Source: Clostridia bacterium (GTDB taxonomy: Bacteria > Bacillota > Clostridia > Oscillospirales > Acutalibacteraceae). From it: a stretch of 64,000 nucleotides of DNA. Positions 1 through 64,000 of this stretch are shown piece after piece. The position numbers and the translations under genes were made by a program. Positions within the stretch are counted from its first letter, which is position 1; each line of letters starts with the position of its first letter. The stretch spans positions 186,001-250,000 of the forward strand of contig JAFQRY010000011.1 of the NCBI GenBank assembly GCA_017409845.1, written 5' to 3'. The notes beneath the pieces are model-generated. The model had not been told where the DNA came from. It did not search any database and saw only the letters and a list, made by a program, of their open reading frames with translations.

Positions 1-16
1 CGGCACTAAGGCGTAA
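1..16 (+). CDS. rpmC: ribosomal protein L29, last codons only
   Basis: The window opens inside a gene. The frame reads Gly-Thr-Lys-Ala and then TAA. A lysine-rich tail of this kind directly before rpsQ fits L29 (rpmC), which precedes rpsQ in the S10/spc order. Only five codons are visible, so the identity rests on position. Confidence 0.55.
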
Positions 17-37
17 GGAAAGGGAGGTTAAAGTTCA

Positions 38-292
38 ATGGAAAGAAACCTCAGAAAAACTCGCGTTGGTATTGTTACCAGCGACAAGATGGATAAGACC
101 GTAGTTGTTTCAGTTAAGGACAAGGTCAGACATCCTCTTTATAAGAAAATCATCAACAACACATACAAGCTTAAGGCACACGATGAAAACAACGAGTGCG
201 GCATGGGCGACCGTGTCCTTGTAATGGAAACCCGTCCCCTGTCAAAGGACAAGAGATGGCGTGTAGTAGAAATCATTGAGAAGGCTAAATAA
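38..292 (+). CDS. rpsQ: 30S ribosomal protein S17
   Basis: 84 residues, the usual length for bacterial S17, an OB-fold primary binder of the 16S rRNA 5' domain. It begins [20 protein letters not shown], and KTVVVSV and [16 protein letters not shown] are recognisable S17 blocks. The ATG follows a GGGAGG ribosome binding site. It sits 21 bases after the rpmC stop and 29 bases before rplN, inside the ribosomal operon. Confidence 0.97.
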
Positions 293-321
293 TTTAGCCG
301 TAGTGTAAGGAGGAAAACACT

Positions 322-690
322 GTGATACAGCAGCAGAGTTACCTCAAGGTTGCCGACAACACCGGTGCTAAGGAGATCATGTGTATCCGAGTACTCGGCG
401 GTTCCGGCAGGAGGTATGCCAATATTGGCGACGTCGTTGTTGCTTCTGTTAAAAAGGCAACACCCGGTGGCGTAGTAAAAAAAGGCGATGTTGTAAAAGC
501 GGTAGTAGTACGCACCGCAAGCGGCCTTCGCCGTGAGGACGGAACTTACATTCGCTTCGATGAGAATGCAGCCGTCATCATTAAAGAAGACAAGAACCCC
601 AGAGGTACCCGTATCTTTGGACCAGTAGCAAGAGAGCTTCGTGAAAAGGATTACACAAAGATTCTTTCACTCGCTCCTGAAGTACTTTAA
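322..690 (+). CDS. rplN: 50S ribosomal protein L14
   Basis: 122 residues, exactly the usual L14 length. It starts at GTG 322, placed 8 bases after [26 protein letters not shown] is the conserved L14 start, so the GTG is well supported. Family knowledge: L14 sits at the subunit interface, contacts bridge B5/B8 and is the docking site of the silencing factor RsfS, whose gene is also in this window at 30567. Confidence 0.97.
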
Positions 691-701
691 TCGGAGGTGC
701 T

Positions 702-1025
702 ATGAAGATGCATGTTAAAAAAGGCGATGAAGTAGTAGTAATCAACGGTAAGTACAGAGGCAAGCGCGGCAAGGTTATGGAAGTAAGCCCTTCAGAAGGT
801 AAGGTTATCGTTGAAGGCGTTAACATTGTAACCAAGCACGTTAAGCCCCGCAAGATGGGTGAAGCAGGCGGCCTTATCAAGGCTGAAAGCGCACTCTATG
901 CAGACAAGGTTCAGGTTATCTGCCCCAAGTGCGGCAGACCCACAAGAACCGGTCACAAGATTAATTCCAAAGGCAAGAAAGTCCGCACTTGCAAGAAGAG
1001 CGACTGCCTTGCAGAGTTTGAATAA
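702..1025 (+). CDS. rplX: 50S ribosomal protein L24
   Basis: 107 residues. The N-terminal KOW motif (about residues 4-32, KKGDEVVVINGKYRGKRGKV) is the rRNA-binding part of this assembly initiator. The C-terminal third carries CPKCGRP (about residue 75 on) and CKKSDC near the end, a four-cysteine zinc-ribbon-like arrangement found in many Firmicute L24 proteins. The gene follows rplN after 11 bases with GGAGG in the gap. Confidence 0.96.
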   Translation: MKMHVKKGDEVVVINGKYRGKRGKVMEVSPSEGKVIVEGVNIVTKHVKPRKMGEAGGLIKAESALYADKVQVICPKCGRPTRTGHKINSKGKKVRTCKKSDCLAEFE

Positions 1026-1043
1026 TAAGGGAGGACATAACAA

Positions 1044-1586
1044 ATGGCAGCAAGATTAAAAGAAATGTATGTCAAAGATGTTGCACCTGCTCTTATGAAG
1101 AAATTCGAATATAAGAGTGTTATGCAGATCCCGAAGCTTGAGAAGATTGTTATCAACGTTTCCAGCGGTGAAGCAATCACCAACTCAAAATCAATTGATG
1201 CAATTGTTTCAGACCTTAAGCAGATCACAGGTCAGACACCTGTAAAGTGCAAGGCAAAGAAGTCAGTTGCTAACTTCAAGCTCCGTGAAGGCATGGTTAT
1301 CGGTGCAAAGGTTACACTCAGAGGCGACAGAATGTATGAGTTCCTTGACAGACTCTTCAACCTCGCTCTCCCCAGAGTTCGTGACTTCAGAGGTATCAAC
1401 CCCAACTCATTCGACGGAAGAGGCAACTATAACATGGGCGTTAAAGAACAGCTCATCTTCCCCGAAATTGATTACGATAAGATTGACAAGGTAAGAGGTA
1501 TGGACATCTGCTTTGTTACAACAGCAAATACTGACGAAGAAGCTCGTGAGCTGCTCACCCTTATGGGCGCTCCGTTCTCGAAATAA
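1044..1586 (+). CDS. rplE: 50S ribosomal protein L5
   Basis: 180 residues, normal for L5, the protein that holds 5S rRNA in the central protuberance. Characteristic blocks are [10 protein letters not shown] (residues 30-39), [13 protein letters not shown], and the loop [20 protein letters not shown] that contacts tRNA in the P site. It follows rplX after 18 bases and is read together with the neighbouring ribosomal genes. Confidence 0.97.
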
Positions 1587-1598
1587 GGAGGGATTACC

Positions 1599-1784
1599 GT
1601 GGCAAAGACATCAATGAAAGTCAAGCAGGCACGCCCTGCAAAGTACAGCACAAGAGCGTACAACAGATGTAAGATCTGCGGAAGACCCCATGCTTATCTT
1701 CGCAAGTACGGCGTTTGCCGTATCTGCTTCAGAGAGCTGGCTCACGCAGGTCAGATTCCCGGCGTTAAGAAAGCAAGTTGGTAA
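1599..1784 (+). CDS. rpsZ: 30S ribosomal protein S14, zinc-binding type Z
   Basis: 61 residues, the short zinc form of S14. C24-x2-C27 (CKIC) and C40-x2-C43 (CRIC) form the zinc site. The start is GTG 1599 after AAGGAGG; the protein begins [10 protein letters not shown] as in other type Z proteins. Family knowledge: S14 assembles in the 30S head, and genomes with the zinc form sometimes carry a second zinc-free copy used under zinc starvation; none is in this window. Confidence 0.96.
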
Positions 1785-1812
1785 TTGAGCGATTGCAAAG
1801 GAGGTAAACAGT

Positions 1813-2211
1813 ATGCAGATTACTGATTCCATCGCTGATATGCTCACCCGTATCCGCAATGCGAATGCGGCTAAGCACGATACAGTGAAGGTTCCCGCAT
1901 CTAACATGAAGAAAGCGATTGCTCAGATTCTTCTTGATGAGGGATATATTAAAGGATTTAAGGTTGAGGATGACGGAAAGCAGGGCATGATTGAAATTGC
2001 TCTCAAGTACGGTCCCAACAAGTCTCAGGTTATCACCGGTCTCAGAAGAGTTTCAAAGCCCGGTCTGAGAATTTACACAAACTGTGAGGATATGCCCAGA
2101 GTTATGAAGGGTATCGGCATTGCCATCCTCTCAACATCAAAAGGCGTTATGACTGACAAGGACGCACGCAAGGCCAACGTTGGCGGCGAAGTTCTTGCAT
2201 TCGTATGGTAA
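1813..2211 (+). CDS. rpsH: 30S ribosomal protein S8
   Basis: 132 residues, the standard length. [18 protein letters not shown] at the start and [14 protein letters not shown] near the end are diagnostic of S8, a primary binder of the 16S central domain. In enterobacteria S8 represses this operon by binding the L5 region of the mRNA; I see no proof of the same site here. AAAGGAGG lies just before the ATG. Confidence 0.97.
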
Positions 2212-2224
2212 GGAGGTGCCGTAA

Positions 2225-2770
2225 ATGTCACGTATAGGTAAGAAACCTATTGTTATCCCCGCTGGTGTGGAAGTGAAGCTTGACGGCACAACAATTACCG
2301 TTAAGGGCCCCAAGGGCACTCTTACAAGAGATCTTCATCCCAACATGAAGGTTGAAATTGAAGGCGCTGAAATCAATGTAAGCCGCCCCAATGACAACAA
2401 AGAAAACAGATCACTTCACGGTCTCACAAGAACTCTTATCAACAACATGGTAACAGGCGTTAACGAAACCTTCAAGAAGGAACTCGAAGTTAACGGTATC
2501 GGTTACCGTTGCGAAGTTAAGGGTCAGGTGCTTACCCTCAAGATCGGTTACTCACACGACGTTGTTATGACCGCTCCCGAAGGTGTTACCGTTGAAGTTC
2601 CCAACCCCAACAAAATTATTATCTCAGGTCCCGACAAGCAGAAGGTCGGACAGTTTGCCGCTAACGTTCGTGAGAAGAGACCCCCCGAACCCTACAAGGG
2701 CAAGGGCATCAAGTATGCTGACGAACACATCCGCCGCAAGGAAGGCAAGGCCGGTAAGGGCGGTAAATAA
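2225..2770 (+). CDS. rplF: 50S ribosomal protein L6
   Basis: 181 residues with the two related L6 domains. SRIGKKPIVIPAGVEV opens the protein, and GPDKQKVGQFAANVRE plus PEPYKGKGIKY are the conserved second-domain sequences that contact 23S rRNA near the sarcin-ricin loop. Start ATG 2225 follows AAGGAGG within 13 bases of the rpsH stop. Confidence 0.97.
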   Translation: MSRIGKKPIVIPAGVEVKLDGTTITVKGPKGTLTRDLHPNMKVEIEGAEINVSRPNDNKENRSLHGLTRTLINNMVTGVNETFKKELEVNGIGYRCEVKGQVLTLKIGYSHDVVMTAPEGVTVEVPNPNKIIISGPDKQKVGQFAANVREKRPPEPYKGKGIKYADEHIRRKEGKAGKGGK

Positions 2771-2827
2771 TAAGCGTTACCGGATATTACCGGTAGCTGC
2801 TTAAGTCTAATTAAGGAGTGAAAAATT

Positions 2828-3187
2828 ATGGTTAACAGACCGGACAGCAATAAGGCCAGACAGACTCGCCATAAGAGAGTCCGTGCCAAGATTTCAGGCA
2901 CAGCTGAATGTCCTCGCCTTAATGTATTCCGCTCCCTCCAGAATATCTACGCTCAGTTAATAGACGACGTTAAGGGTGAAACCCTTGTGTCCGCATCAAC
3001 TGTTGAGAAGGATTTTGAGGAATACGGCGGAAATAAGTCTGCTGCTCACAAGGTGGGCGAATTAATTGCAAAACGTGCCGCAGAAAAGGGTATCGAAAAC
3101 TGCGTTTTCGACCGTGGCGGCTATATCTATCACGGCCGTGTTAAGGAACTGGCCGACGGCGCCCGTGAGGGTGGCCTCAAGTTCTAA
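2828..3187 (+). CDS. rplR: 50S ribosomal protein L18
   Basis: 119 residues. The basic N-terminus ([20 protein letters not shown]) and the end [20 protein letters not shown] are typical of L18, which binds 5S rRNA with L5. The 57-base gap after rplF holds a short perfect hairpin (TACCGG/CCGGTA, 2778-2795) without a U-run, so it is not an obvious terminator. Confidence 0.97.
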
Positions 3188-3204
3188 GAAGGGGAGGAAT
3201 ACTT

Positions 3205-3705
3205 TTGGCTAAGATTGATGCATCGGCATATGAGCTCACAGAGCGCGTAGTAGCCATTAACCGTGTTTCCAAAACCGTAAAGGGCGGTCGTATCTTTAAG
3301 TTTGCGGCTATCGTAGTTGTCGGCGACGGCAACGGCATTATCGGTTTCGGACTTGGCAAATCAGGTGAAGTTCCCGACGCTATCCGTAAGGGTATCGAAG
3401 ATGCTAAGAAGAATCTCATGAAGGTAGCTCTCAAGGGCTCAACAATCCCTCATGAAATCATCGGCAAGTTCGGTGCAGGCGTTGTTCTTCTCAAGCCCGC
3501 TGCACCCGGTACCGGCGTTATCGCAGGTGGCCCCGTTCGTGCGGTTGTTGAAACAGTAGGTATCAAGGATATCCGTACAAAGGCTCTTCGTTCAAACAAT
3601 CCTACTAATGTTGTAAGAGCTACTATCGACGGACTTTCAAAGCTTCGCAATGTAGAAGAAGTTGCTGCTATCCGCGGCAAGTCTGCAAAAGAAATTTTAG
3701 GTTAA
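3205..3705 (+). CDS. rpsE: 30S ribosomal protein S5
   Basis: 166 residues. The start is a TTG at 3205 behind GGGGAGG; no better in-frame ATG exists before the conserved region. [20 protein letters not shown] is the S5 RNA-binding domain signature, and [15 protein letters not shown] starts the C-terminal fold. Family knowledge: S5 lies at the mRNA entry side, affects fidelity and is the site of spectinomycin resistance changes. Confidence 0.96.
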
Positions 3706-3720
3706 GGAGGGCGGATTACA

Positions 3721-3912
3721 ATGGCAGATATTCAGGTAAAGCTCGTTAAGAGCCTTATTGGAAGCACCAAGCCCCAGATCGCAACCGCCCATGCACTTGG
3801 TCTTCATAAAATCGGCGACGTTTCAGTTCAGCCGGACAACGCTGCTACTCAGGGCAAGGTAAGAAAGATTTCTCACCTTGTTGAGACCAGCGAGCAAGGA
3901 GGTGCAAACTAA
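3721..3912 (+). CDS. rpmD: 50S ribosomal protein L30
   Basis: 63 residues, the short bacterial L30. [18 protein letters not shown] and [15 protein letters not shown] are recognisable family blocks. Its stop TAA shares one base with the rplO ATG (TAATG), so the two are probably translationally coupled. Confidence 0.95.
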
Positions 3913-4355
3913 TGAAGTTGCACGATCTCTCACCCGCAGCAGGCTCAGCAAAAGAGCGTAAGCGTATCGGTCGTGGTCCCGCATCAGGTCAGGGTAAAAC
4001 AGCCGGTAAGGGTCATAAAGGTCAGAAGGCACGTGCAGGCAGAGGAATGCGTGCCGGCTTTGAAGGCGGTCAGATGCCCCTTCAGAGAAGAGTCCCCAAG
4101 AGAGGATTCAACAACATCTTTGCAACAGAGATGGCAATAACAAATATTGCTACTCTTGATAAGTATTTCGAAGACGGTGCAACCGTCACAATCGACGCTC
4201 TTATCGAGAAAGGCATTATTAAAAAGACTTTGGACGGCGTAAAGATTTTGGGTAATGGCGAAATTTCGAAGAAGCTCACCGTTCAGGCAAATGCTTTTTC
4301 AGATAGCGCAAAATCAAAGATCGAAGCTGCCGGAGGAAAGGCAGAGGTGATCTAA
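3912..4355 (+). CDS. rplO: 50S ribosomal protein L15
   Basis: 147 residues. The glycine- and lysine-rich N-terminal extension ([20 protein letters not shown]) threads into 23S rRNA, and [18 protein letters not shown] is the family signature. It starts in the stop codon of rpmD and ends one base before secY, so it forms a tight translational unit with both. Confidence 0.97.
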
Positions 4356-4356
4356 C

Positions 4357-5712
4357 ATGCTTCAGACACTTGTTAACGCATGGAAAATCGCTGACCTTCG
4401 CAAAAAGATGATCTATACTGCATTGATCATCCTCATTTTCAGAATAGGTTCAGCAATCCCTGTTCCTTTCACTGATATTGGTGAAGCCGGTATCATCGGC
4501 GACCCCAATGCAGGAACATTCATGAACTATCTTGCTATGATGACCGGTGATGCATTCACATACGGAACAATTTTCGCTATGTCAATCACACCCTACATTA
4601 ACAGCTCGATTATCATGCAGCTGCTCGCAGTTGCAATTCCCGCCCTTGAAAGACTTCAGAAGGAAGGCGAGGAAGGCCGCAAGAAGATTGCTTCCATCAC
4701 TCGTTTCGTAACCATCGGTCTGGGTCTTCTCCAGAGTACAGCTTACTACTTCTATCTCCGCAGCCAGGGCTACCTTGTTAAGGATGCAACAGGTGCAGAC
4801 TTCACAGGCTTTGCTGCAGTCTTCCAGGCAATCGTTATTATTCTCTGCTTCACAGCCGGTACAGCCCTCATCATGTGGCTCGGCGAGAGAATCAACGAAA
4901 AGGGCATCGGCAACGGTATCTCAATGATTCTTTTTGCAGGTATCGTTTCAAGAATCCCCACTCTCATCACAACACTCTTCGGCCCCGAAAACGGTTATAT
5001 CCGTCTTGGCGGTCCGTACTATTTCCTTTCTCCGTTCGTAGCAATCTGCCTTATTCTTATGATTGCTTTCATCGTATGGATGGATAACGCAGAAAGAAGA
5101 ATTCCCGTGCAGTATGCAAAGAGAGTTGTCGGCAGAAAGATGTACGGCGGTCAGAGCACACATATCCCCATCAAGGTTAATATGTCAGGTGTTATGCCCG
5201 TTATCTTCGCTTCATCAATTCTCTCACTTCCTCCCACAATTGAGATGTTTGTAGGTTCAAACCTCAAGGAGGACGGTTTCTGGAAAGGTTTCTTCGGAAT
5301 CTTTGCTTATGACCACTGGGCATACAGCATTATTTACTTCATCTTTATCATTGCTTTTGCATATTTCTATGCAAGCATTCAGTACAACCCCATCGAAATG
5401 TCAAAGAATATCCGTGATAACGGCGGTTCAATCCCCGGCATTCGTCCCGGCGAACCTACCTCAAGATATATCTCGAAGATTCTCAACAGAATGACACTTC
5501 TCGGAGCTCTTCTCCTCAGTATTGTTGCTCTCTTCCCGATTCTCTTCTCACAGATTTCTTCCTTCTTCCTCAACATGTGGAACGAAGGTGCAACAATGAA
5601 CGTTTCGCTCGGCGGTACATCAATCATCATTCTTGTAGGTGTTGCTCTTGAAACAGTCAAGCAGCTTGAAAGCCAGATGATGATGAGACATTACAAGGGC
5701 TTCCTTGATTAA
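4357..5712 (+). CDS. secY: preprotein translocase subunit SecY
   Basis: 451 residues, the pore of the general secretion channel in the cytoplasmic membrane, which works with SecE/SecG and SecA. About ten hydrophobic segments can be followed from AALIILIFRIGSAIPVPF on. GISMILFAGIVSRIP and the cytoplasmic loop with RRIPVQYAKR are conserved SecY sequences. ATG 4357 lies one base after the rplO stop. A perfect hairpin, GTAAGCC-AA-GGCTTAC (5722-5737), lies between secY and map, where adk is usually found. Confidence 0.97.
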   Translation: MLQTLVNAWKIADLRKKMIYTALIILIFRIGSAIPVPFTDIGEAGIIGDPNAGTFMNYLAMMTGDAFTYGTIFAMSITPYINSSIIMQLLAVAIPALERLQKEGEEGRKKIASITRFVTIGLGLLQSTAYYFYLRSQGYLVKDATGADFTGFAAVFQAIVIILCFTAGTALIMWLGERINEKGIGNGISMILFAGIVSRIPTLITTLFGPENGYIRLGGPYYFLSPFVAICLILMIAFIVWMDNAERRIPVQYAKRVVGRKMYGGQSTHIPIKVNMSGVMPVIFASSILSLPPTIEMFVGSNLKEDGFWKGFFGIFAYDHWAYSIIYFIFIIAFAYFYASIQYNPIEMSKNIRDNGGSIPGIRPGEPTSRYISKILNRMTLLGALLLSIVALFPILFSQISSFFLNMWNEGATMNVSLGGTSIIILVGVALETVKQLESQMMMRHYKGFLD

Positions 5713-5721
5713 TGTTTTTCG

Positions 5722-5737
5722 GTAAGCCAAGGCTTAC
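5722..5737 (+). other. perfect hairpin between secY and map
   Basis: GTAAGCC-AA-GGCTTAC is a 7-bp perfect stem with a 2-base loop, followed by ATTTTACGGAGG. There is no long U-run, so termination would be weak; mRNA processing or partial attenuation between secY and the downstream half of the operon is possible. The role is inference only. Confidence 0.4.
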
Positions 5738-5755
5738 ATTTTACGGAGGATTAGC

Positions 5756-6505
5756 ATGATAGTGCTCAAAACAACAAGAGAACTCAGCCTTATGAAAGAG
5801 GCATGCGTTATCGCTGCAGGAGCATTAAAGGCAGCAGGTGAGGCGGTTGAGCCGGGAGTTTCCACGGAAGAAATCAATCGCATTGCACATAACTTCATCG
5901 TGAAGAGCGGAGCAATTCCGACCTTCAAGGGTTATAACGGTTATCCTGCTGCTGCATGCATTTCCATAAACGATGAGGTCATTCACGGCATTCCGAGCAA
6001 AAAGCGTATAATCAAAGCCGGCGATATAGTCAGCGTTGATGTAGGCGCAACCTTCAACGGCTATGTCGGCGATAATGCCGCCACTTTTGCGGCGGGGGAT
6101 ATTTCTCCCGAAGCTCAGCGGCTGTGCGACACGACCAGAGAAAGCCTTTACGAAGGCATAAAGATGGCTGTCGCAGGCGGCAGACTCGGCGATATCGGCT
6201 CAACAATCCAAAGGTATTGTGAGGAAAGAGGCTTTTCGGTGGTTCGTGAATTTACGGGCCACGGAGTCGGAAAGCAGATGCATGAAGACCCCAGCGTACC
6301 GAATTTCGGCACACCCGGACGAGGTGTGCGCCTGCTCCCCGGCATGACAATTGCTATCGAGCCCATGATAAACATGGGAGGTGCAGGCATCAGGCAGTTG
6401 CCTGACGGTTGGACTATCAAAACAAAGGACGGTTCACTTTCAGCTCATTTCGAGCATACAATTGCGATAACATCAAACGGTCCTGTAATTCTTACCAAAA
6501 TATAA
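5756..6505 (+). CDS. map: type I methionine aminopeptidase
   Basis: 249 residues. It removes the initiator methionine from new proteins as a two-metal hydrolase. Ligand motifs are present: SVDVGATFNGYVGDNAATF (two Asp), FTGHGVGKQMHE (His), IAIEPMI (Glu) and HFEHTIAIT (final Glu). The protein lacks the extra SH3-binding or zinc N-terminus, as expected for type Ia. The start ATG 5756 follows GGAGG. Normally adk lies between secY and map; here map follows secY after 43 bases. Confidence 0.95.
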   Translation: MIVLKTTRELSLMKEACVIAAGALKAAGEAVEPGVSTEEINRIAHNFIVKSGAIPTFKGYNGYPAAACISINDEVIHGIPSKKRIIKAGDIVSVDVGATFNGYVGDNAATFAAGDISPEAQRLCDTTRESLYEGIKMAVAGGRLGDIGSTIQRYCEERGFSVVREFTGHGVGKQMHEDPSVPNFGTPGRGVRLLPGMTIAIEPMINMGGAGIRQLPDGWTIKTKDGSLSAHFEHTIAITSNGPVILTKI

Positions 6506-6514
6506 GGTGAGATT

Positions 6515-6751
6515 ATGGAAAAGGGAACGGTGGTTAAATCGCTTGCAGGCAGAGATAAGGGCAAGCTTCTTGCAGTGATGCAGAGCAGCAAAGGCTCGGT
6601 GCTCGTCTGCGACGGAAAAGAGCGTCCGCTTGATAGACCAAAAAGCAAAAACATTCGGCATGTCGAGTGCGTCGGATTATCCGTTACGGAAAACGACATG
6701 AGAACCGACAGGGCTCTCAGAAAAGCACTCAGACAATTAATGCAGAGTTAA
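6515..6751 (+). CDS. KOW-domain RNA-binding protein
   Basis: 78 residues. KGTVVKSLAGRDKGKLLAVM at the N-terminus is a KOW motif as in L14e/L24-like RNA binders. It lies in the map-infA gap where Firmicutes often have a small KOW protein. The C-terminus (RKALRQLMQS) is basic. It is probably ribosome-associated, but the exact role in this group is not known to me. Start ATG 6515 follows AAGGTGAG. Confidence 0.8.
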   Translation: MEKGTVVKSLAGRDKGKLLAVMQSSKGSVLVCDGKERPLDRPKSKNIRHVECVGLSVTENDMRTDRALRKALRQLMQS

Positions 6752-6774
6752 CGGCAACAACTTAGGAGGTTATT

Positions 6775-7127
<353 letters not shown>

Positions 7128-7168
7128 TCCCGACGAAAACCAAGTTTATTTGGAGGTGCAACTGACAA

Positions 7169-7537
7169 ATGGCGCGTATTTCAGGTGTTGACCTGCCCAG
7201 AGAGAAGAGAGTTGAAATTGCTCTTACTTACATCTACGGCATAGGTCGTAAGACTGCAAGCGACATTATCGCAGCAACCGGCGTTGATCCTGACCTCAGA
7301 GTTAAGGATATGACCGAAGACGATGTTTCAAAGCTTCGTGATTACATTGAGCATAACCTTACTGTAGAAGGTGATCTTCGCAGAGAAACCGCATTCGATA
7401 TCAAGAGACTTATCGAAATCGGATGCTACCGTGGCGTTCGTCACAGAAAAGGTCTCCCCGTAAGAGGTCAGAGATCAAAGACAAACGCTCGTACACGCAA
7501 AGGTCCCAAGAAGACCATTGCAAACAAGAAGAAATAA
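7169..7537 (+). CDS. rpsM: 30S ribosomal protein S13
   Basis: 122 residues. [20 protein letters not shown] opens the protein, and [20 protein letters not shown] is the basic tail block that contacts P-site tRNA and 16S rRNA in the head. S13 also forms the B1 bridges to L5. TTGGAGGTG precedes the ATG. It begins the alpha-operon part: rpsM-rpsK-rpsD-rpoA-rplQ. Confidence 0.97.
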
Positions 7538-7552
7538 GCTAGGAGGGATATT

Positions 7553-7954
7553 ATGGCTAAAGCAGCAAAAAAGACAACAGGTACTCGCAAACGCCGTGAA
7601 CGCAAGAATATCGAGCGTGGCGCAGCCCATATCCAATCCACCTTTAACAACACTATCGTTACAATCACTGATACCCAGGGTAACGCAGTTTCATGGGCAA
7701 GTGCCGGTGAAATGGGCTTCCGCGGCTCAAAGAAATCAACTCCCTTCGCAGCTCAGACTGCAGCCGAAACAGCAGCAAAGATTGCTATTGACCACGGCAT
7801 GAAGACAGTTGAAGTTTATGTTAAGGGCCCCGGCCAGGGTCGTGAAGCGGCTATCAGAGCTCTTCAGACAGCAGGTCTGGAAGTTAACATGATTAAGGAT
7901 GTTACTCCCATTCCTCACAACGGATGCCGCCCGCCCAAGAGAAGGCGCGTGTAA
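7553..7954 (+). CDS. rpsK: 30S ribosomal protein S11
   Basis: 133 residues. [20 protein letters not shown] and [16 protein letters not shown] are signature blocks, and the end [12 protein letters not shown] is the conserved basic tail near the mRNA exit. The N-terminus is very basic ([14 protein letters not shown]). It follows rpsM after 15 bases with AGGAGG. Confidence 0.97.
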
Positions 7955-7982
7955 CCAGAATTTTTTGGAGGTGTAACACAAT

Positions 7983-8609
7983 ATGGCAAGATATACCGGT
8001 GCGGTATGTAAACTGTGCCGCCGTGAAGGCAAAAAGCTTTACCTCAAGGGTGAGCGTTGCTACACCGGCAAGTGTGCTGTAGAGCGTAGAGCATATGCTC
8101 CCGGCCAGCACGGTCAGAGCCGCAAGAAGGCAACTGAATACGGTCTTCAGCTTCGTGCTAAGCAGCAGGCTAAGCGCTACTATGGTATTCAGGAAGGCCA
8201 GTTCTATAAGTATTTCCTTATGGCTGAGCGTAAGCAGGGCGTAACAGGTGAAAACCTTCTCCGCATCTGCGAAAGCAGACTTGATAACGTTGTTTATCTT
8301 CTCGGCTGGGCTAACTCCAGAGCAGAAGCAAGACAGCTTGTTACTCACGGTCATTACAAAGTAAACGGCAAGAAGGTCAACGTTCCTTCATATCTCCTTA
8401 AGGCAGGCGATGAAATCGCTATTAAGGATAAGAGCAAGGAAAGCGACAAGATCAAGGCAACAGTTGAAGCAAATGCTTCAAGACCTGTTCCCCAGTGGCT
8501 TGACCTCAATGCAGAAGCTCTCACAGGAAAGGTTCTTGCTCTGCCCACTCGTGAGCAGATCATGGTTCCCGTTGAAGAGCATCTCATCGTCGAACTTTAT
8601 TCAAAGTAA
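7983..8609 (+). CDS. rpsD: 30S ribosomal protein S4, zinc form
   Basis: 208 residues. The N-terminus carries C9-x2-C12 and C26-x4-C31, so it is the zinc-binding C+ form. The S4 RNA-binding domain follows (about 95-160: [20 protein letters not shown], then [17 protein letters not shown]). S4 starts 30S assembly and in other bacteria represses the alpha operon. A 119-base gap with three small hairpins separates it from rpoA. Confidence 0.97.
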
Positions 8610-8618
8610 TAGCCGTAC

Positions 8619-8712
8619 TGATTTGCCTGCAAAGGCAATTCAGCGGTGGTTACTCGCTGCGTACAGCGTTTTTGAATGCATTTTAAGCAGGAATCATTCT
8701 CCTGCGTTTTAT
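8619..8712 (+). promoter_or_regulatory. three-hairpin leader in front of rpoA
   Basis: The rpsD-rpoA gap folds into three consecutive hairpins. CTGATTTGCC/GGCAATTCAG (8619-8644) is a 10-bp stem with one mismatch. CGCTG-CGTA-CAGCG plus TTTTT (8656-8674) has the form of a short intrinsic terminator. GCAGGA/TCCTGC (8688-8706) lies just upstream of the rpoA ribosome binding site. The other gaps in this operon are mostly bare, so a control element that sets rpoA/rplQ output is plausible. Function is inference. Confidence 0.45.
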
Positions 8713-8728
8713 AAAGGAGGGTTTTAGA

Positions 8729-9679
8729 ATGATTGGTATCGAAAAGCCCAGAATTGATACAGCTGAAATTTCCGAGGACGGAAAGTACGGCAGATTTGTT
8801 GTTGAACCCCTCGAAAGAGGCTACGGCACAACATTGGGTAACAGTCTGAGAAGAGTTCTTCTTTCATCTCTTCCCGGATACGCGATAACCTCCGTAAAGA
8901 TTGACGGAATTCTTCACGAATTCAGCACCATCCCCGGAGTTAAGGAAGATGTAACAGAGATTGTTCTCAACCTCAAGAATGTTATCCTTAAGATTCACGG
9001 AGACGGTCCTAAGACAATCTATATTGATGCAAACGGTGATGATGAAATCACAGCCGGCAGCATCAAAACCGATTCAGAGGTTGAAATTCTCAACCCCGAG
9101 CTTCACATCGCTACCCTCAACTCTGATGCACATGTAAGCATGGAGCTTACATGCGACAAGGGCAGAGGCTATGTTTCTGCAGACAGAAACAAGCAGATGA
9201 TGCAGCCCATTATCGGTGTTATTGCAATTGACTCTATTTATACACCCGTATTAAAGGTTAACTACACAGTTGAAAATACCCGTGTAGGTCAGATTACCGA
9301 CTATGATAAGCTGACCCTCGAGGTATGGACAAACGGAACCATCAATGCTATGGAGGCCGTTTCTCTCGGCGCCAAGATCCTCAACGAGCACCTCAACCTC
9401 TTCGGTGACCTCTCAGGCGAGGCATACGACACAGAGGTTATGGTCGTTAAGAACGATAGCGGCAAGGAGAAAGTCCTTGAGATGACCATTGAGGAACTTG
9501 ACCTCTCTGTGCGCTCCTTCAATTGTCTGAAGAGAGCTCAGATTAATACGGTTGAAGATTTGACCAACAGAACCGAGGAAGATATGATGAAAGTCCGCAA
9601 CCTCGGCAGAAAGTCTCTTGACGAAGTTGTTGCAAAGCTCAATTCACTTGGCTTTGACCTTCGCAGAGATGAGGACTAA
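8729..9679 (+). CDS. rpoA: DNA-directed RNA polymerase alpha subunit
   Basis: 316 residues, the usual Firmicute length. The N-terminal assembly domain (to about 230) contains [21 protein letters not shown] linker leads to the C-terminal domain (about 250-316) with [17 protein letters not shown] and [16 protein letters not shown], the helix-hairpin-helix that binds UP elements and activators. ATG 8729 follows AAAGGAGGG. Confidence 0.98.
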
Positions 9680-9724
9680 GAGTAACGAGTATCGTTACAC
9701 TACACGGTAAAGGAGTGTGAATTT

Positions 9725-10066
9725 ATGCCCGGTACCAGAAAGCTTGGCCGCGCAAGCGATCATCGCAAGTCGATGCTCAGAGGCCTTGTTACCTATCTTT
9801 TGGAAAACGGCAGAATTGAGACCACCGTTACAAGGGCTCAGGAAGTTCGTGCAATGGCAGAAAAAATGATCACCATTGCTAAGGACGATTCTCTCCACTC
9901 AAAGCGCAAGGTTCTTGCATACGTTACAAAAGAAGACGTTGTCAAGAAGCTCTTTGATGAGATTGCCCCCAAATATAAGGAAGTTAACGGCGGTTATTGC
10001 CGCATAATCAAGACAGGTCCCCGTAGAGGTGACGCAGCTGAGATGTGCATCATCGAGCTTGTCTGA
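9725..10066 (+). CDS. rplQ: 50S ribosomal protein L17
   Basis: 113 residues. It begins [19 protein letters not shown] and contains [20 protein letters not shown], both typical of L17 near the peptide exit tunnel. It is the last gene of the ribosomal run and is followed immediately by a strong terminator. Confidence 0.97.
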
Positions 10067-10083
10067 TTAGCTTTTAAAAAAGG

Positions 10084-10112
10084 ACACCCTGCTTTTAAAG
10101 CAGGGTGTTTTT
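10084..10112 (+). terminator. intrinsic terminator of the ribosomal operon
   Basis: ACACCCTGCTT-TTA-AAGCAGGGTGT is a perfect 11-bp stem followed by TTTTT. The A-rich run on the left (AAAAAA before 10082) gives a U-run on the other strand, so it probably also stops the minus-strand lipoprotein gene that ends at 10130. Confidence 0.92.
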
Positions 10113-10129
10113 GCATATGAATTAAGTTT

Positions 10130-10918
10130 TTATTCGGGCAAAGTCATTATGCCGCTGAGCTCGTCCCATGTATAATGGCAGGTATAAACGCCTGAGTGCT
10201 GCGGATTGAAAACATAGCTGCTCATGTAGAAGCCGACACCGTCGGCGGTGAGATAGAAATTCTCATAAAAGAAGGAATCGTGAACAAGCTGCTTTTGCTC
10301 CTCGCTGAGAGGCTGACCGCCGTAAAAATATGATGATACAGAGGGACAAAGAAGCCGGTCAATGATTTTTCCGGCAATATCATCTCTGTTGCTGTCAGGT
10401 GCAAAGTCTGTCAGATAGCAGGGCGATCCGTCGAGAACATTAAAGGTGGCAGATCTGTATGCAGGCTCGCCTTCGGTGCCGTCGGAGGAGAAATATTCCT
10501 TGATGATAAAGCTGAGGAAGCGACCGTTAAGGAAGGAAACTTCAAAGTCAATTCTTCTCGACCACGGAGTGGCAGAGTTGCGGGAATCCATGAATTTTGA
10601 GGCATTCTCAATATTCAGCTCAGCCTTATCACAAGCCTCTTTGAAAATTTCATTTGAAAGAGTATTGACCTGAGCCATAAGAACCGTATTTTCAAATTCA
10701 TCGAGATGAGGAACAATAACGTCAACCGTATAAACAACCCTGCCGTTTTCATCCCTGAATTCTTCGGAATGGGTTGATTGTTCGATTTCCGGCACGGGAA
10801 GTGTGGTTGTCGGTGCTGTTTCTGCTGTGGTGGTTTCGGAGGTATCATCCTTTACGGAGCAGGAAGCAAGGGAGAAGCAAAGCACCGCAGCCAGAAATAT
10901 GCAGAGTAAACGTTTCAT
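10130..10918 (-). CDS. lipoprotein with RsiV/PdaC-like (DUF4163/DUF3298) region
   Basis: 262 residues when started at 10918. That ATG gives a clean lipoprotein signal, MKRLLCIFLAAVLCFSLASC, with the lipobox LASC and lipidated C20; the longer frame upstream would bury it. A Ser/Thr/Glu-rich spacer (TSETTTAETAPTTT) follows. The rest has the layout of DUF4163/DUF3298 proteins: LDGSPCYLTDFAPDSNRD and NFYLTADGVGFYM are typical of that fold, as in RsiV (anti-sigma factor, lysozyme sensor) and the PdaC deacetylase. There is no deacetylase domain and no sigma gene next to it, so the function is open. Confidence 0.75.
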   Translation of the reverse strand: MKRLLCIFLAAVLCFSLASCSVKDDTSETTTAETAPTTTLPVPEIEQSTHSEEFRDENGRVVYTVDVIVPHLDEFENTVLMAQVNTLSNEIFKEACDKAELNIENASKFMDSRNSATPWSRRIDFEVSFLNGRFLSFIIKEYFSSDGTEGEPAYRSATFNVLDGSPCYLTDFAPDSNRDDIAGKIIDRLLCPSVSSYFYGGQPLSEEQKQLVHDSFFYENFYLTADGVGFYMSSYVFNPQHSGVYTCHYTWDELSGIMTLPE

Positions 10919-10947
10919 AAAAATCATCCTTAATATGTAATGAATAT

Positions 10948-10976
10948 ATTCTATCAGCAATTCTCCCGTCAATCAA
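10948..10976 (-). promoter_or_regulatory. promoter of the lipoprotein gene
   Basis: Reading the minus strand: TTGATT (10976-10971), a 17-base spacer, then TAGAAT (10953-10948), about 30 bases before the ATG at 10918. This is a good sigma-A type match. Confidence 0.6.
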
Positions 10977-11001
10977 GAATAAAAATATAAATTTTTTATT
11001 A

Positions 11002-11030
11002 TTGCATTTTATGAACTGGTGATATAGAAT
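11002..11030 (+). promoter_or_regulatory. promoter of the rhamnosidase gene
   Basis: TTGCAT (11002-11007), 17 bases, TAGAAT (11025-11030), 27 bases before ATG 11058. It is divergent from the lipoprotein promoter with about 25 bases between the two -35 boxes. Confidence 0.55.
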
Positions 11031-11057
11031 AAAAACAGTATAAGTAAGGAGGTCAAT

Positions 11058-13235
11058 ATGAAGAATATACTTAATGCACAATGGATAAAAAGCTCAAAAG
11101 CCGCTCTCGACAGAGAGGTTGTATTTTCGAGAGAATTCAGAACGGAAAAAGAAATTGTCAGTGCAACCCTTGAGGCAACCGCACTCGGCGTTTATGTTGC
11201 ACATATCAACGGTGAGAGAGTCGGAGATTTTATCCTCGCTCCCGGCTGGACTTCGTACAAGCATCATCTGCAGGTTGATACCTATGATGTAACATCCATG
11301 ATTAAGGATAAAAACATAATCACCTTCGGCGTGGCACCCGGCTGGAAGGCATTCAGCTATTTCGGCAGGCATTCGGGTGACGGCGGTCTCGGATTCAACG
11401 AAGTAGCCGCAATCTGTGCTCTCACAATCGAATATGCCGACGGCGAAACCGAGATTATCACCAGCGGCGGAGACTGGAAATGCGAAAAGGGAAAATATGT
11501 TTATTCACACCTCTATAACGGCTATATTTATGACCCTGCCTATAAGGATATCATGCCTTCTCAGGCGCAGGTTTTCGAAAAAGACAAGAAGGTTCTTCTT
11601 GACAGGCTTGGAGAAAAGGTTGTTGAAAACGAAAGGCTTTCACCCGTTGAGATTATAAAAACTCCCAAGGGCGAAACCGTTCTTGATTTCGGCCAGAATA
11701 TGACGGGCTATGTTGAGTTTAAAATAAAGGGCGAAAAAGGTGAAAGAGCAGTTATCAGCCATGCTGAAGTGCTCGATGCAGAGGGTAATTTTTATACTGG
11801 TAACCTCAGAAGTGCAAAGGCTCAGGCAGTTTTCCTTTGCGACGGCAAGGAGCATGTTCATAAGCCCGACTATAACTTCTACGGCTTCCGTTATATCAGA
11901 CTCGAAAACTGGAGTGACGAGGTCAGAAAAGAGAATTTCACGGCAATCGTTGTTCATTCCGATATGAAGAGAACGGGATATTTTGAATGCTCGGATGAAA
12001 GAGTGAATAAGCTTTTCTCCAATATCATCTGGGGTCAGAAGAGCAATTTCCTTGATGTGCCGACCGACTGTCCGCAGCGTGACGAGCGTCTCGGCTGGAC
12101 GGGAGATGCTCAGGTTTTCGTCAAAACCGCATCCTATAACTACGACGTTGAAAGATTTTTCATAAAATGGCTTGCTGACCTTCGTGCAGACCAGACCGAT
12201 TGGGGAACGATTCCTCATGTAATTCCCGGAGTTTTCGGTCCTGATGAAGATTGCTCCGCTGCATGGGCAGATGCCGCAACAATCTGTCCGTGGCAGATTT
12301 ATCAGACCTATGCAAACAAGCAGATTCTTGAAGATTCGCTCGATTCGATGAAGGATTATCTCGAGCATATCGAGCTTCGCAGTGATAACGGAATCTGGAG
12401 CAGAAGCTGGCATTTCGGCGACTGGCTCAATCTTGACGGCAGCAGCCCCGAGGATTGCTCAAAGGGCACGGAGAAAAATCTTATCGCAACCGCATACTAT
12501 ATTTATTCAAGTGCGATTTATGCAAAATCACTTGAGCTTTGCGGCAAGGAAGCTTCAGATGTTTGGGCAAAGAGAGAAAAGTCGATTGAGGCATTCAGGC
12601 GTGAATATATGCAGGACGGCAGAATCCTTCCCGAGTATGCAACCCAGACAGCCTGCGTGCTTGCTCTTCATTTCGGCATCACCGATAATGCAAAGGCAAC
12701 TGCAGAGCAGCTCAATGACCTTGTCACAGAATGCGGACATCTCAAAACCGGCTTTGTCGGCACACCTTATCTGCTCCATGCACTCAGCGATAACGGCTAT
12801 GCCGAAACGGCATACAGCCTTCTTCTCCGTGAAGAATATCCGTCATGGTTATTCTCTGTTAAGATGGGAGCAACAACAATCTGGGAGCATTGGGACAGCG
12901 TGCGTGAGGATGGCACGATGTGGAGCACCTCGATGAATTCATTCAATCATTATGCATACGGCTCGGTTGCCGACTGGCTTTACGGCGATGCTGCGGGTAT
13001 TAAGATTGATGAGAGCAAGCCCGGCTTTGAGCACATTATTCTTGCTCCGGTAACCGACAGCAGACTCACTTATGTCAAAGCCTCGATTGAAACACGCAAG
13101 GGACTTGTCAAATCCGAGTGGAAAACAGAAAACGGAAAGACAGCCTATGAATTTACCGTTCCCGAAGGTGCAACGGCAACCGTTATCCTTGACGGCAAAG
13201 CAACCGGAATCGGTGCAGGTGTGCACAGCTTTTAA
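11058..13235 (+). CDS. glycoside hydrolase family 78, alpha-L-rhamnosidase
   Basis: 725 residues. GH78 enzymes release terminal L-rhamnose from plant glycosides and pectin side chains by inversion. The N-terminal beta-sandwich (VYVAHINGERVGDFILAPGW) is the carbohydrate-binding part. The (alpha/alpha)6 barrel starts near residue 320, with D337-CPQRDERLGWTGD-350 holding the acidic residues of the active site. WEHWDSVREDGTMWSTSMNS (about 620) and the terminal beta-domain complete the family pattern. There is no signal peptide, so it should act on imported oligosaccharides. Start ATG 11058 follows AAGGAGG. Confidence 0.9.
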   Translation: MKNILNAQWIKSSKAALDREVVFSREFRTEKEIVSATLEATALGVYVAHINGERVGDFILAPGWTSYKHHLQVDTYDVTSMIKDKNIITFGVAPGWKAFSYFGRHSGDGGLGFNEVAAICALTIEYADGETEIITSGGDWKCEKGKYVYSHLYNGYIYDPAYKDIMPSQAQVFEKDKKVLLDRLGEKVVENERLSPVEIIKTPKGETVLDFGQNMTGYVEFKIKGEKGERAVISHAEVLDAEGNFYTGNLRSAKAQAVFLCDGKEHVHKPDYNFYGFRYIRLENWSDEVRKENFTAIVVHSDMKRTGYFECSDERVNKLFSNIIWGQKSNFLDVPTDCPQRDERLGWTGDAQVFVKTASYNYDVERFFIKWLADLRADQTDWGTIPHVIPGVFGPDEDCSAAWADAATICPWQIYQTYANKQILEDSLDSMKDYLEHIELRSDNGIWSRSWHFGDWLNLDGSSPEDCSKGTEKNLIATAYYIYSSAIYAKSLELCGKEASDVWAKREKSIEAFRREYMQDGRILPEYATQTACVLALHFGITDNAKATAEQLNDLVTECGHLKTGFVGTPYLLHALSDNGYAETAYSLLLREEYPSWLFSVKMGATTIWEHWDSVREDGTMWSTSMNSFNHYAYGSVADWLYGDAAGIKIDESKPGFEHIILAPVTDSRLTYVKASIETRKGLVKSEWKTENGKTAYEFTVPEGATATVILDGKATGIGAGVHSF

Positions 13236-13265
13236 TTCTGAAATATAAATTTTAAAAAATGTATC

Positions 13266-13293
13266 GTAGGGGACGATCTCCGTGTCGTCCCGC
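13266..13293. repeat. GC-rich palindrome with GTAGGG edge (class B unit)
   Basis: The unit reads GTAGGGGACGATCT...TCGTCCCGC; GGGACGA/TCGTCCC form a 7-bp stem with an 8-base loop. It has the same design as palindromes near 27438, 36054, 36326 and 38467 and lies between a gene end and a terminator. Confidence 0.55.
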
Positions 13294-13308
13294 AAAACCA
13301 CAAACAAT

Positions 13309-13340
13309 AAACCCGAAGGACGAAAATCCTTCGGGTTTTG
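13309..13340 (+). terminator. bidirectional terminator between rhamnosidase and ABC exporter
   Basis: AAACCCGAAGGA-CGAAAA-TCCTTCGGGTTT is a perfect 12-bp stem ending in TTTT on +, with an A-run on the left for the minus strand. It serves two convergent genes. Confidence 0.88.
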
Positions 13341-13347
13341 TCTGTTA

Positions 13348-15279
13348 TCAATCCAGCTCAAACTGGCCGGTATAGAGCTGATAGTATTTGCCCTTCTGGG
13401 CGATGAGGTCGTCGTGGTCGCCACGCTCGATGATTTCTCCGTTTTCGAGCACCATAATTGCATTTGAATTGCGGACGGTTGAAAGTCTGTGGGCAATAAC
13501 GAATACCGTTCTGCCCTCCATGAGCTTATCCATACCTTTTTCAATCAGGCGTTCCGTTCTTGTGTCGATTGAGCTTGTTGCTTCGTCAAGAATAAGCACG
13601 GGCGGGTCTGCAACTGCAGCTCTTGCGATTGCAAGCAGCTGACGCTGACCCTGAGAAAGGTTGGCACCGTCGCCCGTAATCATTGTGTCATAGCCGTCGG
13701 GAAGCCTTGTTATGAAGGAATGAGCGTTTGCGAGCTTTGCGGCTGCAACGATTTCTTCGTCCGTTGCATCAAGCCTGCCGTAGGCAATGTTGTCTCTGAC
13801 CGTGCCCGTGAAAAGGTGGGTATCCTGCAGAACCATTGCCATTGAGCGGCGAAGCTCGGCTTTTTTGATTTTCTTTATATTGATGCCGTCATAGGTGATT
13901 TTGCCTTCGTTGACATCATAGAAACGGTTGATGAGATTGGTGATTGTTGTTTTACCTGCACCCGTTGAACCGACGAAAGCAATTTTTTCGCCCGGGCGTG
14001 CATAGAGCGAAACATTTTTGAGAACGGTCTTTTTGCCGTCATAGCTGAAGGTTACATCGTGGAAACGAACGTCACCCTTCCATTCGGTGTAGGTGAGCGT
14101 GCCGTCACCGTGGGGATGCTTCCATGCCCAGATGCCAGTTCTTTCTTCGCATTCAACGATCTCACCGTTTTCAAGCTTCTTTGCGTTGACAAGGGTAACA
14201 TAGCCCTCATCCTCTTCAACGGGAGTGTCGATGACTTCAAAAATTCTTTCGGCACCTGCAAGGGCGGCTATGATGTTGTTGAACTGCTGCGAAATCTGGG
14301 TTATCGGTTGGAAAAACTGACGCGTATAAATAAGGAAGGTGAAAAGAGCACCGACGGATATTCCGAAAAAGCTTTCTTCGGGAACGGTCATAATCAGAAC
14401 AGAGCCTATTGTTGCGGTTGCGGCGTAGGTGATATAGGACATGTTGCCCATTATAGGCATGAGAATGCTTGCAAAGGTATGGGCGTTGGTGGCGGCGTGG
14501 CGGAGATTTCCGTTGATAATGCCGAAGCCGTTGTTGGCTTCATCCTCATGGCAGAAGACCTTGACCACCTTGAGACCCTCGATATATTCTTCAATATATC
14601 CGTTGACATCGCCTACGCATTTCTGCTGTGCCCTGAAATATTTTGCACTCTGACCACCGAGAATTCTGATAACAAAGAAAGCCACAAAGAGCATTGCCAC
14701 AACAAAAAGCGTGAGGGCGGGGCTGTAATAGAGCATCATGACGAAGGTGCCGATAACGGTTGCGATTGATGAAACGAGCTGAACAAAGCTCTGGCTGATG
14801 CATTCACGCAGAACATCGGCATCATTGGTGTAGCGGCTCATCAGCTCTCCGTGGGTGTGTGTATCAAAAAATGAGATGGGCAAATCCATCATGTGGTCAA
14901 ATAAATCCTTACGGATGATTGTCAGAGTTTTCTGTGCAACCTGAAGCATGATTCTTGAATATGCATAAGAAGAGATAACTCCGAAAAGATAGATGAAGCC
15001 GAGAGAAACGAGGATTTTTACAAGCGGAGCAAGAAGCTCCTTTGTGATTTCCGAGCCGATAATCGGCAAAAGGATGTCATCGGTAATTGTTTCAACAAAG
15101 GAGGTACCGATAATGCCTGCAAGTGCACTGAAAATAACAAAAATAAAAACGAAAACAAGCATTATTTTTGATTTGCCGAGATATCCGAGCAGACGGGAGA
15201 AGGTGGCTTTTGTGTTTTTAGGCTTGGGTCCCTTGGGTCCGTGACCGCCTTTTGGCTGTTTTTTTGCTGCGTGTGCCAT
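13348..15279 (-). CDS. heterodimeric multidrug-type ABC exporter, subunit with consensus ATP site
   Basis: 643 residues: a basic N-terminal tail, six membrane segments (about 40-340) and a nucleotide-binding domain (about 410-640). Walker A is GSTGAGKTT, the signature LSQGQ and Walker B LILDEATSSID with the catalytic Glu present. An extra stretch of about 60 residues (VTLVNAKKLENGEIVECEER on) precedes the ATPase domain. The start ATG overlaps the stop of its partner by one base (TAATG). Export of drugs, lipids or peptides cannot be told apart from sequence. Confidence 0.9.
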   Translation of the reverse strand: MAHAAKKQPKGGHGPKGPKPKNTKATFSRLLGYLGKSKIMLVFVFIFVIFSALAGIIGTSFVETITDDILLPIIGSEITKELLAPLVKILVSLGFIYLFGVISSYAYSRIMLQVAQKTLTIIRKDLFDHMMDLPISFFDTHTHGELMSRYTNDADVLRECISQSFVQLVSSIATVIGTFVMMLYYSPALTLFVVAMLFVAFFVIRILGGQSAKYFRAQQKCVGDVNGYIEEYIEGLKVVKVFCHEDEANNGFGIINGNLRHAATNAHTFASILMPIMGNMSYITYAATATIGSVLIMTVPEESFFGISVGALFTFLIYTRQFFQPITQISQQFNNIIAALAGAERIFEVIDTPVEEDEGYVTLVNAKKLENGEIVECEERTGIWAWKHPHGDGTLTYTEWKGDVRFHDVTFSYDGKKTVLKNVSLYARPGEKIAFVGSTGAGKTTITNLINRFYDVNEGKITYDGINIKKIKKAELRRSMAMVLQDTHLFTGTVRDNIAYGRLDATDEEIVAAAKLANAHSFITRLPDGYDTMITGDGANLSQGQRQLLAIARAAVADPPVLILDEATSSIDTRTERLIEKGMDKLMEGRTVFVIAHRLSTVRNSNAIMVLENGEIIERGDHDDLIAQKGKYYQLYTGQFELD

Positions 15280-17021
15280 TATTCTTCTCCTCCTTCCTGC
15301 TGTGAGTTATAAACATCGGTATAGATTTCGTTTGTACCGAGAAGCTCATCGTGCGAGCCGATTGCATTTATTTTTCCGTCATCGAGAACAACGATTTTAT
15401 CGGCATGCTGAATGGAGCTTATACGCTGAGCAACGATAACTGTTGTAACATCGCCGTGATTTGCCTTGAAGCCTTCGCGGATTTTTGCATCCGTTGCAGT
15501 GTCAACGGCACTTGTGCTGTCATCAAGAATAAGAACCTTCGGGGATTTGAGAAGTGCTCTTGCGATGCAGAGACGCTGCTTCTGACCGCCCGAAAGATTA
15601 ACGCCGCCCTGACCGAGATTGGTCTGATAGCCGTCAGGGAAGGAGGTGATAAAATCGTGTGCCTGAGCAATTCTGCAGGCATTTTCGATTTCTTCCTTTG
15701 TTGCATTTTTGTTGCCCCAGCGAAGATTATCTTCGATTGTGCCCGAGAAAAGAAGATTGACCTGAAGCACCATTGCAACCGCATCACGCAGATTCTGAAG
15801 CGTGTAATCCGCAACGGGTCTGCCGCCGACCTTAACAACGCCTTCCGTAACGTCATAAAGGCGGGGAATCATCTGAACAAGGGTTGTTTTGGCTGAGCCC
15901 GTACCGCCGATTATGCCGACGGTTTCGCCCGATTTTATGTGAAGATTGATGTTGTCAATAACATTCTTTTTGCCTGTTTTCTTATATTTGAAGCAGACGT
16001 TTTCCATGTCGATATCGCCGTTTTCAACGGTGAGGGATGGGTCTGCCTTATCGTCGTTGATATCGGGAACCTCTTTTATAACCTCGGCAACTCGGTTGAT
16101 TGATGCTCTCGACATTGTAACCATGACGAAAATCATTGAAATCATCATAAGCGACATGAGGATGTTGTTGACATAGGTTATGAATGCTGTCAGGTCTGCA
16201 ATCTCCATTGTGCCGCCGATAACAAGATTGCTGCCGAACCAGAGGATTGAAATGATGCAGGCGTAAATAGTCATCTGCATAAACGGGCCCGAAAGGATGA
16301 GAAGCTTTTCTGCTGCGATTGAAGCATCCTTGAGCTCGTTGTTTGAAATCTCGAATTTGTCTTTTTCGTGCCTTGCTCTTACAAATGCCTTGACTACTCT
16401 TGCACTGATAAGCGTCTCCTGGATGGATGCGTTGAGACCGTCATATTTTTTCATCAGCTTTTTGAATCTCGGAAGAGCAAGAGCACCCATAGTGCCGAGA
16501 AGCACAAGCAGAACCGGTGCCGCAACGGCAAAAACAACCGAAAGCTCCGGACTGATTCTGTAGGCATAGGTAAATGCCATTACGAGCATGATAGGAGAAC
16601 GCACAAACATTCTGATTATCATGGTGTAGCCCATCTGAACGGTGTTTGTGTCGGTTGTCATACGGGTAATGAGTGAGGGAGTGCTGAAGCGGTCAATGTT
16701 TGCAAAAGAAAAATTCTGAATTCTTCTGAAAAGCTCGGCTCTGACATTTGCACCGAAGCCCATGCCTGCCTGTGCCGCAAATCTTGCCGCACCCGCACCG
16801 GCAATAAGGGAAACAAGTGCCATTACAACCATTTTGCCGCCTTCTCTGAGGATGTATTCAATTCCTGCACCGCCGAGGATGCCGTTGTTGACCATATCAG
16901 CCATAACAAACGGAATCTGAACCTCCATAAAGACTTCAACAATGATAAGCAGGGGTGAAAGCAGAGAAAGCAGGCGGTAGCCCTTGGTCTGCTCCAAAAG
17001 GGTTTTAATCATTTTTATCAT
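15279..17021 (-). CDS. heterodimeric multidrug-type ABC exporter, subunit with degenerate ATP site
   Basis: 580 residues: six membrane segments then a nucleotide-binding domain. Walker A is GGTGSAKTT and the signature LSGGQ. Walker B reads LILDDSTSAVD: Asp stands where the catalytic Glu should be, whereas the partner has Glu. Family knowledge: this asymmetry marks heterodimeric exporters such as BmrC/BmrD or TM287/288, in which one of the two sites does not hydrolyse ATP. The ATG at 17021 lies inside the 3' end of the MarR gene (17-base overlap), so regulator and transporter form one operon. Confidence 0.9.
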   Translation of the reverse strand: MIKMIKTLLEQTKGYRLLSLLSPLLIIVEVFMEVQIPFVMADMVNNGILGGAGIEYILREGGKMVVMALVSLIAGAGAARFAAQAGMGFGANVRAELFRRIQNFSFANIDRFSTPSLITRMTTDTNTVQMGYTMIIRMFVRSPIMLVMAFTYAYRISPELSVVFAVAAPVLLVLLGTMGALALPRFKKLMKKYDGLNASIQETLISARVVKAFVRARHEKDKFEISNNELKDASIAAEKLLILSGPFMQMTIYACIISILWFGSNLVIGGTMEIADLTAFITYVNNILMSLMMISMIFVMVTMSRASINRVAEVIKEVPDINDDKADPSLTVENGDIDMENVCFKYKKTGKKNVIDNINLHIKSGETVGIIGGTGSAKTTLVQMIPRLYDVTEGVVKVGGRPVADYTLQNLRDAVAMVLQVNLLFSGTIEDNLRWGNKNATKEEIENACRIAQAHDFITSFPDGYQTNLGQGGVNLSGGQKQRLCIARALLKSPKVLILDDSTSAVDTATDAKIREGFKANHGDVTTVIVAQRISSIQHADKIVVLDDGKINAIGSHDELLGTNEIYTDVYNSQQEGGEE

Positions 17022-17508
17022 CTCCGTTTCTTTGATTATCTGCGTTTTTAAGGTAATTTATCGCATCCTTGTCGCTTATGCCGTCACTCGAAAGGTTGTC
17101 GGCAATTTTTGAAAGCATATCCGAAAAAGCAGTTATTTCTTCTTCCGAAAATCCGTTGAACATGATTTTGTCGATTTTATCACATTCTGATTTACCGGAA
17201 AGCAGAACATTTTTTCCTGCAGTTGTTATTCTGATGCGGTTAATGCGGCGGTCGTTTTCGTCGGGAGTTCTTTCAATGAAGCCTGCTTTACTCATTCGCT
17301 TTAAGCTTGTTGCAATTGAAGCGGGTGAAACCCCGAGAGAATCCGCAAGCTCCTTCTGTGAGCAGTCACCGTGGTCGACAAGATAGCCGAGGATTTCGGG
17401 CTGACCGCGATATATTTTAAGCCCCGAGAGGGCTGTTATTACCCGATATCGGCTCAGCAGGGAAACACGGTGGAGATTATGTGCCGCTCTGTGACACGAA
17501 TTATCCAT
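17005..17508 (-). CDS. MarR-family transcriptional regulator
   Basis: 167 residues. The winged helix spans about 30-110: YLVDHGDCSQKELADSLGVS, SIATSLKRMSKAGFIER and the wing TPDENDRRINRIR. It is the first gene of the operon with the two ABC subunits and overlaps the next one, so it most likely represses the exporter and itself and is released by a ligand that the exporter removes. This is inferred from arrangement. Confidence 0.9.
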   Translation of the reverse strand: MDNSCHRAAHNLHRVSLLSRYRVITALSGLKIYRGQPEILGYLVDHGDCSQKELADSLGVSPASIATSLKRMSKAGFIERTPDENDRRINRIRITTAGKNVLLSGKSECDKIDKIMFNGFSEEEITAFSDMLSKIADNLSSDGISDKDAINYLKNADNQRNGDDKND

Positions 17509-17536
17509 AATAAATTCCTTTCGACAAAATTATTAA

Positions 17537-17559
17537 ACGGTTAATAATTAATCGGTTAA
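17537..17559 (-). promoter_or_regulatory. candidate MarR operator
   Basis: ACGGTTAA (17537-17544) and TCGGTTAA (17552-17559) are repeats spaced 15 bases start to start around the palindrome TTAATAATTAA. They lie 29-51 bases upstream of the MarR start, in an AT-rich promoter region. The link to this regulator is inference. Confidence 0.4.
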
Positions 17560-17618
17560 CTGTTTTGTATTATAAATCCCCGTGACAGTTGTGTCAAGGG
17601 GAATAATGTAAATTTCCG

Positions 17619-18311
17619 TTATCTCTGAACCTCGCCCGTGATTGCGTTGATAACATTCTGAAAAACCGCAACATGGGAGTTTGAAATGTATTTATCAAGA
17701 TGCATAGAGCCGAAGAACCAGCGTCTGAAGCGGCAGACCTCCGAAAGTTCCTCGAGATAGGTGTTAAGCCCTGTTACGCTTGCGGTTTCGCTGTCCTTGA
17801 GTTTGAGGAAGCTCTTGATTTTCATGGGAGGCTCGTGGGTGACAACATAATCGACCTGACAGTTGAGCTTTTCGAGATTTGCGGCACCTTCAAGAAGCTC
17901 TTCACGGCAGGGGAATTCATACTTCGACCATGCATTTTCTTCAAAGCGGATATCAATATCGGGGCTTTCGCCGCCGCCCATGGTGAAGAAGGTCATATTG
18001 TCAATCTTGAAAATCTGACCTCTCATAAGGTGAAAAATGTTGCCTGCAATGCGGTGAACCTTGCCGCCGTTCCACATTGTTACGGGGTAGGCGTTGAGAA
18101 GCTCAAAGTTCTCGTGTGTTCCGTCAATGAAGCAGATATTGAATTTTTTGTTGCTGAGCTTTTTGAGGATTTTTTGCTCGATTTTACTGTTATCCCAGAT
18201 AAAGCCGAAATCGCCGCAGATGATGAGGGTATCGTCTCTGCGAAGCTGCTTTATTGCAGGGGAATCAAATCTTGAAATATCTCCGTGCATATCGCCGGTT
18301 ATATAAACCAT
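17619..18311 (-). CDS. calcineurin-like metallophosphoesterase
   Basis: 230 residues from ATG 18311, which has AAAAGGAG 7 bases upstream and begins MVYITGDMHGDISRF; a longer frame upstream lacks a ribosome binding site. Metal motifs in order: GDMHGD, GDFG, GTHEN (the GNHE position with Thr for Asn), VTHEP and GSMHLD (the last usually GHxH). The substrate is unknown; such small stand-alone members act on phosphodiesters or nucleotides. It is a single gene with no partner nearby. Confidence 0.82.
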   Translation of the reverse strand: MVYITGDMHGDISRFDSPAIKQLRRDDTLIICGDFGFIWDNSKIEQKILKKLSNKKFNICFIDGTHENFELLNAYPVTMWNGGKVHRIAGNIFHLMRGQIFKIDNMTFFTMGGGESPDIDIRFEENAWSKYEFPCREELLEGAANLEKLNCQVDYVVTHEPPMKIKSFLKLKDSETASVTGLNTYLEELSEVCRFRRWFFGSMHLDKYISNSHVAVFQNVINAITGEVQR

Positions 18312-18423
18312 GTTGACGGCTCCTTTTTTCTTTATCAATTTAATATACTTTATTTTCATTAAAAAATCAAGACTTGAAGTTTAATTTCAATAATTATTGA
18401 AAAGAATGTTCAATATTTTTACA

Positions 18424-18452
18424 TTTACAAACAGAAAAAATTGTGATATACT
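18424..18452 (+). promoter_or_regulatory. promoter of the D,D-carboxypeptidase gene
   Basis: TTTACA (18424-18429), 17 bases, TATACT (18447-18452) with the extended -10 TG at 18444-18445. The ATG is at 18492. Confidence 0.65.
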
Positions 18453-18491
18453 GTTTTGTAATTACGAAATCTGTTTTAGCGGTGTGAAATT

Positions 18492-19859
18492 ATGAGAAAA
18501 ATATTAAGTATATTAACGGTATCGGTGCTGATGCTTTGCAGCTTTTTCTGTGTTCCTGCAGGTGCGGCATATGACGATGTTATGGAATCCATGGAGCTTT
18601 ACTCGGATTGTCTTCTGCTTGTCAGCTCCGATAATTCCGAGGTTATTTTTGAAAAGAACGCAGGCAAGCAGACCTCTCCCGCAAGCCTTACCAAGGTTGT
18701 AACGGCAATTGTTGTTATTGAAAATTGCAAAGACCTCAATCAGCTTGTAACGGTCACGGAATCCGCAATCAGAGAGCTCGACGGCACGGGCAGCTCGCTC
18801 GGCGGACTTCAGGCAGGTGAGCAGGTAAGCGTTTATGACCTTCTTTGCAATCTTCTTATGCAGAGTGCAAACGAGGCGGCAACAGCTCTTGCCGATTATG
18901 TTTCGGGCAATGACAGAGCAAAGTTTGTGGGCATGATGAATGAGGTTGCCGAAAGACTCGGCTGCAGCAACAGCCATTTCGTAAATCCTCACGGACTGGA
19001 TGATGATAACCAGTATGTTACTGCCGAGGATATGGCAAAATTCGTTTCGCATGCAATGACTCTTCCCGTTTTCGAAGAAATTTTCGGCAAATTTACATAT
19101 ACTCTCAAGGCAACTAACCTTCAGGAGGAAAGAGTAATCCGCAACACAAACGGCATGATGAACAGTGCGGTTGAAGATTATTACTGTGAATATGTCAAGG
19201 GCGGAAAGACGGGCTCAACCTCAATCGCAGGCCGCTGTGTTGTTGCCGTTGCATCAAATGACGGCTATAACTATATCGGCGTTGCACTCAACTCAACCAT
19301 GCAGGATGTGGATAATGACGGCGTCAACGAAAACGGAGCCTTCCTCGACTGCAAGGAAATGTTTGAGTGGGCATTCAAAAATATTGAGCTTGTCGCTATT
19401 TCAGACACAACAAAAATAGTTGCTCAGATTCCCGTAAAATACGCAAAAACAACGGATTATCTTACCCTTTCACCTGCCGAAACGGTCTACAGCCTTGTTC
19501 CCTCGGGCACGGATTCAAGCAGTCTGCTTGTTGAGCCTGTAGCGGATACCTGCCCCGATTTTGTCAGGGCACCCGTGAAGAAGGGCGAAAAAATCTGCCG
19601 GGCAAAGGTGCTTTATGCAGGCAAGGTTATAAAGGAAATCGACCTTGTAGCAAGCATGGATGTTGAAATCGGAATTTTTTCATTCCTCGGAACCCTCGTC
19701 AAAACGCTTGCATCCTCGTGGATATTCAGGATAGCTGCCGTTGCTGTTATCGCGGCACTGGTTATTCTGCTTCTCATCAGACGCAAAAGAAGCAGGGATA
19801 AAGCGGCAGAAAACAGCTACAGAGTTCTTAACTACAATGATTTTATGAAATTAAAATGA
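18492..19859 (+). CDS. D-alanyl-D-alanine carboxypeptidase (peptidase S11)
   Basis: 455 residues. A signal peptide (about 1-25, cleaved near AGAA) is followed by the penicillin-binding catalytic domain. S65-LTK68 is the SxxK nucleophile motif (SPASLTKVV), SANEA holds SxN, and KGGKTGS is the KTG motif. A beta-sandwich follows and then a transmembrane helix near 405-430 (IFRIAAVAVIAALVILLLI) with a basic tail. This anchor differs from the amphipathic anchor of DacA-type enzymes. It trims pentapeptides in peptidoglycan and resembles DacF-type proteins of spore formers; the exact paralogue is uncertain. Confidence 0.9.
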   Translation: MRKILSILTVSVLMLCSFFCVPAGAAYDDVMESMELYSDCLLLVSSDNSEVIFEKNAGKQTSPASLTKVVTAIVVIENCKDLNQLVTVTESAIRELDGTGSSLGGLQAGEQVSVYDLLCNLLMQSANEAATALADYVSGNDRAKFVGMMNEVAERLGCSNSHFVNPHGLDDDNQYVTAEDMAKFVSHAMTLPVFEEIFGKFTYTLKATNLQEERVIRNTNGMMNSAVEDYYCEYVKGGKTGSTSIAGRCVVAVASNDGYNYIGVALNSTMQDVDNDGVNENGAFLDCKEMFEWAFKNIELVAISDTTKIVAQIPVKYAKTTDYLTLSPAETVYSLVPSGTDSSSLLVEPVADTCPDFVRAPVKKGEKICRAKVLYAGKVIKEIDLVASMDVEIGIFSFLGTLVKTLASSWIFRIAAVAVIAALVILLLIRRKRSRDKAAENSYRVLNYNDFMKLK

Positions 19860-19869
19860 GGAAATGAAA

Positions 19870-21033
19870 ATGGAAATTTACAAAGGCAGAGGCACGGAAG
19901 CGGACGAAAAAGAGCTGATTGAGGTTATTGATGATGTTTTCTTTTCGGAGGATGACGAAGCAACAAAAAGAAATTTTATCGAGCTTCTTCCGAGTCTTTA
20001 TAAGAAGCAGTATTCACCCGGCTACAACAACCTGATAGTAAAAGAAGACGGTGCAATCAAAGCGGCAATCGGCTGCTATCCCCGTGAGGTGACGGCAGCA
20101 GGCAGAAGCCTTAAGGTTATGGGCATCGGAAACGTGGCGGTTGCAAAGGATTCACGCCGCAAGGGTTATATGGTTGATCTGATGAATATTGCCGTTGATA
20201 TAACGAAAAACGAGGATTACGATTATTCGCTCCTCGGCGGTGACCGTCAGAGATACGGCTATTTCGGCTATGAGCCCATCGGCTACGGTCAGCGTTTTTC
20301 AATCAACAGAAACAACATAGACCATGTTGCGGGAAGGGATTTTGCAACAACCTTCACCGCAAAGGAAGTTACCGAGGATGATACCGCAACGGTTGATAAG
20401 ATTGTTGCTCTTTATAAGTCGCTTCCTTATCATATGAACAGAACACGCGAAAACTGCCTTGATGTGCTCAGAAGCTGGAGAAGCATTCCCTATGCAGCAT
20501 TTGAAAACGGTGAGTTCAAGGGATATTTTTCGGTTCAGAAATTCGGCGGACTTCAGGAAATCAAGGCTGTCAATGTTGAGGATACTCTCAGCCTTATCGA
20601 CTGTGCAATGAAGGTTATCGGCACCGAAAGTGTCGGTTTCACTATCCCCGTTTTTGATACGGATTTCTGCGATTATATGATAAAAATCTGCTCGGGCTCG
20701 GCACTCAATAATGCCGATATGATAAATATTTTCAATTTCAGAAAATTCATCGAAGCATTTCTTGCAATAAAAGCGGAGAGAATGAATCTCTGCAGCGGCA
20801 CGCTGAATGTTCTTATCCACGGCTTCAAGCAGGATGAGAGTCTTGCAATCACCGTTGACGGAAAGAATGTTTCGGTTACCGAAACCGATGCAAAGCCCGA
20901 TATCGAGCTTGAGCATCACAGAGCGATTGATATGATCGGCGGAATGTTCTCAAAGGAGAGAAATTCCCTTCCTGCATTTGCTCAGGGCTGGTTTCCCCTC
21001 GATTTCTTTGCCTACGGACAGGATAATGTTTGA
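19870..21033 (+). CDS. Eis-like GNAT N-acetyltransferase
   Basis: 387 residues from ATG 19870. GAGGA lies 7 bases before this ATG but only 1 base before the ATG at 19864, so the second is preferred. Acetyl-CoA binding is seen in VMGIGNVAVAKDSRRKGYMV (about 80-100, V/I-x-x-x-x-RR-x-G). A second GNAT-like half follows, then a C-terminal region resembling the SCP2-type fold found in Eis. Eis proteins acetylate amines such as aminoglycosides; the substrate here is unknown. The dac stop is 10 bases upstream, so it may be cotranscribed. Confidence 0.8.
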   Translation: MEIYKGRGTEADEKELIEVIDDVFFSEDDEATKRNFIELLPSLYKKQYSPGYNNLIVKEDGAIKAAIGCYPREVTAAGRSLKVMGIGNVAVAKDSRRKGYMVDLMNIAVDITKNEDYDYSLLGGDRQRYGYFGYEPIGYGQRFSINRNNIDHVAGRDFATTFTAKEVTEDDTATVDKIVALYKSLPYHMNRTRENCLDVLRSWRSIPYAAFENGEFKGYFSVQKFGGLQEIKAVNVEDTLSLIDCAMKVIGTESVGFTIPVFDTDFCDYMIKICSGSALNNADMINIFNFRKFIEAFLAIKAERMNLCSGTLNVLIHGFKQDESLAITVDGKNVSVTETDAKPDIELEHHRAIDMIGGMFSKERNSLPAFAQGWFPLDFFAYGQDNV

Positions 21034-21043
21034 TTTACAGAAA

Positions 21044-21087
21044 AATACCCCCGTAATTTTGTTTTCTGACAAAATTACGGGGGTATT
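21044..21087 (+). terminator. bidirectional terminator between acetyltransferase and lexA
   Basis: AATACCCCCGTAATTTTG and CAAAATTACGGGGGTATT form a perfect 18-bp stem around an 8-base loop. It lies between two convergent genes. The U-run is short, but the stem is one of the longest in the window. Confidence 0.85.
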
Positions 21088-21096
21088 GCGGTAGTT

Positions 21097-21687
21097 TTAA
21101 TAATATCTGTAGCTTGCGATAACCTTGCCGAGAATTATAACTTCATTGACAATAATGGGTTCAAGCAGATCGTTTTCGGGCTGAAGTCTGAAATGACCGT
21201 TTTCCTTATAGAAGGTTTTGACCGTAGCCGAGTCTTCGATAAGAGCAACAACCATTTCTCCGTTGCGTGCATCGGGAGTTCTTTCAACAATAACGATATC
21301 GCCGTCAAGGATGCCTGCCTGAATCATGCTTTCGCCCCTGACCTTCAGAGCAAAAAGCTCCTTATCCTGAGCACCGACCATAGAGAAGGGAAGATATCCC
21401 TCGATATCCTCAACCGCAAGGATGGGCTGACCTGCCGTTACCGTGCCGAGCAGGGGAACATGGGTAACGTTATCTGCCTGACCGACGATTTTGATGCATC
21501 TTTTGAGCATGGGAGGACGCTGAATGTATCCTGCTGCTTCAAGTGCATCAAGATTTGCCTGAACGGAGGATGTTGAACGCAGGCCTACCGCGGCACCGAT
21601 TTCACGCACGCTCGGCGTTGTGCCCGTTTTTGACATTTCAAGAAGAAATTCATAAATTTTCTGCTGTATCGGAGTAATGGGTTTCAT
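21097..21687 (-). CDS. lexA: SOS repressor LexA
   Basis: 196 residues. The N-terminal winged helix (TPIQQKIYEFLLEM, then PSVREIGAAVGLRSTSSVQ) binds the SOS box. The self-cleavage bond is A85-G86 (GTVTAG). S120 (VRGESM) and K157 (SATVKTF) are the catalytic pair of the S24 peptidase fold. It represses DNA damage genes until RecA filaments trigger cleavage. Two LexA-box-like sites overlap its own promoter, consistent with autoregulation. Confidence 0.95.
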   Translation of the reverse strand: MKPITPIQQKIYEFLLEMSKTGTTPSVREIGAAVGLRSTSSVQANLDALEAAGYIQRPPMLKRCIKIVGQADNVTHVPLLGTVTAGQPILAVEDIEGYLPFSMVGAQDKELFALKVRGESMIQAGILDGDIVIVERTPDARNGEMVVALIEDSATVKTFYKENGHFRLQPENDLLEPIIVNEVIILGKVIASYRYY

Positions 21688-21731
21688 AAATTTTTTACCT
21701 CATTTCTGTTGGGTTATAGTCTTCCGACCCT

Positions 21732-21771
21732 ATTATAGCACAAATGTTCAGAAAATGCAAACATTTGTTTG
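21732..21771 (-). promoter_or_regulatory. lexA promoter with two LexA boxes
   Basis: On the minus strand TTGCAT (21760-21755), 17 bases, TATAAT (21737-21732). The palindrome CAAACATTTGTTTG (21758-21771) covers the -35, and GCACAAATGTTC (21738-21749) fills the spacer. Both resemble the Firmicute LexA consensus CGAACRNRYGTTCG, the first in both half-sites and the second mainly in GTTC. Confidence 0.7.
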
Positions 21772-21823
21772 ATATTTTTTAAAAATTTTTTGGCAATATA
21801 CTATTTAATTGTTTAATATTATG

Positions 21824-21832
21824 TGCTATAAT
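21824..21832 (+). promoter_or_regulatory. extended -10 promoter of the serine hydrolase gene
   Basis: TGCTATAAT is a perfect extended -10 element, 50 bases before ATG 21882. No good -35 is seen at 17 bases (TTTAAT), as is common for extended -10 promoters. Confidence 0.5.
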
Positions 21833-21881
21833 TAAAAAATAATGGAATAATATTCTCAAAATTCAACGGGAGGTAGCTGAG

Positions 21882-23477
21882 ATGGCAGATATCAACACAA
21901 AGAGCATACCGAGAGCGGATTTTCCCGAGCAGGTCGGAATCAGTTCGGGAGAAATTGCAGCCTTCATAAACGATATTGAATCGAGCGGCGTTGAGGTTCA
22001 TTCAATGATGATTATCCGCCACGGAAAAATCGCATTTGAATGCTACCGTCATCCATATAACAGCGAATCTCCCCACACGATGTATTCGGTCAGCAAGAGC
22101 TTCACTTCAATTGCAATGGGCTTTGCGATTGATGAGGGGCTTGTCAGTCTTGATACAAAGGTTATTGATATTTTTCCTGAATACAGACCGAAAAAATATG
22201 ATGACAATCTTGAAAAAATGACGGTACGGCATCTGCTTACCATGACTGCAGGTAAGGATGTAAGCCTTATCAGCGACAAAACAAAGGGCAACTGGGTCGA
22301 GCAGTTTTTCTCGTCAAGATGGGGCTTTGCACCCGGTGAGGGCTGGCGTTATATCAGCGAAAACACCTATATGTGCAGTGCCATAATAAAAAAGCTGACG
22401 GGAAAGGGTCTTATTGATTATCTTAAGCCCCGTCTTTTTGAGCCGCTCGGAATAACAAGACGACCCTTCTGGGAAACCGACCCCGACGGTCTTGAGGCAG
22501 GCGGCTGGGGATTGTTTATAACAACAGACGAGCTTGCACGCTTCACTCTCTGCCTTCATCAGGGCGGCATGTATGACGGTGTTCAGGTTATCCCCGAATG
22601 GTATATAAACGAAGCAACCGGAAAGCAGGTTGATAATCCGCAGTATTCCGACAGAGACGCCTGCTGCGGCTACGGATATTTCTTCTGGCTCAACGACCTT
22701 AAAAACAGCTACCGCTCAGACGGAATGTTTTCCCAGTTCGGAATTGATTTCAAGGATTATGATGCCGTGCTTGCCTTCACCTGCAGCGAGGTTTTTGAGC
22801 AGAAGGCAAGAGACTGCATCTTCCGCCATTTTCCGCATGTATTCATTGATGAATGCGAAAACGGGTCTGCGGATGCGGCGAAGGAGCTTTCGCTTTCACC
22901 TCTCCCCGTACTCGATGCCGCACCGAGAAGCGTAATCGAAGAGTTTGTTGCGGGAAAAATAATTCATCTGAATAAAAACCGCCTTCTCAATGCGGTCGGA
23001 TGGCCCGTTTCGATGCTGCCGATGGCGGTTGTATATATGTCGGCAAACAGAGCAGGCAATATTGATAACATTGTTCTCGAATTCGGCGAAAACGAATGCA
23101 CCATGACCTGGGATGAGGGCAAGGAGCATAACACAATTGTCTGCGGCATGGACGGAAAAGAAAGATACAGCAGAATCCGTCTGGGCGGAATAAAGTTCAC
23201 GGCAGTTTCAACTGCGGCATGGACCGAAGACAATGTTCTTGAAATATGGATGAGACCGCTTGAGTCAATCTGCGAAAGACGCATAAAGCTTGAATTCAAG
23301 GGACAGAATGTTACTCTCATCCCGTCAAGCAGTCCGCCGCTTTCAACAATCGCAGACAGTCTTAAGGATATTGTCAAAACCTTTATGCCGATAGAAAAGG
23401 TTGCCGAAATCGGCGAAAAAGCATTTATGAAGCTTGATGCGATAGCGGAGCCTCCGCTTTCGGGAAAGATAGTATGA
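21882..23477 (+). CDS. serine hydrolase, class C beta-lactamase/DD-peptidase family
   Basis: 531 residues. The SxxK motif lies in MYSVSKSFTSIAMGFAIDEG (about residue 70), the Tyr region in YISENTYMCSA, and GGWGLFITTDELARF stands where the third motif region is expected. The hydrolase domain covers about 20-340; the last 170 residues form a beta-rich domain of unknown role. There is no signal peptide, so a cytoplasmic esterase, amidase or peptidase activity is more likely than antibiotic resistance. GGGAGG precedes the ATG. Confidence 0.82.
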   Translation: MADINTKSIPRADFPEQVGISSGEIAAFINDIESSGVEVHSMMIIRHGKIAFECYRHPYNSESPHTMYSVSKSFTSIAMGFAIDEGLVSLDTKVIDIFPEYRPKKYDDNLEKMTVRHLLTMTAGKDVSLISDKTKGNWVEQFFSSRWGFAPGEGWRYISENTYMCSAIIKKLTGKGLIDYLKPRLFEPLGITRRPFWETDPDGLEAGGWGLFITTDELARFTLCLHQGGMYDGVQVIPEWYINEATGKQVDNPQYSDRDACCGYGYFFWLNDLKNSYRSDGMFSQFGIDFKDYDAVLAFTCSEVFEQKARDCIFRHFPHVFIDECENGSADAAKELSLSPLPVLDAAPRSVIEEFVAGKIIHLNKNRLLNAVGWPVSMLPMAVVYMSANRAGNIDNIVLEFGENECTMTWDEGKEHNTIVCGMDGKERYSRIRLGGIKFTAVSTAAWTEDNVLEIWMRPLESICERRIKLEFKGQNVTLIPSSSPPLSTIADSLKDIVKTFMPIEKVAEIGEKAFMKLDAIAEPPLSGKIV

Positions 23478-23481
23478 TTTT

Positions 23482-24363
23482 ATGACGGATGTAAGAATGC
23501 AGAATAAAACAAACAAAAGCAACGGTAACAGGAAATTTCTTGTTGCCGCCGCTTGCGTTGTTTTTATTCTTGCGGTTCTTATTGTCGGAGCACTTTTTGC
23601 CAAAAATCCTGTCTATACGGCGATGGCTCAGAAAAAAGCGGAAAACGGAGATTTTCCGGCTGCGGCAGAGCTTATCACCAAAACCGACGGAAAGAAATCG
23701 GAGGTGCTCGATAAATATATTCTGCTTCGCCTTGATATCAACAGAAGCTATCCCGATCTGCTGACGGAATTTGATGCGGAAAAGATATCAGACTGGAGCG
23801 AAACCCTGATTTATCTCAATGAAAATTCCGATCTGCTCGGCAGAAGTATTACCGCCGAAATCTCACGGATATCACAGACCGTTTCGTTTATTACGCAAAA
23901 GGTTGATGAATATGAGGCGATGAGGGAGGATGTTCTTTCAATGATGGATGTTTTTCTTGAAATCAACCGCCTCCACACAAAGGGCGAGGACGGAAAAAAC
24001 AACGGCTTTACCGTTGCGGAGGAAAAAGAGAAAATCCGCAGGTGGGAGCAGTATTGCGAGGCGCTTGAGCAATTTTCGCTTAGCATAGACCCCAACGACA
24101 GTCTTTATCTTCTCACCTATCTTATCAAAGAGGTTCAGGGTGAATGTGCCGACCTCGGAAAGGCTGTTGATTCGGTTACGCAGAGCGGCTACAGCGAAAC
24201 AGATAAAGTCCGTTTCAGCGGTGAAGGCAGAAAGAGCTACCCCGACATCCGCAGCAGCAGTGCTTCGGTCAATCTTCTTGAAAAGGATAACTATGAGCTT
24301 CACCTGCATAAAGGAATATGCAGGATGCTTGTTGAAGGTCTCGGAGAATTTTATAAGCCGTAA
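23482..24363 (+). CDS. membrane-anchored protein of unknown function
   Basis: 293 residues. A basic start (NKTNKSNGNRK) leads into one hydrophobic helix (about 20-38, FLVAAACVVFILAVLIVGAL), and the rest is predicted extracellular. The outside part is rich in charged helices and contains a repeat-like early part (AAELITKTDGKKSEVLDKYI). I do not recognise a domain. It starts 4 bases after the serine hydrolase stop, so the two are probably cotranscribed. An alternative start is the ATG at 23497. Confidence 0.65.
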   Translation: MTDVRMQNKTNKSNGNRKFLVAAACVVFILAVLIVGALFAKNPVYTAMAQKKAENGDFPAAAELITKTDGKKSEVLDKYILLRLDINRSYPDLLTEFDAEKISDWSETLIYLNENSDLLGRSITAEISRISQTVSFITQKVDEYEAMREDVLSMMDVFLEINRLHTKGEDGKNNGFTVAEEKEKIRRWEQYCEALEQFSLSIDPNDSLYLLTYLIKEVQGECADLGKAVDSVTQSGYSETDKVRFSGEGRKSYPDIRSSSASVNLLEKDNYELHLHKGICRMLVEGLGEFYKP

Positions 24364-24395
24364 CAACATCAACAATTATTTAGGTTACGCAACCA

Positions 24396-24424
24396 TTGAC
24401 AAATTTTTTTACATATGATAAAAT
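24396..24424 (+). promoter_or_regulatory. promoter of the riboswitch-ATPase transcript
   Basis: TTGACA (24396-24401), 17 bases, TAAAAT (24419-24424): a near-consensus sigma-A promoter. Transcription should begin near 24431, just before the aptamer. Confidence 0.8.
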
Positions 24425-24430
24425 ACGGTT

Positions 24431-24577
24431 TACAGGTTAAAGGGGAGTAGCTTCAGGCTTCGTCCTGAGCCGATTGTCAACAACCGTTGCTTTAATGCAT
24501 CTGGCAAGCGGCCTGATTACGGTAAGCAAGACCTTTGACAGAAACTGTGTTTATGGTTTCTGCCAAAGGTTTTTATT
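24431..24577 (+). promoter_or_regulatory. yybP-ykoY (manganese) riboswitch with terminator
   Basis: AAAGGGGAGTAGCTTC (from 24439) and the closing strand GTAAGCAAGACCTTTG (24522-24537) are the conserved strands of the yybP-ykoY motif, with hairpins between them. The expression platform is visible: ACCTTTG-A-CAGAAAC pairs with GTTTCTG-C-CAAAGGT (24531-24570), followed by TTTTATTT. The strand ACCTTTG lies in both aptamer P1 and terminator, so Mn2+ binding should favour read-through. It sits directly upstream of a P-type cation ATPase, the classical target of this class. Confidence 0.88.
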
Positions 24578-24619
24578 TATATAAAAAATAAATTTGAAAT
24601 ATCGAAAGGAATGAAACGC

Positions 24620-27316
24620 ATGAAGTTCTATCTCGAGCAGATTGAGTCCGTTTTTTCTCATGTCAAGAGCTCCGAAGCAGGTTTGACAACTGCCGAAGCA
24701 GAAAAAAGACTTGCTGAAAACGGAAAAAACAAGCTCAAAGAAGGCAAGAAAAAGACAATACTTCAGAGAATCGGAGAGCAGCTTTCCGACCCGATGATTA
24801 TTATTCTTATCGTTGCCGCAATCATCTCCGCAATAACCGAATGGTTTGAAAGCGGAAGCTTCCATTTCGTTTTCCCCACAGACACGGTTATCATCATGGT
24901 TGTTGTTGTTATCAACACCGTTCTCGGCGTTGTTCAGGAGAGCAAGGCTGAAGCCGCAATTGAGGCACTTCAGGAAATGAGTGCCGCAACCTCCAAGGTT
25001 ATCCGTGACGGAAAGCTCGTTTCCGTTCGCAGCGAAGATCTTGTTGTCGGCGATGTGGTTGTTCTTGAAGCCGGCGATGCCGTTCCCGCAGACTGCCGTA
25101 TTTTTGAGTGTGCAAGCATGAAAATCGAAGAAGCTGCACTCACCGGTGAATCCGTTCCCGTTGACAAGCTCATTGCTGTTCTCAACGGCGGTGACAAGGG
25201 CGAGGTTCCCCTCGGCGACAGAAAGAACATGGCTTACATGGGCTCAACCGTTGTTTACGGACGTGGCAAGGCTGTTGTTGTCGGCACTGCAATGGATACC
25301 GAAATGGGCAAGATTGCAGATGCTATCGCACAGGCAGAAGAGGGTCAGACACCTCTCCAGATAAAGCTTGCTCAGCTCTCAAAGATTCTCACAAAGCTCG
25401 TTCTCGGCATCTGTGTTGTTCTTTTTGCATATCAGATGATCGTTTCATATGTTCAGACAGGTGCAATGCCTGAAATCACAAAGATTCTTGACAGCTTCAT
25501 GGTTGCCGTTTCACTTGCTGTTGCGGCTATTCCCGAAGGTCTTGTTGCCGTTGTTACAATCGTTCTTTCAATCGGCGTTACAAATATGTCAAAGAAAAAC
25601 GCCATCATCAGAAAGCTTACTGCGGTTGAAACTCTCGGCTGTGCTCAGATTATCTGCTCCGATAAAACAGGTACTCTTACTCAGAACAAGATGACCGTTG
25701 TTGACCACTACGGCGATAACGAAGCACTTATCGCAAAGGGTATGGCTCTTTGCTGTGACGCTGAAATCGACGAAAACGGCGAAGTTACCGGCGAGCCCAC
25801 AGAGGCTGCTCTCGTCGGCTATGCATATGCGCTCGGCATGCATAAGAATGACCTTGTTGCAAATGCTCCCAGAATCGGTGAAGCCCCCTTCGACTCAGGC
25901 AGAAAGATGATGTCAACCGTTCATCAGACCGCAGAAGGCATTATTCAGTATACAAAGGGTGCTCCCGACGAACTTCTCAAGAGATGCAAGCTTGCTCTTG
26001 TTGACGGAAAAGAGGTTGCATTCACAGACGATATTAAAGCTGCAATTCTTGCAGATAACAAGAGAATGGCAGACCAGGCACTCCGTGTTCTTGCCGTTGC
26101 TTACAGAAAATATGATTCCGCTCCCGCAGACTTTGCTCCCGAGGCACTTGAAAATGATCTTGTTTTCATCGGCCTTACAGGCATGATCGACCCTGCCCGT
26201 CCCGAGGTTAAGGCAGCTATCGAGGAATGCCGCTCGGCAGGTATCACTCCCATTATGATTACCGGCGACCACAAGGATACCGCGGTTGCAATTGCAATGC
26301 AGCTTGGCATCATTGAGGATGCTTCAGGTGCTATCACCGGTGCTCAGCTTGACGAAATCAGCGATGAAGATTTTGCCGAAAGAGTTACCGAATTCAGAGT
26401 TTATGCACGAGTTCAGCCCGAGCATAAAACAAGAATCGTCAACGCATGGCGTGCACGCGGCATGATTACCGCAATGACGGGCGACGGCGTTAACGATGCT
26501 CCCTCAATCAAGAGTGCCGATATCGGTGTCGGCATGGGTATCACGGGCACCGACGTTACAAAGAATGTTGCAGATATGGTTCTTGCAGACGATAACTTCG
26601 CAACAATCGTTGCCGCAGTTTCGGAGGGCAGAAGAATCTATGACAACATCAGAAAGGCAATCCAGTTCCTTCTCGGCTCAAACCTTTCCGAGGTTCTTTC
26701 AATCTTCACTGCAACTATCCTTAATTTCACAATTCTCAAGCCCGTTCATCTTCTTTTCATCAACCTTGTAACAGACAGTATTCCCGCTCTTGCACTCGGT
26801 CTTGAAAGACCCGAAAGAGATATCATGCAGAGAAAGCCCCGTGACAGCAAGGAAGGCGTTTTCGCAGGCGGCATGGGCTTCGACGTATTCTATCAGGGTG
26901 CACTTGTTACAATCCTTACTCTTGCAGCTTTCTTTATCGGCGAATTCCTTCAGAACGGTTACTGGCAGTTCACCAACATTGACCCCGCTCACTGCGGCGA
27001 AGGCATGACAATGGCATTCCTTACCATGTCAATGTGCGAAATTTTCCACTCATTCAACATGCGTTCACAGAGGGGCTCGGTTATCGGAATGGCTCTCGGT
27101 CAGAAGTCACACAACATCGTGCTTTACGGTGCGATGGTTGCATCTCTCATTCTCACTACTGCTATTATCGAAATTCCCTTCCTCGCAGATATGTTTGAAT
27201 TCACTCACCTCGATCCTCTTGCTTACGGCATCTCGATCGGTCTTGCATTCCTCGTAATTCCTATCGTAGAAGTTGTCAAGGCTATCCAGAGAGCAGTCGC
27301 AAAGAAAAAAGCATAA
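24620..27316 (+). CDS. P-type cation-transporting ATPase (Ca2+/Mn2+ type)
   Basis: 898 residues from ATG 24620, which is 9 bases after AAGGA; the ATG at 24611 touches the ribosome binding site. Order: N-terminal cation-ATPase domain, TGES actuator motif (ALTGESVPVD), phosphorylation D348 (CSDKTGTLTQ), nucleotide domain (KGAPDELL), hinge TGDGVNDAP, and a C-terminal membrane domain with the PEGL motif (AAIPEGLVAVV) at helix 4. This is the SERCA/PMR1-like P2A layout. With the riboswitch in front, export of Mn2+ is the most likely role; Ca2+ remains possible. Confidence 0.92.
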   Translation: MKFYLEQIESVFSHVKSSEAGLTTAEAEKRLAENGKNKLKEGKKKTILQRIGEQLSDPMIIILIVAAIISAITEWFESGSFHFVFPTDTVIIMVVVVINTVLGVVQESKAEAAIEALQEMSAATSKVIRDGKLVSVRSEDLVVGDVVVLEAGDAVPADCRIFECASMKIEEAALTGESVPVDKLIAVLNGGDKGEVPLGDRKNMAYMGSTVVYGRGKAVVVGTAMDTEMGKIADAIAQAEEGQTPLQIKLAQLSKILTKLVLGICVVLFAYQMIVSYVQTGAMPEITKILDSFMVAVSLAVAAIPEGLVAVVTIVLSIGVTNMSKKNAIIRKLTAVETLGCAQIICSDKTGTLTQNKMTVVDHYGDNEALIAKGMALCCDAEIDENGEVTGEPTEAALVGYAYALGMHKNDLVANAPRIGEAPFDSGRKMMSTVHQTAEGIIQYTKGAPDELLKRCKLALVDGKEVAFTDDIKAAILADNKRMADQALRVLAVAYRKYDSAPADFAPEALENDLVFIGLTGMIDPARPEVKAAIEECRSAGITPIMITGDHKDTAVAIAMQLGIIEDASGAITGAQLDEISDEDFAERVTEFRVYARVQPEHKTRIVNAWRARGMITAMTGDGVNDAPSIKSADIGVGMGITGTDVTKNVADMVLADDNFATIVAAVSEGRRIYDNIRKAIQFLLGSNLSEVLSIFTATILNFTILKPVHLLFINLVTDSIPALALGLERPERDIMQRKPRDSKEGVFAGGMGFDVFYQGALVTILTLAAFFIGEFLQNGYWQFTNIDPAHCGEGMTMAFLTMSMCEIFHSFNMRSQRGSVIGMALGQKSHNIVLYGAMVASLILTTAIIEIPFLADMFEFTHLDPLAYGISIGLAFLVIPIVEVVKAIQRAVAKKKA

Positions 27317-27318
27317 GC

Positions 27319-27678
27319 TTAACGGGCAGTCCGTAAGGGCTGCCCGTTCTGGACTGTCGATAAAGTCGCTGAAACATAAACGAAATAAAATGTGGGGGGG
27401 CAATGACCCGATGACCCGCATTAACGCCCCGCAAGAGTAGGGCGGGATGCCCTCATCCCGCCGTATATCCTTTCGTTTTATTCGGCATTTTTTCTCCCGT
27501 CGGAGTACCTTTGTACGCCTTCGGTCGAAGATTAACCCCTCCGCTTCACTTTCGTTCAGCACCTCCCCTGAAGGGGAGGCAGTCATTCAGCTTTCTTTCT
27601 CAACAGTCACCACCTTGTCGAAAAACAAGTTTTTCGACAAGCTGTAACGGGCAGTCCGCAAGGGCTGCCCGTTCTTTT
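27319..27678. repeat. intergenic mosaic of palindromes with duplicated terminator hairpin
   Basis: The gap 27317-27747 holds no gene. AACGGGCAGTCC...GGGCTGCCCGTTCT occurs twice, at 27321-27350 and 27646-27675, differing at one base; only the second has the following TTTT. Between them lie a class B palindrome (GTAGGGCGGGATG, from 27438), a CCTCCCCTGAAGGGGAGG palindrome (about 27563-27580) and CTTGTCGAAAAAC/GTTTTTCGACAAG (27613-27640). It looks like repeats inserted into, or copied with, the terminator of the ATPase gene. Confidence 0.6.
27646..27678 (+). terminator. intrinsic terminator downstream of the P-type ATPase
   Basis: AACGGGCAGTCC-GCAA-GGGCTGCCCGTT is a 12-bp stem with one wobble pair, followed by CTTTT. 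The first copy at 27321-27348 has the same stem but no U-run. Confidence 0.7.
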
Positions 27679-27744
27679 ATTAATAAATTATTTAATTATT
27701 AGTAAAAAAATTATAAAATATGTCTTTTATTTTATAATTAATAG

Positions 27745-27753
27745 TGCTATAAT
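27745..27753 (+). promoter_or_regulatory. extended -10 promoter of the ABC gene pair
   Basis: TGCTATAAT, identical to the extended -10 at 21824, lies 57 bases before ATG 27810. The upstream sequence is very AT-rich. Confidence 0.5.
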
Positions 27754-27809
27754 ATGTCCTGATTATGGAGAATTATGCTCTGTTGAGCATTATAAAACGG
27801 GAGGTTAAA

Positions 27810-28517
27810 ATGTCTCAGATTATTTCCGTAAGAAACCTGAGCAAGTCCTACGGTAAGCACCAGGTCTTGTCAGATGTTTCTTTTGACTTTGAAGGCGGTC
27901 AGATTATCGGTCTTCTCGGACCCAACGGCAGCGGTAAAACCTCGCTGATTAAAATTCTGACAGGTCTTATCAACGATTATTCGGGTGAAGTGCTTATCGA
28001 CGGCAACAAGCCCGGCAAGGTCAGCAAATCGCTTGTTGCGTTCCTGCCCGAGAAAACATATCTCGCAAGCTGGATGAATGCAGACGATGCGGTTAACTAC
28101 ATTGCCGATTTCTATGATGATTTCGATAAGGTAAAGGCTATGCACATGATGGATGTTTTTCAGCTTCCTCATAAGCAGAAAGTCAAAACCATGTCAAAGG
28201 GTATGCAGGAAAAGCTCCAGCTTCTTCTTGTTATGTGCAGAAATGCAAAGCTCTATATCCTTGACGAGCCCATGGGCGGTGTTGACCCTGCCGCAAGAGA
28301 TTTTATTCTTGAAACCATCCTCAAAAACAGACCTGAGGGTTCAACAATCCTTATGTCAACCCACCTTATCCAGGATGTCGAGGAAATTTTTGATTCCATT
28401 CTTATGATAGGCAGAGGCTCGCTTCTTATGAAGGATACCGTTGCCAATATCACAAAGAGCGGAAAAACCATTAACGATATATTCAAGGAGGTGTTCAGCG
28501 TTGACTGGAACTTCTAA
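27810..28517 (+). CDS. ABC transporter ATP-binding protein
   Basis: 235 residues from ATG 27810, preceded by GGGAGG; an upstream ATG at 27765 has no ribosome binding site. Walker A GPNGSGKTS, signature MSKGM (a variant of LSGGQ), Walker B LYILDEPMGGVDP and the H-loop MSTHL. MSKGM and the short C-terminus are typical of YtrB-like transporters that act with one membrane subunit. Its last 17 bases overlap the next gene, which encodes that membrane subunit. Confidence 0.9.
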   Translation: MSQIISVRNLSKSYGKHQVLSDVSFDFEGGQIIGLLGPNGSGKTSLIKILTGLINDYSGEVLIDGNKPGKVSKSLVAFLPEKTYLASWMNADDAVNYIADFYDDFDKVKAMHMMDVFQLPHKQKVKTMSKGMQEKLQLLLVMCRNAKLYILDEPMGGVDPAARDFILETILKNRPEGSTILMSTHLIQDVEEIFDSILMIGRGSLLMKDTVANITKSGKTINDIFKEVFSVDWNF

Positions 28518-29388
28518 GCCCAAGGGCAAGTTTTTAATGCTTCTCAAAAACGATTTTCTTGCAAGTGCAAGAGTTATCAGCCTTTTTTATATTGCCCTTA
28601 TAATTCTTTTCGGAATTTTCGGCATCTGTAATTTAATCGGCGGCTCTGATTCAATCAACATGGAGCTTATTGAAAAGGCAACCTCAGTCCGCAATGTTTC
28701 AATTGTTCTTTCGATTGTTGTTTCATTCCTGCTTATTTTCGTAACCTTCTTTTTTGTTGTTTACGATTTCTTCAAATCGCTTTTCAGTCCTCAGGGCTAT
28801 CTGAGCTTTACCCTTCCCGTATCGAGCAACCAGCTTCTCGGCTCAAAGGTTATCGTTTACGGCGGATGGATGCTTCTGAGCTATGCGGCATTCATGTTTA
28901 CAAGTGTTTATCTTATGAACTACACCGCAAATGAGGTTGTCGGCAGAGATAAGATTTCGCTTATTGAGTCGCTTCTTACCATGCTCGGCGATTTCCCCTC
29001 AACAACCCAGATTGTTGCTTATCTTGTTTACATGGTGCTGATGTTCTTTGTTATTTTCCTCAGCTTTGTTTCAATCGTTTATTTCTCGATAACCGTTTCA
29101 CATATCAGACAGCTCCAGAAGCACTCGGTTATTGCTTCGATTATTGTTTTCTTCATTACCGCTCTTGTTTTTCTCTGGATATCCTTCAAAATGACAGATA
29201 TCGTAAATTTTGTTATGGTATTCAATGAGGATAAGACTCTCAGCTTCGGCATTCTGAGCGAAAACGAATATCTTGTAGGCAACAAGCTCGGCATGGAGGT
29301 TACTCCCGGCTTCGCCTTCCTCATTCTTGATGTAATTATGTTCTTTGCAACATCACACATCATGCATAAAAAGGTAAACCTTAAATAA
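28501..29388 (+). CDS. ABC transporter membrane subunit
   Basis: 295 residues from TTG 28501, which lies 9 bases after AAGGAGG inside the end of the ATPase gene; no in-frame ATG is as well placed. Six or so hydrophobic segments can be seen (ISLFYIALIILFGIFGI, VSIVLSIVVSFLLIF, GWMLLSYAAFMFTSVYL and later). There is a loop after two helices as in ABC-2 type permeases. The substrate is unknown; relatives often handle antimicrobial peptides or envelope stress. Confidence 0.8.
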   Translation: MTGTSKPKGKFLMLLKNDFLASARVISLFYIALIILFGIFGICNLIGGSDSINMELIEKATSVRNVSIVLSIVVSFLLIFVTFFFVVYDFFKSLFSPQGYLSFTLPVSSNQLLGSKVIVYGGWMLLSYAAFMFTSVYLMNYTANEVVGRDKISLIESLLTMLGDFPSTTQIVAYLVYMVLMFFVIFLSFVSIVYFSITVSHIRQLQKHSVIASIIVFFITALVFLWISFKMTDIVNFVMVFNEDKTLSFGILSENEYLVGNKLGMEVTPGFAFLILDVIMFFATSHIMHKKVNLK

Positions 29389-29400
29389 GGAGAGATTACC

Positions 29401-30561
29401 ATAAAAACCGGAATTTTCGGAGGAACCTTCAACCCTCCCCATTCGGGTCATGTCAGGCTCGCAACCGAAGCGGCAGACAAGCTCGGATTTGAAAAGGTTC
29501 TGATTGTTCCTTCCTGCATTCCTCCCCATAAAATGCCCGGAAAGCTCGCAAGCGGGGAGCACAGGCTTGAAATGTGCCGCCTTGCTTTTAACGACGAACG
29601 CTTTGAAGTTTCGTCAATCGAGCTTGACAGAGGCAGCAGAAGCTACACGGTTGAAACCCTGCGCGAGCTGAAAAAAATCTATCCCGATGATGAGTTTTAT
29701 TTTATAATCGGGTCTGACATGCTTGAAACGCTGACGGGCTGGTATCTGTGGGAGGAAATAATTTCTCTTTGCCATATCTGTGCAGCATCAAGAGAAGACG
29801 GCTTTGTGCCCGACCTTTCATGCTTCACCGATGAGCAGAAAAAAAGAATAATCCTGCTTGATATTCCGCCCTATGAGGTCAGCTCAACCGAAATACGGGG
29901 AATAATAGCCAAGGGTGAAAAAAACACGGAGCTTATCAGTCCCGCTGTTGCGGATTATATCCGCAGAAACGGTCTGTATGACGACGGTCTTTCGGATTAC
30001 AGACGGCTGTTGACCGAAATGCTCGATGAATACAGACTCAACCACAGCGAGTGCGTGAGTGAATGTGCTGCCGTGCTTGCCGAGAAATACGGTGCAGATG
30101 CAGAGAAGGCACGCCTTGCGGGTCTGCTCCATGATGTTACCAAAAATGTGCCGCGAGCGGAGCAGCTCGGAATTATCGAAAAATCGGGAGAACCTCTTTC
30201 GGGGGTTGAGCTTTGCAACCCGAAGGTCTGGCATCAGATTTCAGGTGCGGCTTTTCTGAAGGAAAACGGGATAATTTCCGATGAAGAAATTCTCGGTGCC
30301 GTCAGGTGGCACACAACGGGCAGAGCAGATATGACTCTGCTTGAAAAAATTGTTTATGTTGCGGATTTCATTTCCGCCGACAGAGAATACAGAGATGTCA
30401 ACGTTGTCCGCAGGCTTGCGGAAATCAGCCTTGAGCATGCAATTCTTTATACCTCACGGTATACGGTGGAAAAGCTCGTTTCGGCGGATTTACCCATCCA
30501 TCCCGCAACCGTTGACTGCTATAATGATATGCTTCTCCACTTTAAAATACAGAAAGGATAA
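29401..30561 (+). CDS. nadD: nicotinate-nucleotide adenylyltransferase fused to YqeK-type HD hydrolase, ATA start
   Basis: 386 residues. NadD part (about 1-200): KTGIFGGTFNPPHSGHV at the very start is the ATP-binding (H/T)xGH-type motif, and SSTEIR near 165 is the second. It makes deamido-NAD from nicotinate mononucleotide. YqeK part (about 205-386): LAGLLHDVTK, VRWHTTGR and the Asp in VYVADF, an HD-domain hydrolase of diadenosine tetraphosphate. The only position that gives the full N-terminus is ATA 29401, 7 bases after AGGAGA; the first in-frame ATG, 29533, removes the catalytic motif. An in-frame TAA (29386-29388) shows there is no upstream start. The NadD-YqeK fusion and the ATA start are both unusual. 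Confidence 0.85.
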   Translation: MKTGIFGGTFNPPHSGHVRLATEAADKLGFEKVLIVPSCIPPHKMPGKLASGEHRLEMCRLAFNDERFEVSSIELDRGSRSYTVETLRELKKIYPDDEFYFIIGSDMLETLTGWYLWEEIISLCHICAASREDGFVPDLSCFTDEQKKRIILLDIPPYEVSSTEIRGIIAKGEKNTELISPAVADYIRRNGLYDDGLSDYRRLLTEMLDEYRLNHSECVSECAAVLAEKYGADAEKARLAGLLHDVTKNVPRAEQLGIIEKSGEPLSGVELCNPKVWHQISGAAFLKENGIISDEEILGAVRWHTTGRADMTLLEKIVYVADFISADREYRDVNVVRRLAEISLEHAILYTSRYTVEKLVSADLPIHPATVDCYNDMLLHFKIQKG

Positions 30562-30566
30562 TGTTA

Positions 30567-30929
30567 ATGATGGATTCCGAAAAGCTCGTCAAAGAAATAG
30601 CAAAGGTTCTTGACGAGAAAAAGGCGATGGATATCACCGCCATAAAAACCGAAGAAGTAACAATCGTTTCGGATTATTTTGTTATCGCTTCGGGTACTTC
30701 AAATACCCATACAAAGTCGCTTGCCGATGATGTTGAATACGAAATCAAGCAGCGTCTTGACATCTCTCCCGAACACATTGAGGGCAGAGCAACGGGCTGG
30801 ATTCTTCTTGATTACGGCACGGTTATCGTTCATGTTTTCCAGCATGAGGACAGAGAATATTATAATCTCGAACGCCTCTGGGCAGACGCATGCGTGGTTG
30901 ACCTGAGCGATGTTATAACTCCGGATTAA
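30567..30929 (+). CDS. rsfS: ribosome silencing factor RsfS
   Basis: 120 residues from ATG 30567, 8 bases after AAAGGA; an ATG at 30561 overlaps the nadD stop but lies only 2 bases from the ribosome binding site. VTIVSDYFVIASGTSNTHTK and GWILLDYGTVIVHVF are the RsfS signatures. It binds L14 and blocks subunit joining during starvation. nadD-yqeK-rsfS is the usual Firmicute order. Confidence 0.94.
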   Translation: MMDSEKLVKEIAKVLDEKKAMDITAIKTEEVTIVSDYFVIASGTSNTHTKSLADDVEYEIKQRLDISPEHIEGRATGWILLDYGTVIVHVFQHEDREYYNLERLWADACVVDLSDVITPD

Positions 30930-31055
30930 ATTAATGAATAATGAAAAATGAATAATGAAAAATCAAGGGTCTGCGACGCTTTTTATAACGGGTAAGGGCG
31001 AAGCCCATCCGAAATTATTCATTCTTCATTATTAATTATTCGTTTAATATAAAAG
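30930..31055. repeat. MITE-like AT-rich element (class C unit)
   Basis: The left end carries AATGAATAATGAAAAATG repeats and the right end ATTATTCATTCTTCATTATT, so the ends are inverted. The core GGGTCTGCGACGCTTTTTATAA and AAGGGCGAAGCCCAT recurs at 36426-36478. It fills the rsfS-leuS gap and encodes nothing. Confidence 0.6.
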
Positions 31056-31082
31056 GTTGAATTTGAAAGGAAGATGAGCAAA

Positions 31083-33494
31083 ATGGCTCAGTATGATTTT
31101 AAAAATGTAGAAAAAAAGTGGCAGGACAGATGGGATGCCAACAAGACCTTTGAATGCACAGAGGATTATTCAAAGCCCAAGTTCTATGCTCTTGTTGAGT
31201 TTCCCTATCCCAGCGGTGCAGGTATGCACGTCGGCCATATCAAGGCTTATTCGGGTCTTGAGGTTGTTTCAAGAAAAAGAAGACTTGAGGGATACAACGT
31301 TCTTTTCCCCATCGGCTTTGATGCTTTCGGTCTTCCCACCGAAAACTATGCAATCAAAACCAACACTCATCCCAGACAGGTTACCGATAACAACATCGAA
31401 AAGTTCACAAGCCAGCTCAAGAGAGTAGGCTTCTCCTTCGACTGGTCAAAGGTTGTTGACACAACTCAGGAGGATTACTATAAGTGGACACAGTGGATTT
31501 TCCTCAAGATGTTTGAGAAAAATCTTGTTTTCAGAGATAAGACTCTTGTTAACTACTGCCCTCATTGTAAGGTTGTTCTTTCAAACGAGGATTCGCAGGG
31601 CGGCAAGTGCGATATCTGCCACAGCGATATCGTTCAGAAGTCAAAGGATGTGTGGTATCTCCGTATCACCGAATATGCAGACAAGCTCCTTGAAGGTCTT
31701 AAGGAGGTTGACTATCTTCCCAACATAAAGCTTCAGCAGGAAAACTGGATAGGCAAGTCAACGGGTGCTTTCGTTAACTTTGAGGTCAACGGCACCGATG
31801 AAATGCTTAAGATTTACACAACAAGACCCGACACTCTCTACGGCGTAACCTTCATGGTTATGGCTCCCGAGCATCCTCTTATTGACAAGTATGCTGAAAA
31901 AATCGGCAACATGGATGAGGTTGAGGCTTACAGAGAAATGTGCAGCAAGAAGTCTGCGTTTGAAAGAACTCAGCTTGTCAAGGATAAGACAGGTGTGAAG
32001 CTCAGCGGCTTCAGCGCAACCAATCCCGTTAACGGCAAGGAAGTTCCCATTTATATTTCCGACTATGTTATGATGGGCTACGGTACGGGTGCAATCATGG
32101 CTGTTCCCGCACATGACCAGCGTGACTGGGAATTTGCAAAGAAATTCGGCATTGACATCATTGAAGTCATCAAGGGCGGCGACATCAGCGTTGAAGCCTA
32201 CACAGGCGACGGCGAAATGGTTAATTCAGGCTTCCTCAACGGCATGACGAACAAGAAGGACTCCATCGAAAAGATGGCTGAATATCTTCAGGAAAAGGGC
32301 ATCGGTGAAAAGGGTGTTCAGTATAAGATGAATGACTGGGCATTCAACCGCCAGAGATACTGGGGCGAGCCCATTCCCATCGTTCATTGCCCCCACTGCG
32401 GAATTGTTCCCGTTCCCTATTCGGAGCTTCCTCTCAGACTGCCTGCAGTTGAGAATTTCGAGCCCGGCACAGACGGTGAAAGCCCCCTTGCAAAGATTGA
32501 TTCATTTGTAAATTGCAGCTGTCCCGTATGCGGTCAGCCCGCAAAGAGAGAAACCGACACCATGCCTCAGTGGGCAGGCTCATCATGGTATTTCCTGCGC
32601 TACATTGACCCCCACAACACAGAAACCTTCGCAGATAAGGATAAGCTTAAATACTGGATGCCCGTTGACTGGTATAACGGCGGCATGGAGCATGTTACAC
32701 GCCACCTTATCTATTCAAGATTCTGGTATAAATTCCTCTATGATCTCGGCGAGGTTCCCGTTTCAGAGCCTTATGCAAAGAGAACTGCTCAGGGTCTTAT
32801 CCTTGGTCCCGACGGCGAAAAGATGTCAAAATCGAAGGGCAATGTTGTTGACCCCAACGAGGTTGTTGACGAATTCGGTGCAGATGTTCTTCGTTCCTAT
32901 GTTCTCTTTATGGGCGACTATGAAAAGGCTGCTCCCTGGAGCGAAACAGCAGTTAAGGGCTGCAAGCGTTTCATCGACAGAGTATGGGGTATGCTCGATA
33001 TCGTGACTGACGGCGATGTATATTCCAAGGAGCTTGAAAGCTCATTCCACAAAACAATCAAAAAGGTTTCAAGTGATATTGAAAACCTTAAATATAACAC
33101 GGCGATTGCCGCAATGATGACTCTCACAAACGAGATTTATGCAAAGGGTGCAATCAACAAAGCAGAGCTTAAAACCTTTGTTACCCTTCTTAATCCCTTC
33201 GCTCCTCATATCACAGAGGAAATCTGGGAGCAGATGGGCTTCGGCGGCATGCTTAATGAAACAACATGGCCTTCATATGATGAAGCAAAATGCGTTGATA
33301 ACGAAATCGAAATTGCCGTTCAGATCAACGGCAAGGTAAGAGAAAAGCTTGTTATCGCTGCAGAAGCAACTCAGGAAGAGGCAATTGCCGCAGCAAAGGC
33401 TCTCGATAAGATTTCAGAGGCAATCAACGGCATGACAATTGTCAAGGAGCTCTATGTCAAGGGCAGACTTGTAAACATTGTTGTCCGTCCGTAA
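31083..33494 (+). CDS. leuS: leucyl-tRNA synthetase
   Basis: 803 residues from ATG 31083; the ATG at 31074 is only 2 bases from AAAGGA. Class I motifs are H49-VGH52 (HIGH) and K580-MSKS (KMSKS). The editing domain lies at about 220-415 with TTRPDTLYGVTFMVMAPEH and the conserved Asp region GTGAIMAVPAHDQRDWEF. A zinc-type insert with CPHCGIVP and CSCPVCG precedes the catalytic core. The anticodon and C-terminal domains complete the protein. I see no T-box leader in the gap before it. Confidence 0.97.
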   Translation: MAQYDFKNVEKKWQDRWDANKTFECTEDYSKPKFYALVEFPYPSGAGMHVGHIKAYSGLEVVSRKRRLEGYNVLFPIGFDAFGLPTENYAIKTNTHPRQVTDNNIEKFTSQLKRVGFSFDWSKVVDTTQEDYYKWTQWIFLKMFEKNLVFRDKTLVNYCPHCKVVLSNEDSQGGKCDICHSDIVQKSKDVWYLRITEYADKLLEGLKEVDYLPNIKLQQENWIGKSTGAFVNFEVNGTDEMLKIYTTRPDTLYGVTFMVMAPEHPLIDKYAEKIGNMDEVEAYREMCSKKSAFERTQLVKDKTGVKLSGFSATNPVNGKEVPIYISDYVMMGYGTGAIMAVPAHDQRDWEFAKKFGIDIIEVIKGGDISVEAYTGDGEMVNSGFLNGMTNKKDSIEKMAEYLQEKGIGEKGVQYKMNDWAFNRQRYWGEPIPIVHCPHCGIVPVPYSELPLRLPAVENFEPGTDGESPLAKIDSFVNCSCPVCGQPAKRETDTMPQWAGSSWYFLRYIDPHNTETFADKDKLKYWMPVDWYNGGMEHVTRHLIYSRFWYKFLYDLGEVPVSEPYAKRTAQGLILGPDGEKMSKSKGNVVDPNEVVDEFGADVLRSYVLFMGDYEKAAPWSETAVKGCKRFIDRVWGMLDIVTDGDVYSKELESSFHKTIKKVSSDIENLKYNTAIAAMMTLTNEIYAKGAINKAELKTFVTLLNPFAPHITEEIWEQMGFGGMLNETTWPSYDEAKCVDNEIEIAVQINGKVREKLVIAAEATQEEAIAAAKALDKISEAINGMTIVKELYVKGRLVNIVVRP

Positions 33495-33516
33495 TAAAAT
33501 TTTAATATAATTTGTG

Positions 33517-33546
33517 TTGACAAGCAGGTATGGGTTATTGTATAAT
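33517..33546 (+). promoter_or_regulatory. promoter of rpsU
   Basis: TTGACA (33517-33522), 18 bases, TATAAT (33541-33546): both hexamers are perfect consensus. rpsU can therefore be made at a high level independently of leuS. Confidence 0.8.
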
Positions 33547-33600
33547 ACTATACAAGCTATGAAAATTAGTCCCTGTATTTAGACGAGGGGAGGGAATACA

Positions 33601-33777
33601 TTGAGTCAGGTAAAAGTTAAGGAAGGCGAGTCACTCGAGAACGCACTCAGAAGATTCAAAAGACAGACTTCAAGAGACGGCGTTATCCAGGAGGTTCGCA
33701 AGAGAGAACACTATGAGAAGCCTTCAGTTAAGAGAAAGAAGAAGTCAGAGGCTGCTCGTAAGCGTAAGTTTAAATAA
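33601..33777 (+). CDS. rpsU: 30S ribosomal protein S21
   Basis: 58 residues from a TTG start at 33601, with GGGGAGGG 6 bases upstream. The reading starts [20 protein letters not shown] and ends in a basic tail, RKRKFK, as in all S21. No ATG precedes the conserved part, so TTG is needed. S21 lies near the anti-Shine-Dalgarno region of the 30S. It stands alone between its own promoter and terminator. Confidence 0.95.
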
Positions 33778-33794
33778 TTAAATCTTACAAAAGC

Positions 33795-33827
33795 AAAATC
33801 CACTCTCATAACGAGGGTGGATTTTTT
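33795..33827 (+). terminator. rpsU terminator
   Basis: AAAATCCAC-T-CTC-ATAAC-GAG-G-GTGGATTTT pairs with one internal mismatch and ends in TTTTTT. Confidence 0.85.
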
Positions 33828-33874
33828 GTTTCGCTTGAATTGGTTTTTGCCCTGCACGGCATACCCGTTCGGCT

Positions 33875-34084
33875 TCAGACTCTGCTTTTTATATCGCTCA
33901 AGCCTAAAATATAGTCCGTGGTGGTCTGATGATATTTTGCGAGTGCAATGAGGATATAGGTCGGGATATCACGCTGCCCCAACTCATAGTTTGAATAAAC
34001 CTGCTGCGAACAGTTCAGAATCTGTGCCATTTGTTTTTGTGTTAAATCGGCATCTTCTCTCAAATCACGGATTCTTTGGTACAT
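33875..34084 (-). CDS. small XRE-family repressor
   Basis: 69 residues from ATG 34084 (GGTGA upstream); a longer frame starts inside the operator region and is unlikely. It is almost only the helix-turn-helix: IRDLREDADLTQKQMAQILN, then CSQQVYSNYELGQRDIPTYI. Such minimal Cro/C.-like proteins act as dimers. It faces the zinc-ribbon gene across a paired inverted operator, so control of both is likely. Confidence 0.85.
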   Translation of the reverse strand: MYQRIRDLREDADLTQKQMAQILNCSQQVYSNYELGQRDIPTYILIALAKYHQTTTDYILGLSDIKSRV

Positions 34085-34102
34085 AACATCACCAAAAATA
34101 TT

Positions 34103-34156
34103 ATATGTTACCGCGTTTTGTTGTATTGACAAATACCGCAAAATGCAGTAACATAT
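34103..34156. promoter_or_regulatory. divergent promoters with an 18-bp paired operator
   Basis: ATATGTTACCGCGTTTTG (34103-34120) and CAAAATGCAGTAACATAT (34139-34156) are inverted copies with 2 mismatches in 18, separated by 18 bases. The + promoter TTGACA (34126-34131)-17-TAACAT (34149-34154) carries the right arm over its -10. On the minus strand TATAAT (34105-34100) meets the left arm. The geometry fits repression of both genes by the XRE protein. Confidence 0.72.
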
Positions 34157-34183
34157 ACTTAACAAATTTCAGGAGGTTATTTT

Positions 34184-34897
34184 ATGGTTTGTAAAAAATG
34201 CGGACGTGAAGTTGAAGAAGGCTTTAACAATTGCCCGAACTGCGGCGAGAGTGTGAACGGAAAGAAAAAGGAAAAGAAGCCCATATTCAAAAAATGGTGG
34301 TTCTGGGTTCTTGCGGTAATTCTTGTTATAGCTATTTTCGGTTCTCTTACAAGCAGTGATGAAGATGATGCTGCAACTACTTCCGACGGTTCAACAGTTG
34401 CTGCGGTTGCAGAAGTTGATGATACAACGGCTGCAGTTGAAACAGAGCCTTCAACACCCGAAACATGGTCGAAGAACTTCTATGTTGATGATTTTGATGA
34501 GCCTACAGATGAATGGTATATTTCAAGATCGTTTGCAGGCACATTCTCAAACAGTGCCACAAGTGATTCCCGTCTTACGGGCTACATATTCATAGATGCC
34601 GAGGATATATGCATTTTCCTTTATGAATATAACAGCCATCAGGTAAAGAATGTTTATTCCCGTTCCAAGGATTACGCAATTTCCGTTCGTCTCAGCGACG
34701 GAACAACAAAGGAATTTTCGGGCTCGATTTACAGCGAGGGCGACCGCATTGTTGTTGATGAGTCAGACACCGCAGAGCTTAAGAATCTTCTTATAAACGG
34801 CGGCGAAATGAAGTTCTATATCTATGAAGAGGATAATTCGGTTACAAATTATCTCTTTGAAGTAAGCTCCGATAATCTTAAGGATATAATCGGCTGA
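34184..34897 (+). CDS. zinc-ribbon membrane protein
   Basis: 237 residues. The N-terminal zinc ribbon has C3-x2-C6 and C17-x2-C20 (VCKKCG, NCPNCGE). A lysine-rich stretch and one transmembrane helix (about 38-55, WWFWVLAVILVIAIFGSL) follow. A Thr/Ser/Asp-rich linker (about 60-90) leads to an extracytoplasmic beta-rich domain of about 140 residues that I do not recognise. Start ATG 34184 follows AGGAGG. It is the target of the divergent operator, so a signalling or envelope-stress role is possible. Confidence 0.75.
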   Translation: MVCKKCGREVEEGFNNCPNCGESVNGKKKEKKPIFKKWWFWVLAVILVIAIFGSLTSSDEDDAATTSDGSTVAAVAEVDDTTAAVETEPSTPETWSKNFYVDDFDEPTDEWYISRSFAGTFSNSATSDSRLTGYIFIDAEDICIFLYEYNSHQVKNVYSRSKDYAISVRLSDGTTKEFSGSIYSEGDRIVVDESDTAELKNLLINGGEMKFYIYEEDNSVTNYLFEVSSDNLKDIIG

Positions 34898-34916
34898 AAT
34901 TCATAAACAATAATAT

Positions 34917-34954
34917 ACCGACCGGGTGTTTGTAAGAATATCCGGTCGGTTTTG
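34917..34954 (+). terminator. terminator of the zinc-ribbon gene
   Basis: ACCGACCGG and CCGGTCGGT pair as a 9-bp stem around a long loop, followed by TTTTG. Confidence 0.75.
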
Positions 34955-34961
34955 TTTGTTT

Positions 34962-34997
34962 TTTAAAAGAACGGGATGCCCGAAAGGACATCCCGTT
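34962..34997 (-). terminator. terminator of the SCP2 cluster
   Basis: On the minus strand AACGGGATG-TCC-TTTC-GGG-CATCCCGTT is followed by CTTTT. It lies directly after the stop of the last gene of the cluster (35006). Confidence 0.82.
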
Positions 34998-35005
34998 AAA
35001 TGTTT

Positions 35006-35821
35006 TTATCTTGCGTAGTCGCCGACCATCATCATGTAGTTACCGATTTCTGCACCGAATTCGGGTGCACCGTCCATGATAAGCTTGCCGGTTTTTGTGA
35101 ATTCGAGCATATCTGCGGTACCCATGAGGATGCCGAGTGCACTGTCAAGGCTGTCAAATCTCATCGTGAAGAAGGGAAGAGCACGCTTGTAAACGCCTCT
35201 GCCTGCCTTTGACTTACCTGCCTTGATGCGGATATATGCAGAGATTTCGGGGTAGCCGTTGACTGCCCATGCATAAACTCTGTCGGGGCTCTTGAGAGTC
35301 CAGTTGTGGATTTCCTCGTGACCCTGCTTGTTGAGAGTGCTGATACCGCTTGAAAGCAGGTAGAAATAGCACTTGACAAGGAGTTTCTTTGCTTCTTCAT
35401 CCTCGGGAGCTTCGGTAGCTGTGAGGAGAGATGACATTTTGAGGAGTGTCATCATAAAAGCAAGGAAAACAGCAGGCTTCTTTGCAACGCCCTTCATTGC
35501 AGGGAGAGTTGCAGGTCCGATTTTTCCTTTGAAGAATGCGTTCATTGTTTCAATGTTCTTGAATTCAAGCTCAATGTCAGCGTTGGTTGCAACCTTATTT
35601 GCATGGCAGAGCCATTCGCCGCTGTTGACAACAAAATGTGTTGAAAACTTGCCGTCGGGTGACTCGGGGTCTTTTGCACTGACCTGGATAACTGCATGAG
35701 CATGCTCAAATTTCTTTGCAAGCTTGGGGTCATCCATTGCTATTGTCTTGATAAGAGGAAGAACCGCACAAAGGAAAATTTTATTGGTCAAATAGTCTTC
35801 TCTTGAAGGCATATCAATCAT
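35006..35821 (-). CDS. tandem SCP2-like lipid-binding protein (B)
   Basis: 271 residues, soluble, no signal peptide. I see two halves of SCP2/sterol-carrier type: ADIELEFKNIETMNAFFKGK with a following LPAMKG in the first, and FFTMRFDSLDSALGILMG with FTKTGKLIMDGAPEFG in the second. SCP2 folds bind lipids or long hydrophobic molecules in a tunnel; the assignment is by pattern and needs profile search. It is the last gene of the minus-strand cluster, 27 bases after the second micropeptide. Confidence 0.6.
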   Translation of the reverse strand: MIDMPSREDYLTNKIFLCAVLPLIKTIAMDDPKLAKKFEHAHAVIQVSAKDPESPDGKFSTHFVVNSGEWLCHANKVATNADIELEFKNIETMNAFFKGKIGPATLPAMKGVAKKPAVFLAFMMTLLKMSSLLTATEAPEDEEAKKLLVKCYFYLLSSGISTLNKQGHEEIHNWTLKSPDRVYAWAVNGYPEISAYIRIKAGKSKAGRGVYKRALPFFTMRFDSLDSALGILMGTADMLEFTKTGKLIMDGAPEFGAEIGNYMMMVGDYAR

Positions 35822-35848
35822 TCCTTTCGGTTGGATGTATGTTACAGA

Positions 35849-36025
35849 TTAATTGAAGTAACCGATGAATTTTTCCATAAGCTCATGAACACCGTCAAAA
35901 CCCTGAGGAAACATATTATAGAAGATTATTGTTATAACCGATGAGATTGTTTCAAAATCTCCGGCTTTCAGGCATTCAAGCAATTCCATAATTGTTGCCA
36001 ACGTAAACATTGTTGTAAATCCCAT
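35849..36025 (-). CDS. hydrophobic micropeptide, paralogue 2
   Basis: 58 residues, MGFTTMFTLATIMELLECLK at the start. AGGAGG lies 8 bases before the ATG at 36025, which makes translation likely. It aligns without gaps to the other micropeptide (36096-36266) over the first 34 residues: M1, G2, T4, A10, L15, the block G22-DFE25, S28 and I34 are identical, and both have F-(D/E)-G near 43. The net charge is negative, with one or two membrane-interacting helices. I know no family for it. Confidence 0.65.
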   Translation of the reverse strand: MGFTTMFTLATIMELLECLKAGDFETISSVITIIFYNMFPQGFDGVHELMEKFIGYFN

Positions 36026-36053
36026 AATAAAACCTCCTGTTTATATAGGTTTC

Positions 36054-36073
36054 GGGCGATTCGTGAATCGCCC
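36054..36073. repeat. class B palindrome
   Basis: GGGCGATTC-GT-GAATCGCCC is a perfect 9-bp inverted repeat followed by CCTACG, the complement of the GTAGGGG edge. It lies between the two micropeptide genes. Confidence 0.6.
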
Positions 36074-36095
36074 CTACGCATATAAAACAGACAAA

Positions 36096-36266
36096 TCAAA
36101 ATGATACAGGAAGCTGTGACAGTAAATTTGAAAGACCTTCAAAGGCATCGGATATAGCAACAGAAATTGTTCCGAGCAACAGGGAGAGAGATTCAAAATC
36201 ACCGGTTACGGCAAAGAAAACCAAATGAATCATAACAGCTGAAAGCATAGCAATGGTAATACCCAT
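36096..36266 (-). CDS. hydrophobic micropeptide, paralogue 1
   Basis: 56 residues from ATG 36266, with AGGAGG 7 bases upstream; a longer frame (to 36356) runs through a repeat and is not credible. It begins MGITIAMLSAVMIHLVFFAV and contains the shared G22-DFE25 block and F42-EG. Two hydrophobic stretches (about 3-21 and 28-38) suggest membrane or lipid association. It is the pair partner of the 35849 gene inside the SCP2/transketolase cluster. Confidence 0.65.
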   Translation of the reverse strand: MGITIAMLSAVMIHLVFFAVTGDFESLSLLLGTISVAISDAFEGLSNLLSQLPVSF

Positions 36267-36320
36267 TTGAATACCTCCTATATTGTTTTGATTTCGACAT
36301 GTTATGCACAAGTTATATCG

Positions 36321-36350
36321 GGTAGGGGCGGATATTATCCGCCCGTTTTT
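36321..36350. repeat. class B palindrome
   Basis: GTAGGGGCGGATA-T-TATCCGCCC is a perfect 9-bp inverted repeat (36326-36344) with a TTTTT tail on +. It lies between the transketolase and micropeptide genes. Confidence 0.6.
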
Positions 36351-36399
36351 ATTCATCGGGTTTGTGGAGCGTCGAGTCGCCGCCCACTTTCGGTTATAT

Positions 36400-36514
36400 A
36401 AAGTGAAAAGATAAAAGTGAAAAGTGAAGAGTTTAGGGTCTGCGACGCTTTTATAATGGGCACGGGTGAAACCCGTCCTTAACTATTCACTCTTAACTAT
36501 TCATTATTCACTGA
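36400..36514. repeat. MITE-like AT-rich element (class C unit)
   Basis: The left end is AAAGTGAAAAGATAAAAGTG and GAAGAGTTTAGGG; the right end is CTTAACTATTCACTCTTAAC with TTCATTATTCACTG, giving inverted ends. The core GGGTCTGCGACGCTTTTATAA and ACGGGTGAAACCCGT matches the element at 30930. It ends four bases before the transketolase stop. Confidence 0.6.
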
Positions 36515-36517
36515 AAA

Positions 36518-37528
36518 TTATGCTTCGTCGTCCCAGTCGTCGTCGAGCTCGAAGTCCTTACCCATAACTTCACGAACTGCGGCAATGATACCGTTCTGGT
36601 CAATGCCGAGAGTTGACATGATGTCTTCGTGAAGACCGATGGGAGCAAACTTATCGGGGATACCGAGCTGCTTGAATGCACAGCCCTTACCTGCTTCAAC
36701 AATAACTTCGGCAACAGCTGAGCCGAGACCGCCGAGAATGTTGTGGTCCTCTGCGGTGATGATGCGGCGTGTTTCCATAACAGCCTTGATAATAGCTTCC
36801 TTATCAATGGGCTTGATTGTGTGCATGTTAAGAACTCTTACCTTAAGGCCGTCGTTAACCTCAAGGAACTTTGCAGCCTGATATGCCTGGAATACGCATG
36901 AGCCGCAAGCAATGATTGTGATATCGGAGCCTTCGTTGATTGTTACAGCCTTGCCAACCTCGAAGCCGTAATCGCTTGTTTCATAAAGAACGCGGTCAAA
37001 GCCTCTGTTGATACGGATGTAATAGGGTCCGAAGTTATCGTATGCAGCGTGAACTGCATTGTAGGTTTCAAGACCGTCTGCAGGGCAGATAACGGTGAGG
37101 TTGGGGATTGAGCGTGCAACAGCCATGTCACAGATAGCATGATGAGTTGAACCTGCCTGACCGAATGAAGTACCTGCATGGGTAGCAATGATTTTTGCGT
37201 TAACATTCTGATAGCAGATGTCGGTGTGGAGCTGGTCAGCACTTCTGAGAGAAGCGAAAACCGAGAAGGTTGAAAGGAAAGGAACAAGTCCTGCTCTTGC
37301 CATACCTGCAGCCATGCCGAACATATTCTGCTCTGCGATACCTACGTTGAAATATCTGTCGGGGAATTTTTCGCCGAACATACCGATTTTTGTTGATTTA
37401 CCAAGGTCAGCTGTGAGAGCAACAACCTCAGGATGCTTTTCGCCGAGCTCGCAAAGAGCCTTACCGTAAATTTCAGCCGTTGAGAAAGCGGTTGATTCGG
37501 TTGCGGTATAAGTCAGTCCTCCTGCCAT
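36518..37528 (-). CDS. transketolase, C-terminal subunit
   Basis: 336 residues: the pyrimidine-binding half with the catalytic Glu region VGIAEQNMFGMAAG, followed by the transketolase C-terminal domain. The split into two genes is common in Firmicutes and archaea. The C-terminus is unusually acidic (FELDDDWDDEA). It starts 2 bases after the N-terminal subunit stop. Together they move two-carbon ketol units between sugars; embedding next to a PLP aminotransferase suggests a dedicated sugar-like substrate rather than central metabolism. That last point is inference. Confidence 0.88.
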   Translation of the reverse strand: MAGGLTYTATESTAFSTAEIYGKALCELGEKHPEVVALTADLGKSTKIGMFGEKFPDRYFNVGIAEQNMFGMAAGMARAGLVPFLSTFSVFASLRSADQLHTDICYQNVNAKIIATHAGTSFGQAGSTHHAICDMAVARSIPNLTVICPADGLETYNAVHAAYDNFGPYYIRINRGFDRVLYETSDYGFEVGKAVTINEGSDITIIACGSCVFQAYQAAKFLEVNDGLKVRVLNMHTIKPIDKEAIIKAVMETRRIITAEDHNILGGLGSAVAEVIVEAGKGCAFKQLGIPDKFAPIGLHEDIMSTLGIDQNGIIAAVREVMGKDFELDDDWDDEA

Positions 37529-37530
37529 GA

Positions 37531-38400
37531 TCAGATGCCCTCCTTTTCTGCACGAGCAACGCGTGCTGCATAATACTTTTCGAGGCTTGCCTTTGCAAGC
37601 TCATATTTTTCTTCGTTAAGTGCACCGTAGTGCCACTTATAATCGCCTTCCATGTAATCAACGCCTGCACCCTTGATTGTGTCGGCGATAATCATAACGG
37701 GCTTTTCTTTAACTGCAAGAGCAGCATCAATAGCCTCTGAAAGAGCGTTCATGTTGTGACCGTCAACCTCGATAACCTCGAAGCCGAAGGAACGCCACTT
37801 GTCTGCAAGGGGTTCAAGCTTCATAACTTCTTCTGTAGGTCCGTCGATCATGCACTTGTTTCTGTCAACAAAAGCAATGAGGTTGTCAGCCTTGAAATGA
37901 GCGGCAGCCATACCTGCTTCCCAGTTTGAGCCTTCGTCGCATTCGCCGTCGCCGAGGATACAGTATGTCATGTAATCCTTGCCGAGAACCTTTGCTGCAA
38001 GAGCGGTGCCGAGAGCGATTGAAAGACCGTGACCGAGTGAGCCTGTTGAAGCGTCGATACCCTTAACCTTGTTTGAGTCAAGGTGGATACCCATTGTTGA
38101 GTTGCTCAGGTTGAAGGTCTTGAGCTTTTCTTTGTCGTCAAATCCGAGGTGGCAAACAAGGCTTGCAAGAGCAACGCCTGCGTGACCCTTACTGAGAATG
38201 AAGCGGTCTCTGTCTTCCCACTGGGGATTTGCAACGTCATATTTCATGTACTTGTAGTAGAGAATGGTGAGCATATCCATAACGCTCATGCCGCCGCCGA
38301 TGTGAGCGGAGCCTGCCCAGTATGTGGTGTCGAGGCAAAGCTTGCGAAGCTCATTTGCCTGCTTTTCAAGCTCAAGCCATTCCTGCTTGGTTAATGCCAT
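37531..38400 (-). CDS. transketolase, N-terminal subunit
   Basis: 289 residues. The thiamine diphosphate motif is GDGECDEGSNWEAGMAAAHF with the following NLIAFVDRN; LSKGHAGVALASL and SLGHGLSIALG are family blocks. AGGAGG lies 8 bases before ATG 38400. It forms one enzyme with the next gene. A 153-base gap full of palindromes separates it from the aminotransferase upstream. Confidence 0.9.
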   Translation of the reverse strand: MALTKQEWLELEKQANELRKLCLDTTYWAGSAHIGGGMSVMDMLTILYYKYMKYDVANPQWEDRDRFILSKGHAGVALASLVCHLGFDDKEKLKTFNLSNSTMGIHLDSNKVKGIDASTGSLGHGLSIALGTALAAKVLGKDYMTYCILGDGECDEGSNWEAGMAAAHFKADNLIAFVDRNKCMIDGPTEEVMKLEPLADKWRSFGFEVIEVDGHNMNALSEAIDAALAVKEKPVMIIADTIKGAGVDYMEGDYKWHYGALNEEKYELAKASLEKYYAARVARAEKEGI

Positions 38401-38459
38401 GGTAAATTCCTCCTTAATATAAATATAAGCGTAATTGCTTTTGTTCTTTTGGTGAAAGG

Positions 38460-38553
38460 TTTTGGAGTAGGGCGGGGACTTGCTCCCGCCGCAAACATAT
38501 TCTCCGTACCTGTCGGTGCGACGGGTCGTCGGGTCGCCGACCCCTACGACTCA
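38460..38553. repeat. class B palindromes between transketolase and aminotransferase
   Basis: GTAGGGCGGGG...CTCCCGCCGC (38467-38491) is followed by GACGGGTCGTCGGGTCGCCG and ACCCCTACGA (to 38550). The GTAGGG edge and its complement CCCTAC close the unit on both sides. Confidence 0.55.
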
Positions 38554-39816
38554 TTATCCGAGCTCGGGGTGATTCTTGCGGACTGCCTTGAATGCGTCCT
38601 CTGCAACCTCGATTGTGTGCTTGATATCTTCGTCGCTGAGTGATGCGTTGATGAAGTGGTTGTGGTGGTTGGTCATATAGACGCCTCTCTTTACAACTTC
38701 AGCAATCCATTCCTGATGAAGCATGAGCGAATCGTCATCCTTAAGCATCAGATAGAAGAGAGCGGGCTCGCCCGAAACGTTGAGGTGGAAGCCGTTGTTT
38801 GCGGCTGCAGCCTTAAGTCCGTCGCAAAGCATTGTGCCTTTTTCGAGGCAGAACTTGGGCAGGTCGATTTCCTTCATCTTGTTGATACATGCGATAGCTG
38901 CCGCAAAGGGAACGGCACTCATCCAGTAGCTGCCCGTGTATGAAAGACCGCTGATTGAGCTCTTGAGCCAATCCTTACCGCAGAGAGCGGAAACGTTCCA
39001 GCCGTTTGCAAGAGCCTTGCAGAAGCAGATAAGGTCAGCCTCGAAGCCGTAGTGATGGTCAGAGCCTGCAAGATCAAGTCTGAAGCCGCAGCGAACGTCA
39101 TCAACGATAAGAACGATGCCCTTGTCGGTGCAGAGCTTGCGTACCTTCTGCCAGTAGCCCTCAGCGGGAAGCACGTTATCAACAAAGTTGCCGTGCATAT
39201 AAGGAGTTGAAATGAATGCGGCGATTTCGCCTTCGTTTTCGGCAACGATTCTTTCGAGCTGCTCGAAATCATTCCAGTCAACATAAAGGTTGTTTGAAAC
39301 ATCCTCGGGAATAACGCCGGGATAGTCGATCTTCTGGCACCAGGGAGCTACGCCGTGATAATAGCCCTTAACGAAGATAATCTTCTTTCTGTGGGTTGCT
39401 GCTCTTGCGGTCATAATAGCTGCGGTTGTGGTGTCGCCGCCGTTCTTTGCAAAGAATGCCCAGTCTGCGGAAGCAACGGTATCAACCATGAGCTCTGCAA
39501 ATTCGATAATCTTTGTTGAAGGAGCGGTAACGCAGTTTTCAATCTTCATCTGCTCCATAACAGCCTTGTCAACGTCGGGATCATTATAGCCGAGAACGTT
39601 GGGGCCGTATGCACACATGTAGTCGATGTATTTGTTGCCGTCAACATCCCAAAAATATGTACCCTGAGCCTTCTGGCTGAAGAGGGGATATGCCGAAACG
39701 GGGATGCAGCAGCCTTCTGCGGGGCCCTGATGTCCGTAAAGACCTGAGGGAATAACCTTTGCCGCTCTCTGGAAGAGCTCGGCACTCTTGGTATGTGTGT
39801 TAATTTTCATGCTCAT
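38554..39816 (-). CDS. class III PLP aminotransferase, glutamate-1-semialdehyde aminomutase-like
   Basis: 420 residues from ATG 39816 (AAGGAGG 7 bases upstream). GTYFWDVDGNKYIDYMCAYG is the class III entry sequence, FAKNGGDTTTAA the phosphate-binding loop, and FCKALANGW holds the PLP lysine. The usual DEVxxGFR reads DDVRCGFR here (Glu to Asp), so it is not a typical HemL. No other heme gene is nearby. The neighbours suggest transfer of an amino group to a keto sugar or aldehyde made with the transketolase. Confidence 0.85.
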   Translation of the reverse strand: MSMKINTHTKSAELFQRAAKVIPSGLYGHQGPAEGCCIPVSAYPLFSQKAQGTYFWDVDGNKYIDYMCAYGPNVLGYNDPDVDKAVMEQMKIENCVTAPSTKIIEFAELMVDTVASADWAFFAKNGGDTTTAAIMTARAATHRKKIIFVKGYYHGVAPWCQKIDYPGVIPEDVSNNLYVDWNDFEQLERIVAENEGEIAAFISTPYMHGNFVDNVLPAEGYWQKVRKLCTDKGIVLIVDDVRCGFRLDLAGSDHHYGFEADLICFCKALANGWNVSALCGKDWLKSSISGLSYTGSYWMSAVPFAAAIACINKMKEIDLPKFCLEKGTMLCDGLKAAAANNGFHLNVSGEPALFYLMLKDDDSLMLHQEWIAEVVKRGVYMTNHHNHFINASLSDEDIKHTIEVAEDAFKAVRKNHPELG

Positions 39817-39828
39817 TTCTCTTCCTCC

Positions 39829-40587
39829 TTATGCAAGATACAGAGCAACTCTGTCAAGAATTCTGTTAAGGTTATCGAGCATTGAAATCATGCCCTTCAT
39901 AACGATATCGCCCGTTCCGATGCAAGCGATGGCATTGACATTGCCGTCAAAGAGGTCTCTTGCAAGTCTGATGTTTGCGAACTCCATAACAGCTCTGGGG
40001 TTTTCGCTGGGCTTCTTGATTGCAAGAAGTCTGTGGTTTTTAACTCTTACGGTTGCTGCGGGACCGTCCTTGATGCTGAATGCGATTTCACCGTCAACCA
40101 TCTGCTGAGCGGAGAACTTGCCGATTTCATCATTGTTGCCGATCTGAGCAATTGCAACAGAAATGGTATACATCATAAGAGTTGTGCTGATTCTGAAGAA
40201 ATCCTCATCTTCAAGGTCAGCGGGCTCGGGTCTCATGTACTTATTGAGCAAGTCTGTGAGCTTTGTGAAGTCTTTGAGAAGGAAACCGATGTGAAGGAAT
40301 CCCTTTGAGGGGATGGGGGTGACGGTTCCGTCAATAAGTCCGTTGAATTTTTCGCATGAGCTGAAGGGAAGCTTGACATCGCACTTTGCACAGCCCTGCT
40401 CCATTCTGCATTTGCCGTTTTTGAAGGTAATTGTGGCACTCGGACCGTCCTTAACTTCAAAACCGATTGAGATGGGTTTTTTGTTTGTGAGAATACTCTT
40501 TGCCTCGGGAGCAAGCTCGCAGAGGTTTTCGAGAGTACCCAGCACGCCGTACAGATTAATGTACGCCAATGTTCTTTGGTCAATCAT
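39829..40587 (-). CDS. tandem SCP2-like lipid-binding protein (A)
   Basis: 252 residues, soluble. It shows a clear internal duplication: IGFEVKDGPSATITFKNGK (about residue 42) and IAFSIKDGPAATVRVKNHR (about 150) are the same element, each followed by a short helix and a C-terminal GTG-like strand (GTGDIVMKGMISML in the second). This is the layout of SCP2 domains. A cluster of Cys (CRMEQGCAKCDV) in the first half is not repeated in the second. First gene of the cluster, with a strong promoter; AAAGGAGG before the ATG. Confidence 0.62.
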   Translation of the reverse strand: MIDQRTLAYINLYGVLGTLENLCELAPEAKSILTNKKPISIGFEVKDGPSATITFKNGKCRMEQGCAKCDVKLPFSSCEKFNGLIDGTVTPIPSKGFLHIGFLLKDFTKLTDLLNKYMRPEPADLEDEDFFRISTTLMMYTISVAIAQIGNNDEIGKFSAQQMVDGEIAFSIKDGPAATVRVKNHRLLAIKKPSENPRAVMEFANIRLARDLFDGNVNAIACIGTGDIVMKGMISMLDNLNRILDRVALYLA

Positions 40588-40628
40588 TCTGATTTCCTCC
40601 TTTAATAAAAATTAAAGATATTCAATTT

Positions 40629-40657
40629 ATTTTAACAAATAATTTGTAAGTTGTCAA
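40629..40657 (-). promoter_or_regulatory. promoter of the SCP2/transketolase cluster
   Basis: Minus strand: TTGACA (40657-40652), 17 bases, TAAAAT (40634-40629), 42 bases before ATG 40587. This is the only good promoter seen for the cluster. Confidence 0.78.
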
Positions 40658-40704
40658 CAAAATAAGATATTTAATTTTACGATAAAGAAGATATTTTGCA
40701 TAAC

Positions 40705-40735
40705 AAAAAAACGGGCATGAAAACCATGTCCGTTT
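40705..40735 (-). terminator. terminator of mtnN
   Basis: Minus strand: AAACGGACATG-GTTTT-CATGCCCGTTT followed by a run of T. It insulates the cluster promoter from mtnN. Confidence 0.75.
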
Positions 40736-40754
40736 CAGAAGCAGTAATTTTATT

Positions 40755-41030
40755 GACAGGTTAAAAGTTAATGGTGAAGAGTGAACAGTTAAGGAAGGGC
40801 TCCGCCCTTACCCGATTATATTTAAAATCCCTTCGTCTTTTGGCTTCGCCAAAATCCACCTCCCTTAAAAGGGAGGCTATGAAAACAGACAGCTGTTTGT
40901 ATAGCAGAAGCCTGCTCCTTCGGCTCCCTCTTGAGGGAGCTGTCACGGAGTGACTGAGGGAGTATAACATTTTTTGCGGAGCGAAGCGACCCTTAATTTT
41001 TCACTTTTCATTTGTTAATGGAAATATACA
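40755..41030. repeat. MITE-like composite repeat
   Basis: No gene lies between 40588 and 41034. AAAGTTAATGGTGAAGAGTG at the left and AATTTTTCACTTTTCATT at the right are inverted ends. Inside lie AAGGGCTCCGCCCTT, a CCTCCCTTAAAAGGGAGG palindrome (about 40859-40876), and GCTCCCTCTTGAGGGAGC with GTCACGGAGTGAC. Unit types of class C and of the CCTCC class are nested. Confidence 0.6.
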
Positions 41031-41034
41031 ATAT

Positions 41035-41724
41035 TCAGCATTCCGCAACAAAATATTCAATTAGCTTTGCCGCATTTGCCGCCGCAATGGGAAGAAATTC
41101 GCCGTAATCCATGTGTGACGAGCCGTCGGCACAGTCGGAAACCGCACGCACAACGCCGAAGGGCACGCCGTTTGTGTAGCAGACCTGAGCGATGCTTGCA
41201 CCTTCCATTTCACACACAACGGCATTGAAGTTGTCAACGATGAATTTTTTCTTTTCTTCGCTTGCGATGAACTGGTCGCCCGAGGCAATTATACCCTTGA
41301 GAGCCTTGACGGAATCAAGCTTTTCAACGCATTTTACAAGAGTGTCAACAACTTTTTTGTCAGCAGGCATGTTGACAACATTGATACCCGAGATAAGACC
41401 GATCGGGTCACCGAGAGGTGAGGTGTCCATATCATGCTGCACAAGGCTTTCTGCAACCGCGATATCGCCGATAGAAAGCTTTGTTGAAAGGCTTCCGCCG
41501 ACACCCGTGTTGATGATGCAATCGGGAGAATATTTCAGAATCATGGTCTGGGTGCACATGGCTGCCGCAACCTTGCCTATTCCGCAGGCGGCGATAACGA
41601 TATTCTTGCCGTGAAGAGTACCCTTCACATATTCAACACCGCTTATTGTTTCGCTTGTTTTATTTTCCATAAGTGATTTTATTGTTTCAACCTCTATGTG
41701 CATTGCACCGATAATTCCTGTCAT
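41035..41724 (-). CDS. mtnN: 5'-methylthioadenosine/S-adenosylhomocysteine nucleosidase
   Basis: 229 residues, standard length. IGAMHIEVETIKSLM, NTGVGGSLSTKLSIGDI and CEMEGASIAQVC with VRAVSDCADG (catalytic Asp) are typical. It cleaves adenine from methylthioadenosine and S-adenosylhomocysteine for methionine salvage and, in some bacteria, AI-2 formation. Its terminator separates it from the following SCP2 cluster. Confidence 0.95.
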   Translation of the reverse strand: MTGIIGAMHIEVETIKSLMENKTSETISGVEYVKGTLHGKNIVIAACGIGKVAAAMCTQTMILKYSPDCIINTGVGGSLSTKLSIGDIAVAESLVQHDMDTSPLGDPIGLISGINVVNMPADKKVVDTLVKCVEKLDSVKALKGIIASGDQFIASEEKKKFIVDNFNAVVCEMEGASIAQVCYTNGVPFGVVRAVSDCADGSSHMDYGEFLPIAAANAAKLIEYFVAEC

Positions 41725-41760
41725 AAAAAAACACCTCTTTTTGATAAAAATACCGGATTT

Positions 41761-41796
41761 CTGATATTATATATCAGGATTTGATGATAAAATCAA
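41761..41796 (-). promoter_or_regulatory. mtnN promoter with palindrome over the -10
   Basis: Minus strand TTGATT (41796-41791), 17 bases, TATATA (41773-41768). The perfect palindrome CTGATAT-TAT-ATATCAG (41761-41777) covers the -10 and could bind a repressor. Confidence 0.5.
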
Positions 41797-41936
41797 GTTG
41801 TATTATCGGATATTTTACCACAAGAAAAAAAAGAATGCAATACAGCTGTTGTCAAATAAAATTTATCTGAAATATTGCTATTATATCAATTTTATGCTAA
41901 CATATACAATATGTATCTGCAATGGAGGGTTGTTGT

Positions 41937-43196
41937 TTGGAGTTTTACATAATAATCGCCATGCTTGCAGCGGTTATTGTTCTGCTTGCCGTTCTGATAT
42001 TCAGGCAGGGCAAAAGCAAAGGAGAGTCGCTTGAGCACAAGCTTGACGGCATTTCCGATAAGACCTCCGCACTTACTCAGGCACTCGGAGCCGAGTTTGA
42101 GCGCAGCCGCCGCGAAACGGCATCAAATCTTCACAACATGCGTATCGAAACTTCATCAAGGCTTTCCGAAATGGGCGAGAAGGTTGAGAATATCCGCATC
42201 AATAATCTTGAGCAGAACGCAAAGCAAAGCCGAGATCTTTCCGAAGCGGTTGACAGAATGCGTGAGAGCAACGAAAAAAAGCTTGAGCAGATGCGTCTGA
42301 CCGTTGATGAAAAGCTCAATGAAACTCTCTCAAAAAGGCTTGACAGCTCGTTCAGAACTGTTTCCGACAGACTTGAAAATGTTTATAAATCGCTCGGCGA
42401 AATGAAGGAGCTTTCAAACGGAGTTACCGCCAATGTAACAACGCTCAACAGAGTTCTTACCAATGTGAAGGCAAGGGGCACATGGGCTGAGGTTCAGCTC
42501 GGTGCGATTCTTGACCAGACAATCCCGGGTATGTATGAAACAAATTTCGCCTGCGTTTCCGGTTCAAAGGACAGGGTTGAATTTGCGGTCCGCATTCCGT
42601 CATCCGATGGCGAAAAGATAACTTATCTTCCCATTGACTCAAAATTCCCCATGGAAGATTATATCCGTCTTTGCGATGCTGCCGATTCGGCAGACCCCGA
42701 TGCTCTTGCCGCCGCAAGAAAGGCTCTTGAAGCAAGAGTTCTCGGCGAAGCAAAAACGATAACGAAATATATAAATGTTCCGCTGACCACTCCGTTTGCC
42801 ATAATGTATCTTGCAACCGAGGGGCTTTATGCGGAGATAACCTCGTCACGCTCGGGAATTGCCGAAAAAATTCAGAGCGAATTCAATGTTATGATTGCGG
42901 GTCCGTCAACGGTAACGGCTCTGCTCAACTCACTCTCGCTCGGCTTCCGTGCGGTTGCGATTAACGAAAAAGCAAACGAAGTGAGGCTTCTGCTTGCTGC
43001 CGCAAAGGTGCAGTATGACAAATTCGGCATCATGCTTCATAAGGCAAGGCAGAAGATTGATGAAGCAGGCAAATCTCTTGATGAAGCTGACAAGCGAAAT
43101 GAAATCATCCGCAAAAAGCTTCGCAATGTTGAAGAAATCGACGGCGTTAAAGCCGAAGAAATATTATCCCTTGAAGAAGTTAACTCAGATATATAA
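41937..43196 (+). CDS. rmuC: DNA recombination protein RmuC
   Basis: 419 residues from TTG 41937, which lies 8 bases after GGAGG; the ATG at 41922 overlaps that site and has none of its own. An N-terminal membrane helix (YIIIAMLAAVIVLLAVLIF) is followed by a long coiled coil (about 30-170) and the nuclease-like domain with WAEVQLGAILDQ, LPIDSKFP and EGLYAE. RmuC limits inversions at short inverted repeats, which is apt in a genome rich in palindromes. Confidence 0.92.
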   Translation: MEFYIIIAMLAAVIVLLAVLIFRQGKSKGESLEHKLDGISDKTSALTQALGAEFERSRRETASNLHNMRIETSSRLSEMGEKVENIRINNLEQNAKQSRDLSEAVDRMRESNEKKLEQMRLTVDEKLNETLSKRLDSSFRTVSDRLENVYKSLGEMKELSNGVTANVTTLNRVLTNVKARGTWAEVQLGAILDQTIPGMYETNFACVSGSKDRVEFAVRIPSSDGEKITYLPIDSKFPMEDYIRLCDAADSADPDALAAARKALEARVLGEAKTITKYINVPLTTPFAIMYLATEGLYAEITSSRSGIAEKIQSEFNVMIAGPSTVTALLNSLSLGFRAVAINEKANEVRLLLAAAKVQYDKFGIMLHKARQKIDEAGKSLDEADKRNEIIRKKLRNVEEIDGVKAEEILSLEEVNSDI

Positions 43197-43210
43197 AGGA
43201 GGACATAATA

Positions 43211-45628
43211 ATGAAAAATCCCGCAGAAATTCTTGCTCAGATGACTCTTGAAGAAAAAGCCGCTCTTTGTGACGGTGCGGATTTCTGGCATCTGAAGGGA
43301 ATGGAAAAATACGGATTCCCCTCAATCATGGTCTGCGACGGCCCTCACGGACTCCGTAAGAAGGACTACAGCAAGAAGGGCGACAGCCTTTCAAACAGCG
43401 TTCCCGCAATCAGCTATCCCACAGCTGCAACAACAGCAGCCTCATGGGATCCCGGGCTTCTTTACGAAATGGGCGTTGCTCTGGGCAAAAAGTGCCTTAA
43501 AGAAGAAGTCGGCGTTCTTCTCGGACCCGGCATCAACATGAAGCGTTCTCCTCTTTGCGGCAGAAACTTTGAATATTTTGCAGAAGATCCCATCCTTGCA
43601 GGTGAGCTTTCCGCAGGCTTCATCAACGGCGTTCAGTCGATGGGTGTGGGCACATCGCTCAAGCATTTCTGTGCAAACAGCCAGGAAACACGCAGAATGA
43701 CCTGCGATTCCGTTGTTGACGAAAGAGCTCTCCGTGAAATTTATCTTACCGCTTTTGAAATTGCGGTTAAAAAAGGCAAGCCCTGGACCGTTATGAATTC
43801 CTACAACAAAATCAACGGCTTCCACGGCTCCGAAAACAGACACACACAGCTTGAAATTCTCCGCAACGAATGGGGCTTTGACGGCGTTGTTGTCAGTGAC
43901 TGGGGTGCAGTCAATGACAGAGTTCTCGGTCTTAAGAACGGCAATGACCTTGAAATGCCCTCATCATCGGGTGCGGGTGCAAAGAAAATCGTTGAAGCGG
44001 TAAAGAACGGAACACTTGATGAGGCTGTTCTCAACGAAAGAGCACTCAATATGCTCAATCTCATCAAAAAAGCTGTTGACGGTTCAAAGCCCGGCTATGC
44101 ATATAACGATGCCGATGACCAGCCCTTCGCAAGAAGAATTGCCGCAGAATCAATGGTTCTTCTCAAGAATAACGGCATTCTTCCTCTTAAGAAGAGCGGC
44201 AAGGTTGCTGTTATCGGTGAGCTTGCAAGAACTCCCAGATATCAGGGCGCAGGTTCATCACACATCAATCCCACTCAGCTTGACAATGCCCTTGATGAGC
44301 TCAAAAAGGTTGGCTATGATGTTGAATTTGCTCAGGGCTATGAGCTCAAGCTCAAGAAAGCAAAGAATAATGATGCTCTTATTGCTCAGGCGGCAGAGCT
44401 TGCAAAGAGATGCGAAAATGTTATTCTCTTTATCGGTCTTACAGACGACTACGAAGCAGAAGGCTTTGACAGAACTCACATGAATCTTCCCGACGCACAT
44501 GATAAGCTTGTTGCGGAGATTCTTAAGGTTAATAAAAATGCTATCGTTGTTCTTGCAGGCGGTTCACCCGTTGAAATGCCCTGGAATGACGGCGTTGCAG
44601 CTATTCTCAATTCATATCTCGGCGGTCAGGCAGGTGCAGGTGCGGTTGCAGATATCATTTCAGGTGCGGTCAACCCCAGCGGTAAGCTTCCCGAAACCTA
44701 TCCCATGTTCTATGCCGATACTCCCGCAAAGAACAACTTCCCCGGCAACCCCGCTTCGGTTGAATACCGTGAAAGCATCTATATCGGCTACAGATACTAT
44801 GAAAAGGCAAAGAAGGCAGTACGCTATCCCTTCGGCTACGGTCTTTCATACACAACCTTTGAGTATTCCGATATCAAGCTTTCCGATAAATCAATAAAAG
44901 ACACAGATACACTCACCGTAACTGTCAGGGTTAAGAATACGGGTGCGGTTCCCGGCTACGAAATCGTTCAGCTTTATGTTGCCGATAAGGAAAGCACAAT
45001 CTACAGACCCGAGAAGGAGTTAAAGGGCTTCAGAAAAATCTGGCTCAATCCCGACGAAGAAAAGGAAGTTGCATTTGAGCTTTCAAAGAGAGCATTCGCT
45101 TTCTATAATGTAAACATCAACGACTGGTGCGTTGAAAGCGGTGATTTTGATATCCTTGTCGGTGCTTCAAGTGCCGATATCAGACTTTCGGCTACCGTCA
45201 ATGTTAAGGCTGAGGCTGTTGAAATCCCCGATTATTCCGCAGCTGCTCCTCTTTATTACACGGGCGATGTTCAGAATGTTCCCGATGAGCAGTTCATCGC
45301 CGTTCTCGGCAGAGAGCTTCCGCCCTCAACATATGCTTCCGACAGAGCACTCAGCATTCAGGATACCTTCGAGAGCTGTGCACACACAAAGAACGGTGCA
45401 AGATTCTATAAGCTTCTCACCACGGTTATCCCTGCAGGCTTTGCCCAGGCCATTGCACTCCAGACCCCGTTCCGTGATTTCATCAGCATGAGCGGCGGCG
45501 TTATGAGCGAGGATATGGCAGACGGTCTTGTCAAGTGGATTGCAGGCGAAAAGGGCGGCATCCGCAAGATTCTCAAGGGTATTCCCGGAGCAATCGCAGG
45601 CATCGGTCCTCTTCTTAAAAACATTTAA
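43211..45628 (+). CDS. glycoside hydrolase family 3 beta-glucosidase
   Basis: 805 residues. The N-terminal TIM barrel holds the nucleophile D230 (VVSDWGAVND), and KHFCANSQETRRM and FEYFAEDPILAG form the substrate site. The second alpha/beta domain (VAVIGELARTPRYQGAGSSH) and the C-terminal Fn3-like domain (KNTGAVPGYEIVQLYV) follow. About 90 extra residues end the protein. There is no signal peptide, so it cleaves imported beta-glucosides or oligosaccharides. It starts 14 bases after rmuC. Confidence 0.92.
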   Translation: MKNPAEILAQMTLEEKAALCDGADFWHLKGMEKYGFPSIMVCDGPHGLRKKDYSKKGDSLSNSVPAISYPTAATTAASWDPGLLYEMGVALGKKCLKEEVGVLLGPGINMKRSPLCGRNFEYFAEDPILAGELSAGFINGVQSMGVGTSLKHFCANSQETRRMTCDSVVDERALREIYLTAFEIAVKKGKPWTVMNSYNKINGFHGSENRHTQLEILRNEWGFDGVVVSDWGAVNDRVLGLKNGNDLEMPSSSGAGAKKIVEAVKNGTLDEAVLNERALNMLNLIKKAVDGSKPGYAYNDADDQPFARRIAAESMVLLKNNGILPLKKSGKVAVIGELARTPRYQGAGSSHINPTQLDNALDELKKVGYDVEFAQGYELKLKKAKNNDALIAQAAELAKRCENVILFIGLTDDYEAEGFDRTHMNLPDAHDKLVAEILKVNKNAIVVLAGGSPVEMPWNDGVAAILNSYLGGQAGAGAVADIISGAVNPSGKLPETYPMFYADTPAKNNFPGNPASVEYRESIYIGYRYYEKAKKAVRYPFGYGLSYTTFEYSDIKLSDKSIKDTDTLTVTVRVKNTGAVPGYEIVQLYVADKESTIYRPEKELKGFRKIWLNPDEEKEVAFELSKRAFAFYNVNINDWCVESGDFDILVGASSADIRLSATVNVKAEAVEIPDYSAAAPLYYTGDVQNVPDEQFIAVLGRELPPSTYASDRALSIQDTFESCAHTKNGARFYKLLTTVIPAGFAQAIALQTPFRDFISMSGGVMSEDMADGLVKWIAGEKGGIRKILKGIPGAIAGIGPLLKNI

Positions 45629-45698
45629 TAAAATAATATGCCCGAAAGAAAAAGCTCTTTCGGGCATTCGGATTTTGAAAAAAGGAAAGGCGGAAAAC

Positions 45699-48600
45699 AT
45701 GAAAAAAGGATTTTCAATCAGGCTGGTAAGCGTTATGCTTTCGCTCGCAATACTTGTTGCGTGCATCCCGATGTCGGTAAGTGCAAACACCGCTTCAATC
45801 CGCTTCGGAGTTATCACGGATACCCATTATTATCCCGATGTGCTGAAGGGCGACAGAGGCGAGGAATGGCAGACCTTCCTGAAAAACAAACACAAAATGT
45901 ATGACGAGAATAATTCTCTTATCGACAATGCACTTGACGGTGTTATGAGAAACGCCGCCGAGGACGGTGCAACATATCTTCTTGTTCCGGGTGACCTTAC
46001 CAAGGACGGCGAGCTTGAAGGTCACAAGGCTCTTGCGGAAAAATTCAGAGCCTTTGAAGCGGAAACGGGCATTCCCGTTTACGTTATTCCCGGCAACCAC
46101 GATATCAACAACACAAATGCATGCACCTTTGAAAACGGTGTGAAGGAGGCTGCAGAGCCGACCTCTCCCGAGCAGTTCAGAGAAATCTATGCAGAGTTCG
46201 GCTATGACGAGGCAGACAGCGTTTTTGTTCCCGAGGAAGGCAAAAAGGGCGGCATGCTCTCATATGCAATTACTCTCGGTGAATACAGACTCATCGCAAT
46301 CGACAGCTGCATGTACAGCGAGGATAACGGTGCAGAGGGTAACGAGCACATGACCGACGGCAGAATTGCAGAAGGTCTGCTTGACTGGATTATCGAAGAA
46401 TGCGGAAAGGCTGAGGAGCAGGGGCTTACCATTGTGGGCATGCAGCACCATAATCTTGTTCCCCACATGGATATTGAAGAAGCAACCTTCTGGCCCTTCG
46501 TTGTGCAGGAATGGGAGAAGATTGCCGATGCATATGCCGATGCAGGCATGCACTATATTTTCACGGGACATCTCCATACAAACGATGTTGTTTCTTATGT
46601 TTCCGACAACGGCGAAACAATTTATGATATACTTACTCCCACTCTGACGGGCTTCCCCAACAACTACAGAATTGTTGATTTTACAAGCGACGGCAGAAAT
46701 ATTGACCTTGACATGAAGCTTATGGAAATCGACGAATATAAGAATGTTGTTTCCGACGGCGGCAGGGTTTATGAAAAGCCTTTCAAATACACCTATTCCT
46801 TCGGCAGAACCTTCGGCGAAGGCGGCGTTAAAACTCTTATCATGGATTCAATTGAGCCTCTGATTACCGATATTTTTGCGGAAATTTCGGAAACAGGCGG
46901 TCTTATAAAGTATCTTGCAACAAAAAATCTTGACCTCGAAAAGATTATCGTTGATGCTCTCGGCACAAACGGACTTGCTCTCGGTCCCGTTGATATTCTT
47001 ACCGTCAGCGGCAATGTTATGGGCTTCCTTAACGATCTCGGCTCACAGATTGACGAGGTTTATATCAATCAGCCGGAGCTTACAATGGATAAGCTTGAAG
47101 CTATCGTTGACAAGCTTATCGGCTTCAAGGTCAGCGATAAGCCCGCAACACGCAACACAGAGCTTCTCGGCTTTGAGGGCAATAAAGAGTATTGCACCCT
47201 TGCCGATGCGGCTGTTTCGGTAATGCTCAATTTCTATTCGGGCGATGAGGATATCAGCGATTATCCCTGGCTTACCGATGCTCTCGAAGGTTTTGACAGC
47301 GGCGTTCTTGCAGAGGAATTCTTCACTCTTCTTCTTGAGGTTGTCAAGGATGACCTTGTTAAAAACGAAATCCTCGCAAACCTCGACTTCAATCCGGGCG
47401 AGCTTTTCCCCGAGGGCACACTTTTCTATGTTTTCGGTGCGATTCTTCAGCAGGGCGTTGAGCTTCTTCTCGGCGGCGATAACAGCTTCCTCAATCTTGT
47501 TGAATCCGTGCTTTCAATTCCTCTTGTTCCCGAGGATTACAGCTCGATTGATTCAATCATCAACACCCTTCTCGGTGAATATATCACCTTCAGTCAGTAT
47601 CAGGCATGGGGCGGCACAATCGCGTGGATGCTCGGCTCACTCTGCATTGACAGTAATCCCGATGCGGGTATGGACAGCAATGTTAACCTTCCCTATGACG
47701 GCAGGGTCGAAGTAATCGCAACCAAGGATAACTACCGTCTGCCCTCGCATATCGTTACAACCCTCAGTGAGGATTCTTCAACCGAAGCGAATATAACATG
47801 GCTTTCAAAATACAGCCTCACCGACACGGATATTCAGCTTGCTCCCTACAGCGAAAATCCCGATTTCACCGATGAAATACCCGACGGCGTAACCGTTACC
47901 GCAACGAGCGAAACCGTTGTCAAAACCTATCCCGGTGCCGACCTCGGAATATTCTCGCTTCTTCTGTTTGAAAAGGATTACACCAAACACATCGTCAAGC
48001 TCAGCGGACTTGAGCCCGGCACAAAATACAGCTACCGTGTAGGTAATGCGGAATACGGCTGGTGGAGCGAAGCAGGTGTTATCACAACCGCAGAGGGCGG
48101 CGATGATGCCTTCACCTTCTTCTATGTTTCCGACCCGCAGGCACAGAGAAGAGACCAGTATGAGAGATTTGCTCAGGTTATCGAAACTGCGGTTGAAACT
48201 CATCCCGACGGCAGATTCATTGTTTCCGCAGGTGATCAGGTTGATGCAGGCGAAAATGTGAAGCATTGGAATTATCTTCTCAACTCAACCGATGCACTCC
48301 TCAATCTTCCCTTCATGCCCGTAACCGGAAACCACGAGGATGAGGGTGCGGTTATTACGGAAAACTTTGTTCTTCCCAACATTCCCGGGCAGGAGCTTGA
48401 CACGGGTGTGTTCTATTCATACGATTATAATGATGTTCATTTCACCGTGCTCAACACAAATGACGATGAAGACGATAAGCTCAGCGAAGCACAGATTTCG
48501 TGGATGAAGAACGATATCCTTTCGAGCGATGCAAAATGGAAGGTGGTTGTTTTCCACAAAGCCCTTTATTCAAACGGTTCGCACTATGACGACGGCGATG

Positions 48601-49163
48601 TTGAAGGCATCAGAAAGCAGCTCGGAACTCTTCTTCCCTATCTCGGAGTTGACCTTGTGCTTCAGGGTCACGACCATGTTTATCTGAGAACCGATGTTCT
48701 CGCAAGCAACGTTGTTGTTCCCACCAAAGAAGGCACAAAGACCTACGGAGGCAACGAATACAGCGTTAAATATAATCCTCTCGGCACGATTTATTCAATC
48801 TGCGGCACCTCGGGCGTGAAGGTATATCACACCAAGGATGCAGCCGCAACAGACGAAAAATTCCCGAGAGCGGAAGCAATTGTTGATGTTGAAAACTCAA
48901 TGTTCTCGGCAATTACCGTTGACGGCGACACGCTTTATTACAACGCATATCAGGTTGACGGCGACGAGGCGGTTAGAGTCGATAACTTCGCAATTGAAAA
49001 GACCGACGATACGGCACCTGCAGATAAAATCGGCAATGAAACATTGACGGAGCTTATAGCGGATATCCTCGAAAACTTCAGCTTCGGCGGACTTTGGAAG
49101 GTTGTCAATTCAATGCTCGGTATCTTCGGCAAAATGATGCAGATTATCTGGAATATCGCATAA
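45699..49163 (+). CDS. secreted protein with two calcineurin-like phosphoesterase domains
   Basis: 1154 residues from ATG 45699. Earlier in-frame starts lie inside the GH3 gene and would bury the signal peptide (MKKGFSIRLVSVMLSLAILV, cleaved near VSA). Domain 1 (about 30-330): ITDTHYYP, PGDLTKDGE, PGNHDIN, GMQHHN, FTGHLHTND. A helical middle (about 350-690) is unrecognised. Domain 2 (about 720-1080) is a purple acid phosphatase-type unit: an Fn3-like start with LEPGTKYSYRVG, then VSDPQAQ, SAGDQVDAG, TGNHEDE, FHKALYS and QGHDHVYLRT. The end (GGLWKVVNSMLGIFGKMMQI) is amphipathic. It probably scavenges phosphate or nucleotides outside the cell. Confidence 0.85.
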   Translation: MKKGFSIRLVSVMLSLAILVACIPMSVSANTASIRFGVITDTHYYPDVLKGDRGEEWQTFLKNKHKMYDENNSLIDNALDGVMRNAAEDGATYLLVPGDLTKDGELEGHKALAEKFRAFEAETGIPVYVIPGNHDINNTNACTFENGVKEAAEPTSPEQFREIYAEFGYDEADSVFVPEEGKKGGMLSYAITLGEYRLIAIDSCMYSEDNGAEGNEHMTDGRIAEGLLDWIIEECGKAEEQGLTIVGMQHHNLVPHMDIEEATFWPFVVQEWEKIADAYADAGMHYIFTGHLHTNDVVSYVSDNGETIYDILTPTLTGFPNNYRIVDFTSDGRNIDLDMKLMEIDEYKNVVSDGGRVYEKPFKYTYSFGRTFGEGGVKTLIMDSIEPLITDIFAEISETGGLIKYLATKNLDLEKIIVDALGTNGLALGPVDILTVSGNVMGFLNDLGSQIDEVYINQPELTMDKLEAIVDKLIGFKVSDKPATRNTELLGFEGNKEYCTLADAAVSVMLNFYSGDEDISDYPWLTDALEGFDSGVLAEEFFTLLLEVVKDDLVKNEILANLDFNPGELFPEGTLFYVFGAILQQGVELLLGGDNSFLNLVESVLSIPLVPEDYSSIDSIINTLLGEYITFSQYQAWGGTIAWMLGSLCIDSNPDAGMDSNVNLPYDGRVEVIATKDNYRLPSHIVTTLSEDSSTEANITWLSKYSLTDTDIQLAPYSENPDFTDEIPDGVTVTATSETVVKTYPGADLGIFSLLLFEKDYTKHIVKLSGLEPGTKYSYRVGNAEYGWWSEAGVITTAEGGDDAFTFFYVSDPQAQRRDQYERFAQVIETAVETHPDGRFIVSAGDQVDAGENVKHWNYLLNSTDALLNLPFMPVTGNHEDEGAVITENFVLPNIPGQELDTGVFYSYDYNDVHFTVLNTNDDEDDKLSEAQISWMKNDILSSDAKWKVVVFHKALYSNGSHYDDGDVEGIRKQLGTLLPYLGVDLVLQGHDHVYLRTDVLASNVVVPTKEGTKTYGGNEYSVKYNPLGTIYSICGTSGVKVYHTKDAAATDEKFPRAEAIVDVENSMFSAITVDGDTLYYNAYQVDGDEAVRVDNFAIEKTDDTAPADKIGNETLTELIADILENFSFGGLWKVVNSMLGIFGKMMQIIWNIA

Positions 49164-49171
49164 AACTTAAC

Positions 49172-49204
49172 CGGGACGGCTCAGCCGTCCCGATTATTTT
49201 TCTC
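49172..49204 (+). terminator. terminator after the phosphoesterase gene
   Basis: CGGGACGGC-TCA-GCCGTCCCG is a perfect 9-bp stem followed by ATTATTTTTC. Confidence 0.85.
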
Positions 49205-49233
49205 TTGTAAAATATATAATTGTATGTTATAAT
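49205..49233 (+). promoter_or_regulatory. promoter of the leucine-rich repeat gene
   Basis: TTGTAA (49205-49210), 17 bases, TATAAT (49228-49233) with an extended -10 TG at 49225-49226. It follows the preceding terminator directly, so the giant gene is transcribed on its own. Confidence 0.72.
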
Positions 49234-49277
49234 TTGGAAAAATATGATTTCTCAAATTTTATAAGGAGAGATGCAAA

Positions 49278-52200
49278 ATGTCAGACATGTTCAAAAGAGT
49301 AACCTCCGTTGTTCTTGCGGTGTTAATTCTCACGGGAACATTCTCAATCGGCGGCCTTATCGGAGCAAAAGATATTTTTGTTCCCGATGCACAGGCGGCT
49401 GAAGCGATTGACGGATATTTTACCTATGAGATTGACGGCAGCGGCAACGCAACCATCACAAAATGCGACCCGTCTGTGAGCGGACCATTCAGTATTCCGC
49501 CGACTCTCGGCGGCTGTGATGTTACCGCTATCGGCGATAACGCATTTTACAACTGTGACAAAATAACCCATGTCTATATTCACGAGCTTATAACCCGTAT
49601 CGGGCAGGGAGCGTTTCGGGACTGCAATAACCTTGAAAAGGTTGAGTTTTCACCAAAGAGCGAAATAATTGATATTGAAAACTACACCTTCCATTATTGC
49701 AGAAAGCTTACCGATATCAACCTTCCCGACGGACTTCTGAGCATCGGTGATTATGCATTTGGTAATTGTCAGGCTCTTAAAGAAATAGAAATACCCGATA
49801 CAACCGAAACCATCGGAAACGATGCTTTTTGTTGGTGCACAAGCCTTGAAAAAATCGAAATTCCCTCAACAGTAACAACAATCGGTTACAGAGCTTTTAG
49901 CAGCTGTCAGAAGCTTGCCGATGTGACTCTCAACGAGGGTCTTGTCAGTATTGGTAATTATGCATTTTCCGGTTGTTATTCACTTGAAAAAATTGAAATC
50001 CCCTCAACGGTTACGACTATCGGAGAAAGGGCTTTTGAAAGCAGCGGACTTAAAAAAATTGAAATTCCCGCAAGCGTTAATTCAATCGGATTGCATGCAT
50101 TCCTTGCTTCTGTTTCCGAATTTGATGTTGACGAAGAAAACAGAATGTATTCGAGCGACGAAAACGGTGTTCTGTTCAATAAAAACAAAACAGAGCTTAT
50201 TCAGTATCCTTCCGTAAACGAAAGAACAAGCTACACCGTTCCCGACGGAGTAGTTTCGGTAGCCGAGGGAGCTTTTATTAATGCAAAAAAGCTTGAAACC
50301 GTTGTTTTGCCTGCAGGTCTGAAGAGAATAGGCGACCAGGCTTTCTCCAACTGCAGTGCTCTGTCCGGAATTACAATTCCTTCAGGCGTTACATCGCTTG
50401 GCGGCGGTGCGTTCAGCGACTGTGACGGTCTGACCGAAATCACTATCCCTGCAAGTGTCGGAATTATTGGAGCAAGCGCTTTTATAGACTGCGAAAGCTT
50501 GTCAAAGGTTGAGATCTCCGACGGCGTAACCGCTATAGGTTCATATGCGTTTGAGGATTGTGATGCACTTAAAGAAATCATAATCCCTGCAAGCGTTGAA
50601 ACAATAGGATATGATGCATTTAGCTGGTGCGAAAGTCTGACCAAGGTAACCCTCAATGAAGGGCTTGTTCTTATTGACGATCGTGCATTTGATTATTGTC
50701 CCAAGCTTGCTGAAATCACAATTCCCGCAAGCGTTACATATATCGGCTATGATGCATTTTACGGTTGTGGTGCTCTGAAAACCGTAAACATCGGCGGAAA
50801 CAAAAATATTACAATTGACACAAGAGCTTTCCGTAGTTGCAATGCTCTTGAAGCAATCAACGTTGACGAAGCAAATGCCGGTTATTCAAGCGAAAACGGC
50901 GTTCTTTTCAATAAGGATAAAACGGCTCTTATCAAATATCCTGCAGGAAAGACCGAAACAAGCTATGAAATCCCCGACGGTGTTGAAACTATAGGCTATG
51001 AGGCTTTCGAGTATGCAAAAAATCTTGAAAGCATAACCATGACCGACAGCGTGAAGAGAATTGAAGAATACGCTTTTGAAGGCTGTGAAAAGCTCGAAAA
51101 AATCACAATTTCCGATAATATTGAGTATATCAGCGAAGATGCATTTTACGGCACACTGTTATATAACGAAGAAGAATTTAACCAAGACGGTGCGCTTTAT
51201 GTTGACAACATCTTTTTCGGAATACGCAGAGATCTGGAAACGCCCGTAACGGAATATGAAATAAAAGACGGTACGGTTTATATCATGCCCGGTGCGTTTT
51301 CATCAATGTACGATCTTACCAAGGTAACAATTCCCGCTTCAGTCAAGGTTATCGGCACCAACGCTTTTGCTCAGTGTCAGAAGCTTGCAAGTGTTACCTT
51401 TGAAGACGGAAGCATGCTCAAAGAAATCGGCGACAGAGCATTCGCAACCTGCCTTTCGCTTTATGAAATCAATGTTCCCGACGGCACAAAGAAAATCGGT
51501 CAGGAGGCATTCTACGGCTGCACCAATCTTAAGGTGATTTCTCTTCCCGATTCAACGGAATCTGTTGCCTGTGATGCCTTTGAAGATGCAATCTATCTTC
51601 TTAATACCGATAACTGGGAAAACGGCGTTCTTTATATCGGCAATGTTCTTTATACAGCCGACCCCGAAAAGCTCCCGGAGTCTTATGAAATCAAGGCAGA
51701 TACAGTCTGCATTGCCGATATGGCTTTCTATGATTGTCGCAGTCTCAAATCCGTTGTTATTCCCGATACGGTGAAATATATCGGCAACGGTGCCTTTTAT
51801 AATTGCGGTAACCTTGCAAATGCAAACATTCCTACCGGTGTGGTTTCAATCGGAGCTTCAGCTTTTGACAACTGTAATTTAAAATCGGTTACCATTCCCG
51901 CTTCGGTAACAGCTATAGGCGAAGGTGCGTTCCAAAATTGTGATAATCTTACCGAGGTAATCTTTGAAGAGGGAAATCAGCTTGAGAAAGTGGAAGCCGA
52001 AACATTTAGTTGGTGCTCGAATCTCAAATCAATTAGCCTTCCCTCAACCGTAACCGAAATAGGTTATGAGGCATTTTACTATATGAATCATTACTATAGT
52101 TGGAATGATAATGGTATTGTAGAATTTGCCTTCCCCGAAAGCCTTAAGGTTATCGGAGAAAATGCTTTTTACAATGCAGGAATAAAAAATGCAGATATCC

Positions 52201-54818
52201 CCGAGGGAACGGAAGAAATCGGAAACTATGCTTTCCAAAATTCTGCTGTTGAAACCGTCAGCATACCCTCAACGGTGACAAAAATCGGTGAAAATGCGTT
52301 CTTGAATTGTAATAACCTGACCGAAATAACCGTTGCACCCGAAAACCCCGTTTATTCATCCGAAAACGGTGTTCTTTTCAATAAGGATAAAACTGTTTTG
52401 TTTGCATATCCCAAGGCTTTGGTGGCCTCATACACCGTTCCCGCTTCTGTTGAGAAAATAGAAAATGATGCTTTTTATTATGCAAAGATAACAGGATTAT
52501 CATTTGCGGAAAACAGCAAGCTGAAGGAAATCGGCACAAATGCATTTTATAACTGTGACGGTCTTACGGGCTTGCTTGTTTTACCCGATGCTCTCGAAAC
52601 CGTAGGCGGCAATGCTTTTGATAATTGCTACGGAATAACAGATATCAGCATTCCTGCAAGTGTATCGTCAATCGGAAGCTGGGCATTCCATAATATGAAC
52701 AGTCTTACATCAATTACGGTTGATGCAGATAATGATTATTATTCCTCAGATGAGAACGGTGTTCTGTTTAACAAGGATAAATCCGTTCTGCTTCTCTATC
52801 CCCGTGCGAGTGCTCTTACCGAATATGAAATTCCCGCTTCAGTAACGGAAATTTCGGAATATGCTTTCTATAATGTTTCAAAGCTTTCGGAAATCAGCTT
52901 TGCGGATAACAGCAGACCTACATTAATCGGCAACGATGCTTTTCGGAATTGCAGCAGTCTTGCGGAAATTATCCTTCCCGAAACGGTTGGATATATCGGC
53001 AATGGTGCATTTGCTAATTGCACAAGCCTTCCCTCAATCCACATTCCCGATGCGGTTACGGCTTTGAACTCATCCACATTCTCTAATTGCACAAGCCTTG
53101 AATCCATCACCTTTGGTGATGACAGCCGACTTTCTGTGATTGATTCAAACGCAATCAGTTCTTGCAATGCTCTTGAAGAAATCACAATTCCAGCAAGAGT
53201 AAAAAGCTTTTCTTATGGCAAATACAATCCTTTTGATGACTGCCGGGGTCTCAAAGCGGTTAAGGTTGATGAAGATAACCGATATTTTACTGCTGAAGAC
53301 GGCGTTCTTTACAGCTATGATAAGCAAACCGTTTATTGTTACCCCCGTGCAAAAGAAGCTGCTTCATATACCGCACCCGTTGAGCTTACAACAGTTGCAA
53401 ACTATGCATTTGCTTATAATACTAACCTCACCGAAATCACCCTTTATGACAACATAACCTATATAGGTTATTATGCATTTAACAACTGTGGATATTACAA
53501 CGATGCGAGCAACTGGGAAAACGGCATGCTCTATATCGGCAAGTATCTTGTTGCTACAAATTATGATTATTATGATGATGAAATTCCTGCTGTTCCTGCC
53601 GATTGCACAATAAAAGAAGGCACCCTGCTTACGGCATATGACACATTCGATGGTTGTTTTAACCTGGAAACTTTAACAATACCCGATTCGCTTTTGTATT
53701 TATACAGCGATATAATATATGATTGCTATAACCTCAAGACAATTTACTACGGCGGTTCACCCACTGAATGGCTTGACCTTAAAGTAAGAAGCGGCTACAG
53801 TGATTATTATTGGGAAGAGCTTACAAAGAAGGTTGAGGTTATCTATGGCAGAAGCGACGAAAAAGCAACTGTTTCCGATGAGGATACCGACATAAGCATT
53901 GAATACTATGAAGATATCTATAAGGACAAGGGCGAAATTGACATTAATGTTGAAAAATCTCTTGACGAAACCGCATTTGATATCATCAGCACTCAGCTTG
54001 ATGTCAATCAGAAAAATCTTTATGATATCACAATGACTCTTGACGGCGTTGAAATCCAGCCCACAGGCAAGGTCAAGGTCAGAATTCCCGTTCCCGCAGG
54101 CTACGACCCTGCAAAAACCTTTGTTTATCATGTTGATATCGAAACCGGCAGAGTTGAAAAGATGAATGCTGTGGTTGAGGTTATCGACGGCAAGACCTAT
54201 CTCGTGTTTGAAACAACACATTTCAGCTATTATGCTATAGTTGAAAAGGTGATGGAAGATCTTCCTGTTCCTCCTCCCACCAAGCCTTCCGAACCTGTAA
54301 CCAAGCCTACCGAACCTACAACCAAGCCCACCGAGCCCTCAACTAAACCCACCGAACCTACAACCAGACCCACCGAACCTACAACCAGACCCACCGAGCC
54401 CACAACAAAGCCTGAAGAGCCTACAACCAAGCCTCCCGTCACAGAACCCGAAAAGCCGATTGAAATCAAGGCTCCTTCCGTGACCGTGATTAGATACGGC
54501 GACAGCATCAATCTTCATGCAAAGCTCGGCAGAGATGTCGGTCTTCCCGAGGGCTATTACATTAAATGGACCGTCAACAACGATAATTTCCGTGTTGTTT
54601 CAACCTCACTTGACAATATGTCATGCAATATCACACCTGAAAACAACGGCGACTCCGAGATTACAGTTACGGTCTATGATTACAACGGCGGTGTTATCTG
54701 CAGTGATTCTCAGACGATGACCGCAAAAGCAGGCTTCTTCCAGAAGATATTCGGCTTCCTGAGAAGAATTTTCGGTCTTAACAAAGAAATCCCCGCACTC
54801 ATCAGAAAGTATTTCTGA
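49278..54818 (+). CDS. secreted BspA-type leucine-rich repeat protein
   Basis: 1846 residues. A signal peptide (VTSVVLAVLILTGTFSIGGL, cleavage near AQA about residue 40) is followed by some 1400 residues of LRR_5 units with the pattern I-(P)-x-S-V-x-x-I-G-x-x-A-F-x-x-C. Spacer blocks (YSSENGVLFNKDKT) recur several times. A beta-rich domain (about 1530-1650) and a Pro/Thr linker (KPTEPTTKPTEP repeats, about 1665-1724) precede a small C-terminal domain and the basic amphipathic tail FFQKIFGFLRRIFGLNKE. There is no LPxTG anchor. Such proteins bind host or bacterial surfaces. GGAGAG precedes the ATG. Confidence 0.88.
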   Translation: MSDMFKRVTSVVLAVLILTGTFSIGGLIGAKDIFVPDAQAAEAIDGYFTYEIDGSGNATITKCDPSVSGPFSIPPTLGGCDVTAIGDNAFYNCDKITHVYIHELITRIGQGAFRDCNNLEKVEFSPKSEIIDIENYTFHYCRKLTDINLPDGLLSIGDYAFGNCQALKEIEIPDTTETIGNDAFCWCTSLEKIEIPSTVTTIGYRAFSSCQKLADVTLNEGLVSIGNYAFSGCYSLEKIEIPSTVTTIGERAFESSGLKKIEIPASVNSIGLHAFLASVSEFDVDEENRMYSSDENGVLFNKNKTELIQYPSVNERTSYTVPDGVVSVAEGAFINAKKLETVVLPAGLKRIGDQAFSNCSALSGITIPSGVTSLGGGAFSDCDGLTEITIPASVGIIGASAFIDCESLSKVEISDGVTAIGSYAFEDCDALKEIIIPASVETIGYDAFSWCESLTKVTLNEGLVLIDDRAFDYCPKLAEITIPASVTYIGYDAFYGCGALKTVNIGGNKNITIDTRAFRSCNALEAINVDEANAGYSSENGVLFNKDKTALIKYPAGKTETSYEIPDGVETIGYEAFEYAKNLESITMTDSVKRIEEYAFEGCEKLEKITISDNIEYISEDAFYGTLLYNEEEFNQDGALYVDNIFFGIRRDLETPVTEYEIKDGTVYIMPGAFSSMYDLTKVTIPASVKVIGTNAFAQCQKLASVTFEDGSMLKEIGDRAFATCLSLYEINVPDGTKKIGQEAFYGCTNLKVISLPDSTESVACDAFEDAIYLLNTDNWENGVLYIGNVLYTADPEKLPESYEIKADTVCIADMAFYDCRSLKSVVIPDTVKYIGNGAFYNCGNLANANIPTGVVSIGASAFDNCNLKSVTIPASVTAIGEGAFQNCDNLTEVIFEEGNQLEKVEAETFSWCSNLKSISLPSTVTEIGYEAFYYMNHYYSWNDNGIVEFAFPESLKVIGENAFYNAGIKNADIPEGTEEIGNYAFQNSAVETVSIPSTVTKIGENAFLNCNNLTEITVAPENPVYSSENGVLFNKDKTVLFAYPKALVASYTVPASVEKIENDAFYYAKITGLSFAENSKLKEIGTNAFYNCDGLTGLLVLPDALETVGGNAFDNCYGITDISIPASVSSIGSWAFHNMNSLTSITVDADNDYYSSDENGVLFNKDKSVLLLYPRASALTEYEIPASVTEISEYAFYNVSKLSEISFADNSRPTLIGNDAFRNCSSLAEIILPETVGYIGNGAFANCTSLPSIHIPDAVTALNSSTFSNCTSLESITFGDDSRLSVIDSNAISSCNALEEITIPARVKSFSYGKYNPFDDCRGLKAVKVDEDNRYFTAEDGVLYSYDKQTVYCYPRAKEAASYTAPVELTTVANYAFAYNTNLTEITLYDNITYIGYYAFNNCGYYNDASNWENGMLYIGKYLVATNYDYYDDEIPAVPADCTIKEGTLLTAYDTFDGCFNLETLTIPDSLLYLYSDIIYDCYNLKTIYYGGSPTEWLDLKVRSGYSDYYWEELTKKVEVIYGRSDEKATVSDEDTDISIEYYEDIYKDKGEIDINVEKSLDETAFDIISTQLDVNQKNLYDITMTLDGVEIQPTGKVKVRIPVPAGYDPAKTFVYHVDIETGRVEKMNAVVEVIDGKTYLVFETTHFSYYAIVEKVMEDLPVPPPTKPSEPVTKPTEPTTKPTEPSTKPTEPTTRPTEPTTRPTEPTTKPEEPTTKPPVTEPEKPIEIKAPSVTVIRYGDSINLHAKLGRDVGLPEGYYIKWTVNNDNFRVVSTSLDNMSCNITPENNGDSEITVTVYDYNGGVICSDSQTMTAKAGFFQKIFGFLRRIFGLNKEIPALIRKYF
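54270..54443 (+). repeat. KPTEPTT-coding tandem repeat
   Basis: Within the leucine-rich repeat gene, near-identical 18-24 base units (ACCAAGCCTACCGAACCTAC type) encode the Pro/Thr/Lys/Glu linker. It is a cell-wall-spanning style linker and likely varies in length between strains. Confidence 0.75.
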
Positions 54819-54826
54819 AAACACAA

Positions 54827-54854
54827 TCACCCCGAAGCTGCGGCTTCGGGGTGA
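54827..54854 (+). terminator. hairpin after the leucine-rich repeat gene
   Basis: TCACCCCGAAGC-TGCG-GCTTCGGGGTGA is a perfect 12-bp stem 9 bases after the stop. The U-run is weak, so termination is probable but not certain. Confidence 0.65.
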
Positions 54855-54889
54855 ACTGCTTATTCATAAACAATCGCAAAATTCCATAG

Positions 54890-54936
54890 CCTCCTTTTCA
54901 AAGGAGGTGTCAGACCGCCATGGTCTGACGGAGGGT
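54890..54936. repeat. CCTCC-class palindromic repeat
   Basis: CCTCCTTTTCAAAGGAGG and GTCAGACC-GCCAT-GGTCTGAC are two adjoining palindromes, followed by GGAGGG. Related CCTCC palindromes lie at about 27563 and 40859. It stops four bases before the recombinase stop codon. Confidence 0.6.
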
Positions 54937-54940
54937 TGCG

Positions 54941-55390
54941 TTACTCTTCCATCTGTTTTCCGAGAAATGATGCGGCAATCTGTGCAAGCTTTGTTTCGGT
55001 CTGAGTGGGGCATGAACCGTTGTCATTCATAAGCATGACTATTGCTCCCGAAACGTCGCCGCCTCCGATAATGGGAAATGCAACCGCCGCCTCTCTGTTA
55101 TAACCCTCAACGGGTCTCATTCTCTCGCTGTCAACGCAGCAGACATAGTTTTCTCGTTTTTCCATAAGACTCTCAAGACTGCTGCTTATCCGACGGTCGA
55201 GCACCTCTTTTTTTGCTACGCCCGCACATGCAATAACGCTGTCGCGGTCGGTTATGATAACCGCAAGCCCGGTGCCTCTTGCAAGCACCTCGGCATACTG
55301 TGCCGTGATTGACGACAGCTCGCCGATAGGCGAATACTTTTTGAATATAACCTCACCGTCTGTATCCGTATAAATCTCCAACGGGTCGCC
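54941..55390 (-). other. SpoVT-derived 3' part of the recombinase gene
   Basis: Codons 573-721 of the recombinase frame. From memory, SpoVT starts with about 30 residues of the AbrB swapped hairpin ending REGDPLE and is about 178-180 long. The part seen here begins exactly at GDPLE and is 149 residues long, so 30 + 149 gives the whole protein. The DNA-binding start of SpoVT is absent on this side. Best reading: the element integrated into spoVT and the recombinase now reads through into its remainder. Confidence 0.7.
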
Positions 55391-57106
55391 GTTATTGATA
55401 ACATTGACACTGTAAACCTTGTCCGAGTGATTTCTGCTCACTTGGACTATTTCAGTTGATGCGATATCTACAGTGCCTGAATTAAAATTTGCGGCTTCCT
55501 CCAAGGGTTCGGGAAGCGTTCCGCATCTGAGAATCATATCAATATCGCGCTGAAGCTTTATTTCAATATGATCCTCAAAAACATAAATCGCTTCGATTAT
55601 CAGCTCGAGATCATTACGCTCGAGCTTTTCTTTTGTGAGGATATCAGAGAAAATATCGATGGCAGTTTTTGCAACACGGTTAACTCTTATAATTGTGTTG
55701 CGCTTATCCGAGAGCAAGTCAATCTGATGCTTCAGACCGTCAATTTTTCTTTGTAAATCCGATTCAAGCTCGTCGTACATATCTTCAATATCCGCTTCAC
55801 GGTCAGGATTTTTCATAATTTCACGGATACGCATACGTTTTGTTACCTTAAGTTCTTCATTCAGTTCAACAAGAACCTGAGCAATGTTTTCTGCAGTCTG
55901 CTCGGTTTCTTCGATATTCTCGTTTTCGTGTTCAAGGTCAGCATTGAGCCGATCAATCATAGCTGCAGAATTCTGCATGACTTTTTCAACGTAAAGCTTT
56001 ACGACTTCATCAAGCTTGTCCACACGGATATGATGACTTGTGCAACCTTTGAGTCCTCTTCTGTGATAGGTTCCACAGGTATAGGCAGATTTTCTTGACT
56101 GTCCGCCCGTAGCAAACATCGGACTTCCGCAGTCACCGCATTTGAGTAAACCTGAATAAATATTATCGTTGATTTTTACGCCGCGGTAGTTGTTGCGCGA
56201 ACGGCTTTCCATAGCAGCACGGGCGAGAGCGAAAGTATGGTAATCAATAATTGCCTGATGATGATCTTCATGGATAATATGGTTTCCGTCATCAAGTTTT
56301 TTGCTTTTACCGTTGATTTTTACCCGTGTATATTTGCTTTGTCTCAGAGTGCCGATATAAAAATCGTTCTGAAGGATACCGTGAATTGTTTCGATTGCCC
56401 AGACAGCCTTGACCTGCCGCTTATACTCTTTGCCCTCAGCTTCCTTCCGCATCTGCTCTGACATTCTCGGAGTAGGAACACCGCTGTCAGTCAGATAATT
56501 TGCGATGCTGTTATAACCCATACCTTCATTAATATAAAGGTCAAAGATTTTTCTGACGATCTCTGCTTCTGTAGGAACAATCTCAAATTTCTTGTGAGCA
56601 TTGATGATATAGCCGTAAGGCGCAGCACAAATCCATTCACCGTCATTCTGGCGCCGTTCAATAACGTTCCTGACTTTTCTTGAAGTTTCCGTAACGGGCA
56701 TTTCGTTCATAATAAAATGAATTGAAATTTTAAACCAGTCGTTGTTATTGGGGAAATCAACGTTATCACCAATAGATATGATACGCACACCTTCGTCACG
56801 GAAATTTTCCAATTCCATAAGACCCTGACTGGTACGGCGCGAGAATCTTGAAAAGTCTTTTACGATAAGAATATCGTATTTATGGGATAAAAGACCCTTT
56901 CGCATTTCCTGATAGCTTTCACGCTGATCAAAGGTGTAACCTGAGCGGTCACGTTCTTCAAAAAAGGTGAGATCGCTGCCGGGAAAATTGATTTTTACAT
57001 AATCGGCAATAATTGCCTTCTGGTTTTCAATTGAAACATTGTCTCGGTCAAGTTCATCATCGACCGAAATGCGGACATAGCCCGCAATATTGAACTTTTC
57101 TGTCAT
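54941..57106 (-). CDS. large serine recombinase with SpoVT-like C-terminal extension
   Basis: 721 residues. The resolvase domain starts at once: Y10-VRIS14 with S14 as catalytic nucleophile, then EERDRSGYTFDQR and VKDFSRFSRR. The recombinase domain follows (about 165-290), then a zinc ribbon (LKCGDCGSPMF, YTCGTYHRRGLKGCTSHH) and a coiled coil (about 395-500). Up to about 560 this is a normal Clostridial integrase. Residues 573-721 are different: GDPLEIYTDTDGEV, FKKYSPIGEL and a GAF-like domain match SpoVT from its residue about 31 to the end. GAGAGGTG precedes ATG 57106. Confidence 0.9.
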   Translation of the reverse strand: MTEKFNIAGYVRISVDDELDRDNVSIENQKAIIADYVKINFPGSDLTFFEERDRSGYTFDQRESYQEMRKGLLSHKYDILIVKDFSRFSRRTSQGLMELENFRDEGVRIISIGDNVDFPNNNDWFKISIHFIMNEMPVTETSRKVRNVIERRQNDGEWICAAPYGYIINAHKKFEIVPTEAEIVRKIFDLYINEGMGYNSIANYLTDSGVPTPRMSEQMRKEAEGKEYKRQVKAVWAIETIHGILQNDFYIGTLRQSKYTRVKINGKSKKLDDGNHIIHEDHHQAIIDYHTFALARAAMESRSRNNYRGVKINDNIYSGLLKCGDCGSPMFATGGQSRKSAYTCGTYHRRGLKGCTSHHIRVDKLDEVVKLYVEKVMQNSAAMIDRLNADLEHENENIEETEQTAENIAQVLVELNEELKVTKRMRIREIMKNPDREADIEDMYDELESDLQRKIDGLKHQIDLLSDKRNTIIRVNRVAKTAIDIFSDILTKEKLERNDLELIIEAIYVFEDHIEIKLQRDIDMILRCGTLPEPLEEAANFNSGTVDIASTEIVQVSRNHSDKVYSVNVINNGDPLEIYTDTDGEVIFKKYSPIGELSSITAQYAEVLARGTGLAVIITDRDSVIACAGVAKKEVLDRRISSSLESLMEKRENYVCCVDSERMRPVEGYNREAAVAFPIIGGGDVSGAIVMLMNDNGSCPTQTETKLAQIAASFLGKQMEE

Positions 57107-57168
57107 TTTTTACACCTCTCTTCTGTTATCAAAGTTATCTGATTGTGTTTTGTGTTATTACAGACAAC

Positions 57169-57197
57169 ATTGTACAACATATTTCATCAAATTTCAA
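57169..57197 (-). promoter_or_regulatory. recombinase promoter
   Basis: Minus strand TTGAAA (57197-57192), 17 bases, TACAAT (57174-57169). ATGTTGT-ACA-ATGTTGT is a direct repeat across the -10 and may be an operator. Confidence 0.6.
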
Positions 57198-57259
57198 GTG
57201 GAAAATTAAATTGTTCAGAATTACGTTTGTGTGTTGATATCCCATGCTTCAAAAACCTG

Positions 57260-57288
57260 TTGATTTCAAACCGTAAATGGTATATACT
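57260..57288 (+). promoter_or_regulatory. promoter of the MNT/HEPN pair
   Basis: TTGATT (57260-57265), 17 bases, TATACT (57283-57288), 24 bases before ATG 57312. It is divergent from the recombinase promoter. Confidence 0.6.
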
Positions 57289-57311
57289 ATAAATGAAAGA
57301 AGGTGAGCTGA

Positions 57312-58038
<727 letters not shown>

Positions 58039-58054
58039 ACAATATTATAACCAT

Positions 58055-58088
58055 GGGAATGCCTCTTTCGGGAGACATTCCCTTTTTG
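58055..58088. terminator. terminator between HEPN gene and relaxase operon
   Basis: GGGAATG-C-CTC-TTTCGG-GAG-A-CATTCCC ends in TTTTTG. It lies between convergent genes and probably serves the + strand. Confidence 0.8.
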
Positions 58089-58093
58089 TTTTA

Positions 58094-58342
58094 TCATAAA
58101 GCCGCCTGCTTTTCTTTCTTAACTTCAAGCTCGGGAATGCGGCGTTTGTTATATGCAAGCAAATCAAGCGTGCCCTGATATAAATCCTTTTCTCCGGATT
58201 CAAACACGGCAACAAGATATTTCATTTCTTTATATTTCTTATAAATGTCGTTCAGACCCTTTCGAAGAACGGGGTCATTTTTTTCGGCATTTGTAAGCCA
58301 TATATCGACAATTTTCTTGTCGTCTCTGACGTTAATTTCCAA
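58094..58342 (-). CDS. small charged protein of the relaxase operon
   Basis: 82 residues, MEINVRDDKKIVDIWLTNAE at the start, rich in Lys and Glu, mostly helical. It follows the relaxase after 6 bases and ends before a terminator, so it belongs to the mobilisation operon. It resembles accessory proteins found behind MobV relaxases in Clostridial elements, whose function I do not know. Confidence 0.7.
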   Translation of the reverse strand: MEINVRDDKKIVDIWLTNAEKNDPVLRKGLNDIYKKYKEMKYLVAVFESGEKDLYQGTLDLLAYNKRRIPELEVKKEKQAAL

Positions 58343-58348
58343 ATAGAA

Positions 58349-59341
58349 TCACACTCCTTTCTCCTTATTTTTACTTGTGGCGGCTTCTTTATTCGCCGCG
58401 TTATTCCTTGCGATTTTTATAAGTTCGGGCGGTAGACCATCAACTGTTTTCCTCAGTTCTTCAAGTTCGCTGAGCTTCTGATTGATTTCAAGCTTTCTTT
58501 GCACGCTGTCTTTTGATGCAGAGTCAAGCTTCTTTTCGAGTTCACTGACTTCTTCGGTCAGCTCCTTATATGCCTTATCGTATCTTTTCAGCTTTGTTCT
58601 CAAAGCTTCAACTCCGGGAATATATCTTTCAAGAAGAGCTTCAAGCTCCTCGGTTTTTGTCTTTTTATTGATTATGTTTGTATCCGCCATCAGGGTCATA
58701 ATCTGTTCCTTCATGCGGTTAAGATGCACAGCTTCTTTGAAAAGCGAGGGAGGAATATGCGTTCTTCCCGTCACGCTTGCACTTTCGCCGCGCTCCATAT
58801 CGGGATATTTCTTGACCATGTGTTTCCAGAATTCATCCTGCCACCAGGTCAGCTTTTTTCTGTTGCCGACTATGTCTTTTGCACTCAGTCTGCCGTCTTC
58901 CGTTATCGGAACGAACGACAGATGCATATGCGGTGTTTTTTCATCAACGTGAATTACCGCTGATATGATTCTTTCTTTTGGAACGTGTTTCAGAATGAAT
59001 TTCAGTGCATGTTCAAAATATTCTCTGACCTGTGCTTTTTTCTTTCCCTTGAAGAATTCGGGACTTGCTGTTATAAGTGTTTCAACAACTCTCACGCTGT
59101 CTGTTCTTGTTCTGCAGCCTGCGGCTGCAATCTGTCTTTCCGCTTCCGCACGGTATTTTGAATTCGGTTTAACAAGATGAATGTTGTATTTGCTTCTCTC
59201 GGTATCAACGTCGGGATTGCTTGCATAAACCTCTTTCGTGCGTTCATTATGTGCCTCAATTCTGCTGATTTCGGGACCTTTGTATTTTGCAAATCTCATT
59301 ATTGCGTGCTGACTTTTCGTTTCTTTGCCTATAAAAATCAC
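58349..59341 (-). CDS. MobV-family relaxase (Pre/Mob)
   Basis: 330 residues from GTG 59341. MRFAKYKGPEISRIEAHNER is the MobV start block with the conserved HNER, and VIHVDEKTPHMHLSFVP is the metal-binding HxDExxPHxH signature. The C-terminal third is coiled coil. The enzyme nicks oriT and leads the strand into the recipient. The start is uncertain: GTG 59341 overlaps the upstream stop (GTGA) but touches AAGGAG, while ATA 59332 has ideal 8-base spacing, and ATG 59299 lies inside the conserved block. Confidence 0.88.
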   Translation of the reverse strand: MIFIGKETKSQHAIMRFAKYKGPEISRIEAHNERTKEVYASNPDVDTERSKYNIHLVKPNSKYRAEAERQIAAAGCRTRTDSVRVVETLITASPEFFKGKKKAQVREYFEHALKFILKHVPKERIISAVIHVDEKTPHMHLSFVPITEDGRLSAKDIVGNRKKLTWWQDEFWKHMVKKYPDMERGESASVTGRTHIPPSLFKEAVHLNRMKEQIMTLMADTNIINKKTKTEELEALLERYIPGVEALRTKLKRYDKAYKELTEEVSELEKKLDSASKDSVQRKLEINQKLSELEELRKTVDGLPPELIKIARNNAANKEAATSKNKEKGV

Positions 59342-59910
59342 TCCTTGTTTTCTTTGATATATTTTTCAAGATGTTCAATACAGTTGTTGCAGAAAAGGTC
59401 GTCAACAACCTCGTTCTGTTCTTCCATTGTGCCTGTGTCGAGAAGCTCCGCCATGTATTCGGTAACCTCAAGCATACGGCAGGCTTCGGCAAATCTCGGA
59501 TGCAGTTTTTCATCTGCGGTTTTCGGTGCATAGTCAGTCATCCATTTCCGCAGAATGCGGTTGTAATCACAAAGAACACGCGCACATCTGTCACGGCGTT
59601 TCTGTTTTTCCTTATAGAAATTCAGTTTTGAATTAACGGAAATTTTCATTGTTTCAATGCCGTAATCGTCTGCAATTCTCTGCGCCGCATCGGCGGCAGA
59701 CAAGCTGAGATGTTCAGCGACAAGACTGATAACGTCACCCTTTGCACCGCAACCGAAGCAGTAATAATATTTGTTGTTGAGTTTCATGCTCGGTGTACGG
59801 TCATCGTGAAACGGACAGCGGACCATCGAGTTTTTACCGATATCCATTCCGTATCTTTCTGCCGCCATGCGCAGATTTACTTTTGATCTGACAGCTTCAT
59901 AAATTGACAT
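59338..59910 (-). CDS. CHC2 zinc-finger primase-like protein
   Basis: 190 residues. C32-PFH35 and C51-FGC54 (CPFHDDRTPSMKL, YYYCFGCGAKGD) form the zinc finger of DnaG-type primases. The Toprim catalytic core is missing: after residue 90 only a helical region follows. It may prime or help replicate the element, or regulate transfer. It is the first gene of the mobilisation operon, overlapping the relaxase frame by 4 bases. Confidence 0.85.
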   Translation of the reverse strand: MSIYEAVRSKVNLRMAAERYGMDIGKNSMVRCPFHDDRTPSMKLNNKYYYCFGCGAKGDVISLVAEHLSLSAADAAQRIADDYGIETMKISVNSKLNFYKEKQKRRDRCARVLCDYNRILRKWMTDYAPKTADEKLHPRFAEACRMLEVTEYMAELLDTGTMEEQNEVVDDLFCNNCIEHLEKYIKENKE

Positions 59911-59941
59911 AAATAACTCCTTTCGTTTTTAAAAATAGAAA

Positions 59942-59969
59942 CGGACCGTAAGCAAAGCTCACAGTCCGA
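59942..59969 (-). promoter_or_regulatory. leader hairpin of the relaxase operon
   Basis: Minus strand CGGACTGTGAGC-TTT-GCTTACGGTCCG followed by TTTCTATTTTT, about 35 bases before the primase-like ATG. It has the shape of an intrinsic terminator in a leader, so attenuation of transfer genes is possible. The same sequence could instead end an upstream transcript. Confidence 0.5.
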
Positions 59970-60095
59970 TAAAGCAATATTAAGTTTTCTATGGGTTTTA
60001 TTTCATTGCATCACCGCCCTTCAATATCATTATACGGTGAAAAAGTGTATACCTCTGAAATCCGCTGTTTCTGCAATTTTGCCATGCGATTCGGG

Positions 60096-60125
60096 CTGAA
60101 AACTTGCAAATCTGCAAATTTTCAG
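60096..60125. promoter_or_regulatory. 12-bp dyad between divergent operons
   Basis: CTGAAAACTTGC-AAATCT-GCAAATTTTCAG, one mismatch in 12. The 335-base gap (59911-60245) separates the relaxase operon from the HIRAN operon and holds no gene. The dyad may be an operator for the element's XRE protein or part of oriT. Confidence 0.45.
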
Positions 60126-60245
60126 TGTTTTTCACTGCTTCAGAGTCCGTTTTTTGGGACATTAAAAATTATATTATATAGGTGTAAGATACGTTAATTG
60201 CCAAAGTGAAATTCGGATTTTCAAAGAAAAGAAAGGAAAAAAGTT

Positions 60246-60632
60246 ATGGAAAATGTTTTTATCACGATAACAGGAGTCAAGAATTATTTCGGCATGAAAC
60301 CGTTCAAGATCGGTAAGATTTTCAGAATTGTCAAAGAAGACGATAACGATTATGACGAAGAAGCAATACGCGCCGAGCTTCCTGCTATCGATACAATCGG
60401 GTATGTTGCCAACAGCACAAGCACCGTTTATGCAGGTACGGTCAGTGCAGGCAGACTCTACGACAAAATTGATGATTATGCCTATGCTCAGACAATGTTT
60501 ATCACTCATTCAAGCGTTATCGCACTTGTGCTTTCACCCGATGAGGTTGAAGGCGACAAAGATGCTCCGCCCGTCAAAGAAAAGGAATCGGGTAACCGCA
60601 AACCGAAAACCAAAGCAAAAATCGGATTTTAA
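60246..60632 (+). CDS. HIRAN-domain protein
   Basis: 128 residues. The HIRAN-like fold spans about 5-95: ITGVKNYFGMKPFKIGKIFR, then NDYDEEAIRAELP and TIGYVANS. HIRAN domains bind 3' DNA ends or stalled replication intermediates. The tail is basic and disordered (NRKPKTKAKIGF). Small stand-alone HIRAN proteins are frequent on Firmicute mobile elements. AAAGGAAAAAAG precedes the ATG. It begins a + operon of five genes. Confidence 0.72.
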   Translation: MENVFITITGVKNYFGMKPFKIGKIFRIVKEDDNDYDEEAIRAELPAIDTIGYVANSTSTVYAGTVSAGRLYDKIDDYAYAQTMFITHSSVIALVLSPDEVEGDKDAPPVKEKESGNRKPKTKAKIGF

Positions 60633-60644
60633 GAGGGAATAAAT

Positions 60645-60713
60645 ATGATATGGTTATTTGTCTTGTTATTGGGATTATCGGCGTTTTATAAAGAGTGGAC
60701 AAAAGGATTATAA
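60645..60713 (+). CDS. 22-residue single-helix membrane peptide
   Basis: MIWLFVLLLGLSAFYKEWTK and two more residues. A hydrophobic helix with a short charged end. AGAGGG lies 8 bases before the ATG. It is followed after 12 bases by a second peptide of the same type. The ribosome binding site, the position in an operon and the duplication support expression; the function is unknown. Confidence 0.5.
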   Translation: MIWLFVLLLGLSAFYKEWTKGL

Positions 60714-60725
60714 GAGGTGTTGAAT

Positions 60726-60791
60726 ATGTGGGTAATTGCTCTGATTGCATTGTCGGTTGGAGTGTTCATTAACGAAATTTCTAAAGATTAA
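60726..60791 (+). CDS. 21-residue single-helix membrane peptide
   Basis: MWVIALIALSVGVFINEISK and one more residue (Asp). AGAGGTG lies 6 bases before the ATG. Like its neighbour it has a hydrophobic helix and an ending with Glu and Lys. It ends 14 bases before the XRE gene, whose AAGGAGG overlaps its stop. Confidence 0.5.
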   Translation: MWVIALIALSVGVFINEISKD

Positions 60792-60805
60792 AGGAGGACT
60801 GATAA

Positions 60806-61612
60806 ATGACATATTTACGCGGAACACCGGGAGACAGAATTGTCGATTTGCGTAAGAACAAAGGCTGGAGTCAGGAAGGACTTGCAAAGCAGGTTAATGT
60901 CAGCAATTCAACAATCAGCAGAATCGAAAAGGGAGAATCACAAAAAATCGACAGTGATGTGATTCTGAGTATCGCAAAACTTTTCGGAGTGTCAACAGAT
61001 TTTATCCTCGGACTTTCCGATGATCCCGAACCGAAAAATTTCAGTATAGGTGAACTAGGTCTGACTTCCGAAGCGGCAAAGAAAATTTATACGGGAGAGA
61101 TTGACCCCGATATTCTGAATATGCTGCTTGAACATCCGGACTTCGGATCACTGTTAAATAAAATCGCTCATTTTTTCAAAGGTACTTTTGCCGAAGGGTT
61201 TGCGGCGCAGAACCTGCTTTATGAAATGATCAGCAGAAATGTATGCGGTGATGATGAAATTTCAAAGCAGGTGTCGGAAGATATACGTAACGCAAAAACT
61301 CCGGTATATCAGGCTGACCTGACCATGATTGAAAACGGATTTATGTCCATCGTAAAAGATATAAAGAAAACCGTCGACACCGATTTTTCACATTCAAAAA
61401 AGCTTACGCAAGAAATTTTTGCGGACATCAGGCAGAGCCTTGTCAAAGGTGGCGGCAGTCTGTCATACAGAAGAATAACAGCAGAAAAAATGGCAGATGC
61501 TGTTATTGACCAGATCAGTAACTTCGACGGTATTACTCAGGAAATGAAAGACAATCTTCGCAATGCTTTGATACCGATTTTCATAAAACCGCAGAAAGGT
61601 AAGCACAGATGA
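60806..61612 (+). CDS. XRE-family regulator of the element
   Basis: 268 residues. The helix-turn-helix (about 8-65) reads IVDLRKNKGWSQEGLAKQVN and VSNSTISRIEKGESQ. A long helical C-terminus (about 80-265) carries no known sensor but may bind a partner. The stop overlaps the start of the sigma-like gene (ATGA). It probably controls the switch between stable integration and transfer; this is inferred from arrangement. Confidence 0.85.
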   Translation: MTYLRGTPGDRIVDLRKNKGWSQEGLAKQVNVSNSTISRIEKGESQKIDSDVILSIAKLFGVSTDFILGLSDDPEPKNFSIGELGLTSEAAKKIYTGEIDPDILNMLLEHPDFGSLLNKIAHFFKGTFAEGFAAQNLLYEMISRNVCGDDEISKQVSEDIRNAKTPVYQADLTMIENGFMSIVKDIKKTVDTDFSHSKKLTQEIFADIRQSLVKGGGSLSYRRITAEKMADAVIDQISNFDGITQEMKDNLRNALIPIFIKPQKGKHR

Positions 61613-62391
61613 CCAACGAAGAACTTTGCATTCTTGCACAGAGCGGTGATGAAAACGCAAAATGCGAGTTGCTGAAAAACGTTGAAAAATACATCTGGAA
61701 AATCGCAAACGATCAGGCTGAAGCATATAAAGATTACGGCATAGAAGCCGAAGAGCTTTTTCAGGAAGGAGTCGTCGGAGTGCTCAGAGCAATTCCGGGA
61801 TTCAATCCCGAACGCGGAACAAAATTTCTTACCTACGCCACATATTGGATTGTAAAACATATCAATCTTTTCATCGAAACAACAGACTGCAACAAGACAA
61901 TAAAAAACAAAGAAACCGATGAAGAATACCCTGTCACCTTCACAAGCTTTGATGATGATACAGATGATTACGACGGCGAAACCAATGCCGAATATATCGA
62001 ACGGACTCTCTTTGAACGCAAGGCAGATACCTACCGAAATACTCCTGAAAACGTGTTTTTTAAAGAGAAAAAATACAGCATCGTCAACGAAGCAACCGCT
62101 CTCCTGAGCGAAAGACAGTGGCAATATATTTCCTACCGTTTCGGTATCGAAGATAATGTTTATCATTCAAGAAAAGAGACTGCAACCCATTTCAGTTTAT
62201 CCGAATCCCGCGCAAAAACTCTTGAGAAACAAGCCCTGAAAATCATCAGAACTCATTTCGAATCACAGTGGAAATATATCAATAACTATGTTCCGCCCGA
62301 TGAAAAAGAAAAGGAATGGCTCATAATTTTTTGCAGTAAATATGATGACATACTTAAATACAAAAATACAAAATGTTTGTTTCACGGTTGA
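61609..62391 (+). CDS. sigma-70-like RNA polymerase sigma factor of the element
   Basis: 260 residues. Region 2 is clear: ELFQEGVVGVLRAIPGFNPE and GTKFLTYATYWIVKHINLFI (about 48-90). Regions 3-4 are weaker: LLSERQWQYISYRFGI, then HFSLSESRAKTLEKQALKII, a helix-turn-helix as in region 4. It starts inside the stop of the XRE gene, so the two are coupled. A sigma factor carried by a mobilizable element could direct RNA polymerase to transfer promoters. Confidence 0.82.
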   Translation: MTNEELCILAQSGDENAKCELLKNVEKYIWKIANDQAEAYKDYGIEAEELFQEGVVGVLRAIPGFNPERGTKFLTYATYWIVKHINLFIETTDCNKTIKNKETDEEYPVTFTSFDDDTDDYDGETNAEYIERTLFERKADTYRNTPENVFFKEKKYSIVNEATALLSERQWQYISYRFGIEDNVYHSRKETATHFSLSESRAKTLEKQALKIIRTHFESQWKYINNYVPPDEKEKEWLIIFCSKYDDILKYKNTKCLFHG

Positions 62392-62427
62392 AACTGTTGT
62401 TTTCTTCTAGCAAGCTATAATGCAAAA

Positions 62428-62453
62428 CAAGCGACGGATTTCTCCGCCGCTTG
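62428..62453. terminator. bidirectional terminator
   Basis: CAAGCG-A-CGGA-TTTC-TCCG-C-CGCTTG, then TTTGCTTATTTTT on +. It lies between the convergent sigma-like and XRE-TPR genes. Confidence 0.75.
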
Positions 62454-62458
62454 TTTGC

Positions 62459-63382
62459 TTATTTTTCAATTTTGTTTTTAATTTCTTCAGCACGTTTTTC
62501 TGCTATATCTGCCTCAACATCGTAGCCTCTGCTGCGGTAGATATCTGCCATTTTCATGCATTCATTATAAGCCTTTTCATATTCTCCCATTTCTTCATAC
62601 AGACCAACTTTGCAATCCATTTCATCGCAGAAGTACGTTCCGATTTCACCTGCTCTGTTGTAGTATTCCAGTGCCTCATCATATTTTTTGAGGTCCTTTG
62701 CGATGTCACCGCCGTGAATATACATCCGCCAATCATCGGGGAATTTTTTGATTGCATCTCTGAAAAGATTATAGGCATCATCATATTTTTCAGCCCAGAT
62801 AAGTGCAACAAGAAGATTATCGGTTTCTCTCGGATTATCGGGATTTGATTTTACTTTTTCTCGGAGTTCGGAAATAATTTCATCCTCTTTGTGAAGAAGA
62901 AAGAACATCCATATTCTCTGCATGCAGGCGAGCTGATAATTTTCGGGGTCATCATTCGGGTCATCGCTGACCGCTTTGTCATACCACTCAATCGCAATGT
63001 CTCTGCAATAATTCATCATATACATATGAATCCACGCGTAGAGCCATTTATCCTCTGTTGACATCTCGCCCTTCTTTATAAGCTTTTCGTATTCGATACG
63101 GCAACGCATAAAATCTTCGGGGTCACGGGATTTCTCATAAACAGAAGCCAAACGCTGTGCGTAGTTATCGTAAGCAACGGTGCTCTTTTTGTAGAAATCA
63201 TCAACAGTTACTTCATAGATCCTTGCAAGTTCGGGCAAAGTCAGAACGTCGGGCAAAGTTGTTCCACATTCCCAACGTGAAACAGTCTGAGAATTAACAT
63301 TCAGTTTTTCTGCAACTTGTTCCTGAGTGAAGCCTTTTGCAAGACGGAATTTTTTGAGATTGTCGCTGAAAATATTGTTCAT
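62459..63382 (-). CDS. XRE regulator with tetratricopeptide-like repeats
   Basis: 307 residues from ATG 63382, 6 bases after AAGGTG; ATG 63385 and TTG 63400 are less well placed. The helix-turn-helix (about 5-60): NLKKFRLAKGFTQEQVAEKL and VNSQTVSRWECGTTLP. From about 70 on, helical repeats of TPR type (AYNLFRDAIKKFPDDWRMYI, EALEYYNRAGEIG, EYEKAYNECMKMADIY). This recalls Rgg/PlcR-like peptide-sensing regulators, but no signal peptide gene is seen. Confidence 0.85.
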   Translation of the reverse strand: MNNIFSDNLKKFRLAKGFTQEQVAEKLNVNSQTVSRWECGTTLPDVLTLPELARIYEVTVDDFYKKSTVAYDNYAQRLASVYEKSRDPEDFMRCRIEYEKLIKKGEMSTEDKWLYAWIHMYMMNYCRDIAIEWYDKAVSDDPNDDPENYQLACMQRIWMFFLLHKEDEIISELREKVKSNPDNPRETDNLLVALIWAEKYDDAYNLFRDAIKKFPDDWRMYIHGGDIAKDLKKYDEALEYYNRAGEIGTYFCDEMDCKVGLYEEMGEYEKAYNECMKMADIYRSRGYDVEADIAEKRAEEIKNKIEK

Positions 63383-63420
63383 CATTTTCACCTTTTTCAA
63401 TTTTTCTCGAAGCTTCTGTT

Positions 63421-63433
63421 GTGATTATATCAC
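63421..63433 (-). promoter_or_regulatory. extended -10 promoter with palindrome for the XRE-TPR gene
   Basis: Minus strand TGATATAAT is an extended -10 (TATAAT at 63429-63424). The perfect palindrome GTGAT-TAT-ATCAC covers it, which fits autoregulation. Confidence 0.55.
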
Positions 63434-63439
63434 GCGAAA

Positions 63440-64000
63440 ATCAATTTGATAAGGTCTTATTTTGTGAACAGACTCTCAATTTCTGTGTAGTCGACGCGAG
63501 CGTTTTTCTTCCGCTGCGGCGGGGATTTATATATACCGTTTGTTCCTTTTCCGAGCAGTCAGAAAAACAAATTTTTCTGTTCTTCCCTGAACTTGTCTGC
63601 CTGCTCTGCGCCAATGAAAAGTCTGCTAAAGCAATTTTGCAAGCAACAATCGCATATGGTTTTGAAAGGCATATTTCCGCCACATCTGCGTTGGAAATTC
63701 TTGAAATATCCTCGTATTTCTTCAAATTTCCGCCTTGCTGTGACGAAAATCTCCACTTCCAAAACTGCTTCGCATCTGAAACAAAAATGTTTCAGACATA
63801 TGGAATTAATGCTTACAAAATTACCGGGCAACAGCCATCCTTTTCACCGCCGACGGAACAAAGGTATAACACACTAGACTTTGCGTGCCGCAAAATCGTG
63901 TACCAAAGGAGATTTTCTCCTTTTGGATATCCACTTGTGCCGATTGCTGTGTATATACAAATTGAATTTTTCTGGCAAAAAGGTACCCACAAAAGTTCAA
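63440..64000. other. gene-poor stretch at the window end
   Basis: No frame here has a ribosome binding site and a recognisable product. Open frames on both strands (63593-63877 on +, 63559-63831 on -) overlap each other and give low-complexity, Cys- and Phe-rich products. The stretch is probably non-coding or a degraded repeat. Confidence 0.5.

Follow-up and report, generated by a model that had tools for sequence, protein, structure and literature searches.

The 64,000-nucleotide stretch of DNA analysed here (the window) contains, as its sequence shows, one end (the left) of an integrative element that bears a MobV relaxase and occupies a specific site within the sporulation gene spoVT, at the RE/GDP codons. 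At this junction the open reading frame of a large serine recombinase continues in frame into the remainder of spoVT (Table 1). The explanation that best accounts for the data overall, to which we assign a probability of roughly 0.75, is that the element resides in spoVT, that its integration swaps the C-termini of the two proteins and that its excision would restore spoVT.

Table 1. Features of the element and its left junction with spoVT. Positions are counted from the first nucleotide of the window.
Feature	Position	Strand	Remarks
Fused ORF, 721 aa: large serine recombinase and the rest of SpoVT, in frame	54941..57106	-	attL, the element's left junction
Element-borne part, recombinase residues 1-572	55391..57106	-	Resolvase, Recombinase, zinc ribbon, C-terminal linker
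Host-borne part, SpoVT residue 31 to stop	54941..55390	-	Second half of AbrB hairpin and GAF-like SpoVT_C
Left arm of attachment site, TGTCAATGTTATC	55397..55409	-	Consensus of aligned attL sites
Attachment core GGCGACCC, Gly-Asp-Pro codons	55383..55390	-	GGNGAC part common to attB, attL and attR
Cargo: MNT-type nucleotidyltransferase	57312..57653	+	Adjoins HEPN protein; absent from G041 element
Cargo: HEPN-domain protein	57643..58038	+	
Small protein, 82 aa, upstream of recombinase	58094..58342	-	No Pfam or NCBIfam family
MobV/Mob_Pre relaxase (mobilization)	58349..59341	-	MobV above cut-off
CHC2 zinc-finger DnaG-like primase fragment	59338..59910	-	
Conserved protein	60246..60632	+	No NCBIfam family; similar DNA in G019, G021, G041
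XRE-type regulator	60806..61612	+	Sub-threshold NCBIfam matches only; common to G041
Sigma-70-like protein	61609..62391	+	Common to G041

The fusion of recombinase and SpoVT is confirmed. Pfam searches placed a Resolvase domain (residues 7-158), a Recombinase domain (178-302) and a zinc-ribbon (317-370) in the order that defines a large serine recombinase, all above the curated cut-offs, followed by SpoVT_C at residues 596-720. The NCBIfam SpoVT model (TIGR02851) aligned through its positions 27-180 to residues 570-720; the score of 147.3 bits lies below the whole-protein cut-off of 235.9, model positions 1-26 being absent from the fused ORF. The solved SpoVT structure 2w1t likewise aligned from its residue 28 onwards. 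The initial annotation, which read residues 1 to about 560 as a large serine recombinase and residues 573-721 as SpoVT to its end, was therefore right on both counts, with the recombinase part extending to residue 572. It had also called for a search for an intact spoVT elsewhere; none was found in the 35 contigs of the draft genome, where a profile search returned a single SpoVT_C match, that within the fused ORF. The draft state of this assembly and its missing right end of the element might suggest an assembly or binning artefact. However, 106 distinct fused alleles were recovered, fusions occur in isolate-titled records (e.g. Butyricicoccus pullicaecorum DSM 23266 and Flintibacter muris DSM 110149) and one lies in a single-contig genome (G375), which leaves an artefact with a negligible probability.

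Relaxase and integrase, the combination diagnostic of integrative and mobilizable elements, are present on one element, and it is probably of this type. The 82-aa protein is a candidate directionality or regulatory factor: a similar ORF was found no more than 3 kb upstream in 77 of the 93 fused loci with at least 700 bp of upstream sequence. None of the genes on the element was identified as a directionality factor. The element of another genome, G041, is 96.2% identical to that of the window over 4244 bp, but without the MNT-HEPN pair. The DNA adjoining the recombinase turns over.

To delimit the attachment site, 106 attL, 38 attB and 22 attR sites were aligned, which revealed GGNGAC, located at the Gly-Asp codons, as their shared core. 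In relatives, the right arm adjoins the SpoVT N-terminus; its majority sequence, GANAACATTGACA, is an approximate reverse complement of TGTCAATGTTATC and is less uniform. On this side, SpoVT codons 1-33 lead into an in-frame tail of about 25 residues and a stop. Tails of 22-30 aa after REG were found in 33 of 35 distinct split starts (a set that includes extra copies and the unfused elements G405 and G079), and positions beyond the att arm are conserved, with F in 27/33 and R in 30/32. As the attachment core is part of the recombinase gene itself, at its 3′ end, integration reciprocally swaps the C-termini in frame. The recombinase would thereby lose the conserved tail of about 25 residues, which would be its native C-terminus in the circular form, and gain SpoVT residues 31-179, comprising half of the AbrB domain and the GAF-like sensor. 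That a site-specific element occupies spoVT with such a tail swap we regard as nearly certain. Any recombinase frame that crosses the core towards its own tail will yield the in-frame fusion automatically, and so the fusion by itself is no proof of function. In G405, the recombinase frame of a related element at the same spoVT site ends at a stop of its own, 72 bp short of the SpoVT frame; fusion is thus not essential for targeting spoVT.

The counterpart of the fusion, a minus-strand SpoVT N-terminus, had been predicted to the right of position 64,000. This was not borne out on the element's own contig or in its assembly, yet it was in relatives. On the contig (C5), neither a SpoVT N-terminus nor a right att arm was found up to position 265929, 24.5 kb past the junction, and searches there with the right att arm and junction peptides gave no match. 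Nor did a protein search or a DNA pattern search (at most 3 mismatches) find the N-terminus elsewhere in the 35 contigs. An AbrB-like match (C17:49466-49603) was considered as the missing start and rejected, its identity being merely 46-47%. Among fused genomes as a whole, a SpoVT start (codons 1-33) with a matching junction was present in 31 of 39, which agrees with the integration at about codon 31 that had been proposed and sets the site at about codons 31-33. Within the genus, all eight fused genomes besides the window's own contained such a start. In the order sample, it was found in 23 of the 30 other fused genomes, at 88-100% identity and departing from SpoVT at the core, and was not found in the remaining seven (G073, G087, G110, G142, G158, G194 and G351). 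In G247 and in one copy from G104, the contig stops inside the tail that follows the start.

The arrangement of the two halves was as expected of a skin-like element in 15 of the 31 genomes, where the start is found upstream of the fusion, sharing its contig and strand, at a distance of 12.7 kb (G002) to 38.3 kb (G393) (the others being G016, G022, G050, G169, G182, G238, G342, G352, G361, G369, G375, G417 and G437). In G375, with its single contig, the start is in the right order and the only SpoVT_C match lies within the fusion. Another 15 genomes carry the start on a different contig, and G234 has both halves on one contig, 22 kb apart and on opposite strands. The halves in G079 are 240 kb apart, again on opposite strands. 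Simple excision cannot therefore restore spoVT in G234 or G079. The further hallmarks of skin-like elements were also found: halves of the gene lie at both ends of the element in one orientation in the 15 relatives, the window's own genome showing only the 3′ half; an element-borne site-specific recombinase adjoins one end; and an att core is common to both ends and to empty sites, as in the G001/G014 pair.

In this pair, G001 has an intact spoVT. Downstream, starting at the GDP codons, the fused genome G014 is 93.8% identical to G001 over 2876 bp and 96.8% identical over 7981 bp. On the upstream side, the SpoVT start of G014, which is on a separate contig, is 94.6% identical to G001 over 185 bp including the promoter region, with weaker similarity (68-74%) farther upstream. 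The shared host sequence shows the SpoVT tail to be ordinary host spoVT. The initial annotation had allowed for the alternative of a recombinase family in which the SpoVT tail is a stable part that travels between hosts, a reading that would fit the near-constant fusion in named genomes (429 related loci, with 79 of the 80 best fused and the remaining one cut by a contig end at the junction core). However, identities of recombinase and SpoVT were barely correlated across the 106 distinct fused alleles (r = 0.29, 5565 pairs), which marks the SpoVT part as host DNA and not as a passenger. Some pairs with recombinases 93-94% identical had SpoVT tails just 39-43% identical, whilst the recombinases of the window and G002 share 52% identity and their SpoVT tails 93%. 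Moreover, the 5′ half of spoVT sits at the other end of the element in relatives, and the G001/G014 pair has host sequence in common downstream of the junction. We therefore rejected a stably carried tail for the cases studied, and it retains only a very small probability.

The fusion is widespread, as judged from samples that overlap (45 genomes of the genus, 394 of the order and the named genomes). Nine of the 45 genus genomes carry it. In the order sample, 35 of 394 genomes contained a recombinase of the fused ORF's family at E<=1e-110; 31 of these are fused (the window's own included), two are unfused (G079 and G405) and two (G167 and G231) have elements at other locations without a SpoVT tail. 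Three of the 398 genomes in the phylum sample, from one further family, matched the whole fused model. The viral collection yielded 19 relatives, of which the four best (51-56% identity) comprise three fused and one cut in the core. In the plasmid collection 247 records matched, the best of the 15 listed having 29% identity, and in the phage collection 384 records matched, of which 15 were listed. Among the plasmid and phage matches listed, MT836658.1 (46% identity) is fused to SpoVT-C, and the contig of MT839487.1 (71% identity) stops some 20 bp short of the core. Three contigs whose ends fall in the core or just short of it (L169, L211 and MT839487.1) could reflect a mixture of occupied and excised DNA, but they were given no weight, since one element in two hosts would produce an identical fork.

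A recombinase tree of 42 rows (32 of the 106 fused alleles and 10 others, with six of the 15 lower viral-collection relatives included) placed members of the genus in four separate branches. Taken with the weak link between recombinase and SpoVT identities, this indicates that the elements move between hosts and repeatedly land in spoVT. The unfused G405 and G079 fell among fused rows on a long branch (88/76 support), a position compatible with both ancestral and derived status.

We sought signs that spoVT remains functional when occupied. For pairs at or above 85% amino-acid identity, SpoVT-C dN/dS was 0.068 between fused copies (86 pairs), 0.069 between fused and intact copies (21 pairs) and 0.063 between intact copies (5 pairs). 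Estimates from pairs with dS of 0.1-0.9 (medians 0.47-0.57) were dropped as inflated by the saturation of distant pairs. The SpoVT N-terminus gave a pN/pS of 0.058 for split (35) versus 0.059 for intact (43) genes. Both halves of spoVT are thus under the same constraint as intact genes, which is compatible with a functional split gene and with recent insertions alike. Between the window and G041, dS was 0.18 for the recombinase and 1.35 for SpoVT-C; some elements are therefore young relative to their hosts.

A SigG-like match above 400 bits was present in 21 of the 45 genus genomes, including all nine fused ones, with the next best matches below 170 bits; the curated SigG cut-off of 457 bits was passed by none of the 45. 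SpoVT_C occurs in 18 of the 45: nine fused, eight in frames of full gene length (179-211) and one as a fragment at a contig start. Five of the 21 SigG-bearing genomes (G006, G008, G040, G045 and G048) gave no SpoVT_C match, reflecting either assembly gaps or a dispensable spoVT. In B. subtilis, SpoVT is reported to be made in the forespore under SigG and spoVT mutants still sporulate, unlike in B. cereus, which requires SpoVT for sporulation (PMC5061766). These sporulating mutants and the five genomes together suggest that spoVT may be dispensable in some hosts. In C. difficile, spoVT is described as being under SigF and SigG, and the mutant gave no heat-resistant spores (PMC3789822).

The main rival to restored function is that spoVT is a mere landing site which the element knocks out, the fused tail being inert, a mere consequence of the attachment site lying inside the recombinase gene, and the occupied lineages young or losing sporulation. 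Elements can indeed be younger than their hosts, as in the window and G041, the DNA beside the recombinase turns over, the halves of spoVT have been rearranged apart in G234 and G079, SpoVT_C is missing from 5 of the genus's 21 SigG-bearing genomes, and the frame of the fusion requires no selection of its own. Against this, among the 80 best-ranking loci (out of 429 in named genomes), 77 have SpoVT-C open to its stop and three are cut by contig ends (two within SpoVT-C and one at the junction). N- and C-terminal constraint equals that of intact genes, the SigG-like gene is kept in 9/9 fused genomes of the genus, and occupation of 9 of the 17 spoVT genes with full-length frames in the genus would be a high load for a sporulation knock-out. 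We consider a passive parasite rather improbable. The data fit repeated insertion with restored function, and recent harmful insertions would be compatible as well.

Returning to the favoured explanation, recombination of attL with attR would restore both spoVT and the native recombinase gene, and we hold it quite probable that excision does restore spoVT. Given the requirement for SpoVT in the clostridium studied and the equal constraint, excision is most likely frequent enough to keep spoVT functional, probably in sporulating cells. Whether it would be developmentally timed we put at even odds. No excised or circular form was found; a scan of viral contigs for the att pattern gave one match, L276, an unrelated contig. 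Excision in the forespore would delete the element from the spore chromosome and so be inherited by the spore.

The SpoVT moiety marks the integrated state of the recombinase, and a special case of the favoured explanation is that this half-AbrB/GAF moiety actively alters the enzyme. By oligomerising or by sensing a forespore metabolite, it might render the integrated form specialised for, or locked against, excision, leaving integration to the short-tailed circular form. The swap is common to recombinases just ~50% identical, and past the att arm the short tail shows conservation at the protein level. Precedents from other systems point the same way: a directionality factor engineered onto an integrase is reported to favour attL x attR (PMC5737554), the structure of an SprA-SprB fusion has been solved (9dxd), and the repressor of mycobacteriophage BPs is described as undergoing a functional, integration-dependent C-terminal change (PMC4557955). 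By analogy with the engineered integrase fusions and BPs, an active role of the tail is plausible. However, G405 occupies the same spoVT site unfused and with its own stop, and the elements of G167 and G231 lie elsewhere without a SpoVT tail. We therefore hold this active form only tentatively, and a regulatory role of the SpoVT tail is likewise doubtful, if possible. Somewhat less likely still is a sporulation-tuned recombinase, in which the integrated enzyme alone would sense sporulation through the host's forespore sensor domain, excise the element and restore spoVT in the forespore. If true, the spore genome would be freed of the element, which would integrate again once the spore had germinated, using its native tail; this would amount to a heritable and reversible switch in a germ-line (forespore) gene. 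The family would allow both the function of the SpoVT GAF-like domain and the coupling of mobile elements to sporulation to be studied directly in cultured isolates.

Lastly, we compared the spoVT element with known systems. Like skin, SPbeta, vfbin, gin and yin, it is a mobile element, equipped with a site-specific recombinase, that interrupts the coding region of a sporulation gene. Among the genes split by these elements, spsM and spoVFB are mother-cell genes. The published elements are skin in sigK, SPbeta in spsM, vfbin in spoVFB, gin in gerE and yin in yabG (PMC5595907, PMC10747680), with gin a non-phage example (PMC5595907); sigK and gerE are given as mother-cell genes (PMC5595907) and yabG as a member of the SigK regulon (PMC10747680). 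Unlike these mother-cell targets, spoVT is reported to be a forespore gene in both B. subtilis (PMC5061766) and C. difficile (PMC3789822). A further difference is that the recombinase of the spoVT element is itself fused to the 3′ half of the target gene. In comparison with skin-type elements, the excision of the spoVT element is predicted from sequence. Its hosts span many genera within one order, and the phylum sample contributes one more family. Hosted by Oscillospiraceae-like gut and rumen bacteria, these elements form a widespread family that joins the few sporulation-gene elements known.

At the level of the recombinase, the best-scoring solved large serine recombinase was the SPbeta integrase SprA/YokA (9dxh, residues 6-461), and SPbeta likewise sits in a sporulation gene. 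In the SprA/YokA-SprB/YotN fusion (9dxd) the partner is SprB/YotN, whereas the natural C-terminal partner here is the host SpoVT half, gained by integration. Mobilizable elements with TnpX-type serine recombinases and Mob_Pre are of the Tn4451 kind. TnpX (2mhc) showed weak similarity to recombinase residues 8-119, and the spoVT element too has a Mob_Pre/MobV relaxase; unlike TnpX-type elements, it integrates at one spoVT codon position with a C-terminal swap. XisF, the excision recombinase of the fdxN element, is a developmental member of the same superfamily, with a match (NF041201, E 7.9e-28) far below the cut-off, and differs in host, target and architecture. The closest parallel to the swap is BPs, in which, as reported, the attachment site also lies inside a gene of the element and integration alters the C-terminus of the product (PMC4557955). 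There attP is in the repressor gene and 33 residues are lost (PMC4557955); here the site is in the recombinase gene and a 149-aa host domain is gained. Among the papers listed in a literature search, none described an element in spoVT. The element family is genuine and widespread, and both its target, spoVT, and its architecture are new, the C-terminal swap being a natural case of a serine integrase that exchanges a domain upon integration.

The recombinase occupying the same spoVT site in the relative G405 is related to those of the fused elements and ends at its own stop codon, 72 bp ahead of the SpoVT frame; therefore, fusion is not required for spoVT targeting. Two further members of the recombinase family, both with a tail other than SpoVT (G167 and G231), are insertions at sites other than spoVT, and an intact spoVT is found elsewhere in each genome.

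Features of the elements, their relatives and adjoining genes
Feature	Location	Remarks
BspA-type leucine-rich repeat protein, 1846 aa	window 49278-54818	immediately downstream of split spoVT, convergent
MNT-HEPN pair, toxin-antitoxin-like	window 57312-58038	carried on element
G405 recombinase, 562 aa	L270:6777-8987	same spoVT site as fused elements
G167 recombinase	L265:2292-4256	GGCGAC at junction
G231 recombinase	L266:6692-8536	GGCGAC at junction
G041 DUF6061 protein	L257:5803-6144	adjoins right end; TnpV similarity sub-threshold
G022 extra SpoVT start	L034:406-492	12 kb upstream of first start; promoter region included
G050 extra SpoVT start	L294:7071-7274	56-codon ORF, isolated among other genes
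G104 SpoVT starts	L293	two copies, 10.5 kb between them

The two halves of spoVT lie on opposite strands in G234 (L290, L291; ~22 kb apart) and in the unfused relative G079 (L268, L269; ~240 kb apart). Recombination between sites so oriented would result in inversion, with no excision. By visual inspection, the genes between the halves in G234 include an EF-G-like one.

A second perfect SpoVT start (the N-terminal half of the split gene) is present in three genomes, G022, G050 and G104. The tail of the extra G050 copy differs and, by eye, is accompanied by terminator-like sequence. These duplicates are possibly relics of earlier elements, or else independent small genes.

BspA-type leucine-rich repeat genes were also seen by eye downstream of the split spoVT in G022 and G041, at the same position as in the window. 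The near-identical G041 element lacks the MNT-HEPN pair. At its right end, the DUF6061 protein may be a regulator or directionality factor; visual inspection revealed a similar gene after the right end in G022.
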